Source of the DNA: Ianthella basta
Taxonomy: Eukaryota > Porifera > Demospongiae > Verongiida > Ianthellidae
Assembly (NCBI GenBank): GCA_964019415.1
Contig: OZ025877.1
Span: 5,611,742-5,675,741, forward strand
Reading direction: 5' to 3'
DNA: 64,000 nucleotides
A model generated the notes under the pieces. It had not been told where the DNA came from and searched no databases. It was given only the letters and a program-made list of their open reading frames with translations. A program made the position numbers and the translations under genes. Position 1 is the first letter of the stretch. The number at the start of each line of letters is the position of its first letter. Below are positions 1 through 64,000 of the stretch, piece after piece.

Positions 1-189
1 ATGACTTTGAAGTATGGGAGATTTTTAGACTTTTAAATGAGACGGAATTTTTAATTAAGTTTTCATTCTACAAGCAGCCTGTAAAATGCTAATATAAATG
101 CACATAGGAGAACACTTAATGTATGGCGCATTTATATTGATGCATAGTGGTATGTTGCATATTAATGCAACTGGGCTTGTTGAGATGTA

Positions 190-516
190 AAACTTGGTGG
201 ACACGTCCAAGTCATCCACCTTTCTATGTTATTAGCATGATTTCTTAATTAGTCTCAAAATGGCCATATGCGAGGTGTATGATTTATTCAACCAGCCAGG
301 CCCGCTCAGTCATGACACTTGGTGGACCTAGCCAGATAAATCCAACTGTTCATGTAATTAGCAGGATTTCTTAATTAGTCACAAAATGGCCGAGTAAAGT
401 GAGGTTCATTGCATATCCCACCAACGTGGCCCCGCTAAGTCATGATACTAAGTGGACATAGTTAGATGGCCTATTTGCTCATGTCATTAGCAGGATTGCT
501 TAATTAGTCACAAACT
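190..516. repeat. ~128-bp tandem repeat, about 2.5 copies
   Basis: The phrase 'attagcaggatttcttaatt' and close variants recur near 229, 357 and 485, a constant spacing of about 128 bases. The text between them (tcatgacac/tactt/aagtggac, ccagccaggcccgctcag / ccaacgtggccccgctaag) also matches. Copies differ by scattered substitutions, so the array is not freshly made. No coding signal is seen in it or in the 190 bases before it. Confidence 0.7.
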
Positions 517-639
517 GGAGGCGCTGTTTAGAACTATCACATTTTGACAACAATTTGTAGGCATTTGCTGCTGTGCTGGAGCAGAGCAGTACCCACATGT
601 ACACTTGCTCACAACTATCCAGCTACTGTACCACCAATA

Positions 640-1165
640 GATAAATACAACCACCATCACCACCACCACAGTGGAAGTTGCAATGAGTAGTATATTATAT
701 GCTACAGCTGCAAGAAAACAGACCATCACATCAGGCGCTGCTACCACCTACTACTACCACCACCACACAGTGCATGTTACAATATTACGACCACCACATG
801 CATTACTAGATGAAAATGACCGCCACCACCACCACACAGTGCAAGTTACAATATCGCAGCCACCACCACCTGTGCCAGTAGAGTATCTGTGCCAGTTGGT
901 CATAGAAAAAGACCACCAGCGCAAGTTACAGTAGCCACCACAACCTGTGCCAGTAGAGTATCTGCACTAGTTGGTCATAGGAAAAGACCACCAGTGCAAG
1001 TTACAGTGGCCCCGGGCCAGCACATGCACGCACCATTCGCACCACCACATGTGCCAGAAAGTAAATGTGCTCAATGGCTGAAGAAAAAGACCACCAGCGC
1101 AAGTTACAGCAGTCAGAACCTGCACCGCTGCCATTGGAGTGCATGCTGCAGCAAGCAAATGTAAC
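640..1165. repeat. Degenerate tandem array of CAC/CCA-rich and 'gcaagttacag' units
   Basis: Units end in 'aaaaagaccaccag' followed by 'gcaagttacag' at about 905, 980 and 1083. They are preceded by related 'cagtgcaagttacaata' units with runs of CAC/CCA triplets. Unit length varies from about 75 to 103 bases. The open frames through it on both strands are repeat translations rich in His or Val and resemble no gene. Confidence 0.65.
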
Positions 1166-1169
1166 TTGC

Positions 1170-1905
1170 TTAAGGGCATGCCATTGAATTTCTTCCCATG
1201 CACTCTCAATTCACACCTTGAGTTAGGGTGTTCAAACGTTTCGGAGTGTTTAATGCCCTATGGCTAAGGAGGAGGTGGCAAATGGGTTTTAAGAACACTT
1301 GTTCACCGACCCTTCCCATGTCCAGCAACATTTTGTCACCAAACTTTCTGAAAGTCTGCTCACTATACCTTAGAGCATCACCAAGGGAGAGGCGTTCGAA
1401 ATGAGCTGCTCTTGCTGTGTACAGTATGGGAAAGTGTCAGCACAATTTGTGTCCCTATTTACTCTGGCATCTGCTGCTTGATTTTGGCCAAAGCTTTCAG
1501 CCATTTTAGTGCCTTGTGACAAAGGGTGTCATGTTTGTAAACAGTTCAATTCTGAGCATTGCGAAGATGGTTCATTGCTAACTTGAGCAGACTTGTTGTC
1601 CCAATTTTTCTTGTGCGACTGTGAACGATCTGCCACCAAATGTTTCCATCACTACGACACCATGCTTTAGAGTGCATTGAAGGTTCTACATTATTGGATA
1701 ACCTATGGCCAAGACAGGAACGGCGAAGGAGTTTTGGGCGAATTTTGTCCGCCAACCTCCTGCTTACAGGAACGGCTTGCCATCAAACGTTCGCAGGGAC
1801 ACCACGCCATGCCATGGAGCGTCGCAATGGTAAGATTAAGGATTGAGGGAATGGTCATACGGGACCAAAGGGCTTGCCGAAGGCAATATTGCAGCTAATA
1901 TATAT
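1170..1905. other. No recognisable feature
   Basis: Short open frames on both strands lack splice context and resemble no family I know. I see no repeat ends here. It is presumably intron or intergenic sequence upstream of the first visible Munc13-family exon. Confidence 0.4.
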
Positions 1906-1910
1906 GTATA

Positions 1911-2297
1911 CTAGCAGGGCGCCCGCCTTTGGCGGGGTTCTGCTACAGCAAGTCGCACAACAGCGAGTCGAAGAATCTGCGCTGTTAGCAATGGAGGGTA
2001 GCTGCTATAACGATGACTGAGGATGGCAGGACGTTGGATGGCAGCGAATCGAACCGCCTGATAACTGGAAATCAAGGAGCAATAATTAATAAAATGGCTG
2101 TCAGCCGTGAACGAAAAAACGGAAATGGAAGGATATCTCTTCAAGAACTGCAAGACGGGCTATTTCAACCCATGGAGGACACTTCTGGAGCCCCACTTCA
2201 TAATCCCTGAGAGTTTGGTGGTGTCTTGTGCAGTAGTTTTTGCCCGAATCGTGAATGAACAGACAAACAAGGAAACGAACTGAATTATATATATAGA
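1911..2297 (-). mobile_element. Non-autonomous Helitron, minus strand
   Basis: Read on the minus strand it starts TCTATATATATAATTCAG and ends CTGCTAG. It sits between A (5') and T (3'), the Helitron A|T target rule. A hairpin (CCCGCC-AAA-GGCGGG, plus 1922-1936) lies about 10 bases before the CTAG end, as the family requires. At 387 bp with no Rep/helicase it can only be a passenger. Confidence 0.8.
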
Positions 2298-2412
2298 TTG
2301 CAACTTGCATTGTATATATGCCTCTACTTACTAAAGTAACTACAATCTCATTTGAGCTTGCTTGTAAAATGAGAATTGGATATAGGAGAGTACCAATTTT
2401 TTCCTTCTGCAG

Positions 2413-4762
2413 GATTGCCGTGAATCCATTAGCCTCCCACTGTTGGCCCTGTTGTACAGGCTGAATGAACTTGACCTTTTGTGGAAGCCATGTGTATCAC
2501 CTGTGTAAGTAATCTTTACATATTTGCACATGTTCAACTTCAGCAACCAGCACATCTTTATCTGTGTTTGCTCTTTTGCCTGTCTTTATGTTTATGTTGT
2601 ATTTTATGTTCAGAATGCAAACGTGGAGAAAACCCTTTACGGACTTAGCAATTGTGTGGATGGAAGTGTTAATCAGGCAGATTCATGAATGGACACTGGA
2701 GGCCATTAATGCTGACCAGGTATTTGTCAGAATGTAACTTGCAGCACATGGTTGTGTGTTAGAATGGCCAGAATTGAGAGAGTGGCATAGTGGGAAGAGA
2801 GGGGAGAGGGAGCTAGGAGACAGAAGGGGGGAGCAAATTTAGAAGGAGAGTGCATAGGAGTAAATTCACTGCTATACAGCCAGTATTTGATTAGTAATCA
2901 AACAGTTAAGGCTATATTTCCAACACCTATTTTGACTTTGATTCCAAGGTATTTCACTGCTCCCTGATGTTTTAGGCTCTCTATCTAGTATCCACTACCT
3001 AAACTGAGAGCCACACCCCTTAGTGTTTCAGAGTTTTCAAACTACCCTCCAATCATAGAGGTTGACTACTGTGTTATTGGAGTGCATTAATTAGTGCTCT
3101 ATGTAGGATGGACAGAAAGTATCACCACCCCAACAGAAATGTACAGGAGACAAATTCACTAAAAGCTTGCCAAGTACCCCCAAAGCATGCTATAGATATA
3201 GGGAATTGGCATGCAAGTACATTGGGTCACTCGCTGTCATGACCCTACCTGTAATGTCTGTGAGACAATTGAAAAAGTTGGTATTCTATTCTGCAGGGCA
3301 TTCCAAGTTCCCTGGCAGTAATATTTCACATGGGTACAGTATATGTGAACTTGCACTGTACATATAAAGTATTGTAGTGTACAAAAATTCTCGTTTGAAA
3401 TACTTGACAAGCTGCAGTTGTGAGACAGTATGTACTGTTACATTGTAATGTTTTGACAGAAGAATTGAGTATAGGGAATTTATTTTGTCAACTAATTTAT
3501 GTGGCACCCTCACAGAGGCAATGCCTTTTCAAAAGAAGCTTTCTAGCGTCGTTCAGTGCGGAGTACAGACATCTTCTGCCTTCACAAACTGCTTAGAAAT
3601 ACCTATGGGATAGCACCCAACAGATTGTTTAATACAGTAAGAACTTGAAATCGTCAAAAGATCACTGGCCTCAACAGGGATCCCCTCTCTCTCCTGGAGC
3701 CCATGGGCATTGCACATCTTGATGGAAGGAGGCCGAATGGGACCTTGGTGATGCCCTGGAAGAACTGTCGGGCACTAGTATGGGATGTCACTTGCCCCAA
3801 CACATTCGCCCCTTTCCATGTAGTCCTCGCTGCAAGGGAAGCAGTGTTGGTGGCCAGCCAAGCTGAAAAGGCAAAAACCCAGACGTACACCCTTCTCAAT
3901 TCCAATCACCATTTTGTTCCAGTCACCATCGAAACATCAGGGGTGTTTGGGCCAGAGGCATATCCTTAATCAAGAAGCTGGGTTGCAGGATCAGGGCTGA
4001 GATTGGGAAGCCATGCTCCCTGCAGTTTCTGATGCAGAGTATTGCGGTGGCTGTCCAGCAAGGCAATGTGGCTGCAGTGAGAGGTACCTCTCCCCCTGCA
4101 GACAACGTTTTTAACTTTTCACAATCATATTTAGTAGTGCAGTGTTCTAGACACTGCCCTATTTCAGTACTAGTAATTAGTAACTTTTTTTACTAGTAAT
4201 TTTATTTGTAACAACTTACTAGACTGTCAATTTAACCCTATAGCACTGAAGTTTAGAATTCACGCCATACCCCCAGTGCTGAAATTTTGAATGGCTGCGC
4301 ATATGAAGAATATTGCGCACTAGGTTTCACACCTTTCTGGCCAATCCTTCACTCAAATGACAACGTTAGATTAAGGTAGTCCTTGTATGCGGCTTGTGCA
4401 GCCGGGAGACAAAGTTGGCTGGCTGAGGGAAGTCTCCATTATTGGTACACATCTTGCAGAACAGTTGTCTGCGTTCTGGACTTGTGGCCAGAGAAAATGC
4501 ACTGGTTTTCAGGCCTCTTCAGTTATGACACCTAAATTTGTCATTTGGCATTAACGACAGTGCGTTTATGACACATAAATGTGTCATTTGGAGCTAAAAG
4601 GTTAATGTATTTGTTATTTGCCCTATGTAAAAAGTACTTGAAATTCTTTAAATCATTGTTTATGTATAAACCCGCACGTCTAAGGCCACTTCCCAGTTAG
4701 TGAGCTACATATCATTATGTCAAATTCTTTATCTAATATATAAAGCTGAAAAGCTGAAAGTG

Positions 4763-4797
<35 letters not shown>

Positions 4798-7700
4798 GTT
4801 CGTGATGCACGCATGCTTTTCTTGTGCCATTTGCCTCAGACTCGCTGTGGTTGCTGGGGGCACCGGGGGTCAGATTATAGCGGGGTTGACGTTGCCCATC
4901 TTGCGGTTTGCAGAGAGTTACCCTTCCATTACCGTTTTCTTTTTGTGGGTTATGACCATTTTCTAATTGATGTTTCTATTGACTTCCGGTTGTTGGCCGA
5001 CTTAATATGCTGTCGTCCCATGGTCTAATTTAAACATTTTCCTTACACCAGCTATTGTTTTATTTTTAGCCAGCGTAAGACTAGCTGTAGCAGTAACATG
5101 GTTACTGAGGGTATTGGGGATGGGTTTTAGGTTTTAGCTGGGTCAGCGTGCGACATCAGGCAGTGACACCAGCAGTGTCAGCCTTGGAATGGCCAGCGTT
5201 GGAAGCGTAGACAACAGGCGCCGTAGCTTGCCAAAGACGGGCTTCTCTGCTAGTATTTTTATAAAACTAGAGAACAATAATGCTGTTGTGCAAAATAGTA
5301 AACATGTAGGGATGGTACAGATAGTACAAAAACAATGAAAGGTTCTTACACAGTGGAGAATTAACCATGGTCCTTTATTTGCAAGTGTGTACAAAGTTAA
5401 AGTTAAAGTTAATAGTCTGCTGTACAAGGGGCTTTCCTTGTTTCTGTACTTGCTGTGCCATCCCTACATATTTGTTGTTTTGAAGAAACATTCATTGTTA
5501 TCTGTAGTAATAACAGCTATTTCTGACATGTATGTTTCATTTTAATATTTGCATGGATGTAAGAATCAAGCACAAAGTACATAGTAGCTACACCTCTGGG
5601 TAATCATGTCTTTGTTTTCTCCTTCTTGTTAGTGGTGTGTCCTGAAGGTGGAGCCAGCAGATGTGGAAGTGGCCTGTGAATGTGTACGAGTCCGATCAGC
5701 ATCCGCTGTTTCTCTTGTACCATCTGAGTATTCTGCTTTTGCAGATGTGTCACTGGCACTGTCACATGGTGGGTCATCTGTTTCATCATTCTCATCCTTT
5801 CCTGACCAACTGGATAACAGTCCTTGTGAAAGTTTGCATAGCCGGAATCTTCACGTTGCTGAGGCACCTCTGCAAGTCACTTCAGTTCTGGCTGCGGAGT
5901 CTGATTCTCTGTTGGACACTCATAGACGAAGGTTCCAACCACAACTACCAAACCAACATGAGAGTCACTATTATCCACTTGCAGGTGCACTGCTGGGAGC
6001 AGATTTGTATTCTACTAGTTCACCTTTCAAACCAGTAACAATCGAGAGGGTATCTTCAGAGCTTGCTGTACCAGGTTCAAGAAAGCCTTTGGGTCTTCTG
6101 GTATCTGGTGACCATTCACACAGCATTGCTGGCAATCACACTCCAGTTTCCATTAATCCTGGTTTCAAATCAGTATCACCTGTGCAAGTTTCTCAGAGCT
6201 CCACTCTATCTGATAGACATAATAGCTGCAGCCGAGTCAACACCCCTACACCATTGGTTGATGATGCAGCAATCTGTCCTGTTTCCCCTTCTGTCTTCGA
6301 CATCTTCACAATGCTTATCAGGGCTGCTCATTTCTTGTCCAGTGTGCAGAATTCAGTTGCCCCACAATCACCGGTTGCAAGCTGTGCCAATCCTAGAAAT
6401 GGTAAGTTGTAGTAGAACAGTATGCTACTGCAAATCTATGTAGATATTATTTTCAAGCTGAAATCAATATTGGTGCTCAGTCATGCATATGTCTGCTGCC
6501 ATTGCAGATGATCTTCCTCCAGATCTTTCTGTTTCCAGAGATGCCATGGATCATCTGAATCATCTTGCACTAGAAGTTACTCTCAACCTGAAGAGGAAAC
6601 TTCACAAGGTACACTGTAATGCCTGCATGTGAAGTAAATACAGATACAATAGCAGCTAGGGGAATAATCTAGTACTTAGATCCCTAGTGGCGCAAGTGGT
6701 AGCATAAAGGGTTTGTGTGGAATGATTTGTAGAAATGGAAGGTAGCTTCATTCAATTACAGGAATGTTTTAGATATCTGTTTTCTCTGTTCAACATTAAC
6801 TTAGGGTTACTCATATTAACTTAGGTTTTTGCAATTAATAGTAATGGTTAACCCATAAGCACTGCCTACAAATTTACTCAATTCCTACAAGTTATCTGTT
6901 TGGAAAGGGATAGATGGGTTACCTAGAGACAGCGAAATGATGTCACTCCTACTGTATCTCTTCTTCATTGGGGGTTGACTGCTCTGCCTGGGACTGAGTA
7001 AGCCAGGCACTGCTGCTAGTCTTTTCAACCAGTGTCCAATTGCACTTTGTACCAACTGGGTTGAGGATGTGAATGATTGGCCAATTTTCTTCAAGTTCTT
7101 TTTTGGTATTACATCTACAGCTTACAACATACTCTATCAGATGTTATGCTTGTGACATATATTTTGGAATGCATCCAATAACATGGCTACTCCTGTCTTA
7201 ATACATTGGCATGCTTTAGCAAAACTAGCCAAAGGCTGCAGTGATGAGCAATGTAAGGCTATTGACAGGCTTCTTTCAGCATATTGAAGACTCCAGTGAG
7301 TATGTATCTAAAGCTAGTCTGGAATGCATGTACAGCAGAACCTGTCTGAGACAACCGCCTGTGGGCCAGTTCAAAGTGACCTTTATAGAGAGGTGGCTGC
7401 TCTAAAGAGGTAGATTATGTAATAGTTAAATGGCGACCAAGATGTGTCTGCGCAATTTAGAGCACGAAGCTCGGGGGCACGAAGCGCCCGAGTGCTGAGT
7501 GCATGGTCTAAATTGCGTAGAGACACTGATTGGTCGCCTTTTAATTGATGTAGATCCAAATCTGTTTGCTAACCCAATCATTTTGTTTTCCTCTTGCTTC
7601 TTAACGGCGTATGCATGAATGACGTCATATTACGATGATAAATGCCCCCGCGGAGTTCCTGCAGATGTACATTAGCTGCTACTGGATTTATAAACCCCTG

Positions 7701-10700
7701 CGCTCTGCCTGCAATGTACTTTATGGGATTTATAAACCCCCGCGCTCTGCGTGCAACGTACGATTATAGGATTTATAATCATGCGTGAAGCAGTTGGAAT
7801 GCTTCTCAGAGATTTAGAACCATCGTTTAGGCCCATTACCATGGCAACGGGATCTGTAATGTTTTAGTGCTATTTGGGGTAATGGAGGGTGGCTGTTTTA
7901 GAGAGGTGACTGGCTAACTCAGTGACCATATTAGACAGGTTACACTATATGAGAATAGTGGTAAAGCCAGCTCTTACCCACTTGACCCTGCATATTCTTC
8001 CACTGAATTTTTTGTGCTCATAGCACATGATGCAAGACACCTATGGACCCAAGTCATGTATGAGCACTTGTGAGGATATGAAGGACTACGATCTGAGCAC
8101 CAATGTCAATCCAAAAGTACATCGGTGTGAATACGATGTCTCATCCGTGTATTAGAATACCCCAGTGCCGCCGTTTTGTAGTGTTTGCATATGCTTGTAC
8201 ATTAGCTGCTACTGTAATGCAGCAGCTGGATCATCTAGACTAGCATAACTGTGCTATATATTTTTTGCACCATCTTCTTATAATTTAAGGAAAGTATCTC
8301 CCATTTCACAAGGCCACGTCAAACCGGTTTAGCATGTTCACATGTACACTTAAACCAGTTCTTAACCAGTTCATTTTGAGAATGCTCAACCGGTTTTGCT
8401 AAACCATTTTAGAGGTGCGATAAAATGGCTACCAGAGGAAAAATTGTGGACAGATTTGGAGTGAACGTGAGATGCAAACATTGGTCTGGTGAGGACTGGC
8501 TTCTGTTCTTGATCCAAAGCAGCTGATGTTGCTTCGTACTTTGTAAGTTTCAATCAGCAATGATCGCGGCCATGATTTCGTGCAATTTCTTGTTGGTCTT
8601 AAAAGCCTTAAATTGTCTTCACATCACTTCTGTCCTTCTTATCCTTCCTCTAGATGGTTTTCTTCTCTGTCTACTGCAATAACTCACCACAAAAACAAGC
8701 GAACATTCAGTTGCCCTCATCTTAACCTCACACCTAATGAACTGAACAAACACTGGACAATGTGTCATTGCCCTTGAACCCACTGTATGCCTATATGAAT
8801 GTGATCTACTTAAACGGGTTTTTAAACACTTTCAAAAACAGTTTAAAATTGGTCATTTGAAAGGTGGGTATAAGTCAGCTCGAAGTATTAGTGAATTAAG
8901 CTTACTAGCAGAGACGTGTGCACTTCTCTGCTAGAAATCCTGCTTTACATCTCCCCAGGAGAAGTTGTGTAAAGGCGTGTCCACGCTTGTTCATGAATAT
9001 GCATTCAATCCGCTTCAATGCACATTCAAGCGTTCACACATAATGCGCTTTCAGGGCCGATGCCCATTTGATTCACATCCAGCCAAACCACCTAGGGAGG
9101 TGGTTTTGATCCGTATCGGCTCTTCGAACTGGTTTTGCAAGTAAGCACGTGACCGAAAACATGAGCACATGACTCACTTCGAGAAGCCAAACTTGACCGT
9201 GTTCGAACAAAAAGCACTGATCAAAAGAAGAGCGAATGAATGTCGTCTTTGGTAATTCAACTGTTAGTAAGGCAGTGGCTAGAGCTGGCTAAGTGCGAAC
9301 GAGATGAAATCAGTGACTAGTGTGTGTGGGCAAGTGAAGGAACAGGGGTGATGTGAAACTGTACAGTTTGAGCGAATTTTGCGAGAACAGGAATACTTTG
9401 AGGTGTGCACACTTGCCAACAAGATAGAACGAACATACAACAGCTTGCTGACTTCGACTGGTAACGTGGCCGTGCTTTGATGTCGTCAAATCCACGGAGT
9501 TTGAAAACCAGTGTGGACAAAATGGAAGCCTTAACAACCAAATTAACTGCAAATTCTGTAATCTAGTTTGTGTTTCTCCATAAGCAAAGATGGTGTTACA
9601 CAGTTACACATGATAAAACGTTGGAGAACCTTCATTTGCAAGACATCCCTGAAAAACGCCGATGACACCCACCAGATAACGCTTAAAAGGTAGGACCACA
9701 GTTGATGTGAATTGATCGGTTTTGGAGATTAGTACAAACACAGAATTGGCCTAGCTATAATAAGATGTAGCCATACTCTTTTGATATGCAAAAAGTATAC
9801 AAACTGGTGTATTAAATAGTTTCCCTTAAACCTATACAGGATTAGGATGCAGAAACATGCAGATATAGTGGAGTACAGGAAAATGTTGATTCTTAATGGA
9901 TAAACAGGGTGATTAAGTTGAAACGGTTGTATACAGCTAGTACATGAAATTATTATCTTTATCCTTAGACCGCAGTCACACTACATACATCAACAAGTAT
10001 TTCGAGTTAAAAAACTCGTGGGGCTGCTGGCCCAACTCGAAATACTTGCTCCCTTTGGTCGCTGCTCTGTCACTCATGATAGGTAAACATGACATTGTGT
10101 CATACACCTCAGTGACCACAGCACACACACACACACACACCACTGTAACCAGATGTACATGACACACCTGTCCTGTCCTGTCCTGTCCTGTCGTCTTGCT
10201 GCCTATAAAGGTCACGCTACCCCCACAACGTGGACGAAGAGTTGATGATCTGGCTACTAGTTAGTGCTTCTGCACTTGTGGGTTTTTAGTCCACCCTTGC
10301 TTTTGAGCCATCGTTGGCACACTGTACACTGTACATCGCACTTCTGTTTCTGAATAGGCTTGGCTTGCTCGGCAAGGCACTTATGCCTCTACATATCAGA
10401 TTCCCTCCAGAAGCATTTGTTGCATGTGAGGCATCTGATCTGAGACTGCTGAGATGGCTCAGCATGCTCCTGTTGGCTTTGATCGTTCCGCAGTCCATGA
10501 TACAAAATACACAGTTCTGTGATGGCAAAAGCTAAGTTCGTAGTTTGCTACAACGCAGTACGTGTGGGCCAGGTTCTAAACAGCATTTAGAAGGGCAACT
10601 GCCGGAGCCGAATGAACGTCGCTGCTTTTGCAATCCCATTGTTCCGAACTGGAGTAAGGCGAAGTGCAGACGAAAGGGGCTGACCGAATGCGCAGCACAA

Positions 10701-13700
10701 ACCCCTAAACGCTGCTAAGAATTTGGAACGCCCTAAGAATACAGAAGAATACAAAATCAGATACTCGGGATTAGCTCCATTACATATAAGATGTCAGATG
10801 GTACCGCTTCTGTGTTTCTTTGTTCTTTTCTCGACTGGCAGCTGCTGCTTGTTTTCGTTTCTTCTGTGGTGGCTGGTAGGCTGGGTGTACTACCACTGCC
10901 TTCCATACCCATGATTTTGTCTTGATCATCACCAATTCATCTGCCGTGAGTTGGCCCTTGGCAGTGGCTTCCCTTCTCAGTTTGGTAACAGGTTCTATGT
11001 ATTCCTTTCCCTTCTCAGTTTGGTAACAGGTATTTGGTATCATACCGTGTGGACTCGTCCACATAACTCACAAGCGCCTTGTGAAATGTCTCCATAACTC
11101 TGGATCTCCGAAACTGGCAATGGGTTTGTCCGTGTTGCTAAAACGTTGCCCTTATATACCAATGTTCCCACTTTTTTTGATACGCATGATTTTGGTGGGG
11201 TAATGTTATCTTTGTGCCGGCACAAAAGACCTTTGCAAACATTTGCCTATGTCGTTTGCGCTCGTGCGAAAGTTTAAACTCCAGTCAATTTTACAGCTGG
11301 CCATTTTGACCACATCATATTATGTAAACATTCACCCATTGATTACCGTGGTTAACCCTAAATTGTTGCCCTATAACCATGCGGGGGTAACGGTTAACGG
11401 CTAATCTGGTAATAATCACATAAATATACTGGTTAGCCAGTAACTTTAAAAGGTGTTCACCTTACGTTAATGGTTGCTGGTTACTTAAAACAATGCTCGC
11501 CTTAACCGATTACTAGTAAGGGAACAGAGGATGGTGTTATCAGCGTGCTACAAACAGTGTATAGTGCAACTTTACTTCGAACATAGGAAATTTTATGGGA
11601 ACATCACCAATGTCTTGGTAGCGGAAGGACTTAAAGTTTGATCCAAAGAAGACAATCTGGGTGATGATTAAGAAGTACAAGGTGCACCGAACCCTTTCTC
11701 ATCTCCATGGAAGCGGTGGATGTTTCAAACCAACGCCAGAAGTACTGGCCATCATTGAAGCACAAATACAAGCAGATGACCAGGCTACAGCCACTCAGCT
11801 GGTGAAGGTTGTTGATGCTAAAGGGTACAAAGTCTCCAAGTCAACAATCATTAGAGCACACAGGACTCTGGGGTGGACTTTTCATGGAAGTAGGTACTGC
11901 CAAATGATTAGGGAGCAAAACAAGGAAAAACGGGTTGTGTGGACACACGAGAACATAAACAACAACTTTGACAATGTTGTCTAGACAGATGAATCAATGA
12001 TACAACTTGAGAATCAGCAAATATTTTCCTACCACAAAGAAGGAGAAGCTCCAAGACCAAAGGTGCGAGCAAAACACCCATGCAAGGTTATGGTATGGGC
12101 GATTATCTTCAATAAGGAGCTACAAACATCTGCCTTTTGAACTGCTCGGTGAACAGCATGGTTTACCAGGAGGTACTGCGCACACTCCTTGTACCATTTC
12201 TCAGGTTACAATTACCTAATGGAAGATTGCAGCAACACAATACCCCATGCCATGTGTCAAAATCAACCCACAATTTTTTGAAGATCATGGCATTCTCCTG
12301 TTCAGCACCCCACCTGAAAGTCTTGACTGCAAACCAATTGAAAATATGTGGTATGACTTAAAACACTACATTCGCACAGCAGTGTAGCCCCACAACAAAG
12401 AAGAGCTTGTCCAGGGGATCATGACATTCTGGACAACAGTGACACCAGCAAAGTGTTGTCGCTACATAGGCCATTTTAAGAAAGCCATCCCTAAAGTTAT
12501 CGAAGTACATGGACAAGAAACAGATTATTAAACTTCAACATTGTGCATGCTAGTGGACTGGTACCCTTAGATGTTTATTATGTAAACATTGCGGTTTGCT
12601 AAGTCGTCATTTTCTCTTGTGTGTATAATCAAATGTGCAAGGTGCTTGCAGCAAGCCACAAATGCTGCAGAGGCAAGGTTAGTGAAGGGCAAACACTGGG
12701 TATTACGCCAACAAGCCTGCTACACCTGTGTTTCTGTTCCCCAGCCTGCTAAGACACCAGTACTGGTGTAGCAGGGCAGGTAAATTGAGAAGAATCCAGT
12801 GACTTTCCAACCTTTCTGTTTATTTGTATTTCTCACAGTCCTTCCCATCATCTTGTGTTGAGATGTTGTCCAGGTAGTGCATACGAGCCATGTCCGTGGT
12901 CTTCAGACAGTTGTGCTCTCGTTGGCAGTTTGAACTCACAAAACAGTGAACGCCTAGTTTGGCTGAAATACTGCTGCAATCTCAGCCATTTCCAGACGCT
13001 TCAACCAGGACTTTGTCAGTATGGGCCACTTTTTCTTTGTGACGAAAATTGATGGGTGAATGGGTCGGTTACTTAGTTACGCGCCAGCTCGATAGACCAA
13101 CATCAGACAATGGCTGAGTAGTTCACTCACACGGATGGCCATTTTCCCATTCACATATGAAACTGTTATCTCCTCATAACCATCACCTGATACCTACTAA
13201 GCGGTAACAGAAAGGGGACAGATATTCACGGATAAACGAGACGATTCACTGAATGCCACTAAATGACAAACGGAACTATCATTACCTTTTCCCTACACTG
13301 TACCATATTAGTTGACGTGTAAAACGGTATCGAAGAGTAAATGCAGTTGCATCAACAAAAGTTACGTACATAAAGCTTACACAAATGCCAAAATACATTC
13401 TGCCAAATGCCATAATATCAGCAATCTGCCAAAATTTTTAGCCATACGGTAAGCAGATGACACCGCTGTCTACTACTCTGACCTGGGCAACAAGAGCAAG
13501 AAGTACTCACAGAGGAACTACATCATCTGTATGTGGAAAATGTTACCGTCTACTGGTGTACATACGTATTACTTAGCCCTTGGATCCTTGTCATGAAGGT
13601 GTGAAAGTGGTTAGTTAGCCCATGAAATTGTTCCTGGCGTTGTTGCAAATGTTATTCTGCAAGTGTTGCAGTGGTTTCCTTTTCCTGTTCTCTGGAGTTG

Positions 13701-16700
13701 GCTTTGATCTTGTTTCAGATTGTGAGATGCAGAAGACTCTCTACCACCAGCATTTGGGGAAGAGTTACACAGATATCACCCAGTGCTGGACTGAAGGATG
13801 ACACAGAATGTTTAGCACTTCTATCACACCTTGTGCTTCGTCCCATACGTAGCTTTACTATGCCCTTAGCTCTTCCAGGTACAGCACCTATATGTATCAT
13901 TGATTACATCTATACTCATATAGTATCCATATCCATATGTGTGCCCATGGTATGGTAACTTTTTCCTTTCGTATACCTTTTGAATGACAACACAATTTGT
14001 GTGTCTATCCTGGAAAGTTGGGAGAAAGAAACCGTGAGTGTAGAGTTCTTGGTAGATAACTTGGTGCTGGAAAATGAGATGGCCATTGCAGGAAAGCCCA
14101 ACAAAGGTGGGCTTTCCTATTTGTATGAACATTACAGCCTGTTCATGGCCGATTTTTATCTTTGTATAATTGGATCACCACCACAAACAGGAAGAATAAG
14201 TAATACTCTGTAAGTCATCGATGAAACTGTGTTACACAGAGTAAGGTCACCAGACATGAAGCCTCTGAAAAGCGGAAATACTGATATGGCTGTAAGAGGA
14301 AAGACCTGGAGAGAAACGGAGAGTATGGCCCTGTCTAAATTCACAGCAGTAATTTTTACTTGCATAAATGATTGTTAAATGCATCCGAACCAAAGTTACG
14401 TACATCTTGTAAGCTGCCTTTCTATTCTGTCACAGAATGTTTCACACCTTGTATCTCCCACAGGAATCAACTACAAAACAATGCATGCATGGAAATCCTT
14501 GAGAATTTCCTTGGCATGCTAAATTGTTGTTTTCTTGACTCTATTTAACAACACTGAAAGCCATGCAATGCTTTGTGGACTTATTCCAAGCCTCTTTAGG
14601 GACATGTCTCATGATGTGAGACATGGCTGATTGGATGGCTGAGATTGTGAAAATGGCTGACAGTGTTACACTGATTTTGCAGGATGAAAATGCTGAGAGT
14701 CATGTGCACTAGATGTCCAAGAGGATGTTCATGACAATCATGAGCTTTGGTCTGGACGTGAAGAAGCCGTCTCCCAAGATTAACTGGCAGTGCAGGTTCT
14801 TTGCATATTGTATTTCGGAGGTTCCAAATCCACTTCAACAACATAGTCAGTTTACTATGTTGTCTCCTTGTATTCTCCACCTCCTCATACGATTCATCCT
14901 CCTCATCAGATTGCTACAATCCTTGAGGAATCTGTAATTGCGCAGGACATAAGCAGCATCCAAAGGGAGCAAGTATTTCGAATAGGGGTGGGTGTTCCAT
15001 GTGTAGGATCACTTAGAGCAAGGCTCTTAGGTAATGAGTTCCTAAAGGTTGATGTAATAGGACTGAGCAAAAGTAACCACCCATCTCCCTTGTTGCTTCC
15101 TGACATGTAGTTAGGACATTAGGATTACCTTGCTGTTGCTTTGCTAGAAGTTTGCTTATTTTGGAGTGCAATATGTGTATGTAATTTTCTTTAACTGTTT
15201 ATGTTCATTAGGAGAGTGTTATTCTGTATACAGGCAATGGTATCAGCTTTGAAGCTGTATTCAGACAATTTGCTGTGCATGGATCTTTGTGGCCTTCCTA
15301 GTGATCAAGCCAGGTCTCTTCTTGGACAAACGGTGTGTGCTAATGCATATTATCTAATATATAAAGCCGAAAGTGTCTGTCTGTCTGTGTGTGTGTGTGT
15401 GTTCGCTATGTGTGCGCACATTTCTTGCTTTATCGCCCTCTGTGGTTGCTGAGGGCACTGGGGGTCAGGTTGTAGCGGGGTTGACGTTGCCCGTCTGGCG
15501 GCTCCCAGAGAGTTATCTTTCCATTTCCGATTTTTTCTTCATGGATGACCACCATTTTCTCATAAACTTCCGGTTTTACCGGACTTATTCGCTGTAGTCC
15601 CACGTTCCAATTTAAACTGATAATCGTCATTTTGAGCTGTAGCAGTAACATGGTTGCTGAGGACATCGAGGGACAGGTGTCAGGCGCCGTAGTTCGTCAA
15701 AGGCAGGCCACTCTGCTAGTTCATATTGTGTGTGCTTAACATGTAGATAAAATTTGCTAGTGATCAATCACAAGCATGTACATTGATTTTGAATACATCT
15801 ATTTGAGTGTGATATGTATACAGCCAGAAGTTATGCCATCTGACTCTCAGTTGTCGCTGACTCTCTCAGTGTATGACCAGTGCTGTATTTGCAATATTCC
15901 TCGGGGGGAGGCTAAACTGAAGTTCCACAAAATATGGGAGGTGCAAAACAGTAAGGGGAGAGGCAATACTATGTTAACATATGTCTTGCTACATTTTCAA
16001 GGGGAGGTGAGATTATATAGGTAGGGGGGCAAATACTCAAATTTTTCCTCACTTTGTCCACACTTTGTCCACACTTTCTTCTGGAACTTCAAACTATAAA
16101 TGGCATGTCACCACTTTTGGGAATGTACTAGAATTCCTCATCATAAGGATTCAACAGTGCCCATGGCATAGAAGCTGTGTATACTACTTTCAGGAGGGGT
16201 TATTGCTTGCAGTAAGCCACTGCAGGGGCAATAGATAGAAGGGTAATCACTGTGTATTACACCTACCAGCCTGCTACACCAGTATTAGTGTCACAGCAAG
16301 ACTAGGGGATTGAAGTCCTATTGATGGCAACCAGAGATTGCCTCCCCCCAGTCATTCAATGAAGATATAAAGAGCCACAGACAGCTGTTTTACCCTTATT
16401 GGGGCTCATCAGTGTGGTGTACTGATGATTGACACAGCTGTCTGTGGCTTTTCCATCATTGCTGGTAGCCTGGAGCTAAAGTGCAAAATGCAAGATCTGG
16501 TGATTATGGGATGTCCCTAACTGAACCAATAACAAACTGATTATGTACTTACTGGTTTACTAACTGTTTACTACGTATGTATATGTGTTTATGTTGTATG
16601 TACTATGTTGTGTGTGCTTGGAAGGGTATCCTTCTGGCTAAAGGCCACCGTTTAATATGATTTCAAATTCTGAAACTTCCAATCGTTGGTTACTGTTGCC

Positions 16701-19700
16701 ATCAATAGGACTTCTGTCCCCAAACCTCACTGTGATAACAATACTGTTGTAGCAGGCTGGTATAGGTGTAATATCCTGTGAGTATCTTTCTGTATTGCTT
16801 TCCACTTTGAACATTCTTTAGCCATAGTAGAGCTAGCTAACATAGCTATTCATTTGTTGCCTTGAATTTAACACCAATGTCATTTTTATGTATCCATCCA
16901 TTAACACTCCAGATGTTCTACTACATTAACAACAGGAAGGACTCAGGAGATATCTGGGGATGCAGGCATGACGTTGGCCTCACTAGTAAGTTTGATTGCC
17001 ATCAGACCCTGATTCCATTGTACTGGGAACATGTACTTATTGCTCAGATGTTATTATTTATAGGGGCTGGTTGTTTAGCATACCGTTGAGCCAAGGAGAA
17101 TATGTTCTATGTACAGTATGTTTATTTATGTGGTGGATGCACCTAGTTATCACACCATGTATTCATATGCGTAATTATATTTGTATTGCAACGGGAAGTT
17201 TTATTATTTAATTGTGAAAATGGCTTCTGTTGAATTTAACTGAGTACTTGGCCTTAGCTTTGCTGTTCACATCAGCACAAAGGTGACATGCCCACGGTTT
17301 GGAAACCAACTCTTCACTATGTTGGTTAAGTAGAAAGGTAGAGGAACCATGACTATTGTTTGTGTTAGTCACTTCTGGCAGTGAAGCTGTAGTGGCAATG
17401 ATGTATGGATAAGAGAACCCAGTCTTCTTGAGATCGTATGTACAGTCCTTTGGGTATGCGAGCTATGTTCATGTATGTTTCTTATGTGTCAATTTCTGTT
17501 AAATCCATTTCTGCAGGTCATGGTAATGGACTAGGCAGAGCATGCCCCAAGTCTGATTCAAGTCACTATGAACCTCCTTCATCAAGTGTGAGTTGTATTC
17601 AAAATTTGTATGTAGATGTCTCATTTGCAGATAATACCATAGCCACTACAACGTATAGTCCACAGCTGAGAGGTCACATTCCAAACTGCAATGGTGTCAT
17701 CACAAATTCCACAGAGCTTTCAGCTGAGCTATAAAGGAAGTTTTAGAGATGTTTACACAATCACTGTAATGCTTGCACCACAAGGAAAATGGACAGTGTC
17801 TCTATACAGTCATTAATTCAAGAAAGCCCAAGAAAAGAGGCAGCAGGAGCCTTTGCTGGCCCTGTTCTTATCTCTAAGATACACAGCCTAAAACATATAT
17901 CTTGATGAATATTAAATGTCTTCATCCTTGTGATAACGTTTAGTGCCTTTTGCAGAGGTCACACTAAGGTGGGCTTGATGACAGTGGTAATGGCTACATA
18001 CCTATTCACACGGTATGGTATGTTTCTACCATTTTTCCGTCTGGTCTACACCACTACTTTTCCATCCTGTTGAACTGTGCAGCCATCAGTGGATGCTTGT
18101 GTGGAACAATCAAGTAATTCCAGAGAGAATTATAAGTTTTCCATATTTTGTACTGTACGTGTGCATGAGCAGATGAATCTGGTAATTAGCTCCTTGTTGG
18201 TGTGCAACTTAGCAAGCAAATTTTGTTTGAGTATGAACTACGAACCCGCTACCTCCATGAATTCACCACAGATTTCACTTAATATCCATAGTCCATCTCC
18301 AGAGTCAGTCAACTTCCTTTTGAAGTTGGAATCCCACTTCACTCTTGTCCTCTTACGTTTGATACCACCACTAACTTCTTTGCTCACACACAACTTAAGA
18401 ACAGCTGTAACTGCCATCACTGTCATTGCTACCATGGTATCCATTGGTGCAAACGCTCATGGCATGGGAGGCTCATGGTCGCAGCAACAATGTGTGATGT
18501 GAAGTCAGTCTTTGTTAATTTCCATGGGTTATCTCCTAAAATTTTGCTATTTGTACCAGTCTCCTTCATGGCTTCATTTGTTGCATCAGAGAATGATCAG
18601 GTATTTGTAGTTCCTTAATATTGAGTTTCATGCCTAGGATGGGATTCACAATCATGTCTGAAGTTGTGCCGTTTTAGCCCAATCTGTATGATAAATGGGA
18701 GGAATTAGTAGGATGTTGGTAGCCTACACTGAAGCCATATTATTACATACATGCATACATAAGATATGCCTGACATGCACATGCACATACACACATGTAA
18801 AGTCAAGGCCTAAAGTAAAATCTCTTGTGCTTCTCTCTCAGCAGATGTGCATTCGATTGAACAATGTGCAGTTGCTTGTCCAAGTCTGTTCTATGTTGGA
18901 GCACCATTTGCATGGGATTACAGATATTGCACATGAATCCTGTTGCAGTTCTGGAGCTGCCATGAAAGATGTGGGCTTTTTCTCTAAGGATTCTGTGAAT
19001 GTTGTTGAGCACTTGAAGAAGGTCCAAATGGCTCTGGTCCATTTGGTATGCATGAAGGTAAGACATTTCAAGTATGTTATCAAATGCATGTATAAATACA
19101 CAATGAAGTTCATGAAATGGATCAAAAGCAAAATTGCATTATTGTAAAACCACTTCCACTTCACTCAGATGGTAGGTGGCACACAAAATGATTTCTTTCT
19201 GATAGGTATCTATATGATGAGAGTACAATAGCATTAGGAAATGTATGCACAATATGCATGTCCAGTTAAATTAGTTCAGTTAAGTATGTACAGTGCTCGA
19301 GCCCATGGTCTGATTTTAATGCTTTATTGCTGTACAAAGTGAAGTACTAGGTAACTTTTGCTGAACTACCGTATGGCTGGAAATTTTGGCAGACTGCTGA
19401 AATTATGGCATTTGGCAGAAATTACTTTGGCGGTTGGAAAGCCTGATACCATAATGATACTCATAGCATAATGGCTAATCCAGTAATGGGCAGAGCTACG
19501 TATAGAATGAGGAGGAAGCATGACTGAGGAGTACACCAGTTGTTGTTTCGGGCCAAATACGTATTTTTGTCCAATTCTTGTCTTGGTCACAAATTCTTCA
19601 ACATGCAAGGGACTTCCAGGTCTCTGTGTGGTAGAACTGTGGATGCTTGCCTGCTGCCTATACCACTCTGATGCAGAAACAGAAAACAGGAGGTCGAAAT

Positions 19701-22700
19701 CATTCTGAGAATTAAACTGCAACGCTATCAACGTCAGTATTCACCCACATATTAAATGCCGTCCGGATTGCCTTCCTCGCGCTGGCAAATTTAGGCAGCT
19801 ATTCTCCCACCTTTGGTGATCTAAATTCTGTGGAAACGTAGCTTTGATGTCGTGATACTACAACGGTAGTCTCTGACAACGATGAAGCAGGCAATTAATC
19901 CAACAACAAGATATAACATAGGGAAATGTCAACACTCGATAATGAGGCACGGAACACTGGAGCAAGGTAAGATTCAGTCCAATACAACTCAACAACAAGA
20001 GGTAACACCGCAACTGCACATGCGCACCAGTCACATGAACAATTAACACATGCACTAAAAACGTGATACAATGATGACATAAAGCATACACCACACTCCT
20101 TCCTCCTAAAGAAAAGAAAAACTGACAATTCCTGAAAAACGTAATCAAGCAAGCATCAAGACAAGTAAAGCAAGTAAGCATCAAGGTCAAGCATATACCG
20201 TATACGCTTAAACTTTTGCGGGGTTAAACTTTCGCGGTTCGCGATTTTTCAGGATTTTCGTGTTTTTATTTTTGCAGTTGTAGGGTCTTAGCCTGGCTAG
20301 CTATACCCTCCCCAATACACGCGAAGAAATGATCCAATACCCGAACACATGTGGCCTTGCAAACACTTTCTCAACTGCTGACGACACTTCGGGGCATTAT
20401 AGATACTCGCCAATGAATATTTGCCGTACTTACGTTGTGCGAATTGTCGCATCCAATGATATTTGCAGTGCTAGTGAAGAGGAATCTACATGATGTTGAT
20501 TCTTCGTGTCCTCTGAACTCTGGCCCTATTGGTGTACTCCACTGCCTCGGTGGAGTGCGGCTCTTAGCCACACAATCAAAGTTGCCGCCACCATTTTGCA
20601 ATTTTGTGACGTAATTGTACAGTGACCTTTGCTCAACTTAGCCTGGTCTAAATTTTCGAGGGGTGAAACTTTTGCGGATGGCTGCTGAACCGCGAAAACT
20701 GCGAAAGTTTAACCCCGCGAAAGTTAAAGTGTATACGGTATGTATCTGTCAGTAGGTTTACGCTGACACTGTGGGTAACGATGTGATGTGTTACTGACGG
20801 AAGGAACAACAGGTACAGTGGATGATTCAGGCACCATCTGAATATTGGAAGTAGACTGTTCAAGCTGCTCCTCTGTATCTGTGGGACCAGGGGCTTCTGA
20901 TGGGCCAAGCAGCACTTCTGAAACTGTGCTGTCATCCGAACTGGTAGATGTAGGAATCACGCTCGCAATTGGTGTTACATCGAACACAGCCTCGAGATCT
21001 GCAGTTGGTGATTCCACTTCTGAATCTGATGTAGTTACTTTGGCATTGGAGTCCATTCTCAAAGATGATCCACATGTTTTTGCTGGACCTCTCCCGAATC
21101 CAACTGGACAAGATAGGAGACTAGCCTATGACGTTCTCTGACAGTACCTGGTCTCCAAGTCGACTTATCTCTGCCATCACGTACCAGTAGTACGTAACTC
21201 TTGAGCCTACTGAGAACTGACGGAACTTTGTATGAGCATTGTGGTACGTCTTCTGGTGAGTCTGACTCACTTTCTCACCAGTACAGGGCACGTCAAATCA
21301 AAACAAGTACGAATGGGTCTTTCTAAGAACTATGAAACTGGTGACTGACCCATGGTCGCATGTGGTGTACTCCGATTTGTCATAAGAAAATTCTGAACTG
21401 GATGGTGCAAAGTCAACCCACTCCTGCCTTCATAGACTGTTTGAATGTTTGAACGTGTCTTTCAATAGTTCCATTTGAGGTGGGGTGGTATGGGGCTACG
21501 CGAATATGCTTTACCACATTTACAGTTAGAAAGTCTGTAAAATCATGAGATACAAATTGAGGACCATTGCCTGACACTATTTGTTCTGGCAAACCAAGCG
21601 AGGCAAGCACCCTTCTGAGAATGGCAATTGTGCCTGCGGCAGTTGTGGACTTCATTTCCCCAATTTCTGGCCACTTCGAGTGTGCATCAATCAGCAAAAA
21701 GAACATTTTGTTTTTAAATGGCCCTGCAAAGTCTGCGTGTACTCTGCATCAAGGCTGGTCCGGCCATAACCATGGATGCATAGGCGCTTTGCTCGGGCAC
21801 TCCCTAATGCTTTACAGGATTGACATGACTTGGCTAACACCTCAATGCCAGCGTCCATTGCTGGCCACTACATGTAGCTGAGTGCCACCAATTTTATTCT
21901 CACAACACCTCTATGGTCTCAGTGTAAATCCTGGAGTACTCTATCTCTCAACTTTATGGGCACCGCGACTCGGACTCCTCACAGTAGACGATCACTCTCA
22001 ACCGTCAAGTCATGTTGATGGGAGAAGAATGGCTTTAACTCTACAGGAACACTGTCTGGCCATCTGTGACAAGTGTACGTAGTGCATTACTCTACTCACC
22101 TGTGGGTCGTGTCTCGAGCAAACACTCAACTTTGCTGCTGTGACTGGCAAAGCTTGGATCTGACCCAAATTGCAGCATGCTGCATCTGCAAGCTTTAGCT
22201 CCTGGGGGTAGACATAATGGAAGATGTGAAAGTCCATCTGCATTTGCATGCTCTTCCATGGGACGAAACTGTATCTCGTAGTCATATGTTGACAATGTTA
22301 TGGCCCAACGTTGCAGATGTGCTGCAGCCAAAGTAGGAATAGCCTGATGAGGGCCCAGGATGTTTGTCAACAGCTTATGATCTGTGATCAATGTAAATTT
22401 GCGACCATACAAATACTGGTGGTATGGTTTCACACCAAATACTAAAGCTAATGCTTCCCTCTCAACTTGAGCATACTTTTGCTCAGTCGGGGTGAGTGTC
22501 CATGATGTGAAAGCGATGGGATGTTCAGAGTCATCCTGATACTTCTGAGAGATCACTGCTCCCACGCCGTATGCAGAGGCATCTGCCGCTAGAGTGATAG
22601 GCATGGTAGGGTCATAGTGAGTGAGGACCAGGCTGGAACTCAATCAATCAATCAATCACATACTCCAGGTGCTTTCCCATTCTTCATTCTCAAGATGCTT

Positions 22701-25700
22701 GAGCACACTTCCTCCATACTTATCCTATCGTGTCTAGTCCCCTCTACTTGTTCCTCTTCACTACTTGCAATTTTGCATTTATTTGTTGAACTCCTTCACC
22801 CTGCAACAGTGATGCAAAGTACTCTTTCCACCTATTCCTAACCTCTTCCTCCTCACACAGCACCTGTCCACTTTCGTCACATACTCTTCCCACTTCACTG
22901 CTACCCTTTGTCCTAGCTCTTATCTTCGCCCAAAACCTCCTCTGATTGTGTTGGAAATCTCCCTGCAATGTCTCGCCAATTTTCTTCCATTCCTCATTTT
23001 TGCTTTCCTCACTGCATGACTTGCTGCCCTTTTGGCCTTCAGGTAAACTTCCTTTGCATCCTCAGTCTTCACTTGTAGCCACCTCTTATATGCCTCCTTC
23101 TTGCTTTTCACTGACACTTCAACCTCCTTGCTCCACCATGCAGTCCTCTTCTCTTTTCTGACTTTCTTTCTTCCACACACTACTTCAGCTACCTCCTTAA
23201 CGTCACTCTTAAACTCATTCCATGCTGCTTCCACATCATCCCCATTCACACACTTTGCTTCCCTCATTTTTTGGCTCAGTTTTGCACAGAATTTTATCTT
23301 CCCCTCTTTAGTTCGCAGTCTCTCACTTCTCAGTTGACTCTTCTATTCTGTCTTCTTAGTTTGCTTCCTTCCCCTCACTTTCATCTTCATTAGCACCAGG
23401 TGGTGATCACTGCCAATCTGAGCCCTACGTACCACTCTCACATCATTCACATCTTGAATGATGTGAGAGTGGTATGTGGGGCTGGAACTCATCATCTCTT
23501 TAACCCTATAGTGCTCAAGTTTAAAATTCGCGCCATACTCTAAATGCCCGAGTTTAAAAATGGCTGCGCACACGAAGATATTGTGCACTAAATACTGCAT
23601 GACGTTTGACAGTGTAGTTGAACCAAATCCAGACACTTCGCGCGAGTGCGTGGTGCCATTGAGGAAGACGTCGCACGCCTACTCTTCAAGCTTTTTCTCG
23701 GCCATGAAACGTGACGATGTAAGTACGTACGTAAGCGAATTGTTGGCGCAGTATCACAGGAAGATGTAGAGCCCGTACTTCACCATTTCGTTACACAGCG
23801 CGCGTTCTTTGGCTTTAACTACAAACGAGAAAGGACACGGCGTCATGTCGCTCGAACTAAAACAGTTGCTTGCACGCAGCTTGCGCGACCAGAAGACAAG
23901 GTACGCTCGCTGAAAGAAGCTTTTTCTACTGGTACATGTCCTTGGAAACAGTTGCTTGCGTAGAAGACTTGTAACCACTGAAGCAGCGACGTTTTTTAGG
24001 CCTCTTTAGTTATGACACCTTTAGGTGTCAATGGGCCTTAACGACATTGCGTTTTATGACACCTAAAGGTGTCATTGGGCGCTAAAGGGTTAATGGCTTG
24101 AAATGCTAGCCTCTGTAATGGCTCTCTGCTTGCTGGGAGTAGTGTATACTACATTTGCATCAAGGACATGACCCAGGTACTCCACCGAAGCCTGCATACA
24201 GTGACACTTGCTCTTCTTGTGACACAGACCTCTGTCACGTAGTCTTTCCAACGCCTAGTCCTGGTTAGCTAGATGCTCACGGTGGTTGCTCCCAGTAATG
24301 ATGATATCGTCCAGATAACATTTGACTCCTGACAGACCGTTTAGCAGCTGATCCATGGTCCTTTGAAATATCACTGGTACCCAAGGCCATTACAAAGGAA
24401 GTCGGTTGCAATGAATTAAACTAAGGTGCGTGCTGATGTGACCAACTCCTTGGACTCATCATCCATCATTAACTGCTGATAAGCTTGTGGCAAGTCTAAT
24501 GTGGTGAATACCTTCCCACCTGCCAAAGACTCAATAATGTCATCAGGCTTGGGGATTGGGTGCTGGTCCACCTGTGGCACTGGATTCAATGTGACCTTGA
24601 AATCTCCACGTATACGAAATGTCCCATCTCTCTTTGGGACAAAGACTATGGGTGTGGCCCAACGACTGAATTCCACCTTCTCTATGATCCCGAGGGATTG
24701 CAGATGTTCTTTGTCTTGTGCAGTGGCATCCTTGATGGGGAATGGGACTGAGCATGCTGGCACAAACTTAGGCTGACTGTTCTCTTTGGCGAACAAATGA
24801 ACTGGCAGTATACCAATGGTCCACAGCTCCTCACGAAACACAACTATATATTTCTGCAACAGCTTCTCCAGCTCCGGAGTCACCACAGTGTGGTAAGTGA
24901 CTGAATGCCAATCCAGGTGTATCTTCAACAGCCAACCTTTGCCAAACAAAGCTGGTCCGTTTCTTCTCATGATAGCAAGGGCCAACTCGTACTCTTGACC
25001 TCCATATGCCACAAGGACTGGCAAAACTTTTACAACTGCGACGCTCTCAGCTGTGTAAGTTCATAACAGTACCTGAGATGGTAGTAGCTTGGCTTCTAGG
25101 AATAACTCTCGCTGCTGCTGCTCTGACATGATGGATACCCCTGCACCAGTAGCCACTTCCATAATCACTGGTGTAGCATTTATCGTGATATCTACTGTAT
25201 TAGGCGTGGCATGGCGTAGTACTGGTACCTCTTCCTCCGATTCAGCACCCGCTGAGGTTATTTGATGTGCCTTTGCGTTGACACCTGATGTCTTCTGCCT
25301 CCAGGCATCAACTCTTGAGCGACACACTTTTGCCAAGTGCCCCTTCTTAAGGCACTTCCAGCAAACATATCTGACAAACCGGCAACTGGATGCCAGATAG
25401 TCTGCACGTACTTCTGCAGCAATGACATTCCCTGTTTCGAGATTCCTGCGTGGCTTGGCTCTCCTTCTACTGAACTGACTCTTGTAACTTTGCTGTACTC
25501 TTGTAGAGTTGACGGACAGCTGGCTCCACCCCCCTCAGTGTATGCGTGTTGTCTTCTGCCATCTTTAGGCTCTGTGCAATCAAGAGGGCCTTGTCCAGTG
25601 ACAGCTCCCCTTCTGACAACAAATGCTTCTGATGTGCTTCATTTGCTAAGCCACAAACCAAACGATCTCACAAGGACTCATTGAATACATTGCCAAATTC

Positions 25701-28700
25701 ACATGGAACCGCCATCTTCCTCAGCTCAGCCAAAAACACTGTGACTATCTCTCCAGGCTGTTGCTGTCTCAGATGAAATTTGAAAACGCTCTGCAATGAC
25801 AACTTTCTTGGGCTCAAAGTGTTTCTTCAGAATGTCCATAAGATCCTTCAGGGACTTCTCTGCCAATTTCTCAGGCATTGACAAGTCCCCAATCAACCCG
25901 TAGTTTTCCCAACCGATTAGATTGAGGAAGACTGGCACTTGCTTCTCAGCTTTGATTCTGTTAGGCTCGAAATATAGCTGCATATGTTCCAGGTAAACAA
26001 CAATCAAATCCCTGTTGGGATTGAACGGGTCCATGCACTCAACTGTCCCTGCAGCCATGATAGCTGACGAACACCTCTTGCGGTGGATAATGGCTGAAGA
26101 CTCGCGCACCTTTGTCACCACTTGTGATGTTGTGATACTACAACAGCAGTCTCCAACAACGATGAAGCAGGCAATTAATCCAACAAGATATAACATAGGG
26201 AAAAGTCAACACTCGATAACAAGGCACGGAATACTGGAGCAAGGTAAGATTCACTCCAATACAACTAAACAACACAAGGTAACACCACTACTGCGCATGC
26301 GCACCAGTCATGTGAACAATTAACACATGCACTAAAAACGTGATACAATGATGATGTAAGCATACACCACAGTAGTGTCCTCACAGGCAGCTGTCATTGA
26401 TAAGTTCTATGCCAACGACTAACCTATAGGCCTGGTGCATCCAGCTGCATACCTGCTTTGTACTGGAAAATTATGATTATGCAATGATCATCACAAATTT
26501 TAGTGGAAGAAATATTGGTGGATTGCTGTCAAAACTGTCAATTAGCCACAATAAAATCCCTGCCAAAGTTTCAGCCATGTGGTATATAGTTGTACTTTCT
26601 AAACCAAAGCACTAACTAATATGTGTTAGTGTGACTACTACTGACACTACTGTGTGAACTTTTGAACAGCATGTGCTTAACATTTTGTATTGTGCACTAC
26701 ATTTTTTGGCAAAGAGATATTTGCCTTTCACAACCACGAGTATGTGCATTGCAGTAAGACTGCATGCATGTACCAGATACTTGACCCTAAGTCTATAACA
26801 ATCCACTTGAAATTGTGATGGACTTAACTACAATGGATTTAAGAATGCAAAAAGGAACTCCACAGAAATGAGGAATGTTGAAGTGCTGAGTTACTGTGGG
26901 AAGTAGAATAACAGTAATAAAATGGACTTAAAAGATGAAATAGTGTAACAGCAGTCTATGGCGTATTCTTTCACATGCTTTCAGCCTGATTTTGGGTTTC
27001 CTGCAATCTTCAATACCTTGTTTGCTCTTAAAATACAATCAATCAATCAATCAATCATTGCACATGAGGGTTTGATCTCCCATGTGGGAGGTCGCCCTAA
27101 TACAACAGGAGTTTCTAGAAAATAATGTCTTAACTCAGTTTATAATATATAAAGTTAAGCAAAATTATTAGTCCACCTCATTCTAGGTCTTCCTCGAGGG
27201 CGCTTTCCTGGAACCTCACCATCATACACTATCTTAGTCACTCTACCACTGTTCATCTCCTCTAATCTTTGCTTCCACTACTGCTGCCGTCTATTTACAA
27301 GATCCAAAACTCCCTCCTGCCTCCCAAGGTACTTCATCTCTTTTACTTGTTCCACTCTCTCACCCTTAACTTTGACATTACACACCTCATGCTTTCATCC
27401 AACCCTCATAACCCTCGTCTTGCCAGTTTGCCTTCATTCCCCAATTAATCCAATCTCTCATTCAGCTCCTGCAAATTGTGTTGCAGTGCTTTCTCAGTTT
27501 CCGCCAGCATCATCAGGTCATCTGCAAACAATAATACCTCCAACTGCCCTGTAGATAGCCGTACACTGCCATAGAACTTCTTTCTTGCTTCTGTCACTAT
27601 TTTGTCAATAAAAAGCCACGGGGATAGGTGAAGGCTAAGGAGAGGGTGACAACCACACACATCAACGGACTAGACAGAGAGTTAAGATCTGGAGAGGAGG
27701 CACTGAGCAGATGGAGGGAACATTTTGCTAATCTCCTCAATGGTAATGCAGGAAGTGGAGAAGAGATTAGAATAAAGGGAAGGAAGGTACAGGGTGAAGA
27801 GGAATAGATTGGTGTAGAAGAAGTGAGGAGGGCAGTGAGGAAGATGAAAAGTGGGAAAGCAGGTGGTGTATGTGGTATTCAGGTAGAGATGGTGAAGGCT
27901 GGAGGTTACACAATGGTGCAGTGGTTGAAGGAGGTTTTGAATGTGGTTTGGAGAAGTGGAAAGACCCCTCAAGAGTGGAGGGAGGCTATAATCATACTTA
28001 TTTACGAGAAGGGGTGTAGGACAGAGTGCGGTAATTACAGAGGAAGTAGCTTATTAAGTGTGGTGGGGAAGGAGTAAATGGGGGAGGGGGAAAGAGTGAA
28101 TGTGTTGTGTAATAGTTAGATGCTGACCAAGAGGTTTCTCTGAGATTCAGAGCACGAGGCATGAGGGCATGAAGTGTCTGAGTGCCGAGTGATCTAAATC
28201 TTCAGAGACACCGATTGGTCAGCATTTAAATGTTATATAGATCCCAAATGATTAGGTAAGGAACCAGCAGCGAATTTTGAGCATAGGCGTGTTTAATTAG
28301 AACATAGTTGGATGAAATAGACCACGGCGCGGAACCACAGCGGGGGTGTCTACGATGTTGTAAAACATGGTTTAGACGCCCATTACCCTGGCAACAGGAT
28401 CTATGATGGAGAGTGTGATGTGTTTTGTGGTTGTGTTATCATGAGTCACGATTTATATAGTCCACCTGAAGTCTGGACTTCACAACAGCGACAACAGGAG
28501 TGCTGTCATGGAGTGCACGGCCCATTGATGGCCTTGATCCACGGATGCACTTCGCTGCTGACTGCAACAAACTGAAGTTGAGCTGGCCCTGCAGCCAGCC
28601 AAAGGTTGTACTGTAGGCTGTATCTCTCTACTCAGCCAGCCTTGAAGCCAGGTGCTTCAGGAAGGTGTTTGTGAGTGGGAAAGCTCCACCTGATGTTGTG

Positions 28701-31700
28701 AAGACTAGTGGAGTGAAGGAGGCATGCTCCACTTCCCTGTTCTGTTCTTCATACATGTTCCGCTTGGCTTTCTGATGGCAACGATAGTTGGCAGCACAGG
28801 ATGAGGTGTGGTTAGACTGTGTGTAGGATTGAAAATCCTGATATCAATAAATACACTCTCTGACCTACCCCCCCAAAAAGAACCTCTTGCACAAATGTCC
28901 AGAGGAGCTCCACTGTCAGTGGATGTGGATCTTCACTGAAAAGGCTCTCCTGTTATAAGTTGAAGGGCTGGCTCCACTGCCACATCCAAGCAGATTTCTG
29001 TTAGAAGAGAAGCTAGGAGGTCCCTGACTTCATTGTGGCATGCTGTCGGGAATCCACTGCTGGGGCAGTCCAGGGCATGGTCAGTGTTAAAAGGGTTGCC
29101 ACAGACACAGTGCGGGGGTAGCCTCTCCAGGGCCCACCCATACCTCAGTGCCAATGTATCTCTAAGGTTCCGTTTACATGAAGACATTTTCATGCGAACT
29201 CGTTTCAGGACGCTATTATCAACTCGACGTTTTACGTGTTTACATGGAAACAGTCCCCTCGTTTGCATGGTAACACCCGAGGTGTCAGTTTGTTTAACAA
29301 AAAGCAAGATGGCGATGTGAGGCTATCGACTGGACGTCACTCCTCTAACATTTGCCTTTAAATTGATTTGTTACCATTATTGCGGATTCCTGACGTGTTG
29401 ATCGAATGTTAGACACCGCAGGACTCCAGATTCGCCACAAGAGTACTATCTTAATCTCTCCTAGCGATTCGCCCAATAAACTGCATGAGTTGATGAATCA
29501 TTTGACAATAGCTATTATACAAGAAAGTGACGAGTCCACCATCTTGCGTTTCACCTGAAAACGTCGTTTTGCAGCATTTACATGATGACGAAGCAAGTAT
29601 GTTTTGAACGAGAAACACTTCAGGGTGCGTCTTCATTTTCGAACGAAAACGCTAATGTTTTGGCCATTCCTATGTAAACAGGACATGGAAACGCATCGAT
29701 TTCAAAATGAATTTGGGTGAAACCGTCACAGTGTAAACGCAGCCTAAGTGCTCCCTTATGGATATCGAACCCATGGTGCTGTAGTGTCAGGACTGTGAAC
29801 CAGCTTGAAGCTCCCTTCTCGCCATTCCCAGTCCTTCAATTCGTGTCTTTGCATTTTGCTCCTGACGATTATGAATGCCATTAAATGCGGTGTTTATTCG
29901 AGGGCGGCTACTATTTTGCTTCACTCTTCGTTAAGTGCAGTGTCAATTCAAGGGTGGTCATTACATGGGGGTGCATCGTCTATTAGAGCAAATGCGGTAA
30001 TATGGGAGTAACCATTTTATTGGGAATGCACATTCCTTAATAGACGTCACGAGCATTGCATAATTTGATAATGTACATACATGCAAATGTATGGCACACA
30101 ATTTGATATGCTTTCCAGGTTCTTTCTAAATCCTGTGGTCATTCCATTATTATTAAGAGGATAACTGGCTAGACAGTGTTGCAGTCAGGTGGAAGGAAAA
30201 ACTTGTCTGGAGCAACTTCTGTCATGATCTTGAGGTGCACCAGTTTTGCATCTTGAACACTGGTTGTCCTCTCCATGTGCATGAATGGGTACATACTAAC
30301 TGTTCTGGAATCATCAGTTTCTTTTATGAACCTCACTGTATGTGGTAGCACTGTATTTCAGTAAACAGTAAGATTAGGCAATAAAGTTGATTGGATTTAA
30401 ATGTATGTAACTCCTAAATTGCTATCAGCAACCTGTTATAGGTACTGTACATTGCTGTGGGGCGAGGAAAGAACTTTCTTGTGTGCAAAGATATGTATGC
30501 TGTATTGTTCACTGAAGTCACCAAATACATAATTTGTGCATTTGCTGACCTAGCTGCTCGAAGCAGAACCAATGAATATATTATGAATTCACATTTTGTA
30601 GGCTCCTGTGGAGCATCAAATCATGTCTCAAGGTGTGGAAGGTTTTTGCATCTAATTAGCTCAGTCTCTGTCAGTTGTTCACCACAGTATGATTGAACTG
30701 AATTGGAAGTTGAAACATTCTCTCATAGGTTTTTGATAAGTGACCATCCGTTACCTCGGATAGCAAATGCTTCGCATATTCTTAATGTTAAACCTGTCTT
30801 CACAGCAAAGGATATCACTTCGAACAAGAGGTTGCTCTGTGCTATATGGAGAAGCTTTAGATTACACTACCACATAGACACCATTATTAGCCTTGTTGAA
30901 TTTACTGTTATCCATTGTTTTACATGGACAGGATATCTTTAGATATAGTATATTGTTCATCACAGGCATCGTTTCAATCATGTTTGTAGATGAACTCCTT
31001 TTTTGAGGAAACCCTGTTACTGCTGCTGGAGCTGGACCTCCCTGGATACACAATGGATAGAAGACTGAAACCATTGTTTGCATACATGAAGAAACAGTTT
31101 GCTATGTTTGACCAGTTTCTGATTCCAGAGTGCAATAAAAGCGTTAAGGAAACATTTTGGAAATATGTTGTGAAGGTTTGTGTGTGTGTGTGTGTGTGTG
31201 TGCGTGTCTGGATTAAGATTTTGAAAAGCCACAGCTTAATAGCAGCTCCAAGCTAATTTCCTTTTCAAATCTCTTGCATACTTTATATAACATGGCATGA
31301 GTGGACTATATGGAAATCACTACCATGTTTACACAGAGTGAGTTCCACACACTAGAAGCAATCTTCATATTTTTCAAATGTAACCAGTAGATTGAGGTAT
31401 TTGAAACGTATGAAACTAATTTAAATAGTTTATCTTGCAGGTGTTAATGCTGACACAACAGATAATTGCATTTTCCTATTTAGCAGAAGCAGCAATGCAT
31501 TTCTATACTACATGACCTGCTTAAGAAGCACCCTATTCAAGTTCTTCGACGTAGTAATGAGCCTCACAGTATTGTTACAATATTTAACTTGCACTGTATT
31601 TACTCAGCATCACACTCATCTGTTGTGAATCATGGATCTAACTACTGTATAAATATGTGTGCTGTACTTTAGTCCAAATATGTTCTTTCATAGGTTTTAG

Positions 31701-32014
31701 AGGATCAATCATTGAAGTTGAGGGTGAGTAGAGTGAAACACACTGCCAAGCGAGCTTCCCTGCTTCTTCAAGCAACTCTGGTTAGTTGTGCCATTTGTGT
31801 TATGAAAATGGACAAGAGCAGCATAGGCAGCTTCTAATGCTTGTGTTGTATTTGTTTGCAGCCCAGCATGTTATGGGAATGCATGTCCTGAATGGCTATG
31901 TGTACATTCCATGAAGCAACATTTGTTGCATCGCATCTCCTGCTGTAGGGATTACTTGCCTTCTTCCACAGCAAGGGCTCTGGAGTGGACATTCAGTACC
32001 TGACGGATACTGCT
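2413..32014 (+). CDS. Munc13/BAIAP3-family vesicle-priming protein, MUN (MHD1-MHD2) region, partial
   Basis: Nine plus-strand exons join without a frame break: 2413-2504, 2614-2719, 5633-6401, 6508-6608, 15234-15332, 18842-19057, 30990-31175, 31694-31780 and 31949-32014. Each has AG before and GT after, and all phases agree. Munc13 proteins act at the plasma membrane, opening syntaxin to prime vesicles through their MUN domain. Family marks seen are a W...W helix ending EWTLEAINADQW, then SPSVFDIFTML, then MCIRLNNVQLLV (the LNN block), then FFHSKGSGVDIQYL in the second homology domain. The 769-bp third exon adds a Ser/Pro-rich, probably disordered insert. Exons for the N-terminal part lie upstream of the window or were missed. 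The C-terminal C2 domain expected after MHD2 is not found in the window. Assignment rests on motif memory; the exact subfamily (UNC13D, BAIAP3 or other) is open. Confidence 0.72.
2725..3635. other. Intron sequence, nothing recognised
   Basis: This lies within the 2.9-kb intron after the second Munc13-family exon. There is a purine-rich stretch near 2790-2850 and no convincing ORF. Confidence 0.4.
3640..4140 (+). mobile_element. 5'-truncated non-LTR retrotransposon, C-terminal endonuclease end only
   Basis: The open frame 3703-3969 contains DGRRPNGTLVMPW and LVWDVTCPNTFAPF. A shifted continuation reads IKKLGCRIRAEIGKP then IAVAVQQGNVAAVRG. These align in order with the end of the longer element at 33.1-36.1 kb (KRPDGATVMQ, LVWDATCPDTFA, ELGRRIKGELGEP, ISVAVQRGNAAAV). 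The match begins near 3640, so this is the 3' end of the same family, as 5'-truncated reverse transcription leaves. The catalytic PD of the endonuclease reads PN here, so the copy is dead. Confidence 0.75.
4236..4601. mobile_element. TTAA-flanked non-autonomous DNA transposon (piggyBac-type MITE), copy 1
   Basis: TTAA at 4232-4235 and at 4602-4605 bounds a segment that begins CCCTATAGCACTGAAG and ends GGAGCTAAAAGG. A related copy at 23504-24089 has the same first and last 60 bases, including 'gacacctaaa...gtgtcatttgg'. TTAA duplications and CCC/GGG-type ends are typical of piggyBac relatives. No transposase is encoded. Confidence 0.7.
4732..5253 (+). mobile_element. Non-autonomous Helitron carrying a (TCTG)n run near its 5' end
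   Basis: It starts TCTAATATATAAAGCTGAAA after an A and ends CTCTGCTAG before a T, with a short stem (GCC...GGGC) just upstream. A TCTG microsatellite lies 30-60 bases in. It is closely related to the copy at 15353-15719, sharing 'cagcggggttgacgttgccc'-like blocks and 'gtagcagtaacatggtt'. It lies in the same intron as the TTAA element. Confidence 0.75.
6609..7420. other. Intron sequence, nothing recognised
   Basis: This is the start of an 8.6-kb intron. A tRNA A-box-like 'tggcgcaagtggtagc' occurs near 6688 but has no matching B box or cloverleaf. Confidence 0.4.
7424..7865. repeat. Repeat with a ~120-bp imperfect palindrome at one end, copy A
   Basis: At 7424-7545 'tggcgaccaaga..gtgtctgcgcaatttagagc' pairs with 'ctaaattgcgtagagacactgattggtcgcc'. 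The tail ends near 7860 with 'cccattaccatggcaacgggatctgtaatg'. Copy B at 28112-28415 has both the palindrome and the tail (cccattaccctggcaacaggatct), so the unit is longer than the palindrome. Three short tandem units 'gggatttataaacccc(c/t)gcgctctgc' lie at about 7640-7790. Confidence 0.6.
7870..9980. other. Intron, repeat-like but unassigned
   Basis: Recurrent 'aaccggtttagc', 'ctcaaccggttttgct' and 'taaacgggtttttaaac' phrases near 8325-8410 and 8812-8850 suggest a decayed element of unknown type. Short ORFs near 8580 and 9310-9550 have no recognised family. Confidence 0.35.
9994..10048. repeat. Foldback: 15-bp perfect inverted repeat
   Basis: CAAGTATTTCGAGTT (9994-10008) pairs exactly with AACTCGAAATACTTG (10034-10048) across a 25-base loop. 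A related, more decayed copy lies at 61813-61872 ('aagtattttgagttaaaaaaaactcgtggggc'). Confidence 0.7.
10168..10195. repeat. (CTGTC)n microsatellite
   Basis: Five CTGTC units in a row. A short (AC)n run precedes at about 10122-10140. Confidence 0.8.
10780..11225 (-). other. Two overlapping minus-strand ORFs, unidentified
   Basis: The ORF at 11225-11040 ends GACELCGRVHTV and contains a C-x2-C pair. The ORF at 11064-10780 contains KSWVWKAVVVHPAYQPP followed by a basic, Ala-rich tail. They are in different frames and could be two exons or one gene with a frameshift. A 23-bp direct repeat (cccttctcagtttggtaaca...) at about 10972 and 11009 sits inside. I do not recognise the family. It lies just upstream of the dead mariner element and inside a Munc13-gene intron, so a transposon origin is likely. 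Confidence 0.25.
11520..12545 (+). pseudogene. Dead Tc1/mariner transposase
   Basis: The readable segments in order are an HTH-like start (LYFEHRKFYGNITNVLVAEG), then TATQLVKVVDAKGYKVSKST and RAHRTLGWTF, then the first catalytic block TDES near 11983. A block QHNTPCHVSK near 12235 follows, where the family has QDNAPCH, so the second catalytic Asp is His. Last comes KPIENMWYDLKHYI near 12320-12360, which keeps the final Glu. A stop falls just before TDES (11982-11984), another replaces a codon after KHYIRTAV, and at least one frameshift lies near 12130-12230. Such proteins cut and paste DNA at TA sites. Clear terminal inverted repeats were not found, so the borders are approximate. Confidence 0.85.
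12640..12795. repeat. Fragment of a 'cagcctgctacaccagtactgg' repeat
   Basis: 'aagcctgctacacctgtg' and 'ccagtactggtgtagcaggg' resemble the arms of the foldback element at 16230-16790 ('ccagcctgctacaccagtattag'). It is probably a solitary or truncated copy. Confidence 0.5.
12800..14085. other. Intron; one short dispersed repeat
   Basis: At about 13383-13456 lies 'tacattctgccaaatgccata...ccaaaatttttagccatacggta'. It matches, in reverse orientation, the segment at 19368-19440 ('accgtatggctggaaattttggcag...ggcatttggcagaaatt'). The rest shows no gene. Confidence 0.5.
14091..14117. repeat. 10-bp perfect stem hairpin
   Basis: GGAAAGCCCA, a 7-base loop, then TGGGCTTTCC. Nothing around it suggests a defined RNA gene. 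Confidence 0.6.
14120..15230. other. Intron sequence, nothing recognised
   Basis: Several short ORFs on both strands without family resemblance. The next supported feature is the exon starting at 15234. Confidence 0.4.
15353..15719 (+). mobile_element. Non-autonomous Helitron, second copy of the (TCTG)n family
   Basis: It starts TCTAATATATAAAGCCGAAAG after A and ends GCCACTCTGCTAG before T. A stem-forming 'gccgtagttcgtcaaaggc' stands upstream of the end. It shares long blocks with the copy at 4732-5253. It inserted only about 20 bases downstream of the donor site of the fifth Munc13-family exon. Confidence 0.75.
16230..16790. mobile_element. Foldback element with ~110-bp terminal inverted repeats and an inner hairpin
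   Basis: The left arm (tattacacctaccagcctgctacaccagtat ... gaagtcctattgatggcaacc) pairs with the right arm at about 16690-16780 (ggttactgttgccatcaataggacttc ... gtagcaggctggtataggtgtaata). Inside, AGCCACAGACAGCTGT near 16375 pairs with ACAGCTGTCTGTGGCT near 16433. No ORF is present, so this is a MITE-like passenger of unknown superfamily. Confidence 0.7.
16800..18835. other. Intron with unassigned ORFs
   Basis: Open frames at 17438-17734 and 18077-18502 (plus) are the longest. Neither resembles a known family, and the Munc13-family exons on both sides (15332 and 18842) join in phase without them. Confidence 0.4.
19365..19442 (+). repeat. Dispersed 'accgtatggc..aattttggc' repeat
   Basis: Inverted match to 13383-13456. 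A looser relative lies at about 26525-26590. Families with ACCGTAT ends are abundant in sponge and cnidarian DNA as I recall it. Confidence 0.5.
19842..20095 (-). repeat. 3' LTR of the Ty3/gypsy fossil
   Basis: Matches 26121-26371 along its whole length. It is preceded on the minus strand by the purine tract at 20096-20106. Confidence 0.8.
20196..20740. mobile_element. Palindromic MITE with TACCGTATACGCTT ends, inserted in the LTR element
   Basis: The left end TACCGTATACGCTTAAACTT with 'gcggggttaaactttcgcgg' pairs with the right end 'ccgcgaaaact...gtttaaccccgcgaaagtt' and 'gtgtatacggta'. Arms are about 50 bases and the centre about 440 bases, without coding sequence. It sits at the end of the pol region, after RKPTDRYIP. 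Confidence 0.75.
22637..23499 (-). mobile_element. Non-LTR (RTE-like) retrotransposon fragment inside the LTR element
   Basis: Read on the minus strand it begins within the AP-endonuclease end (VVRRAQIGSDHHLVLMKMKV). It continues through the basic linker (RTAWWSKEVEVSVKSKKEAY ... KRWLQVKTEDAKEVYLKAKR) to the start of the reverse transcriptase (EVCSSILRMKNGKAPGVCD). It then passes directly into (ATTG)n at 22637-22656. The rest of the RT is missing, so this copy lacks its 3' half or was internally deleted. The same (AATC)n tail is found on the copy at 27036, which supports one family. Confidence 0.75.
23504..24089. mobile_element. TTAA-flanked non-autonomous DNA transposon, copy 2
   Basis: TTAA at 23500-23503 and 24090-24093. 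It begins CCCTATAGTGCTCAAGTTTAAA and ends GGGCGCTAAAGGG. 'atgacacctttaggtgtcaatgggc' is followed by a near repeat 'atgacacctaaaggtgtcattgggc', so the right end has a doubled motif. It abuts the LINE fragment exactly at its left TTAA. Confidence 0.75.
26121..26371 (-). repeat. 5' LTR of the Ty3/gypsy fossil
   Basis: Pairs with 19842-20095. The primer-binding site candidate lies at 26109-26120. Confidence 0.8.
26380..27030. other. Intron sequence, nothing recognised
   Basis: AT-rich. It contains a weak relative of the 'accgtatggc' repeat near 26525-26590. No supported ORF. Confidence 0.4.
27036..28105. mobile_element. RTE-like LINE copy with 5' inversion
   Basis: Left half (27036-27650, minus) holds an (AATC)n tail at its 3' end and RT text EVLLFADDLMMLAETEKAL, including the catalytic FADD box. 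Right half (about 27655-28080, plus) holds the upstream part of the same enzyme: LSRWREHFANLLNGNAGSG, then VRRAVRKMKSGKAGGVCGIQ, then GKTPQEWREAIIILIYEKG and CGNYRGSSLLSVVGKE. The two halves face each other and the middle of the RT is missing at the junction. This is the pattern that twin priming leaves in LINE insertions. It is dead. Confidence 0.75.
28112..28415. repeat. Repeat with terminal palindrome, copy B
   Basis: The palindrome at 28112-28236 (gatgctgaccaagaggtttctctgag ... ctcagagacaccgattggtcagcat) and the tail 'cccattaccctggcaacaggatct' match copy A at 7424-7865. A related palindrome lacking the tail is at 37618-37716. Confidence 0.6.
28450..29800 (-). pseudogene. C-terminal endonuclease-like region of a non-LTR element, interrupted
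   Basis: On the minus strand 29800-29748 reads HGFDIHKGAL and 29162-28933 continues RDTLALRYGWALERLPPHC with VCGNPFNTDHALDC, CHNEVRDLLASLL and VEPALQLITGE. Decayed text follows (REVEHASFTPLVFTTSGGAF, AKCIRGSRPSM). The domain (C-x-C ... H ... C knuckle then an acidic nuclease-like block) recurs at 52780-53330, where its DVRVFNP core is readable. A Harbinger-like MITE splits it at 29166-29744. A large part of the middle has been lost. Confidence 0.6.
29166..29744. mobile_element. Harbinger-like MITE with TTA target duplication
   Basis: TAA (TTA on the minus strand) flanks both ends, at 29163-29165 and 29745-29747. Terminal repeats are GGTTCCGTTTACATG (left) and GGCTGCGTTTACACTG (right, complement). 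Removing the 579 bases plus one TTA rejoins HKGAL to RDTLALRYGW in frame. No transposase. TTA/TAA duplications and GGC..GTTTAC ends are typical of PIF/Harbinger. Confidence 0.78.
29877..30003 (+). repeat. 'tattcgagggcgg' dispersed repeat
   Basis: 'attaaatgcggtgtttattcgagggcggc', then 'taagtgcagtgtcaattcaagggtgg' and 'tctattagagcaaatgcggtaa' form repeated and degenerate units. The type is familiar from sponge and cnidarian DNA. Confidence 0.55.
30010..30985. other. Intron with unassigned ORFs
   Basis: A minus-strand ORF at 30351-30169 (RTTSVQDAKLVHLKIMTEV) and plus ORFs at 30457-30696 and 30703-30942 look more gene-like than random but match no family I know. The flanking Munc13-family exons join in phase without them. 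Confidence 0.3.
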
Positions 32015-32990
32015 GTGAGTTCTATACTTGCTGCTGTTTCTGATTTGCTTCATCCTTACAGTATAATCTGGACTTGTAGATGAATTATAATTTTTTGAGC
32101 AAGTACAGCAATACATTCCTCTTAGTGCCAATGTTTGAGCTTATGTGTCTATACAGTAACAAGCATCAAATGAAGTTCTTGTGCTGTGCATAGATAATCA
32201 CATCACTCCACCAATGCTGCAACTGATGGATTACTCTATCAATAGTAGTACTGGGGAACCCTGGTTTATGGACACCCCCAAAAAGTGGATACCTCGATTA
32301 TGCTGATGCAGTAAAATGTACAGTATAAATGTAACCTGATACTCCAGACAGTTTGATCAGCTGCCAGAAAATGGCCACTACCTGTTTTGCATCGCTACTA
32401 CTGGGTCTGGGAAGTTACAGGAACAGCACAAAGAAATTGGCAAGTGCCACATATCTTCTATATTGGGGGCTTTGAAAGTGTCTGTAGCGTGGGAAAGCTC
32501 AGTACAACACCTACCTGTAAAATCGTCTTCAGAGGTGGTACATGTGTCAAGTATTCAAACAAACTGCCTTACTATTACATTCATTTGATGAGGATGCCGT
32601 TCTTGCATAAAACATGATTGTATTAATGTATGGGCATATAAGATGCATCTCTGAAATGCAGACACCCCTTTAATTAGGACCCTTTTTTTCTGAAGCGTGG
32701 CCACATTGTAGGGGTTCCACTGTAGGTGAAAGGATTAGCAATCACAGTGTATACTGTAGCCTGTGAACTCAAAGCAATATCTGTCTGTGAATTACCAGGA
32801 AGCTATCAGCTTTAGGTGGCAGGTGACCTGCCGTTTTGCCAACTTTTCACTCACACATTATGAATATCGTTGTACCTAACTTCGATATTGTTATGGCATT
32901 CATGAATATCACTTAATTCCACACATTTCATTTCACATACATGTTCATATTCATGTGAGCGATGAAGTGCAAAAAGATGGCGGTCTTGAT
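32015..32990. other. Sequence after the last visible Munc13-family exon
   Basis: No C2-domain exon is recognisable. A GT-rich tract lies earlier, just inside the previous intron at 31177-31202. A hairpin GGCAGGT-GACC-TGCC is near 32820. Confidence 0.4.
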
Positions 32991-32999
32991 GCCCAGGTG

Positions 33000-33052
33000 A
33001 TTGAGCTAGTGATTGAGCTAGTGATCGAGCTAGTGATCGTGCTAGTACTTAC
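33000..33052. repeat. (gattgagctagt)n short tandem repeat at a LINE 5' border
   Basis: Four 12-base units, 'gattgagctagtgattgagctagtgatcgag...', stand immediately before the 5' region of the next element. Confidence 0.75.
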
Positions 33053-33146
33053 TTAGCACTTAGAGCGGAGTTTGTTTGACCTGTATGTCTTGTCAATTGT
33101 CTAAAGTTGTCTAAAGTTGATCGAAGATTGCTTAGCTTGATCCCTG

Positions 33147-33494
33147 TTGATGCCAGCCACGGAGAGCGAGGAATCCCTGACAAGCATCGCCAGGGAGGCG
33201 GGGGATGGGCTAACCAGCCTGAGAACGGAATGCGCTCCCTGCTCAGTGTGCCATTGGGAGATGCCTGTCATGAGACTGGGGCTGTTTCGGACGCACGGCC
33301 CAGTCACCAACCGCTGCCCAGGCTCAAGATGCACGCCTGCCCAGGCCTCTGACTCTTCGGTCCACTCCACGAACCGGAGAAGCACTCCGGCACAGGCTCC
33401 TCGCCCTTCAGACCCCATCGCGAACGTCAAGATCCTGAAGCGAATTCCCCGGGCCGCCCGCGATCTAGTGGCCAGAAGACTCGGTTCAATCTAG
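33147..33494 (+). pseudogene. LINE N-terminal finger region
   Basis: The open frame carries C-x2-C ... H ... C spacing (CAPCSVCH, FRTHGPVTNRC) followed by a Pro/Ser-rich and basic stretch, as in N-terminal DNA-binding parts of R2-type elements. It ends at a stop, and the linker resumes in another frame. Confidence 0.6.
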
Positions 33495-33728
33495 ACGATG
33501 TGGTGAGGGAAAACACTACCATCTGCTAAGATCGCCTTTTCCACTACACGGTTCGCTGCCTTTGAGCCCCGAAGAGGGCGGGCCATTGCAGAAGTCTGGC
33601 AACCCTGACATCCCAGTTGATAAGGGAGGAGACTGACCCTGACCCAGATCAGCACCCCACAGGCAAACACCAGCAGAGGCATATCCATCAATCCTGGGAG
33701 TCCCTGGCAGCCCGAATCTCCTCAAAAC

Positions 33729-35474
33729 TTGAGGAAGGGGATTTTAAGGGCGCTGTTCGCTTGGCATCTTCTAATGACACCATCAGAGAACTTGACGAGG
33801 CAACCCTCTCACCCCCTAAGGGACAAACACCAAGCACCCCATCCCGACACTGACATCCCCTCCCTTCTCTCCACAAGTCAGATCCCCCCTCTCCAGGTGT
33901 CAGCAGATGAGGTCAGCAAGGCTATCCGCTCCTTCCCTTGCACCTCGGCAGCGGGGCCGGATGGTCTACGCCCTCAGCATCTGAAGGGCATGATTGGTGC
34001 TGCAGCGGGTGAAGGGGGGAACATCCTGTTGCAGGCCTTGACAAGGTTCGTCAACTTGGTGCTGGAGGGAAAAATTACCCCACCCACAAGGCATTTCTTC
34101 TTTGGAGCCACCCTGCTAGCCCTGGGAAAGTAGGACGGGGGAGTAAGACCAATAGCAGTGGGGTGCACCCTACGCAGATTGGTGGCCAAGTGTGCTTGCA
34201 ACAGCGTAAAGCAGGCCATGGCAGCTCTCCTGGCACCCCTGGGTTTTGGTGTTCCCTTGGGGGCAGAAGCAGCAGTACACGCCAGCCGAGTGTACCTGCA
34301 GGACATGCCTGATCACCATCTTCTGTTAAAACTGGATTTCAGAAATGCCTTTAACAGCCTCAGGAGGGACAAGATGCTGATGGCAGTGCGCGAGAAGGCC
34401 CCACAGCTGTTCCCCCTAGTTCACTCAGCATATAGTGCTCCGTCGTCCTTGTTTGCCCAGGATGAGACCATTCAATCAGCGAAGGGGGTTCAGCAGGGTG
34501 ACCCTCTGGGTCCCCTGCTGTTCTCTTTGGCAACTATGGGTCTCATGAAACCTCTGAGATCAGAGTTGGTTATCTTTTACTTAGACAATGGTACCTTGGG
34601 GGGAGGAGTTGAGGATGTTCTCCACGACTTGCAGACAGTGGCAGAAGAAGCGGCAAGACTGGGCCTCCAGCTGAACCACTCGAAGTCTGAGGTTATCTGT
34701 AACGACTCGAGTGCAAGAGCAGCAATGATCAAAGCTTTCCCAGATCTCTGCCCAGTCAACCCTGTGAATGCCCACCTATTGGGTTCACCCATTGGTGGAG
34801 AGGAAGGCATTGATAGTTCCATCAGCGAGAAGGTCCAAGCTCTGGAGACCATGGGCAACAGGCTCTGCCACCTCCAGACACATGATGCCTACTGCCTCTT
34901 GCGGCACTCTTGTGCAATCCCCAAGCTCCTCTACACCTTAAGAACTTCCCCCTGCTCCAGGTCATCACATCTCCAGCGTTTTGATGCACTTCTTCGGTCA
35001 CTCCTAGGGGAGATCACGAACATCAACATAGCTAATGACGATGTGGCTTGGACACAAGCCTCCCTTCCTGTCGGGTCTGGTGGCCTAGGTGTCAGGAGTG
35101 TGACCCAGCTGGCTCCGTCTGCCTTCTTGGCTTCAGCTGCGGGTTGCACCACCATCATCCTAGAGCTGCTTCCTCCCAGACTGTGGGAAACCGCCTACTA
35201 TGCACGCGAGGATACTCTCCAGGTGTGGAGTGAGGGCCTCGAAGCCTCTGCTCCCGTCGCAGCTGATGCTCCCAGTCAAAAGGCGTGGGAGCCCCTCGCA
35301 TGGCAGCCTCACTCAAGGCCCTTCAGGCAGCAGCCCCAGACTCAGTCACCCAAGCTCATCTTTTGGCGGCCTGCAGGAAGGAGGCAGGGGCGTGGCTGCA
35401 GGCCCTCCCTGTGTCAGCTCTTGGCCTACGTATGGAGAATGAGGTCTCCCGCGTGGCCACTGGCCTCCGCCTAG
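33729..35474 (+). pseudogene. LINE reverse transcriptase region
   Basis: Both halves, 33729-34133 and 34158-35474, are in one frame separated by a single TAG. RT blocks: AGPDGLRPQHLKG (finger), LLLKLDFRNAFNSLRRDKM (catalytic block A), GVQQGDPLGPLL (block B), FYLDNGTLG (block C, with Asn for the second Asp). The thumb region LLRHSCAIPKLLYTLRTSPC follows. From about 35300 this frame leaves the alignment and the reading continues in the +2 frame. Confidence 0.8.
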
Positions 35475-36066
35475 GCATGCCACTTTGTCAGCCACATACA
35501 TGCCAGCAGTGTGGGACACCAGTGGATTGCCTGGGCACCCACAGACTTCACTGTCGGAAGAGTGTAGGACGTCATCCACGCCATTCAGCGATTAATGACC
35601 TAGTCAAGAGATCACTGGGGTCTGCCAAGATCACAGCACACCTGGAACCAGCGGGTATTTGCAGATCAGACGGCAAGAGGCCTGACGGGGCTACAGTCAT
35701 GCAATGTAGGAGTGGGAGAATCCTGGTTTGGGACGCCACTTGTCCAGATACCTTTGCCCATCCCACCTCGACCTGGCTGCCCGGGGAGCAGGGACAGTGG
35801 CTGATCAGGCAGAAGCAAGGAAGAGGGCAAAATATGCGGAGCTGGCCACCACCCATCATTTCGTCCCACTGGCAGTGGAAACCTCCAGTGTTTTTGGTTC
35901 GGAGGCGCAGATGTTCTTTCGTGAGCTTGGCCGCCGCATCAAAGGTGAGTTAGGCGAGCCCCAGGCCCACCAATACCTGCTTCAGAGAATTTCAGTGGCT
36001 GTGCAGCGGGGGAACGCAGCGGCAGTGCTCAGCACTTCCTCCCCAGATAATTTTGATTTAATCTAA
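35285..36066 (+). pseudogene. LINE zinc knuckle and restriction-like endonuclease
   Basis: Frame 35285-35800 carries CQQCGTPVDCLGTHRLHCRK, then RHPRHSAINDLVKRSL, then SDGKRPDGATVMQCRSGR and LVWDATCPDTFA, giving a P-D-x(15)-D endonuclease core. From about 35770 the text continues in frame 35728-36066: AKYAELATTHHFVPLAVETS then FRELGRRIKGELGEPQAH. The 3640-4140 fragment is a second, shorter copy of exactly this end. Confidence 0.8.
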
Positions 36067-36479
36067 TTTCAATGACACTCATTTTTGCATGTAGGTGCAC
36101 CCTAGTGCACCAGTTACTAATTGCTAGCCTGCATGATTTATTGTTAGGATTTTAGTTGTTTCAATTATTTATTATTATTAAGTGTTTCTGGTTTGAAAGA
36201 GAAAAAAATCACATACATACATATTTGACGTCTCTTTCCATTGTTTTTGTGCTCCAACCGTCAGATTTCACAGACACTCGTGGCATGCATGTGCATCAGC
36301 CTGTGCATAGGTTTATGTCCTTCCAAGATGCTGGGGGGCTGCAGAATGCTTAGTTTTACCATTTGTAATAAACTCTTTTTTGACGTGTTCACATATGAAC
36401 GACTAACTGATGCTCACACCGATGTAGCACAAACAGAAGTTGCTGTTTACTGAACACAAAGGTTAATAATCGCTTTACT

Positions 36480-37350
36480 GCTCTAAAAGACGTCCAAAAT
36501 GTGTCCTGAATATACATGCACAGTAGCATGTTCTTTACTTTACCGTATTGATGCTTGGGTATATTGGAGAAATGTAAATTCACCAGTGAAGCACACCCTT
36601 CCCACCCTTGGCACACCTCGTTGAAGCTTCCTGTCCAATAGTATCTTTGCAGAATGCGTTTTTGGGTCTTTTGGATGCCCAGATGGCCAGTCATAGGGAC
36701 ACTGTGACTTGGTTGCAAAACGACTCCACGGCAAGATTGAGACAGAAACAGCTGTTCATCACTCTGCACTTACCTTGGTGAGACCTTCAGGTTGCCAATA
36801 TCAATGCAACAACCATCCCTGTAGAAATATAAACTTGATTGCTCATCTCCTCCAGCTGGCTGTGCTGGGACACCTCTCTGGCCTTGACCAGGTATGACTC
36901 TTACATCTTGTGACCAGTGCAAAACCAGGTCTCTTTGCTAACATCATAGCAATGCTAAACTGCAGCCTTCACCTCATCATAGGATGCTGCTATGTGCCCA
37001 CTTCACTCAGCATAGGTAGCCAATGCCTTGCCCTTAGAAGCCTGGCTAACTGTGTAGCCCAGATATGCCAACAGGATCCTGTAGCAGTTGACAAAGACCT
37101 CCAGGTCGAAACGTCGTGCATTTGATTTATCCTCACCAGTTGTGTCTTGCTCAAGAGTTGCGTATCAGTATATCATCAATGCAACTATGAGCCTCAACAG
37201 TATCATAGCCCAGATATCACCTGTCCTTCCCGGAGGCAGATGAACTGGCGCTCTCTCAACAGGTGTCTTGTGCCATGCATGCCTGGCACAAGACCTGGCA
37301 TGCCTGCATGGTGATAAATCCCATACATGTACACTGCAGGCAGAGTGAAC
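36480..37350 (-). mobile_element. Ty3/gypsy integrase relic, minus strand
   Basis: A zinc-binding integrase N-terminus is readable at about 36590-36780 (MTGHLGIQKTQKRILQRYYW). Fainter pol-like text extends to about 37350. It is short, broken in several places, and without visible LTRs. Family is inferred from the H-x-G-x2-K-T motif only. Confidence 0.55.
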
Positions 37351-37617
37351 CATGAACTTTATATGATCACGGCTATTTGGTATCTGCTATAATACGCACA
37401 TGTTGCTGCGAACTATTCCTTTATTTCTCGCCAAATGGCCTCACTATGAAGTAGGATTAAAGGTAGACGGGAAGTAGTATAATGAGAAGCTTCAAAGGTG
37501 CCAGAGAGTTCCTCTATTGGGCTTCCGCATTGTCATCGGTTGCCAGTGACGCAGACATTGTCAAGAGGAGACGGGGGACTATTCTGATTTGATAAGAGAA
37601 CAGTTTTTGGATCTACG

Positions 37618-37785
37618 TTACTTAAATGCCACCCAATCAGTGTCTGCGAGAATTTAGACCACTCAGCACTCAGCTCTAAATCCTGCAGACACCTCTTGGG
37701 AGGCATTTAACTGTGATACAATGCATATACAGCACTTACCCTCAGGCGCTTTGCGCTCGAGGGTGAGTGCTGTATATGCATCATA
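37618..37785. repeat. Two adjacent palindromes
   Basis: 37618-37716: 'aaatgccacccaatcagtgtctgcgagaatttagacc' pairs with 'ctctaaatcctgcagacacctcttgggaggcattt', a relative of the palindromes at 7424 and 28112. 37713-37785: 'gatacaatgcatatacagca' and the following 'cttaccctc' form a 29-bp near-perfect stem with 'gagggtgagtgctgtatatg' and 'catcatatc', around a 14-base loop. Confidence 0.65.
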
Positions 37786-37789
37786 TCGC

Positions 37790-38420
37790 ACACTAAGTGG
37801 TCTATAACTATTAAGGAATTTGCGGGTAATTTTGGAAACACTTTGACTTTTCTTACTCGTGCAAACGATTGCAACGAATTCTTCAAAAACGCTTGCTATC
37901 AAGGTGAAGTACTAACTCTTACCTGTACTCTGATAGCAAACCGTTCACACCAAGGTTGACCTGCCGTCTGGAGAGCCCTTTGAACGGAATCACTGGTAAA
38001 CACCTGGGGCAGATAACTTTGGAAAATGGCCGTTTGGAGTCGTTTCTTTTGTTGGAAGAAGGGTAGGTGCCGTCCCAACACCGTTATTATGTTTGCTGTG
38101 TATGGATCGTGATATTTACTGTACAAAATTGTATTTATTGTTTTTAAAGTCAAGTCAAAGTCACTTGCTACGCTTGGAGTGAACTGCAGTCAATGAATAT
38201 TAATGATGTTATTTTCATACGACGAATTCGTTCCGTTCAGCTAGCAGATCGCGAAGTACTTAAAATTCTCGAAATTACCCACTTCCCGAAATTACCTGCA
38301 TTTACCTTACTTGACACTCGTTTCACAAGTCCTATTATTGATAGTCCCCATTCTCCTTCATTCAGGCTTTCATTCTAGCAGTTTTGGATATCTACATGAT
38401 GCCAACATCTAAGCTGTCGG
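37790..38420. other. No supported feature
   Basis: Short ORFs on both strands. Nothing recognised. Confidence 0.35.
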
Positions 38421-38429
38421 AGTCATTTC

Positions 38430-39007
38430 AGTTGCTACAGGTATTGTAAGCATGCTCAAAGTTATCTGTGGTGTTTGTATGTAGTAGTCTGAGAGCCAGA
38501 AATGGATTTTGTTTTATTTCCTGATGTAAGGCGTATTGATTTATGAGGGAGGGATTTAACCAGTATTTCAGATAGTCAGACCCCAGGGCAGAGCTAAGAT
38601 GATGATCCTGCAGATACTGTATATTAATGTGGCAACTAAATTGTATACACAAGTTTGAGCTAGATACCAGTACATACCTCTCGTCTGACTATCAAAGTGC
38701 TGTCCGTTGCCAAAATGTGTGTAACAGTAATAAGTCTGGTAACAGAAATCCAAGGCAGGACTTCGGAGTAAAGTGATGTAGTTCTGTCATACTTGTTGTG
38801 TGATAAAGCCGTACATAAAAATGAAAACTGTGTTTCACGTGGTATTTGACTATTATTTCAACTTACATTGGACACTGGGCTCTTAGTTTGGCCAATGTGA
38901 GTTAAAACTTTGTGAATGAATGCTTTTGGTGGTTGGTAGACACTTTCATCCCATTCAAATGAGGCGATGAGTTTCTGTGCTACTGAAATACTTGGTGGTG
39001 AAAGTGC
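38430..39007 (-). CDS. Unidentified minus-strand gene, two candidate exons
   Basis: Exon 39007-38867 reads ALSPPSISVAQKLIASFEWD then ESVYQPPKAFIHKVLTHIGQ and TKSPVSN (47 codons). It has ...cattacag before it and gtaagttg after it, both strong sites. A second open stretch from 38607 down starts after ...tatctgcag and continues in the same phase: DHHLSSALGSDYLKYWLNPS then LINQYALHQEIKQNPFLALR. It runs to a stop near 38428, so it may be the last exon. I do not recognise the protein. Its composition and splice sites look genuine. It lies tail-first beside the plus-strand DEP exon. Confidence 0.4.
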
Positions 39008-39324
39008 CTGTAATGAACAAGGTAATGTCAGACTGTTTTGATAGGGAAAACAAATGTGTGCTGTATTGCCACATTCTCTGTAAATGTGGGTATAGCTATA
39101 ATTGATAGAGCTAATGTTTTTAGCATGGTGACTAGAGGGTTGCAGTATTTCTGCCATACATGATATGTGGATGGATTTGATGTAGCCTTGGCAAGAAGTA
39201 ATGTCTGTCACACATGTTACCTTTGTACTGTACTTTGGAACTACTAGCATGTGTAACTTGCATAAGTGCAAATGAGTGCATCGATGTGCTTGCAATCGAG
39301 TGTATTCCTTTTGATAATCTACAG

Positions 39325-39849
39325 GATTCTGAAGATGGCAATAATGCAGGTGATACCTTCTTGAGTGTGTTAAAATCCCGCCTTCATTCGGTGCGAAAGT
39401 CTTTTACAGGGCAGGAATTTGTGACTGCTGCTGAAGCATTGTATGGGTCTAATCAGACACCTAGCTCATTTGCCGACCAATTTGGCATTCATGTGCAGAA
39501 TGATCCTAGTGAATTAGGGAGGCAGCTTATACAGAATGGAGTTGTTGGACTGGTCCAAGATTCTCAATTACCAGATTCAAATTTTTTGAATAGCCTCTAT
39601 CGTTTCCGTGAGCTGGAAGATGTGCCCCCTGCAGGCTCATCTAATTTCCAACTTTTTAAAGTGTGTTGCAGTGTCAGAACTCTACTACATGGAGAAGATG
39701 ATCATACACCTATGACCTACCAAGTAGCAAGAGTCCAAACGTTGACTTTGATGTCCTCTGCGTTAATGAAGCGTGGCATTACAAATGGAAGGATTGCTGG
39801 CTGGCATTCCATTACTGATCATCCCTGGAACTGCCTAATACGTTTCTAA
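39325..39849 (+). CDS. DEP-domain protein, last exon (partial)
   Basis: The exon opens after 'aatctacag' with DSEDGNNAGDTFLSVLKSRL and stays open to a stop at 39847-39849 (174 codons). Residues about 22-90 of the exon look like a DEP domain: RKSFTGQEFVTAAEALYG, then ELGRQLIQNGVVGLVQD, then an aromatic end NSLYRFRE. DEP domains (about 80 residues) bring signalling proteins to membranes or receptors. The remaining text (LLHGEDDHTPMTYQVARV...) has no obvious domain. Upstream exons were not found. The family is assigned by pattern only; the parent protein is unknown. Confidence 0.5.
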   Translation, partial: DSEDGNNAGDTFLSVLKSRLHSVRKSFTGQEFVTAAEALYGSNQTPSSFADQFGIHVQNDPSELGRQLIQNGVVGLVQDSQLPDSNFLNSLYRFRELEDVPPAGSSNFQLFKVCCSVRTLLHGEDDHTPMTYQVARVQTLTLMSSALMKRGITNGRIAGWHSITDHPWNCLIRF

Positions 39850-40400
39850 TTGATAACTGTTTACCCTACCTATTAAACTGCCTGACAATGCATTACTGTA
39901 TTTTATGTAAGTTTTTAGGAAAAGCTGCGGATATAGTGGTATGCACTGTGTACCTTACATGTGTGTGTGTATCTTGCGTATTGAGATCTGCAGCAACCTC
40001 GTTCCTTCTTACCTACCTTGTAATATGACATGTAGGTGAGCTGCTTGAGCACAATATATGGTGGGTGTGTTGGTAAGGATTGGGACTTCAGATGCACAAT
40101 GTCTGTTGCTTAACAGAGCATCAGCATTGTTGGGGGGCTCATAGCTCTCTGATACAAAGGGACACTCTTAAAGCGGGCAGCAGAACAGTCGCACCGGTAC
40201 GATGTTGTACAATGGATGGGCTGTCTTTGCATGTTAGTCATTATGCCAGGAAAACGTCGAGAGACGCGCTACAAGCAGTTAACCGAAACAAGTGTATACC
40301 AAAATCGTACGCAATGTAAGACATAAACAAAGCTTTTAACCTAAAGGCACATTGCCCACTACCAACTCCACTGTTCTGTTAAGAATTTGTGGCGATTTTG
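39850..40400. other. No supported feature
   Basis: Spacer between the DEP exon and the left end of the RAG1-like transposon. No repeat or ORF of note. Confidence 0.4.
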
Positions 40401-40404
40401 CCTG

Positions 40405-40878
40405 CAATCAAGAGGGAAAAGGCTAAAACGCCTTGGGCCCTTCCTTCCATCGGCCAGTCCGGTTCCGGTTCCCAGTTTCCACGTATAAACTAAGTTGCCA
40501 ACTCGTAACAGCCGTGTGTATCCCCAATGTAAAATATGGCAACTTAGTTTTGATTTGGGAACTGGGCTTGAATTGACGCGCTAGATCGTGCGCAGCACGC
40601 AGGAAACACTTTTGGCTTTTTCTCTGCAAGTACAGAGGTAATGGGAAATCAGCATTTTGCGAAGGTTGACAGAACAGTAAGTAAACTGTTGTTTGTCGGA
40701 AAGGCTAGCTTTGTATTCTTTTAACAGCAAAATCAGGGTGTATAGGTCGCGGGCTTAAACTGAGTGTAGCGGATGCCTCCGAGTTTTGCCACTAACGTGC
40801 TATGGTTCAGAAGAAAGCCCAAGAGTCACTCAGTACGAGAATGTATTGACTGTTCTGCTGGCTTTTTCCTGGACTCGT
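40405..40878 (+). repeat. Left composite terminal inverted repeat
   Basis: It starts near TCAAGAGGGAAAAGGCTAAA. It contains a palindromic core, AAACTAAGTTGCC at about 40487 paired with GGCAACTTAGTTTT near 40537, enclosing 'aacagccgtg'. It ends with the conserved inner block 'gcttaaactgagtgtagcgg ... ggctttttcctggactc'. The inner block is the best preserved, which may mark transposase binding or recent gene conversion. Confidence 0.75.
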
Positions 40879-41006
40879 CTCTGAGCGCTTGTATTGAGGC
40901 TACATTGTACCATACACACTGTGTGCATGCATGCTAATATATTATGTTTTACAGGCATCACAGTTAATAAATTGAGCAGCTAGTTATTGTGTTAAATGGT
41001 GTGTTC

Positions 41007-41691
41007 TCACTTCTTCTTAGAATATGCTATCATTAAGTCATCATCAAGTTTGACCAGTTCTGCCTGCAGCTTCTTCAGTGCACTTTTTTTGATCTTATAC
41101 ACCTTCCGTACAAATCCCGGAATGAGGGCAGCATTTCGGCCATAAGGCTGGGCTTGTGGGAAGTCCTCGAGTTTTGTATTGGGTCCTGCCTCCCACTCTT
41201 CCTTGTACGCATAGTTGTCATCTGCCTCATCTGTGTCTGTGTCGGCGCTATGCCATACTTCATCAGCATCTGCACAAATGAATTGCATGTGTATAGCTAA
41301 CAATGAAGTATATTGTCTTTTGTTGGAATATCTTGGCCTCTCTCACCTTGGAGACTGCCAGGGTCTAGCTTGCTGCTACTGCTACTCCTAACAGGGCCTG
41401 CATATAATGATATTGGAGACATGGTTAGACATGTTTTAAACACATGCAAACACATGTACACTTACTGTCGAAATCAAAAGCGATTGATTTAATGTGGTGC
41501 TTTTGAGGGGTTGCTGCTATCCACTCTTCATCCTTTATCTTTGCAACTGGTGTGTCAGGAACACATGTAATCTCTGTTTCTTTTTCTACTATCTGTATAG
41601 ACATGCCAATCACAACAAAACAACATAATTTAACAGTGCTATAGTATAATTCTGATAATTTATTTTCCTTTACCTTTTTCTCTGTCTCCAT
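41007..41691 (-). CDS. 152-residue acidic accessory protein of the RAG1-like transposon
   Basis: Four exons on the minus strand: 41691-41674 (METEKK), 41592-41466, 41397-41347 and 41269-41007. All have GT...AG borders and total 459 nt, in phase to a TGA. The protein reads IVEKETEITCVPDTPVAKIK, DEEWIAATPQKHHIKSIAF, SPVRSSSSSKLDPG, DADEVWHSADTDTDEADD, YKEEWEAGPNTKLEDFPQAQ, and ends in a Lys-rich helix (KIKKSALKKLQAELVKLDDD). An acidic E-x-W motif occurs three times (DEEW, DEVW, KEEW). There is no kelch repeat, PHD finger, membrane segment or catalytic motif, so it is not an evident RAG2. Start chosen as the only ATG before the first intron. It is divergent from the transposase gene across about 1.3 kb. 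Role unknown; a binding partner or regulator of the transposase is an inference from location. Confidence 0.75.
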
Positions 41692-41749
41692 CTTTGCTCT
41701 CAGAATGCATACAGTTAAAGCAGAGCTTGAATCCCTACAGAAGCTTTTA

Positions 41750-42225
41750 AAGGTATGGTAGCCCAGATATTATGGACTATTTCCTGTGCTACTTCCTGAC
41801 ACTGATATATTTGCTGACACACCCACACACAGACACCCCACACACACGTACACACACATACACACATGTACACACACACACACACTCACACACACACACA
41901 ACACACACAGGGACGTACACATGAATGGACATTCCCTGAGTTATACATCCATAGTTGTAGGCATACATGAGTATGCATAAATGCTTACACATCGACCACT
42001 CTCATAATCACGTTTGGCCAGTTGGGCCTGCTTTTTCTTCAGTGCATTTTTTGATTTTATGTAGCTACTCTCTGTACAAATCCAGGATTGAGGGTAGCAT
42101 CTTGGTCATAAGGCTAGGCTTGTGGGAGGTGATCCAATTTGCTGCAGCAGTGTTTCAAGGTATGATAGCTCAGATTATATTATGGAGTATTTCCTTTGCT
42201 ACTTTCTGACACTGATATATTTGCT

Positions 42226-42296
<71 letters not shown>

Positions 42297-42400
42297 ACAC
42301 GATGCACACGCAGGCACATGCATGTACACATGGACATTCCCTGAGTTATGCTTTTCATCCACAGTTGTATGTATACACAAGCATGCATAATATAATTATA
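41750..42400. repeat. Local duplication with (AC)n tracts and a decayed copy of the accessory last exon
   Basis: Segment 41750-41985 (gtatggtagcccag ... ctgacactgatatatttgct, (AC)n, tggacattccctgagttat) recurs at 42157-42390. Between them 42009-42135 ('tgcctgctttttcttcagtgca ... aaggctaggcttgtgggagg') matches the last exon of the accessory gene (41038-41170) with substitutions and small indels. The (AC)n tracts lie at about 41815-41905 and 42227-42300. Confidence 0.75.
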
Positions 42401-42982
42401 CTTATATGTCACTCTTGCATACGTAGTATGCATGCACACAGAGGTATTACTATTTTATATGCTACCCATTACATTCCATAGGATTGGTGCTTGCTTGGCG
42501 CTTATGCATGCACTTTGCAGAAATGACCCATGTTGACCTGTCCATGCATGGGCATTCCTTTGAGAGTAGGAATGATAACTGTGTATTATCATTATGTCAC
42601 GTGCATCAATCCATCTTTACTTGTGCAGTAAATGACTAAATAATATTTTTTGGACTTTATAACATCACTTGGAATCAAATTATATACATAATATTGTATA
42701 ATTATCATAATGCATCAGTGATTCATGAATACAATATACGTATATAGTGAATGATATTAATATTGCAGCATCCATCATAATAATAATACAAAACAACACA
42801 TCCTATATAATAATACTATAATGCAGTGCATGCCTGTCTAAAACTGCAATGCATGATACAAGAATACAGTCCATAAAGTCAATTTACATACAACAGCCCA
42901 ATTAATTGCATAATCAAGTTTCTGATCTTTGAGGTCTTCCTGAGTGCAGCTAGCTAGCGCTGTACTAAACATCCTGCAGTGA

Positions 42983-42990
42983 TATATAAG
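42983..42990 (+). promoter_or_regulatory. TATA box for the RAG1-like gene
   Basis: TATATAAG lies 34 bases before the start codon at 43024, so transcription would begin just upstream of the ATG. The start context GGCCATGG has purine at -3 absent but G at +4. The position decides this as the natural start. Confidence 0.5.
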
Positions 42991-43023
42991 AGGACAGACA
43001 CTTCCTTTGTGCAGTAGTTGGCC

Positions 43024-46000
43024 ATGGATCAGCACAGAGACAACCTCCTGCATCTTTGCAGAATTTGTGGGCAGCGCTTTGGCAGAGACCGAATGAGAGT
43101 CACGTACTTTACACAGGAATATGCTGAAAGGCTGGAGTCATCACTGATGGTGAACGTGAACCTAGACAAAGAGGACACACACCCAAGAAAGTTTTGTAAC
43201 ACTTGCTACCGGGCCATGACAAGGTAAGAGGGCACAATTACACAGTATACGGTGAAATTTCAAAATTAAAATAGTTCTGAACCAGCCGTCATTATGGCAT
43301 CATCAACTTTCTGCATAGTCATGAAGAGGCAAAAAGGAAAGGCAACTACAGAAAGATCAGCATAACAGTGGTAGAGTGGACACCCCACAGCAACGACTGT
43401 CAGACATGCAGGTAAACAGTCTAATGAACTATATACATGAGACATAACCATAACCACATACATAATCACTTATGTTCTTGCACTCACATGCAGCCTCTCT
43501 TCAAATCAGCTGAAAGGGGGTAGACCCAGAAAAACGTGTAAAGGAAGGGGGTGTGCGTCTCAAGATACAAATGTTGCGGGGCTGATAAGCTTTATATCAG
43601 AATTGAGCAGCAATATTCCATCCCTGAAGCCACAAGAGATGGACTATCTCGACACAGATTTCCTCCTGCCACCACCACCACCAATCACCATCGCATCTGT
43701 GACCTGTCCAATTTGCCTGGCAGTACTAGAAGTGCCGATATCACTGTCATGTGGGCACACAGTGTGCAGAGATTGCCTAGTGAAAGCCTTTCATTACACG
43801 CCTACTCACCCCAGATGCCCATGCTGTTCCACTGCCATTGGGAGCACAGCTGACATCAGACAGCCACCAGATCTACTTCTGGAGGCGATTCATTCACTTA
43901 GTATGAAGTGCTGTAAGCCGCAGTGTGAAGCCATTGTCAACCTACGGAGTTTGAGGCAGCACTATGAAGCACCACATACACCATCTTTAGTACACTCCCC
44001 TCCACCCTTCGAATGTCCCCAACTGCCTGCACCAGATGTACCATCAACACCATCAGCTGTAAGTCTACGGCAAGTGCTGAATGCTCCAGAAGACAAAACT
44101 CCAAACAGAATGGAAGTGAGGGCTGCAACTCATCTTGTGAAGAGGATGATGCGCTCATCCAGTGAGTGTGCCCAAGGCAGCAGCTTGCGACTGCCCACTG
44201 GAGGCCAGGTTAGTATTTGTGATGTGGAGAAACAACAGTTGCACAAACAATTATTTCATGTAGCTATATACTTTCATCACCCCAATAATTCTTTAGCCAC
44301 TGTGCTTCAGACGAACTGTGGTTGCACGAGTTTCAAGTGAGGATGCCAGTTATAGCTCAGTTGCAGCGCGGGCCCGCTTTATGCATTTCACAAGAGCAGC
44401 TATATCAGGTGGAGGTGATCAAGCTACTGCAACTCAACTTGCTGCTGAGCTGCAACATAGTTCAAGGGAACAGAGACAGCTGGCATTGCAAGAAGCTGGC
44501 ATATTCAACTCTTGTAGTTTGTCAGCAGAGGGATGTCTGGCCATGAAATCAGCTCTAGCTATACCATGGCATAGACTGAGACATGTTCGTCGGTAAGAAT
44601 ATAGTTTTCCTTTCCTCTTCACTAACATGAGTCATTACATTGAATGTAAAAGAAATACAACCCAGCACTCTAAATTACAATGTCATTTCACTCGGCATGA
44701 CGGTGTTAATTGTTGCATTATATGTATTATCTAGTGCTTTTAATTTCAAATTACTATAGGTGGTTATCACAGTGGGGGGTGAAGCTGGCATCTGAGAAGG
44801 CCATGAGGCAAACAGCTAGGCAGTGGACCATTGACAGCATAGGAGTTGAGATGATGCCCTTTACATTTCCAGTGCAGGAGGGGCAAGAAGTACGCAGCGC
44901 TCCTTGTGTCTATGCACTGGACCTCACAGCTTGTGTGATGACCCATTTGGAGGAGCTTTTCCAGTAAGTATAGCAAGCAGAACTATATGAGAACTCGGCC
45001 TGTGGCAATGCAGACCACACACATAAGTACTGCAGAATTTCATTTGTAATATTTGGTTATTAAACAGTACCCAGGCCTTAACATGGCATGACAGTGGCAT
45101 CCCAGAAGATGAGGTTTGGGTTAAGCTGGGTGGGGACAAAGGAGGAGGCTCTTTCAAGATGTCCTACCAGGTAAATTACACATAAAGGTATCATGAATTA
45201 CAAGTAACAGACTAAAACTAGAAATACAGCAACTTCATGTAATGCCATATTGTCACAAAATAACACTGGGTCTCAAACTGAACAGTAGTCAGTTAATACA
45301 ACATGCAAATGTTTGGTTAGCTGTGAACAAAGCATGCATATATCATGGCCGTATTCATACAATTCATAAATACTGCATGTTAACCATTCCTAATGCAATA
45401 GATTGCCAACACTGAGAATCCCAACTCTGCTAAGAAAACACGAGTATTCTGCTGGTACAAGGCTGGAGACACACGGAGCAACCTTTGTATTGCTCTAGAG
45501 CAATACAGGCAGCAGGTGGAAACACTTTCCACTGCATTGTGGCAGTAAGTATAGCAACATTTATGAGCATGCAAGGAAAATGCAAATTTATACAGTTTGC
45601 AAGCTAAGTATAATATGTTCCTATTATGCAGCAACAAAGTTATCCGCATGTTTGTGTTCGGCGACTATGAGTTCCTGTGTCGCTTATATGGCATCTCTGG
45701 GCACAGCGGTAAGATTCTAAAACTTCCAAATTTATGTAACTATAGGATACACATTGTCAGTCACTTACTGACATGAAATCCTTTTAACATGTCTGAAAAT
45801 AGGACGATTCTGCTGTCTGTGGTGCCACATAACACAGGAGGAGCTAGCAGTACCACGTGAGACTAGAGGGGTGAAACCACCTAGGACACTGGCCACTCTG
45901 CACTCAGATTTGCAGAGGTTTGAGGGAGCTGGGGCAATCTTAAGAGATGCAAAGTATTACAACAATGTAATTGCCCCACCCCTCATTGAAGTTCCCATTG

Positions 46001-47959
46001 ACCAGGTAATGCATACACACTATCATCTGCTCAGCAAACTTAGAAGTACAAAGAAAGCATACAATACTCTTCATCTGTATCGCACTTATGCAGGTTGCCA
46101 TCCCAGCACTACACATTAGCCTAGGTATTTTTGACCGCCTCTACAAACTGTACGAGGAGGCTTGCCACAAGCTAGATGTGAAGCTAGCTGCTGCAGTGTC
46201 TTCACCAGCTCAGGCAACTGACACCTTCTTACAGTATGCTGCACAAATACTGGAGAAGAGGAAGATGACAGAGAAGATGGAGGAATTGATGAATGAAGCT
46301 GAGAGGTATGATGATTTGGCAGTGCAGCTTACATTTTTCCATGAGCAAGGTGTTGAGCTTGAAGGTGAAGTACAGGCCATACAGCTTGAAGCCAAGAAAC
46401 TCCGTGAAGAAGCAAATTCACTGGCAAACAAACACTGGAAGTATTGCTCTATAGCTATATACAGGTCATTAATATTCATTTTTGTGATTGCTTTTATTAA
46501 CCTTAGAGAGAAAAGATACAATCTTTGACACCAGTTTGTTTTGCTGCAAGAGATGGACCATTTATGCAGGCGCTGGAGGATGCATTGAAATGTTGCGGAG
46601 TGGACAAGCAAGCATTTCATGGTGGAAGTTTTATAGGAAATCATGTCCACAAATGCCTCACGGTAAATACATGCAGGCAATGTCAATTGGCAATCTAGAG
46701 AATATGCTGTATAAATATATATTACCATTTGCAGGCTGAAAACATTGCAAAGCTTACAGGTGCAGTGTTGAGTGTGGCTCGCAGACAAGGGGCTTTACAA
46801 GCAGATGCCCAAGCAGTGAATCAGACATTTCAGAAAGTGCTGACACTTTTCTCTAAGTGTCATAAAACGTACAGCAGGTCATGCTCCATGTCAAATACAG
46901 ACATTGACCAGTTCAGTAAGTTCAATGTAATAGTAATCACATGCATATGCACCTGCAATTTTTGTACATCATATCCAGTATCAAGCAGTACAATCGCTAC
47001 ATTCCATAAACAAAGAGTGCAAATAGCAGCAATTTGTTCCTACATATCGCTGCATGTATGAAACATACATGCAGGGATATGTAAGAACAAATTTTGCAAA
47101 CTGAAATTGGTGAAAGGGTCTATACAGCTTAGAGGATTGCTGCTATTTGCACTCTATGTTTATGGAATGTAGCGATTGTACTGCTTGATACTGGATATGA
47201 TGTAAGAAGATTGCAGGTGCATGTTGCTGAGATGTCATCAATGTGCCATTGCTGCATGAGTACTGGTTCCCGCAATGCCCATTGAATGGCCGTTGTCAGA
47301 GTACCAGTGCCGGAGCAGGAAAGCCTGCCGAAGGCGGGCTATCCTGCTAGTATAATATACATACGAATGATGCACCAAACATGACAAAATCCTACTTTTG
47401 CATATCCTTGTGTCATGTAAATATTTGCAATTGTGACACGATAAATTCTGCATAATGTATGCATGTGTAAGTAATTACAGCATGTTTACAGCACGTGGTC
47501 ACAGAAACCATTTGCAATGTATCGTGCATGCTAAATGTTCTGTGTATGTTTTGGCTCAATGTCACTTGCTAGTCTACCATAACAAGAAAAACACTTCCAA
47601 GCAATTCACTAAGCTGAAACACTTTGTACACTACAGGTTCTACCGTGGATGAGTTCCTTAGCTTCTACCGCGAGGCATTCCCCTCTGCCACAATAACACC
47701 CAAGCTACACATATTGGAAGACCATGTCGTGCCACGGATGCGTCAATGGCACTGGGCACTGGGGCTCCATGGCGAGCAAGGAGCAGAATCAATCCACAAC
47801 ATTTTCAACACCCTAGAACGTACCTACTCTGCCATCCGCAACCCTCTGCAAAAGATGAGGTGCATGTTCAAGGAGCATCAACTCCAAACGTCAGCACAAT
47901 CGTTGGCATTTCAGCCACCAGTGGCAAAGAGGAGGAAGGACAGTAGTAAAGAATCATGA
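43024..47959 (+). CDS. RAG1-like: RAG1-like transposase, 1012 residues, 13 exons
   Basis: Exons: 43024-43223, 43319-43411, 43494-44208, 44297-44592, 44760-44963, 45068-45170, 45402-45544, 45632-45708, 45803-46005, 46094-46440, 46509-46662, 46735-46915, 47637-47959. All borders are GT/AG, the sum is 3039 nt, and every phase fits. Vertebrate RAG1 is about 1040 residues and makes the DNA cuts of V(D)J recombination. Shared plan: LCRICGQRF (11-19), HPRKFCNTC and VVEWTPHSNDCQTC (N-terminal zinc region); KGGRPRK; C3HC4 RING (169-209, CPIC ... CGHTVCRDC ... CPCC); C-X4-C...H-X4-H finger (237-259). Core: D526 (GGDKGGG), D596 (VFGDYEF), C615/C618 (CLWC), PALHISLG, GNHVHK, H930/H935 (HILEDH), E956 (QGAES). 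These parallel mouse D600, D708, C727/C730, H937/H942 and E962. Intron 12 carries two insertions. AATAAA follows at 47988. Confidence 0.88.
46964..47203. mobile_element. Foldback MITE in intron 12 of the RAG1-like gene
   Basis: The arm 'catatccagtatcaagcagt ... gcaaatagcagcaat' (about 46966-47035) pairs almost perfectly with 'attgctgctatttgc ... actgcttgatactggatatg' (47132-47200). An inner stem 'atatcgctgcatgtatg' / 'catacatgcagggatat' sits at 47044-47083. No coding sequence. Superfamily unknown. Confidence 0.75.
47225..47350 (+). mobile_element. Helitron 3' end in intron 12
   Basis: Hairpin AGCCTGCC-GAA-GGCGGGCT (47322-47340) followed by ATCCTGCTAG and then T is a standard Helitron terminus. 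The matching TC start was not found upstream, so the element is truncated or its start lies inside unclear sequence. Confidence 0.65.
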
Positions 47960-47987
47960 CAGAGCTACATAATTTTAAACATAATTT

Positions 47988-47993
47988 AATAAA
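47988..47993 (+). terminator. Polyadenylation signal AATAAA of the RAG1-like gene
   Basis: Lies 29 bases after the TGA stop at 47957-47959, which fits a short 3' UTR. Confidence 0.65.
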
Positions 47994-48207
47994 TGTACAT
48001 GAAGACCATACACCGCATGTTTTATTCCTACACAGCTATGCCAACTCCAAACAATTGTAATAAGGGAAAGCTATGTCTTATGACATGTATGGCTACACAC
48101 AGTCACCATTATCCCATAACTACCACAATGTCATGTCATGGCACCAGGCGCAGTATGCATTTTGTTTGACAGCTCACAATATAGCTATGTGTGCAATTTA
48201 AGTGCTT

Positions 48208-48700
48208 AGAATGCAGTCCAGGAAAAAGCCAGCAGAACAGTTAATACATTCTCGTACTGAGTGACTCTTGGGCTTTCTTCTGAACCATAGCACGTTAGTG
48301 GGAAAACTCGGAGGCATCCGCTACACTCAGTTTAAGCCAGCGAGCTGTACACCTTAATTTTGCTGATAAAATATTATAAACCTCATTTTCGTGTCAAGCA
48401 ACTACTTACCTAATGTTCGGTTCACCTTCACACAACGTGTTTAGTGCAACCGCTCCTAGAAGATGTAGAAAAAGGCATCGAAAGCTCTTCTCCCCTCTTC
48501 GTAAGTCAGTGTTCCGAGTTCCGATTCCCAATTTGCCTGCGAAACTAAATTCCCACCTCGAAACAGCCGTGCGGGGAAACAGCCGTGGGCACGGCGGTTT
48601 CGAGGCGGCAGCTTAGTTTTTGCGAGTAAATTGGAAACGGGAATCCAACAGTTGGTGTATTCGGAAGGACGGCATGGTTTTTAGCCTTTTTCTCCGTGAT
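48208..48700 (-). repeat. Right composite terminal inverted repeat
   Basis: Complement of the left repeat. The inner block 'gagaatgtattaactgttctg ... ctgagtgtagcggatgcctc' is nearly identical. The outer part keeps GAGAAAAAGGCTAAAAACC and the palindromic 'aaactaa...cttagtttt' core (48542-48619), here enlarged by repeated 'acagccgtg' units. Confidence 0.75.
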
Positions 48701-48704
48701 CTCT

Positions 48705-50255
48705 TGGACAATCACTACGTTACAGCAAGGACAGGTAAGCTTGATAGTTGTTAATGTGCTTGTGGTTTTAAAAGCGTTGTTCACGCCTTTTTACTTGTGA
48801 TATATGGACATATACTTTCTTATGTTCAATTGCTTGTAGCGCGATTCTCCGGGTTTTCCTGCAATGATGTTATACGTTTTGGGATAGTCCAGCCATCATA
48901 CAACACTGTACTGTTGAGAGTGTTCTACTGCCATTTTCCTACAACCCGTTTTATAAGCAAATATTTTGGTTATTATTGTGACAGTGCAGTCATCTTTGTT
49001 GGGCTGACTGCATATCAATGCTTCTTTACAGGATGCCAGATTGCATCAGAGCAGTGCATTCTTTGAAATGCAAACTGCTGTACCATGTGGCCAAATTTAT
49101 ATGATAATTATGGATAGCATATTTCTCTGGGTTTTCACGCCAGTGAGCTAGCGTGATAGCCAAGTGAATGTAGAACTAGGTGATTTTGCTGCACACTAAA
49201 CTTTTTGCATAGTACGCGTTTGTAATGTCCCATGTTCTGCCATTTGCAATTGCATTTGCCATACACAATTGTTATTATTAATTTATGGCATTCCTGCAAG
49301 AAACTAGGAATCTTCCAAAAGGTGATTTAACTGGCCTTTGCTTCTTCATTCATTTCCCTTGCTTTTCAGCTGTTTTGCTATGTCAAGCTATTGATGTTGC
49401 AGGTTGGCACTTGATTGTAATAAAAAATAACATGTGTAGCTAATTGCAACCTTTTACTATATGGTTATTTAATGGGGCACATACTGTCACTGTGTGTGTG
49501 TGTGTACAGATGGCACCCCTATACTTCCAGCACACCTGATGATGGCCTGGAATTGGCCAAAACATACCTATGGTGTGTCGTGTGCATTGAAGTAGCAGTG
49601 GTTATTTGCAGTAGCAGTGCCTATATGATTGTTTGTGCCCTGGTACAGCCTGCACTTGAAAGGGGAATAATACACACAGTTGTTGCTTTGCTATAATTAT
49701 AAGGATTATTTGATGTCATAATCGCATACATGCACTTTCCATTTCAAAACTAGCTGTAATATTTGAATGCCAGGCATTTGACCTTATAGTAGCTTCCCTT
49801 TTGATTCCTCTTTTTCTTTTATGTTATAGTCACTGCGATAATTATTGTCTGCACTATTGTAATTAGTGTGCATTTATATTGCATGTGTGTGTAATTGTTA
49901 TCGTCTCATTAAGTTCAAATTTTGCATGAAAATCTAGCTAAAGAGTATATTACACATAAAGCTATGTACGTGCGGTATCTGCCATATTAAGTGATATTAT
50001 AATTGCATGTGATCATGACTTATAACGTGTATCGCCAAACATTATAATGCATTGGCGTTGTGTTTGCAAGTGTGTGTGCGTGTGTTTGTGCGTGTGCATG
50101 TGTGTGTTCACATATGCATGCATGGGTGTGGATATATGAGAGTGCATGCAAGAGTGACACATGCAAGTGCACGTAGTATGTCAGCTGCAGGACCGGAGGG
50201 CAAAGGGCTATGCTACCTGGAAAGCTGCTGTAGAACGGGGCTAGGCAGGCCATCA
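48705..50255. other. No supported gene
   Basis: The ORF at 49472-49696 is hydrophobic (VVCIEVAVVICSSSAYMIVC) but has no family resemblance. GT-rich tracts occur near 49490 and 50060-50110. Confidence 0.35.
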
Positions 50256-50257
50256 TT

Positions 50258-50460
50258 TTAATGATTGATGAAGAAGGTAGGGTTCCATCGTACTTCTGCA
50301 GCCACCATTCTAAACTCTATCAACATTAGCATATTGAGAAAGAAGATGCATGGAATCAGCTGCTGGTCCTCAAATGGAAAATTATCCATGGCACCCACAC
50401 ACAGATGCAATGTGCAGCATATGCACAATGCTGTGCATGTTGAGACAGACACCCTCACAT
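50258..50460 (+). pseudogene. Possible RAG1 N-terminal zinc-region relic
   Basis: One frame reads IDEEGRVPSYFCSHHSKLYQ and a shifted one ENYPWHPHTDAMCSICT. The intact gene has LDKEDTHPRKFCNTC and VEWTPHSNDCQTC at the same spacing, and vertebrate RAG1 has EWHPHTPSCDIC. A Cys of the first pair is His here, and a stop plus a frame shift lie between the motifs. It is short, so chance resemblance cannot be excluded. Confidence 0.45.
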
Positions 50461-50626
50461 CCAGTACCACCCATGCACTCCACAATTTCACCTAACTTTA
50501 GCTCCAATCTGTTGCATTGTTCCATCCATATGTCTTCCAAATACCAGGTGCCTTCAAAAAGGACCACAAGATATAAGGCCCTGGTGTCACAGAGTGGGGC
50601 GTCCCCACTACAGTTTGTCCCCCTGT

Positions 50627-50648
50627 ACAGTATTCACTAGTGAATACT
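50627..50648. repeat. 22-bp perfect palindrome
   Basis: CAGTATTCACT followed by AGTGAATACTG with no loop. No known site type. Confidence 0.6.
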
Positions 50649-51019
50649 GTCCCATGGCCCTTACTCTGTACAACAGTCACATGCAACTGGACGACTGACA
50701 CCACTTCATCACTTTGATTGATCAGGCATATGCATTCCAAATAGTTTATGTGTAAACATGAGGTAACTGCTTGTGGGGTCCAATACCAACATTATAATTT
50801 TAAGGCAAAGCAAAGTTACTGATTCCCATTCTCTCTCCAATTTGCTGCAGGTTATGCTCATATGACAACAACTATGTAGCTGTAGAGGGTTCAATTTCAG
50901 CCTTTGTCTCATCAGATACAGAAGGAATCTCAACTAAACCGTGCACAGACATCGAATTGATACCAGGCGTATGTGCATTAGTCTAACAACTAGCTAAGCT
51001 GCTTCGTACATTCTCTTGA

Positions 51020-51418
51020 CAGCAAGAAAATGGCTATCACTGGCGACACTTAATCGCCCAATTGCGCACTTCTGCCAGTTTTTCAGCCATTGTCCTGTGT
51101 CTCGAAGGAAAGTCAAGGTAGTGCACGTCGTTGTCCTGTATAGCTTGTTCTACTGCCCGGTTCGTACTTCGCGTTTCGAACAACTTTATTACAACTGTAC
51201 CCCGCCATACTATAGCATAGGATTATAGTATGGCGACGTACAGTGCTAGTAAAGTTGTTCGAAGCTTGGAGTACGAGCCGGGCAGTAGAACAAGCTATAC
51301 AGGACAACGACGTGCACTACCTTGACTTTCCTTCGATACACAGGACAATGGCTGAAAAACTGGGAGAAGTGTGCTATTGGGCGATTATTTGCCACAAGTT
51401 ATAGCCATTATCTTGCTG
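51020..51418. mobile_element. ~400-bp foldback element with ~190-bp arms
   Basis: The left arm begins CAGCAAGAAAATGGCTAT and the right arm ends ATAGCCATTATCTTGCTG. In between, 'gtagtgcacgtcgttgtcct ... ctactgcccggttcgtac' pairs with 'gtacgagccgggcagtagaa ... aggacaacgacgtgcactac'. The centre is about 'agcataggatt'. The arms match at well over nine in ten positions, so it is recent or conversion-maintained. No ORF. Confidence 0.8.
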
Positions 51419-51504
51419 CCTAGACAACACAAAGCAAGCTTATTGGACTATAGCACACTCGCCTGTTATCTGTTCTACGTACGTTCCAAGTTAATTGCCC
51501 CTTG

Positions 51505-51730
51505 TTCAAGTGTAGGAAGAGAAAAAGGCTAAAACATCTTGAAAGTCCATTTACTCGAGAATCACCAATTACCTCGTTCTGGTTTCCAAACCAAACTAAG
51601 TTGCCGCCATTTGTATTATGTGAAACAGCCGTGCAGGGCCATCGGGGGCAATTTAGAAGTGGTAAGGCCATTGGGTGAAGGATAAAAAATGTCGCGAGCG
51701 AAAATTTTTTTTAGCTACTTTTCATTATCA
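51505..51730 (+). repeat. Third copy of the RAG1-like transposon terminal repeat
   Basis: It reads TTCAAGTGTAGGAAGAGAAA then AAGGCTAAAACATC, then 'aaccaaactaagttgccgcc', then 'gtgaaacagccgtgcagggc', in the same order as the outer part of both transposon ends. The inner 150-bp block is not present, so it is a solitary or truncated end. Confidence 0.65.
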
Positions 51731-52300
51731 TACAGATAACGTTTGCTACAGATCTGTGCCTCAAGAATGGTGATGCCTTTGCTAGCCCAGCATGCACTCT
51801 CAATCAGTCAGTAAGTTGTTTTAAGAGGGTTACATAGATTTCACAATGATATCAGTGATATGCAGCAAAAAGCAGCTAAATCATGTTTACTAAACGTTCA
51901 GCATTGTATAAAGCTAGATACGTGCCCATGCATAGGCTACACATACGTATATATAGCTAAATATTAGATACAATAGCTAGTCTTTGATTTAGCTAGCTAG
52001 CATTTCAAAGTTGCTAGCTATTATGCAAAATCTTCACCTGGTATACCAGCTCTCTTGGAAAGTTCGAGAAACAATCTTCTTCACACCGAATTGACGCTTA
52101 CAGTACTAAAAACCAGCGCGAGGCTGATGAGGCTTGTCACCTATTGTCGGCGTTCTTAGGTCCACGTGCTTCGACGATGAGGCCATTTTGAATTGTTACA
52201 TCACCGTTAAGGGTATAGCGATTCGCTGACGTGTGGTGCTACGAGCCATGCTTCGTAGCGCGAGGTAATGTGGGTCTATTGGTGCGAGATAACGATTGAC

Positions 52301-52440
52301 AAAATTGCAAAATTCACTGTACCTTTGAGATTTTGATATCTGATTAAGTATTGCATGGCATTTCTGTTATATTGGGCAGTGCGCATGTGTGCCTATGTAT
52401 CATTATTTTGGTGTTATTGGTACTTGCATAAAAAAAAAAA
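52301..52440 (+). mobile_element. 140-bp retroposed LINE 3' end with 13-bp target duplication
   Basis: GATAACGATTGAC occurs at 52288-52300 and again at 52441-52453, directly flanking a segment that ends in eleven A. Its text 'ggcagtgcgcatgtgtgcct' is also found at about 53453-53475, downstream of the endonuclease-like fragment. The 140 bases are therefore a very short 5'-truncated copy of that element's 3' end. Confidence 0.85.
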
Positions 52441-52779
52441 GATAACGATTGACTACGTACGCGCTGCTGGCCTCCATCTTTATTACGTTTTGAGTCGATT
52501 ACGTAACAAAACATGGCGGAAGAAAGGAGCGTGCTTGCAAATCGTGAAGTATTGGACCCTACTTCATATCTCCTGTTTCATTGCATCTGCTAACAACCTA
52601 AGATTATTGCTTCTTTGTTTCCTCAATGGTTAGTTAAGGTAGGGTAGGGGTTATCTGGTTTAGTAGCTAAAACACTGCTTTTGAAAATTAAAAGAAACTG
52701 CTAGCTGTTCAAAAAGTGGTACGGCCATGGCCGTACCGGCCGTACCGCCTCCGACGGCCCTGACATGCTCTGAGTTGCA

Positions 52780-53545
52780 CAAAAGGAGGTCTTCCAATCA
52801 ACAGACACAACGACATCCGCGACCTCACAGCCATGCTTATAGAGGAAATGAGTCGCTCCACAGAAATTGAACCACCGTTGCAGCCGCTTACTGGGGAGAA
52901 CCTACAGGGGGGATCAGCCAACATTCAAGATGACAGTCGTATGGACATCAGATGTATGGGATTCTGGTTCAAGCATCAGGATGCATTTTTTGACGTGAGG
53001 GTTTTCAACCCACTGGCAGCCTCCAACCAAAATCCTAACATCCTGACGACTTTTCAGAGACACGAGAGAGAGAAGCGAAGGATGTATGATCCAAGAATAA
53101 GAGAGATTGAACATAACATGGCTCTTTCACTCCCTTGGTCTTCTCAGCATGTGGAGGAATGGGTCCATCAACTACAATTGCCTATAAGCGTCTAGCTGCA
53201 CTGATAGCTGAGAAGAGAGGACAGAGATATTGTCGCATGATGCAGTGGCTCTGGTGCCAACTGTCATTCAGTCTCCTGTGAGCAGCCATATAGCAGCAAT
53301 CAGAGGATCAAGGTCTGCTTGTTCCTCCTGTCAATCTGCTGCAATGATCAAGTTAGCAATTGCAGAGGGTCGAGTCCCCTCGGCATGACTATGTTAGTTA
53401 GTGGTGAATTTGCAACAATCTGTACTGTACGCATTATTTTGTCAAATTATCAGGCAGTGCGCATGTGTGCTTATGTATTCTTCATTATCATTGTTTTATT
53501 GTTTGTTGTGATAACTTATCGTAATATGTATAGTTTTTACGGTCT
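52780..53545 (+). pseudogene. Non-LTR element C-terminal nuclease-like region and 3' end
   Basis: Readable in order: DIRDLTAMLIEEM, IEPPLQPLTGENL, RMDIRCMGFWFKHQDAFFDV, RVFNPLAASN, then after a frame change KRLAALIAEKRGQRYCRMMQ. It matches the domain at 28450-29800. The downstream tail 'ggcagtgcgcatgtgtgctt' (near 53453) is the sequence retroposed at 52301-52440, which supports a non-LTR mechanism. The frame shifts near 53160 and stops follow near 53190, so it is dead. Confidence 0.65.
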
Positions 53546-53549
53546 TCTA

Positions 53550-54020
53550 AGATGAAACACGGGAAAAGGCATCGACACTTTCTACTCGACAGCGCCCTGA
53601 CGCTTTAAAGTAAGATTAGCTATGTAGACTGTACAGCCTCCTAGACGAGTGTTCAGTTGGATGAATAATCTGAGTGAGCTACATACATAAATATAATGCA
53701 AATCATCCGGTGTACCTGACGAGTAGGTGATTACCTTGGTGATTACAGCATGACAGTGGGAAGATGGGTTGAGAACAGAAGGGTTTGAAAGCCTGTCTGA
53801 GCAAATTGGAAGATGCTCCAGTATATTGCCAAGTCGCCTGATTCTGGTATCTTAAGGGCCTTCAATGTGAATCTGAGAGACAAGTTGACAGTCCCATCTG
53901 GCATTTTGTGGTGAGGCGGAGATGCATACAACCATCAAACCTGGACACAGTCTCGCAGCACAGCTCATACAATGTCATGTGTATACATAACCTGCTGATT
54001 CTGAGCATATAAGCTACACA
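53550..54020. other. No supported feature
   Basis: Short ORFs only. The 'tagtctc' foldback begins just after. Confidence 0.4.
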
Positions 54021-54028
54021 CTGGAGTG

Positions 54029-54129
54029 TAGTCTCACGTAGCCCAGTCCACTTACTGCCCTCCATTTTTATATTATGATGTCATAATATAAACATGGGGG
54101 GAGGAAGCGGTCTGGGCTATGCGAGACTA
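54029..54129. mobile_element. Short foldback MITE with TAGTCTC ends
   Basis: TAGTCTCACGTAGCCCAGTC at the left pairs with 'gtctgggctatgcgagacta' at the right, and the centre folds as TATATTATGA-TG-TCATAATATA. About 100 bp, no coding sequence. Confidence 0.7.
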
Positions 54130-54545
54130 ACTGCAGTGGAGGTTCCTCATGCTTGTCCCAATGCAAATTTCATGGCAAAGATCTTCCATAGTACACTGAG
54201 TGTTGCGCATGCAAAATACACAGTATGTGAACATGTGAAGTTGCATAGGAAATGAAACTAGAAATGTGGCTGCTGACTAGGTAATTAATTAATTCACTGC
54301 TCTTTAAAGTTCCCACAAGAATGAAAATTCTTCATGAAGTCCACAGTATCTTCATCTTCAAAATCATGCAAAGGAAGACCCTGCAAAGTAAAAGTAGGCT
54401 AATGATGTGATATCATGACAGCACGGCACTTCAGCAATGGGTAGCATATGGAACGGCAGGAGGTTCTGAAGATAGTTATGTTGAAGAAAAGAGTGTGACA
54501 CAAAACTTATGAATCAAAGCAAAATGGCTGCTGCACATGACACTT
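54130..54545. other. No supported feature
   Basis: Nothing recognised before the Helitron that follows. Confidence 0.4.
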
Positions 54546-54550
54546 TATAA

Positions 54551-55570
54551 TCTATATATATAAAGAAGGATTGAGCAGAACGGTTGTCCGCGAAGTGCTC
54601 CCGCGAGCAATGGCGCATGGACACCAAACTTTCCCAGATTGCAGACGCCACACCCGGTCTTGATCTAAGGGGGGCGACGTGCGCGAAGAAGCCCCTGCCG
54701 AGGAGTGCGCGGCGAAAAACCTCCAAACGAACAGCCGCCATATTGGATTTACGGAGAAAATATACGGTTTTCCGCGCACGCTCCTATGCTGCCAATACAA
54801 AAGAAGAACCCAACCGTTGTTCGCGAACTCCTCCCGCGAACGTCGACGAAAAGCGACCAAACATTCCCAGCTGTCGCACGCTGTACCTCACATCAATATA
54901 AGGTGGTAGACGTGCTAAAATAAGCTGCTGCCGAGGAGCGGGTGGCGATAACCCAGGATGAACCGACCGTCGGCCATCTTGGATCTTGGAAGAAAGTATG
55001 CCATATCCTAGGCGTTCACGCGGGTGCGAGGATTGCACCCAAGCTAGCGCGATGCCGAAGCTGAGAAAAAGGAAAGGGGGTTGTCTCACACACAGAAACC
55101 ATCAGCTTCTTACAACTATCCGTTGTTTGTCTACGGTGATCTTCAATGTAAATTTGCATGCACACATGGTAGCTACGGTACGTGTCAAGAAAAAGTTTAC
55201 ATTCTACGGTTGTACCGACGCCCGTATGTTAACCCGTATCATAAGCGTACGTTTTGCTAGTTACCCCCGTACGTGCCCCGTACGTACTCACAAGTCGCAC
55301 CCGTTGGCAAACTACGGCTAAGCTACGGGTATCGTAGGTGTCGATAGCAGGAAGTCAGTCCTTCGATGCCGTATCTACCCTACGTACGTAGGTCAGTCAC
55401 ACTGACATCACCAGGCCAGCCTGGACTATCCTTTGCCAGAACATGCATGACCAGCCAGTGCATTACCTGCTGGGGCCTGAGTAGCAATGGCATTACCAGC
55501 CTGTGTCCGACCAGCTGGCATACGCCGAGCACGCGGAGAGACCTGCCCTTCGGGCAGGTCTGTCCGCTAG
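54551..55570 (+). mobile_element. Non-autonomous Helitron, 1.0 kb, second family
   Basis: It starts TCTATATATATAAAGAAGGA after A and ends TCTGTCCGCTAG before T. A perfect hairpin GACCTGCCC-TTC-GGGCAGGTC lies at 55540-55560. The first 450 bases match the minus-strand copy at 60215-60707 (cagaacggttgtccgcgaag, tgtacctcacatcaatataa, gaaccgaccgtcggccatct). No helicase. Confidence 0.82.
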
Positions 55571-55589
55571 TTGTTTCTAATTTTTCTAC

Positions 55590-56130
55590 ATTGTTTTCAG
55601 TTTTAGGTATTCGTATGCAGAATTGTCTTAATTACTCACATCTAGTTGCAAATGGAGCTTTGTATGCAGCAACATCTTTGGTATATCTCCTAATATGTAT
55701 CCATGATCCATGATCTTCATTACAAATTCATAAACATGCTAAAAGTGTTTTTAATGCATAAAGTGTTTAGATAGTACGTATCTTAGAGATGAATACTACT
55801 GTAGTTAAGTTCTGTAGTTTCTTAACGAATGCTTGGATAGCTGTACAGCACTATACCATATGCTTCAGTCGCGGTAAAATTGCAATTGTGGAGTTTAAGG
55901 CTGACATTCTTAAGTATGCAATTTTTGGGGCACCCCTATATCGTTTTCACTTTTAGGTATTTGTATGGCTTCATGTTCATAATGGACGATATATATAGCG
56001 CAAGTTATATACAAACAGAAAAGCTCACCAAAGGTGGTCCTTTCTGCTCCAGCGCCCCTCATGACAGCATGGTGACACCAGTGTGTGTATACCGGAGTGT
56101 GTGATGCAATCAGCATATAGGATGGGGCAG
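55590..56130. repeat. 'ggggcacccctatat..ttaggtatt' dispersed repeat and spacer
   Basis: Text 'ttttggggcacccctatatc ... ttaggtatttgtatggcttcatgttc' (about 55920-55975) matches the complement of 62560-62640. A shorter match 'ttttaggtattcgtatg' lies at 55602. No gene. Confidence 0.55.
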
Positions 56131-56280
56131 CCATGCAGTTGTTGCTGTACCACTAGACATGGCCAGAGGCATGTAACAGCTGAACTCTGTGTCAAACCAC
56201 AGAGTGCATAAGTGTAGCAAGTGGCTAGATAGTAACAGAAGATAGTAGTACTTGACACTGCAAGGATAGGATGTACAATA

Positions 56281-56644
56281 CAGGGGCGTAGGAAGTAGTT
56301 TCAGTAAGGGGGGGCTGTAGTGGTACAATAAAATTTTCACTTCCTTTATTGCACAACACCTGTCCCTTGCGTGATAGAAAAATGGAGCAGGATTGTGGTG
56401 CGGGACGTGCACTAGGGGCTGCACTGGCTAGATAAGCGAGACTATACTGCTGGGCATTCTACAACTTCAGACTTCAGTCCAGTACAACAGAATAGTGACT
56501 AAATGGGGCAAGTTATGAAATGTGCACTTTCAGCAGGTTATGAACTTCACAACTTGGCTAGGCCTTGCCATATTTTTAGGGGGGCACAGCCCCCCATCTC
56601 TGGCATTCAGGAGGGCACCAGCCCCCCCGCTTCCTACGCCATTG
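56281..56644. mobile_element. MITE with CAGGGGCGTAGGAAG ends
   Basis: The left end CAGGGGCGTAGGAAGT and the right end GCTTCCTACGCCATTG are inverted repeats. CAATA flanks both sides (56276-56280 and 56645-56649). G-rich runs next to both ends are complementary. 364 bp, non-coding. Confidence 0.72.
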
Positions 56645-56654
56645 CAATATTATA

Positions 56655-57040
56655 GCAATGTCTGAGAGAAGGTGCAAAGAAAACATGCCAATGTGTATGA
56701 TGTAAGATACTAAATAGAAAAAACATAAATTGTTACTGCAAATGGTACTGTATGCATGCCTACAGATATATTAAGATAATGTCAGTATACAAATGGGCAA
56801 CAGATTAAAACTTGATAACAAAGAGAAGAATTGATGTCAGGTTAATACTGTAGGCATGCATACAGTACCATTTGCAGTGACCATCCATGTATTATCTCTT
56901 TGATATCTTGCATCTTGCACATTGGCATGTTTTCTTTGCACCTTACTCAGTGTCAGACCTGTTCCTGTACACATTTTACATGCAGACTCTACACCTTCTC
57001 TCAGACATTGCTCCCCACTGGTCTCCTGCAATCACACTCT
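56655..57040. repeat. Inverted duplication at the edge of the second gypsy fossil
   Basis: 'gcaatgtctgagagaaggtg', 'aagaaaacatgccaatgtgt' and 'aatggtactgtatgcatgcc' in the left half (56655-56770) occur reversed and complemented in the right half (56845-57035). The right copy belongs to the gag side of the LTR element, so the left copy is a displaced piece of it. Confidence 0.65.
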
Positions 57041-60000
57041 CGTGTGATAGACACAGAACTCACCCTTGAGAAAGCTGTCACTGCAGCTCAACAGAGTGAA
57101 GCAGTCAAGAAGCAGCAGGCAGTGGTCAGAGGCACAAAGAGCCAGGTCACTAACATCGACAATGTCAATAGCTGCCAGCACCAATCCAAACGGACCAGAG
57201 AAGGAGGCCAGCAGCAACAGAAGCACTATTCTTCCCAGTACAAGCAGAAGCAAGTCACCACTGCAAAAACTTGCACAAGGTGTGGTAAAACACCCTCCCA
57301 CAGCTGACAACAATGCCCAGCAGGTGAAGCTACTTGCCACAAGTGTGGTAAGAAGGGCCAATATCAAGTCATTTGCGGATCAGGCAAGTCCATCAGGCTG
57401 GTCACGACCAACCAAGATGACGTATTCATTGCAGCCATACATGGGCAGGTGCCCACAGTTGATGCGGGAGTCGACCCCTGGGTGGTGACCACCTCAATCA
57501 ACGAATGACCAGTGGAATTCAAGATTGATACTGGGGCAGATGTCGGTATCATTTCCGAGTCCACCTACAAGGCACTGAACAGAGAGATGTCTCTGATGCC
57601 AGCTAGCAAATCCCTTACCGGTCCCAGTTGTCAGCCCCTGAACGACTGTGGTCAGTTCACAGGCACCCTCAGGCATGGGGCCTGCACATCTGAGGAGTTT
57701 GTCATGAAGACTCTGCAGATGTCTCTATTGGGACACCCAGCCATAGAAGCTCTGGGATTGGTTTCAAGGGTCAACACGGTGGGAGACCAGAGACAGCACA
57801 ACACAGTAAAATATTCAGATTTGTTTCAAGGATTAGGCAAGATCCCAGGGACACACCACATCCAACTGAATGCATGTGGGACAAGTCCGCTGCTAGCTCA
57901 GTTTATTTTCGCATGAACCATGCAGTTTTATCACATTCTTCGGCATTACCATGGTTACGCATGTGACGGTGTGTGATGTGCGTGTGATTTGCAAGACGAA
58001 TTGTACAATCTACTTCAATCGTGAAGCTAATCCTTCCTGTTGGCAGCTAGACATTGGCACACGGCTTTAATATGGTTACGCTGTCATTCCAAAAAGCTCC
58101 ACTCCAAGTGTTACGACATTTTAACAGGGTGTCACAGGGAAGCCACGTGACAATGGCTGCCTGTGAAGCTGGCAATGAGTCTTCTCAACAAATCTTTGTG
58201 TGGCAAGTGAGCTTGTGGCACTGACACACGGTGAAGATCGATTTCGAAAGGCAAGAAAAAGATCTAACTTTTCCATGTGAGTGCTTTTGATCAGATGTTC
58301 CTGTGAAGAGATATAAGGTGCGCAACGTTTTGGGCGCGGGTGAGAAGTCCCATTTATCGATGTAACTTTGCAGCGGATTTAGTTAGGAAAAGCGCTCACA
58401 TGGAAACATTAGAGCGATTGATTGCGTATTAGCCCATACCCTCCGTTTCTAATTCAGCCTCTTTCTCACTTGTCACAACGACAATTTGTGCTATTTTACC
58501 GTAGTCACTAACAGCGTTATATCTTGGAATAGTGAACGATTACTCACTATTTGTAAGCACATGTTTGTAGCACAAGGATAGGGGTTCAGATTGATGCCGA
58601 GTTTGCACAAGTCAGGCGCAATCTGGCAGAGAAAGGAAAGGGAATACAGAAGGTCAAAGTCAGCCACATGGAAGCCATATGTTTACATATGGACATGTCC
58701 CACATGCGAAAGACGATGTCGAGCCATTTGCACTTTCCAGTCCAAGGAGAGTAGCTCTTCCCCTACAGCCCAAGTGAAAGGTAGAACTGCAGAGAATGCA
58801 GCAACTGGGAGTCATATCCAAAGTCGAAGACCCCACAGACTGGTGCGCAGGGATGGTTGTGGTACCCAAACTAGACGGCAAAGCTTGCATTTGCGTAGAC
58901 CTCACCAAATTTAACGAAAGTGTCTGTAGGGACAGGCACATTCTTCCTTCAGTAGAGCACACCCTTGCCCAACTTGGAGGAGCAAAGGTGTTCACCAGGC
59001 TTGACGCCAATTCCGGATTCTGGCAAATCGAGCTTTCAAAGGAATCAGCTCTCCTCACCACCTTCATCACCCCTTTTGGGCGATTTTGCTTCAACCGACT
59101 CACATTTGGAATCACCACAGCACTAGAGCACTTTCAAAAGAGAATGTCAGAAATCCTCAAAGGCTTAGAAGGAGTTGTTTGCATGGTCAATGACGTTCTA
59201 GTCATGGGAGGACACAAGAAGAGCACAACAAGAAACTGGGCGCTGCCCTGGAACGAATTGCACAAGTCGAAGTCACACTCAATGCAGAGAAGCGTCACTT
59301 TTCTCAGAGCAGTGTCAAGTTCCTGGGTCACAATCAAGCACCAACTAAGCTCCGCTCCAATCCTGGCACTTTACGATACTTGTTTGGACACCATTGTCTC
59401 TGCAGACGCATCATCGTATGGTCTTGGTGCAGTCCTCACACAGAAGCAGCCAGATGGGAGCTGGAGACCAGTATTGTATGCATCAAGATCTCTCACTTCA
59501 ACGGAGCAACGCTATGCCCAAATTGAGAAAAAAGCTCTAGCTCTCACATGGGCTTGCGAACGGTTTGAAGGCTATCTCCTGGGAATGCAGTTACACCTAC
59601 ACACAGACCACAAACCATTGGTCCCAATCCTGAGGTCCAAGAATCTAGACACTCTTCCAGCCCATGTACATCAGTTTCGTATGCGGCTGATGAGATATCA
59701 GTTCACAATTTCCCATGTGCCTGGGAAGGACCTCCACATCGCAGATACCCTTTCGCGGGCTCCCACATCTCAAAGTACACTGACTGATGCTCAGTTCCAT
59801 TGGAAAGTGGACGTCATCCATCTTGTCACAGACAGTCTTCTGATCACAGAGGAACGCCTCCTACATATTCGAAGGAAGCAGGAGGAAGATGCAGTGTGCC
59901 AGGAACTGAAACAGTATTGTTTAAATGAATGGCCAGAGAGCAGCAAGGTCAAGGGCTTTGTGAAGCTCTGTCAACCCATTTCATCAGAAATTTCCATTCA

Positions 60001-60211
60001 AGATGGTCTGCCGATGAGAAACAATCGCATCATCATCCCATCTCAGATGCGACAAGAGATCCTGGAAAGGATCTATACCAGTCACCAAGGAATCCACAAG
60101 TGCCGAGAACAAGCACGACAGTCTGTTTGGTGGCCAGGCATCAGCCGACAGTTAAAAGATCTCATCTGTAGCTCCATTGTATACCGTAAAGTGGTCAAGT
60201 GCTTCCTGTAG
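56880..60211 (+). mobile_element. Ty3/gypsy LTR retrotransposon fossil, plus strand, second lineage
   Basis: Parts in order: gag end and zinc knuckle about 57060-57380, protease about 57510-57900 (DTGADVGIIS), reverse transcriptase about 58780-59340, RNase H about 59350-59800, integrase N-terminus about 59830-60190. Roughly 0.8 kb of unrelated sequence separates protease from RT. No LTRs were found. The right side stops where a Helitron begins. It is broken, with a handful of breaks plus losses. It is not the same lineage as the 19.8-26.4 kb element, judging by different protease and RT text. Confidence 0.8.
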
Positions 60212-60214
60212 GGG

Positions 60215-60707
60215 GGTTTAGTGCGTCCGGTAGAGGGTCCAGTAGAGGGTCCTGTACGTTTTTCTCAGATCCAAGATGGCCGACGGTCGGTTCATCCTGG
60301 GTTTTTGTCACGCACTCCTCGGCATCAGCTTATTTTAGCATGTCTACCACCTTATATTGATGTGAGGTACAGCATGCCACGGCTGGGAACATTTGGGCGC
60401 GTTTCGTCGACGTTCGCAGGAGGAATTTGTAAACAACGGTTGGGGTTCTTCTTTTGTATTGGCAGCATAGGAGCGTGTGCGGAAAACCGTATATTTTCTC
60501 CGTAAAATACAAGATGGCGGACAGTCATTTTGAGGTTTTTCGCCGCGCGCTCCTCGGGAGGGGCCTCTTCGCACACGTCACCCCCCCTTACATCGAGACC
60601 GGGTATGGCATCCGTAATCTGGGAATGTTTGGTGTCGTTGCTCGCGGGAGGACTTCGCGGACAACCGTTCTACTCAACTCCTCTTTATATATATAGATAT
60701 ATATAGA
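60215..60707 (-). mobile_element. Helitron of the second family, 3'-truncated, minus strand
   Basis: Minus-strand start TCTATATATAAAGAGGAGTT, with TCTATATATA present twice at the terminus (60707 and 60697), which leaves the exact first base open. It matches 54551-55000. It loses similarity near 60262, where a 'gtagagggtcc(ag/tg)' short tandem (60231-60258) stands, and lacks the hairpin and CTAG end. It abuts the gypsy fossil. Confidence 0.7.
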
Positions 60708-60709
60708 TT

Positions 60710-61208
60710 TTGGGCAATTCAAGATGGCGGCGCTCAAGGGGTCTACACTTTACAAGGCTCGCAACCATCTTTGATCGCATTTCACCGTCTATCAAACGCA
60801 ATTAAGACATAGGCATGTGTTTGCACAAGACTGAGTGACGAGCATTCTAAAATGGCAGCGCTCTGAGCTACTTTAGTTGGTTGAAGGGGGACTAGAACCG
60901 TTTGTTCTTTATAATATACCAACACAAAGAGGTTCTTTAGATGAATTGGCTTGGTTTTCAACCAAAAAGCATTTCACATGATAGGAAACCCTCAAGGAAT
61001 ATGGTGTAGACAGTGAAACAGTATGGCGTACTTCAGGAAATCATGGTACCAAAGTGTGCAAAGGTTAGTACTCCTAGTGGTATCAAAATTACACTATGGG
61101 CAGGTAACATGTGCTCATTTACAACTGACATTGCTAGCTAGTGCTTTCTGTCTACCCTTTCCTCTCTCTCTCTGTGTGTGTGTGTGCGCATGCGCAATTG
61201 TGTGGTGT

Positions 61209-61276
<68 letters not shown>

Positions 61277-62140
61277 TGTATGCATGTGTGTGTACATGTT
61301 CACTGTGTGCGCCATGTGTGTGAATGTGTGTGTGTTTACGTGTTCAATACGCATGTTCAGCGTGTGCGTGTGTGTATGTGTAATTAGTTACCTTACAGTA
61401 ACATTGGGCACGTAGTTCAAGTTCAGGGGCAACCCGTTATCCCACAAGTTATTAACTCGAAATACTTGATGCAATACTGCATGCCCTAGTAATTTTGGGT
61501 TAAAACTTGACAACGAAGGAGGGTTTGTTATACGGTAGGTTTTTAGTCTAAGAATTCAGAAAAGTTAGTCACATAGAAATAGTTGTTATCCGATTGTGGA
61601 ACTTTTAGGATTGGAGCACTGCAGCTTTGCTGAACACTGTCTGGATATCAGATCAATCTTCTCTCCAACTAGCAAGTTGCACACACAGTGTAATGTTTGG
61701 CCTACGGACTAGGAACTATCTCTTCAATGCTAAGGTGGACTGCCACTGAAGACATTAAAAACTACAGGCCACAATATATATGCTATAGAACGTACATGAA
61801 CACATGACAACTAAGTATTTTGAGTTAAAAAAAACTCGTGGGGCAGGGCGCTCCTGAATTAGAACTACTTGCTAGCCCCCCGTGTATGTTAAATAGTGCA
61901 GATAGTTGGGGATGCAGCATTGCTGGTGGCCTGAAAGATACATCACAATGCCATAGACTGTTGGGTTTGCAAGAGTTTCAAGTCCCCAGATCAGCAAGCC
62001 ATCCAGTGAAAGCACCCATACCAAACCGTCAAAATGCTTTGCTGGTGCTTTCTGATCTATGAAACATTATGAATGAGGATGTACATCTTACATTGTGCCT
62101 GGAGGAGTGTGCTGGCTAAAAAGGATACCCTAAGTGGTAA
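60710..62140. other. Repeat-rich spacer
   Basis: Long (GT)n tract at about 61208-61275 with GTGTGC variants to 61380, and a decayed foldback related to 9994-10048 at 61813-61872. No gene recognised. Confidence 0.5.
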
Positions 62141-62144
62141 TGCC

Positions 62145-62420
62145 ATAATTCAATTGTCTCTCATAGGCCAACAGGTCATTCGACCACTGTTGTATTTGGG
62201 ACTGTACTTCGGGGGGGGAATAGTTAGGTAAGCTTTCTACTACAATACTATTACTCAAACGTGTGCTACAAAGACTTTGCGTTCTTTGGATATACGGCGA
62301 AATACGAAGAAAGGTGATTTTGAGCCTAGCAAACTGGGGAGCATCGAGCGTGACCATTTTGCAATGTTCTTCCATGATAATTAAAGCTAAGCTGTATCTC
62401 ACAGAAGCATCTTTCGTCAA
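62145..62420 (-). other. Unidentified minus-strand ORF, possible exon
   Basis: Minus ORF containing MEEHCKMVTLDAPQFARLKI, FLRISPYIQRTQSLC and NYSPPEVQSQIQQWSNDLLA. It looks helical and gene-like. No acceptor in a phase that joins the 63.06 kb exon was found, so its relation to that gene is open. Confidence 0.3.
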
Positions 62421-62459
62421 GCTTTTTATGAGTACCACTCTATAAACACATGTTCTTGA

Positions 62460-62645
62460 ACACATTTCGTTTGATTGAGAGATGGCAAAACGCCATTAGA
62501 GATGATTTCAAGCATAGTAAAGAATGACGTGAGCGCCGCCATTTGCAATGACAGAAATACACATACATACATGATTACGAACATGAAGCCATACGAATAC
62601 CTAAATCTGAAACAATATAGGGGCGCCAAAGGTGCCCCAAAAAGT
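62460..62645 (-). repeat. Inverted copy of the 'ggggcgcc...aggtattcgtatggcttcatgttc' repeat
   Basis: Complement of 62560-62640 matches about 55915-55980. Family unknown. The remainder to 63055 shows nothing further. Confidence 0.55.
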
Positions 62646-63059
62646 TAGATTCATAGCAATATAGATTCTGCAGCCACAGTAACCAAAAATAAACCTGCAA
62701 TTTCACATAGTAATAGGCTTCTTCAAGAAAATGGACTCTACAGAATTCAATCACTCAAAGTGTGATCCAACAGCAGTATTTCCTTGGCCTTCAGCGTTGG
62801 AGAATATCACTATCACATAGCACTGTGATCTAACAAGTACATACATTGCACTAGCGTTATCATTCATTGGAAGGGTAGCAATTAGACACAAAAGAAATCA
62901 CAATATTAAAACTGGCAGCTCCTTAACATATTGGTGCAGCACCACCCAATAGAGTTTAACACCTACAAGCATTGCTTCTGCAAATGCGTCTAAGAAATGT
63001 TTACAGAATATTCTGAACAACCAACCTCTACAGCACAGCAAGCCCAAATAGATGCTTAC

Positions 63060-63987
63060 TTTCATTTTCCTCTGTAACAAAGCTTGTTCTGCACTGCAGC
63101 CGTCCGCAGTGACAGTGGAGATTGGCTATTGAAAACAACCACATACAAATAAATGAGACATAGCAGTCATTCACCTGAACACAATCTTAACATACCAGTG
63201 AACTCCTGTCTGTTGACATTCCCTTGTATCCAGCCTTATGTGGTGACTCAATTAAAGCTGCATTCAAAGATGAGAAGAGAAAAGCAAATGACAGATTGCC
63301 AGAATGAATCATCCACAAATCTTACAGATGAGACTTTCAAAGCTGAGGTCTGTAGCTGCAACCTGCATAAAACGAGCAAATTTGGGTCTTCACAACATCA
63401 CATGTAGCACTGTGTATAATATCACACACCTCTGAGCTCAGTGCACCATGTCCACTTTCACCCTTTTTGGATTCCTTGGCTGGAGATGCAGACTTTAGCT
63501 GGCCTAGCATACCCAAAAGACTACAGTTATCAATAGAATCAGAAAGTCCATGAAATAGCTCTGAAAAGGAAAGGTTGGATGCATCAAGGGTATCATTCAG
63601 TAGGCTAGATGGTTCCCTGCTCTGCGCCTCTGTTGCCAACACTTGACTCTGTCCAGAGTCTTCCTCACTTATCCTACTCATTATGTTTGGTAAAATATCA
63701 TTCAAATCTTGAGCCTCGTTCAACAGATTACTGGGCGTGGGAGGCTGACTAATCGATTGCAGCTTTGTCTGTGGTGGGCTCCACACAAGATGAGGCTTTT
63801 CTTGGCTCCCTGATCCCAGGTCTTGAGCTTCTTCTGTGGTTCCACCAGCTGTATCAAGATTAACATGAGGAGTAGATGGTGGTGAAGGTGCATGGTGGAT
63901 AGCTGCTGGAGGTAGACTGTGACAATGTGCTGTGGATGCAGGAACATCGGCCTTTCCTGGATAATGCAACTGAGGTGTTGGAGCTAA
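63060..63987 (-). CDS. Unidentified host gene, minus strand, two in-phase exons (partial)
   Basis: Exon 63987-63430 follows '...ttttctcccacag' at the window edge and reads LAPTPQLHYPGKADVPAST, then a Pro/Ser-rich stretch, then SLLNDTLDASNLSFSELFHG and SLLGMLGQLKSASPAKES. It is 186 codons with a GTGTGT donor. Exon 63125-63060 follows '...gttttcaatag', reads PISTVTADGCSAEQALLQRK MK (22 codons) and ends at GTAAGC. Phases agree (0/0). The first exon is probably disordered and regulatory in style. Earlier exons lie beyond the right end of the window. I do not recognise the family. Confidence 0.5.
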
Positions 63988-64000
63988 CTGTGGGAGAAAA

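What the first reader, a model, noticed from the sequence alone, without database searches (positions are those of the whole stretch)
40405..48700. An intact RAG1-like transposon with RAG1's N-terminal zinc architecture and core in one gene
Seen in sequence: 13 exons, 3039 nt, every junction in phase, inverted repeats on both sides. The order is N-terminal C-x2-C...HPxxFCxxC...WTPHSxxCxxC, RING, C-X4-C...H-X4-H finger, then D526, D596, C615/C618, H930/H935, E956. Known: mouse RAG1 has RING and ZFA, D600/D708/E962, and zinc ligands C727, C730, H937, H942. Known from memory: RAG1 N-terminal-like transposons in molluscs (N-RAG-TP) and RAG-like elements in lancelet and other invertebrates. Inference: this element unites both halves in what looks like a non-bilaterian genome, which bears on whether the vertebrate RAG1 architecture is older than adaptive immunity.
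Basis: partly seen in the sequence, partly recalled or inferred. Interest (0 to 1): 0.95.

Follow-up and report, generated by a model that had tools for sequence, protein, structure and literature searches.

The report
Sponge Chapaev transposon with RAG1-like front
A sponge-like genome carries a jumping gene whose protein starts like RAG1, the enzyme of vertebrate antibody-gene assembly, but has a different cutting part; its family has ends spaced in two lengths one DNA turn apart, as RAG1's signals are, which bears on where that pairing rule came from.

Summary
The 13-exon, 3039-nt gene is real and open. Its front (zinc region, RING, ZFA-like finger) is homologous to RAG1 102-381 (profile E 7.7e-22). 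Its core is not a RAG1 or Transib core by any sequence test run; it is DUF1280 (E 7.5e-17), which the literature equates with Chapaev (PMC3985635). Chapaevs with this front followed by RING are already described (PMC4411706), so the claimed union is known. The host is non-bilaterian, probably a sponge. The window copy has lost its left terminal CACGGC.

New here: ends of this class are bipartite, CACGGCTGTTTC + spacer + CTTAGTTT. Of 234 exact genomic ends, 110 have spacer 10, 118 have 20-21, 6 another; control 0. Of 28 inward pairs within 10 kb on contigs C1-C16, 26 join a short and a long end. Of 20 mixed pairs fetched, 15 have perfect 4-5-bp duplications; of 2 short-short pairs, none. This is 12/23-rule geometry, stated in a 2021 review to be known outside V(D)J only in some Transibs (PMC8355894).

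The parts
40517..48571 (.). The coding element (Chapaev-type DNA transposon), left terminal CACGGC missing
   Evidence: Left edge: match of the second copy L016/L035 begins here and MITE position 7 matches 40517; right edge = ...GAAACAGCCGTG (MITE end matches 48513-48571)
40517..40908 (+). Left subterminal inverted repeat; nonamer-like CTTAGTTT at 40543-40550, long-spacer type (offset 32 when the lost 6 bp are counted, as in L035)
   Evidence: positions counted by hand
48176..48571 (-). Right terminal/subterminal inverted repeat; terminus CACGGCTGTTTC (48560-48571, minus strand), TTTAGTTT at 48542-48549, short-spacer type (offset 22)
   Evidence: positions counted by hand
43024..47959 (+). Transposase gene, 13 exons: 43024-43223, 43319-43411, 43494-44208, 44297-44592, 44760-44963, 45068-45170, 45402-45544, 45632-45708, 45803-46005, 46094-46440, 46509-46662, 46735-46915, 47637-47959 (1012 aa)
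   Evidence: intron positions shared with paralogs
43024..43411 (+). Chapa / RAG1 importin-binding-type zinc region (residues 1-97; C12xxC15, C58xxC61, W87TPH90, C94xxC97)
   Evidence: RAG1_imp_bd E 5.8e-8; RAG1 102-381 aligned to the family profile, E 7.7e-22
43516..43533 (+). GGRPRK, AT-hook-like basic motif (residues 106-111); GGRP is present in all five N-terminal sequences read (window, L037, L039, L041, L045)
   Evidence: sequences, read by eye; function inferred
43705..43827 (+). RING finger (residues 169-209)
   Evidence: Pfam RING families, best E 4.6e-7
43909..43977 (+). ZFA-like finger C-x4-C...H-x4-H (residues 237-259)
   Evidence: inside the continuous RAG1 alignment
44513..45530 (+). 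DUF1280 homology (residues 409-580), holds catalytic D526 (45135-45137)
   Evidence: E 7.5e-17; 5 of 5 members of the core alignment, window included
45663..45825 (+). Second catalytic D596 and zinc-binding C615xxC618
   Evidence: invariant in 5 of 5 rows
47708..47788 (+). H930-x4-H935 and catalytic E956 (GEQGAES; E952 is invariant too)
41007..41691 (-). Second gene, 4 exons (41691-41674, 41592-41466, 41397-41347, 41269-41007), 152-aa acidic protein without a Pfam match
   Evidence: relatives in L035, L044/L045 and L036-L038 and a weak match in L046
40176..40516 (+). Remnant of a neighbouring element: right end of a 1.1-kb MITE family (93% identical to the L022 copy), abutting the coding element
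48590..51633 (.). Probable neighbouring non-autonomous element, short-spacer end at 48590 and long-spacer end at 51633; flanks read by eye show no clear target duplication
   Evidence: C10:5663334-5663374

Best explanation
A Chapaev-type cut-and-paste transposon of a sponge-like animal. Its gene makes a transposase with a RAG1-type front (Chapa zinc region, RING, ZFA-like finger) and a DUF1280/Chapaev DDE core. The family and its many short derivatives are bounded by bipartite ends: a terminal CACGG[C/G]TGTTTC and an inner AACTTAGTTTT block, separated by two spacer lengths that differ by 10-11 bp, one helical turn, typically with one of each kind per element. Most likely a transposase dimer brings one short and one long end together, cuts next to the terminal CAC using D526/D596/E956, and inserts with 4- or 5-bp staggers. 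Shown: gene, domains, end geometry, pairing and target duplications. Inferred: catalysis, that the two blocks are protein-binding sites, and that pairing of unlike ends is enforced and not merely inherited.
For: DUF1280 in 5 of 5 members of the core alignment, i.e. window and four paralogs; DUF1280 = Chapaev in PMC3985635 (passages); Chapa-RING Chapaevs in PMC4411706; N-terminal profile of three members vs RAG1 E 7.7e-22. All seven ligands and catalytic residues are invariant in five rows. Ends: 234 exact ends, 228 at spacer 10 or 20-21, control 0. Pairs: 26 of 28 short+long on C1-C16, shuffle mean 14.05, 0 of 100,000 as high. Target duplications: 13 four-bp and 2 five-bp among 20 mixed pairs, 0 of 2 among short-short pairs; five-bp in 6 of 10 MITE copies with both ends found, out of 18 loci looked at; coding elements L036, L037 (4 bp) and L038 (5 bp), L041 and L044 (4 bp, read by eye). 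A divergent set of ends (CACGGGTG...) has 11 exact places against 1 in the control, and L041 has one long and one short end.
Against: No reference Chapaev protein or Repbase consensus could be compared, so the Chapaev label rests on DUF1280 and on papers. Structure prediction was off, so the RNase H fold was not shown here. Subfamily A (L036-L038, L046) has a clear long end, but its other end has the inner motif several bases off, if at all (read by eye). L045 shows no target duplication; 5 of 20 mixed pairs show none, two of these with one mismatch; in the MITEs 4 of 10 lack a clean 5-bp one (none, 3, 3 and an ambiguous C run). The counted pairs come from a handful of families, so the permutation number overstates independence. 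The asymmetry could be inherited without being required. The window copy is probably immobile now, and its own target duplication cannot be read. Between it and its decayed twin L035, pN/pS is 0.65 over 570 codons, i.e. weak constraint. Whether this genome also holds a RAG1- or Transib-core element is unknown: the PF12940 search did not complete.
Confidence: 0.82

Rival explanations
1. A true RAG1-like (RAGL/ProtoRAG-type) transposon: RAG1 N-terminus and RAG1 core together.
For: Same order of N-terminal domains, E 7.7e-22; same motif set D-D-CxxC-HxxxxH-E, with 19 residues from the second D to CxxC in both (596 to 615 here; 708 to 727 in RAG1, numbers from the finding); CAC termini and 12/23-like ends; one paper places RAG1 and DUF1280 in one clade and another counts Chapaev within a wide Transib superfamily.
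Against: No PF12940 match; no RAG1 or Transib chain in the PDB at E up to 10 with a 5-sequence core profile; no match of the stretch before and at the start of the core to a RAG1 chain; second gene has no Pfam match; strong DUF1280 match.
Confidence: 0.05
2. The two-spacer ends are an accident of descent: one ancestral element had an indel in one end, and all families inherit it without any pairing requirement.
For: The ends share one terminal and one inner motif, so they are related; most counted pairs belong to a few families; subfamily A's second end departs from the rule although A has target duplications.
Against: The spacer difference is kept although spacer sequences differ between families and although coding subfamilies are only 40-58% identical in the core; only 6 of 234 ends fall at the other 18 spacings; two short+short neighbours have no target duplication, but n = 2.
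Confidence: 0.3
3. The window gene is no longer a transposon but a host gene that was captured and kept.
For: Open reading frame while its nearest copy L035 carries stops and deletions; left terminus missing; pN/pS 0.65.
Against: A close second copy (92-95% DNA identity in the four longest stretches); paralogous elements with target duplications; replaced splice donor; constraint weak.
Confidence: 0.08

Closest known systems
Chapaev transposons with Chapa, in two subgroups + RING, Kapitonov & Koonin 2015, PMC4411706 (section 5 and passages of section 6 read)
   Same: Chapa zinc region followed by RING and a distant Transib-superfamily core; Chapaevs named there from lancelet and sea anemone
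RAG1 / RAGL (ProtoRAG) transposons
   Same: N-terminal domain order; CAC at the cut end; bipartite ends of two lengths (27/31 in ProtoRAG, 12/23 in V(D)J: PMC8289069, PMC8355894, passages)
   Different: Core is DUF1280, not PF12940; no RAG2-like partner seen; inner motif and terminal heptamer differ
Transib transposons
   Same: CAC-type termini, DDE core with CxxC/HxxxxH, 12/23-like ends in a few families (PMC8355894, figure legend and passages)
   Different: Canonical Transibs lack the N-terminal zinc region and RING (PMC4411706); core not detectably similar by sequence here; most have symmetric ends (PMC8289069) and 5-bp duplications
N-RAG-TP of Aplysia
   Same: RAG1 N-terminal-like protein in a mobile element (PMC8355894, passages)
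   Different: Sequence not available, not compared; described there as made entirely of the N-terminal-like part
P element (recalled, no call)
   Same: Transposase-binding sites at unlike distances from the two ends, about a helical turn apart
   Different: Unrelated transposase domains and larger target duplication; shows that such asymmetry can arise independently

Membership tests
Chapaev (DUF1280 branch of the CMC/CMCT clade) | DUF1280-type transposase core | tested here: met
   E 7.5e-17 in the window; 5 of 5 members of the core alignment, window and four paralogs
Chapaev (DUF1280 branch of the CMC/CMCT clade) | Chapa domain, in some subgroups followed by RING | tested here: met
   RAG1_imp_bd and RING matches; profile vs RAG1 102-381
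Chapaev (DUF1280 branch of the CMC/CMCT clade) | C(2)C and H(3-4)H between second D and last E (PMC12730594, passages) | tested here: met
   C615xxC618, H930x4H935, invariant in 5 of 5
Chapaev (DUF1280 branch of the CMC/CMCT clade) | 5'-CA..TG-3' termini and 2-5-bp target duplications (CMCT, PMC12730594); 4 bp for Chapaev (recalled) | tested here: met
   For the family: CAC..GTG; 4 bp in 13 and 5 bp in 2 of 20 mixed pairs, 5 bp in 6 of 10 MITE copies, 4, 4 and 5 bp in L036-L038. The window copy's own duplication could not be tested because its left end is overwritten
Chapaev (DUF1280 branch of the CMC/CMCT clade) | Groups with reference Chapaev transposases in a tree | not testable with these tools
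   No reference sequences held
RAG1 / RAGL | RAG1 core (PF12940) | tested here: not met
   Absent in Pfam scans of the window protein and four paralog cores; no PDB RAG1 chain matches the core profile at E up to 10
RAG1 / RAGL | N-terminal zinc region, RING, ZFA in this order | tested here: met
RAG1 / RAGL | RAG2-like partner gene (Kelch), convergent | tested here: not met
   Second gene has no Pfam match at E up to 1 and lies upstream in divergent orientation
RAG1 / RAGL | Nonamer-binding domain before the core | tested here: inconclusive
   Profile of that stretch finds no RAG1 chain at E up to 10; 5 rows only, fold not tested
Transib | Transib core | tested here: not met
   Core profile finds no Transib or RAG1 chain of the PDB at E up to 10 (that Transib structures are in the PDB is recalled)
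Transib | CACAATG-type ends with 5-bp duplication | tested here: not met
   Ends are CACGG, duplications mostly 4 bp, though 5 bp in the MITEs
V(D)J-type 12/23 end geometry (works like) | Two spacer lengths one helical turn apart, one of each per element | tested here: met
   228 of 234 ends at spacer 10 or 20-21; 26 of 28 pairs mixed; subfamily A unclear
V(D)J-type 12/23 end geometry (works like) | Unlike pairs required for reaction | not testable with these tools
   Needs an assay; 0 of 2 like pairs show a target duplication
N-RAG-TP | Sequence relation to the Aplysia element | not tested
   Sequence not held

The most novel reading that the evidence does not exclude
The pairing of unlike ends one helical turn apart, the hallmark of V(D)J recombination, is not an invention of the Transib/RAG branch. 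It was already present, together with RAG1's N-terminal zinc-RING-ZFA front, in the Chapaev branch at the base of animals, so that front and 12/23-like ends form one old package from which RAG later descended or borrowed.
Probability: 0.22. Interest if true: 0.85.

Novelty: new variant of a known kind. Interest (0 to 1): 0.6.

Why it matters
Where the 12/23 rule came from is a long-standing question about V(D)J recombination. A 2021 review read here in passages (PMC8355894) states that outside V(D)J such asymmetry is known only in some Transibs. A second, distant transposase lineage that carries RAG1's front and shows the same end geometry in over 200 genomic ends, with small mobile derivatives at hand as test substrates, makes the question open to direct experiment. 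That the coding element itself is a Chapaev is ordinary.

Tried and rejected
RAG1/Transib core by Pfam, by phmmer and by two profiles against the PDB: no match. Relatives in viral contigs: none (no pattern hit; 85 pattern hits, none confirmed). In prokaryotic genome contigs: none (35 pattern hits, none confirmed). The outer inverted repeats as ends of this element: rejected, they belong to neighbours. A 5-bp duplication for the whole class: rejected, 4 and 5 bp both occur. RAG2-like nature of the second gene: no support. Structure prediction of the N-terminal exon: not available. Papers searched: N-RAG-TP, RAG1+Chapaev+Transib+N-terminal+sponge (10), DUF1280 (14), Chapaev+RAG1+TSD+RING (32), Chapaev+sponge+transposon (39), sponge genome size (47, none), Chapaev+TSD+4-bp+Transib (68, none), Transib+heptamer+nonamer+spacer+TIR (79), Chapaev+asymmetr+spacer (86, none). 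Only this open-access library was searched, so 'not reported' means not found in it by these terms. Papers opened: PMC8355894, PMC3985635, PMC7642931, PMC12730594, PMC4455052, PMC7204232, PMC8289069 (passages only), PMC4411706 (section 5 and passages).

Full report
Observation. I re-derived the gene from the DNA. The chain of 13 exons between 43024 and 47959 is open from start to stop. A home-made spliced aligner, given the 1020-aa protein, recovers the same exon chain. The exon-10 donor is the weak point: paralogs appear to splice at CTG|GTAAGC (my inference from read-through translations), and the window has CTG|GCAAAC there.

What the protein is. Pfam: DUF1280 at 409-580 (E 7.5e-17), RAG1_imp_bd (5.8e-8), RING families (best 4.6e-7); no RAG1 core at E up to 1. 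Against the PDB by sequence, residues 4-260 match RAG1 102-377 at 1.3e-11 (numbering of the 1040-aa chains; mouse, as I recall), and no listed match covers the core; 60 of 118 matches were listed. With a three-sequence N-terminal profile the RAG1 match is continuous over zinc region, RING and ZFA, E 7.7e-22. A five-sequence core profile finds four unrelated chains and no RAG1 or Transib at E up to 10; a profile of the stretch between the fingers and the core finds only deaminases. A paper on RNase H-like proteins says that DUF1280 corresponds to Chapaev transposases and puts it in one clade with RAG1 (PMC3985635, passages). Kapitonov and Koonin (PMC4411706, section 5 and passages of section 6) describe the Chapa domain in Chapaevs of lancelet and sea anemone, followed by RING in two subgroups, count Chapaev as one of four clades of the Transib superfamily, and infer that Chapa and RING were fused to the core in a common ancestor with RAG1. 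So the architecture is known. The hosts of the RING-bearing subgroups were not stated in what I read.

Host. The genome is 209 Mb in 96 contigs. Contig C96 carries a COX1 with nine TGA inside the family match, read as Trp, and six AGA at positions that are Arg in other animals as I recall them. That is the mitochondrial code of sponges, cnidarians and placozoans, not of bilaterians. Four tRNA genes lie in the 4.3 kb around it (Arg, Asn, Lys, and one with anticodon tca called SeC, which would read TGA as Trp). This speaks against a cnidarian (recalled: their mitochondria keep one or two tRNA genes). A sponge is most likely; a placozoan is not excluded by the code alone. I could not name the species (one search found no paper).

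The element and its kin. A second copy (L035) matches the window from 40517 on, 92-95% in its four longest stretches, but has stops and deletions. More distant paralogs fall, by eye, into subfamilies: A (L036-L038, L046), B/D (L039, L043), C (L040-L042), E (L044, L045). The four paralog cores aligned are 58, 47, 40 and 45% identical to the window's. L045, L037, L041, L043 and L039 share 11, 9, 8, 5 and 4 of the 12 window introns, within one residue and in the same phase (L039 and L043 are partial). In A and in L045 the place of RING and ZFA is taken by low-complexity repeats (read by eye; no Pfam scan of these fronts was run). RING was thus lost there, twice or once in a common ancestor; no tree was built.

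Second gene. On the minus strand, head to head with the transposase, a four-exon gene encodes 152 acidic residues. Relatives lie upstream of the transposase in L035 (93% identical), L045 and L044 (42 and 39%) and L036-L038 (37%), with kept blocks CVPxTP, TPQKPH..TIAF and FKEEW. In A it runs in the same direction as the transposase. It was not found in L041, L043 or L039, where only chance-like chains appeared. Pfam gives nothing. It is probably an accessory factor of the transposon.

Ends. Of 18 MITE loci looked at, 10 had both ends; six of these have perfect 5-bp target duplications, two 3 bp, one an ambiguous C run, one none. Ends begin CACGG[C/G]TGTTTC and most carry an inner AACTTAGTTTT-like block. 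Where both ends were clear, one had the block 22 bases from the terminus and the other 32 or 33. I tested this on the whole genome: CACGGCTGTTTC-N{6,26}-CTTAGTTT has 234 exact places, the reversed pattern 0. Spacer 10 accounts for 110, 20-21 for 118, all 18 other spacings for 6. On contigs C1-C16, where both listings are complete, 190 ends give 28 adjacent inward-facing pairs within 10 kb: 14 short-long, 12 long-short, 2 short-short, 0 long-long; shuffled labels give 14.05 mixed pairs on average and never 26 in 100,000 trials. I fetched the flanks of 20 of the 26 mixed pairs and both short-short pairs: of the 20, 13 have perfect 4-bp and 2 perfect 5-bp duplications, 5 none (two of them one mismatch short); of the 2 short-short pairs none has one. 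Of the other six mixed pairs, four are MITE copies (L017, L019, L023, L027) and two were not examined. The C subfamily, with other spacers and CACGGGTG termini, shows the same short/long pair in L041. Subfamily A has target duplications of 4, 4 and 5 bp in three copies; its long end is clear, its other end is not cleanly of the short type. L045 has a long and a short end but no duplication.

If the heptamer is taken as CACGGCT and the inner block as CAACTTAGT, the spacers are 12 and 22-23. This choice of block edges was made after the fact; only the difference of 10-11 bp is robust. The review PMC8355894 (passages) says that outside V(D)J recombination 12/23 asymmetry is known only in some Transibs, that ProtoRAG has 27/31, and that RAGL ends do not follow 12/23. 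A search for Chapaev with asymmetry and spacer found no paper.

Mechanism. The residues D526, D596 and E956 and the zinc ligands are invariant in five aligned cores, and the distance from the second D to CxxC is 19 residues, as in RAG1 (numbers from the finding). I take it that a dimeric transposase cuts at the CAC termini and rejoins with 4- or 5-bp stagger, synapsing one short and one long end. The GGRP motif after the zinc region may touch the AT-rich inner block; this is inference only. The window copy itself has lost CACGGC at its left end and is probably immobile in cis.

Verdict. The gene is real; the RAG1-core claim is not borne out; the domain union is already known for Chapaev; the two-length ends and the second gene are, as far as the searches named here go, new.

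Noticed in passing
window 41007-41691 (-): Second gene in the transposon, with relatives in divergent subfamilies, without known family
   Followed up: partly
L086 (C8:2052972/2052974), L098 (C8:4049460/4049464), L020/L021: Ends of two elements lie back to back, 1-3 bp apart, recalling signal joints or insertion beside an existing end; the window's left junction (40516/40517) is similar
   Followed up: partly
window 40767-40866 and its partner in the right repeat: About 100 bp inside the left and right inverted repeats are 98% identical, while most flanking 50-bp bins are 50-65%: gene conversion or a constrained regulatory segment
   Followed up: no
L036-L038, L046, L045: RING and ZFA replaced by PPEQDVD or QQP-rich repeats while zinc front and core remain
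   Followed up: partly
window 46936-47233: Foldback element in intron 12: arms of 98 nt, 91% complementary
   Followed up: no
window 42002-42130: Partial duplicate of the last-exon region of the second gene (79% to the L016/L035 copy)
   Followed up: no
window 39202-39849 (+): Open frame just left of the elements with a sub-threshold DEP-domain match (E 0.014, below cut-off)
   Followed up: no
G000:C96: Mitochondrial contig with TGA read as Trp, AGA at Arg positions and four tRNA genes near COX1, evidence for a sponge host
   Followed up: yes
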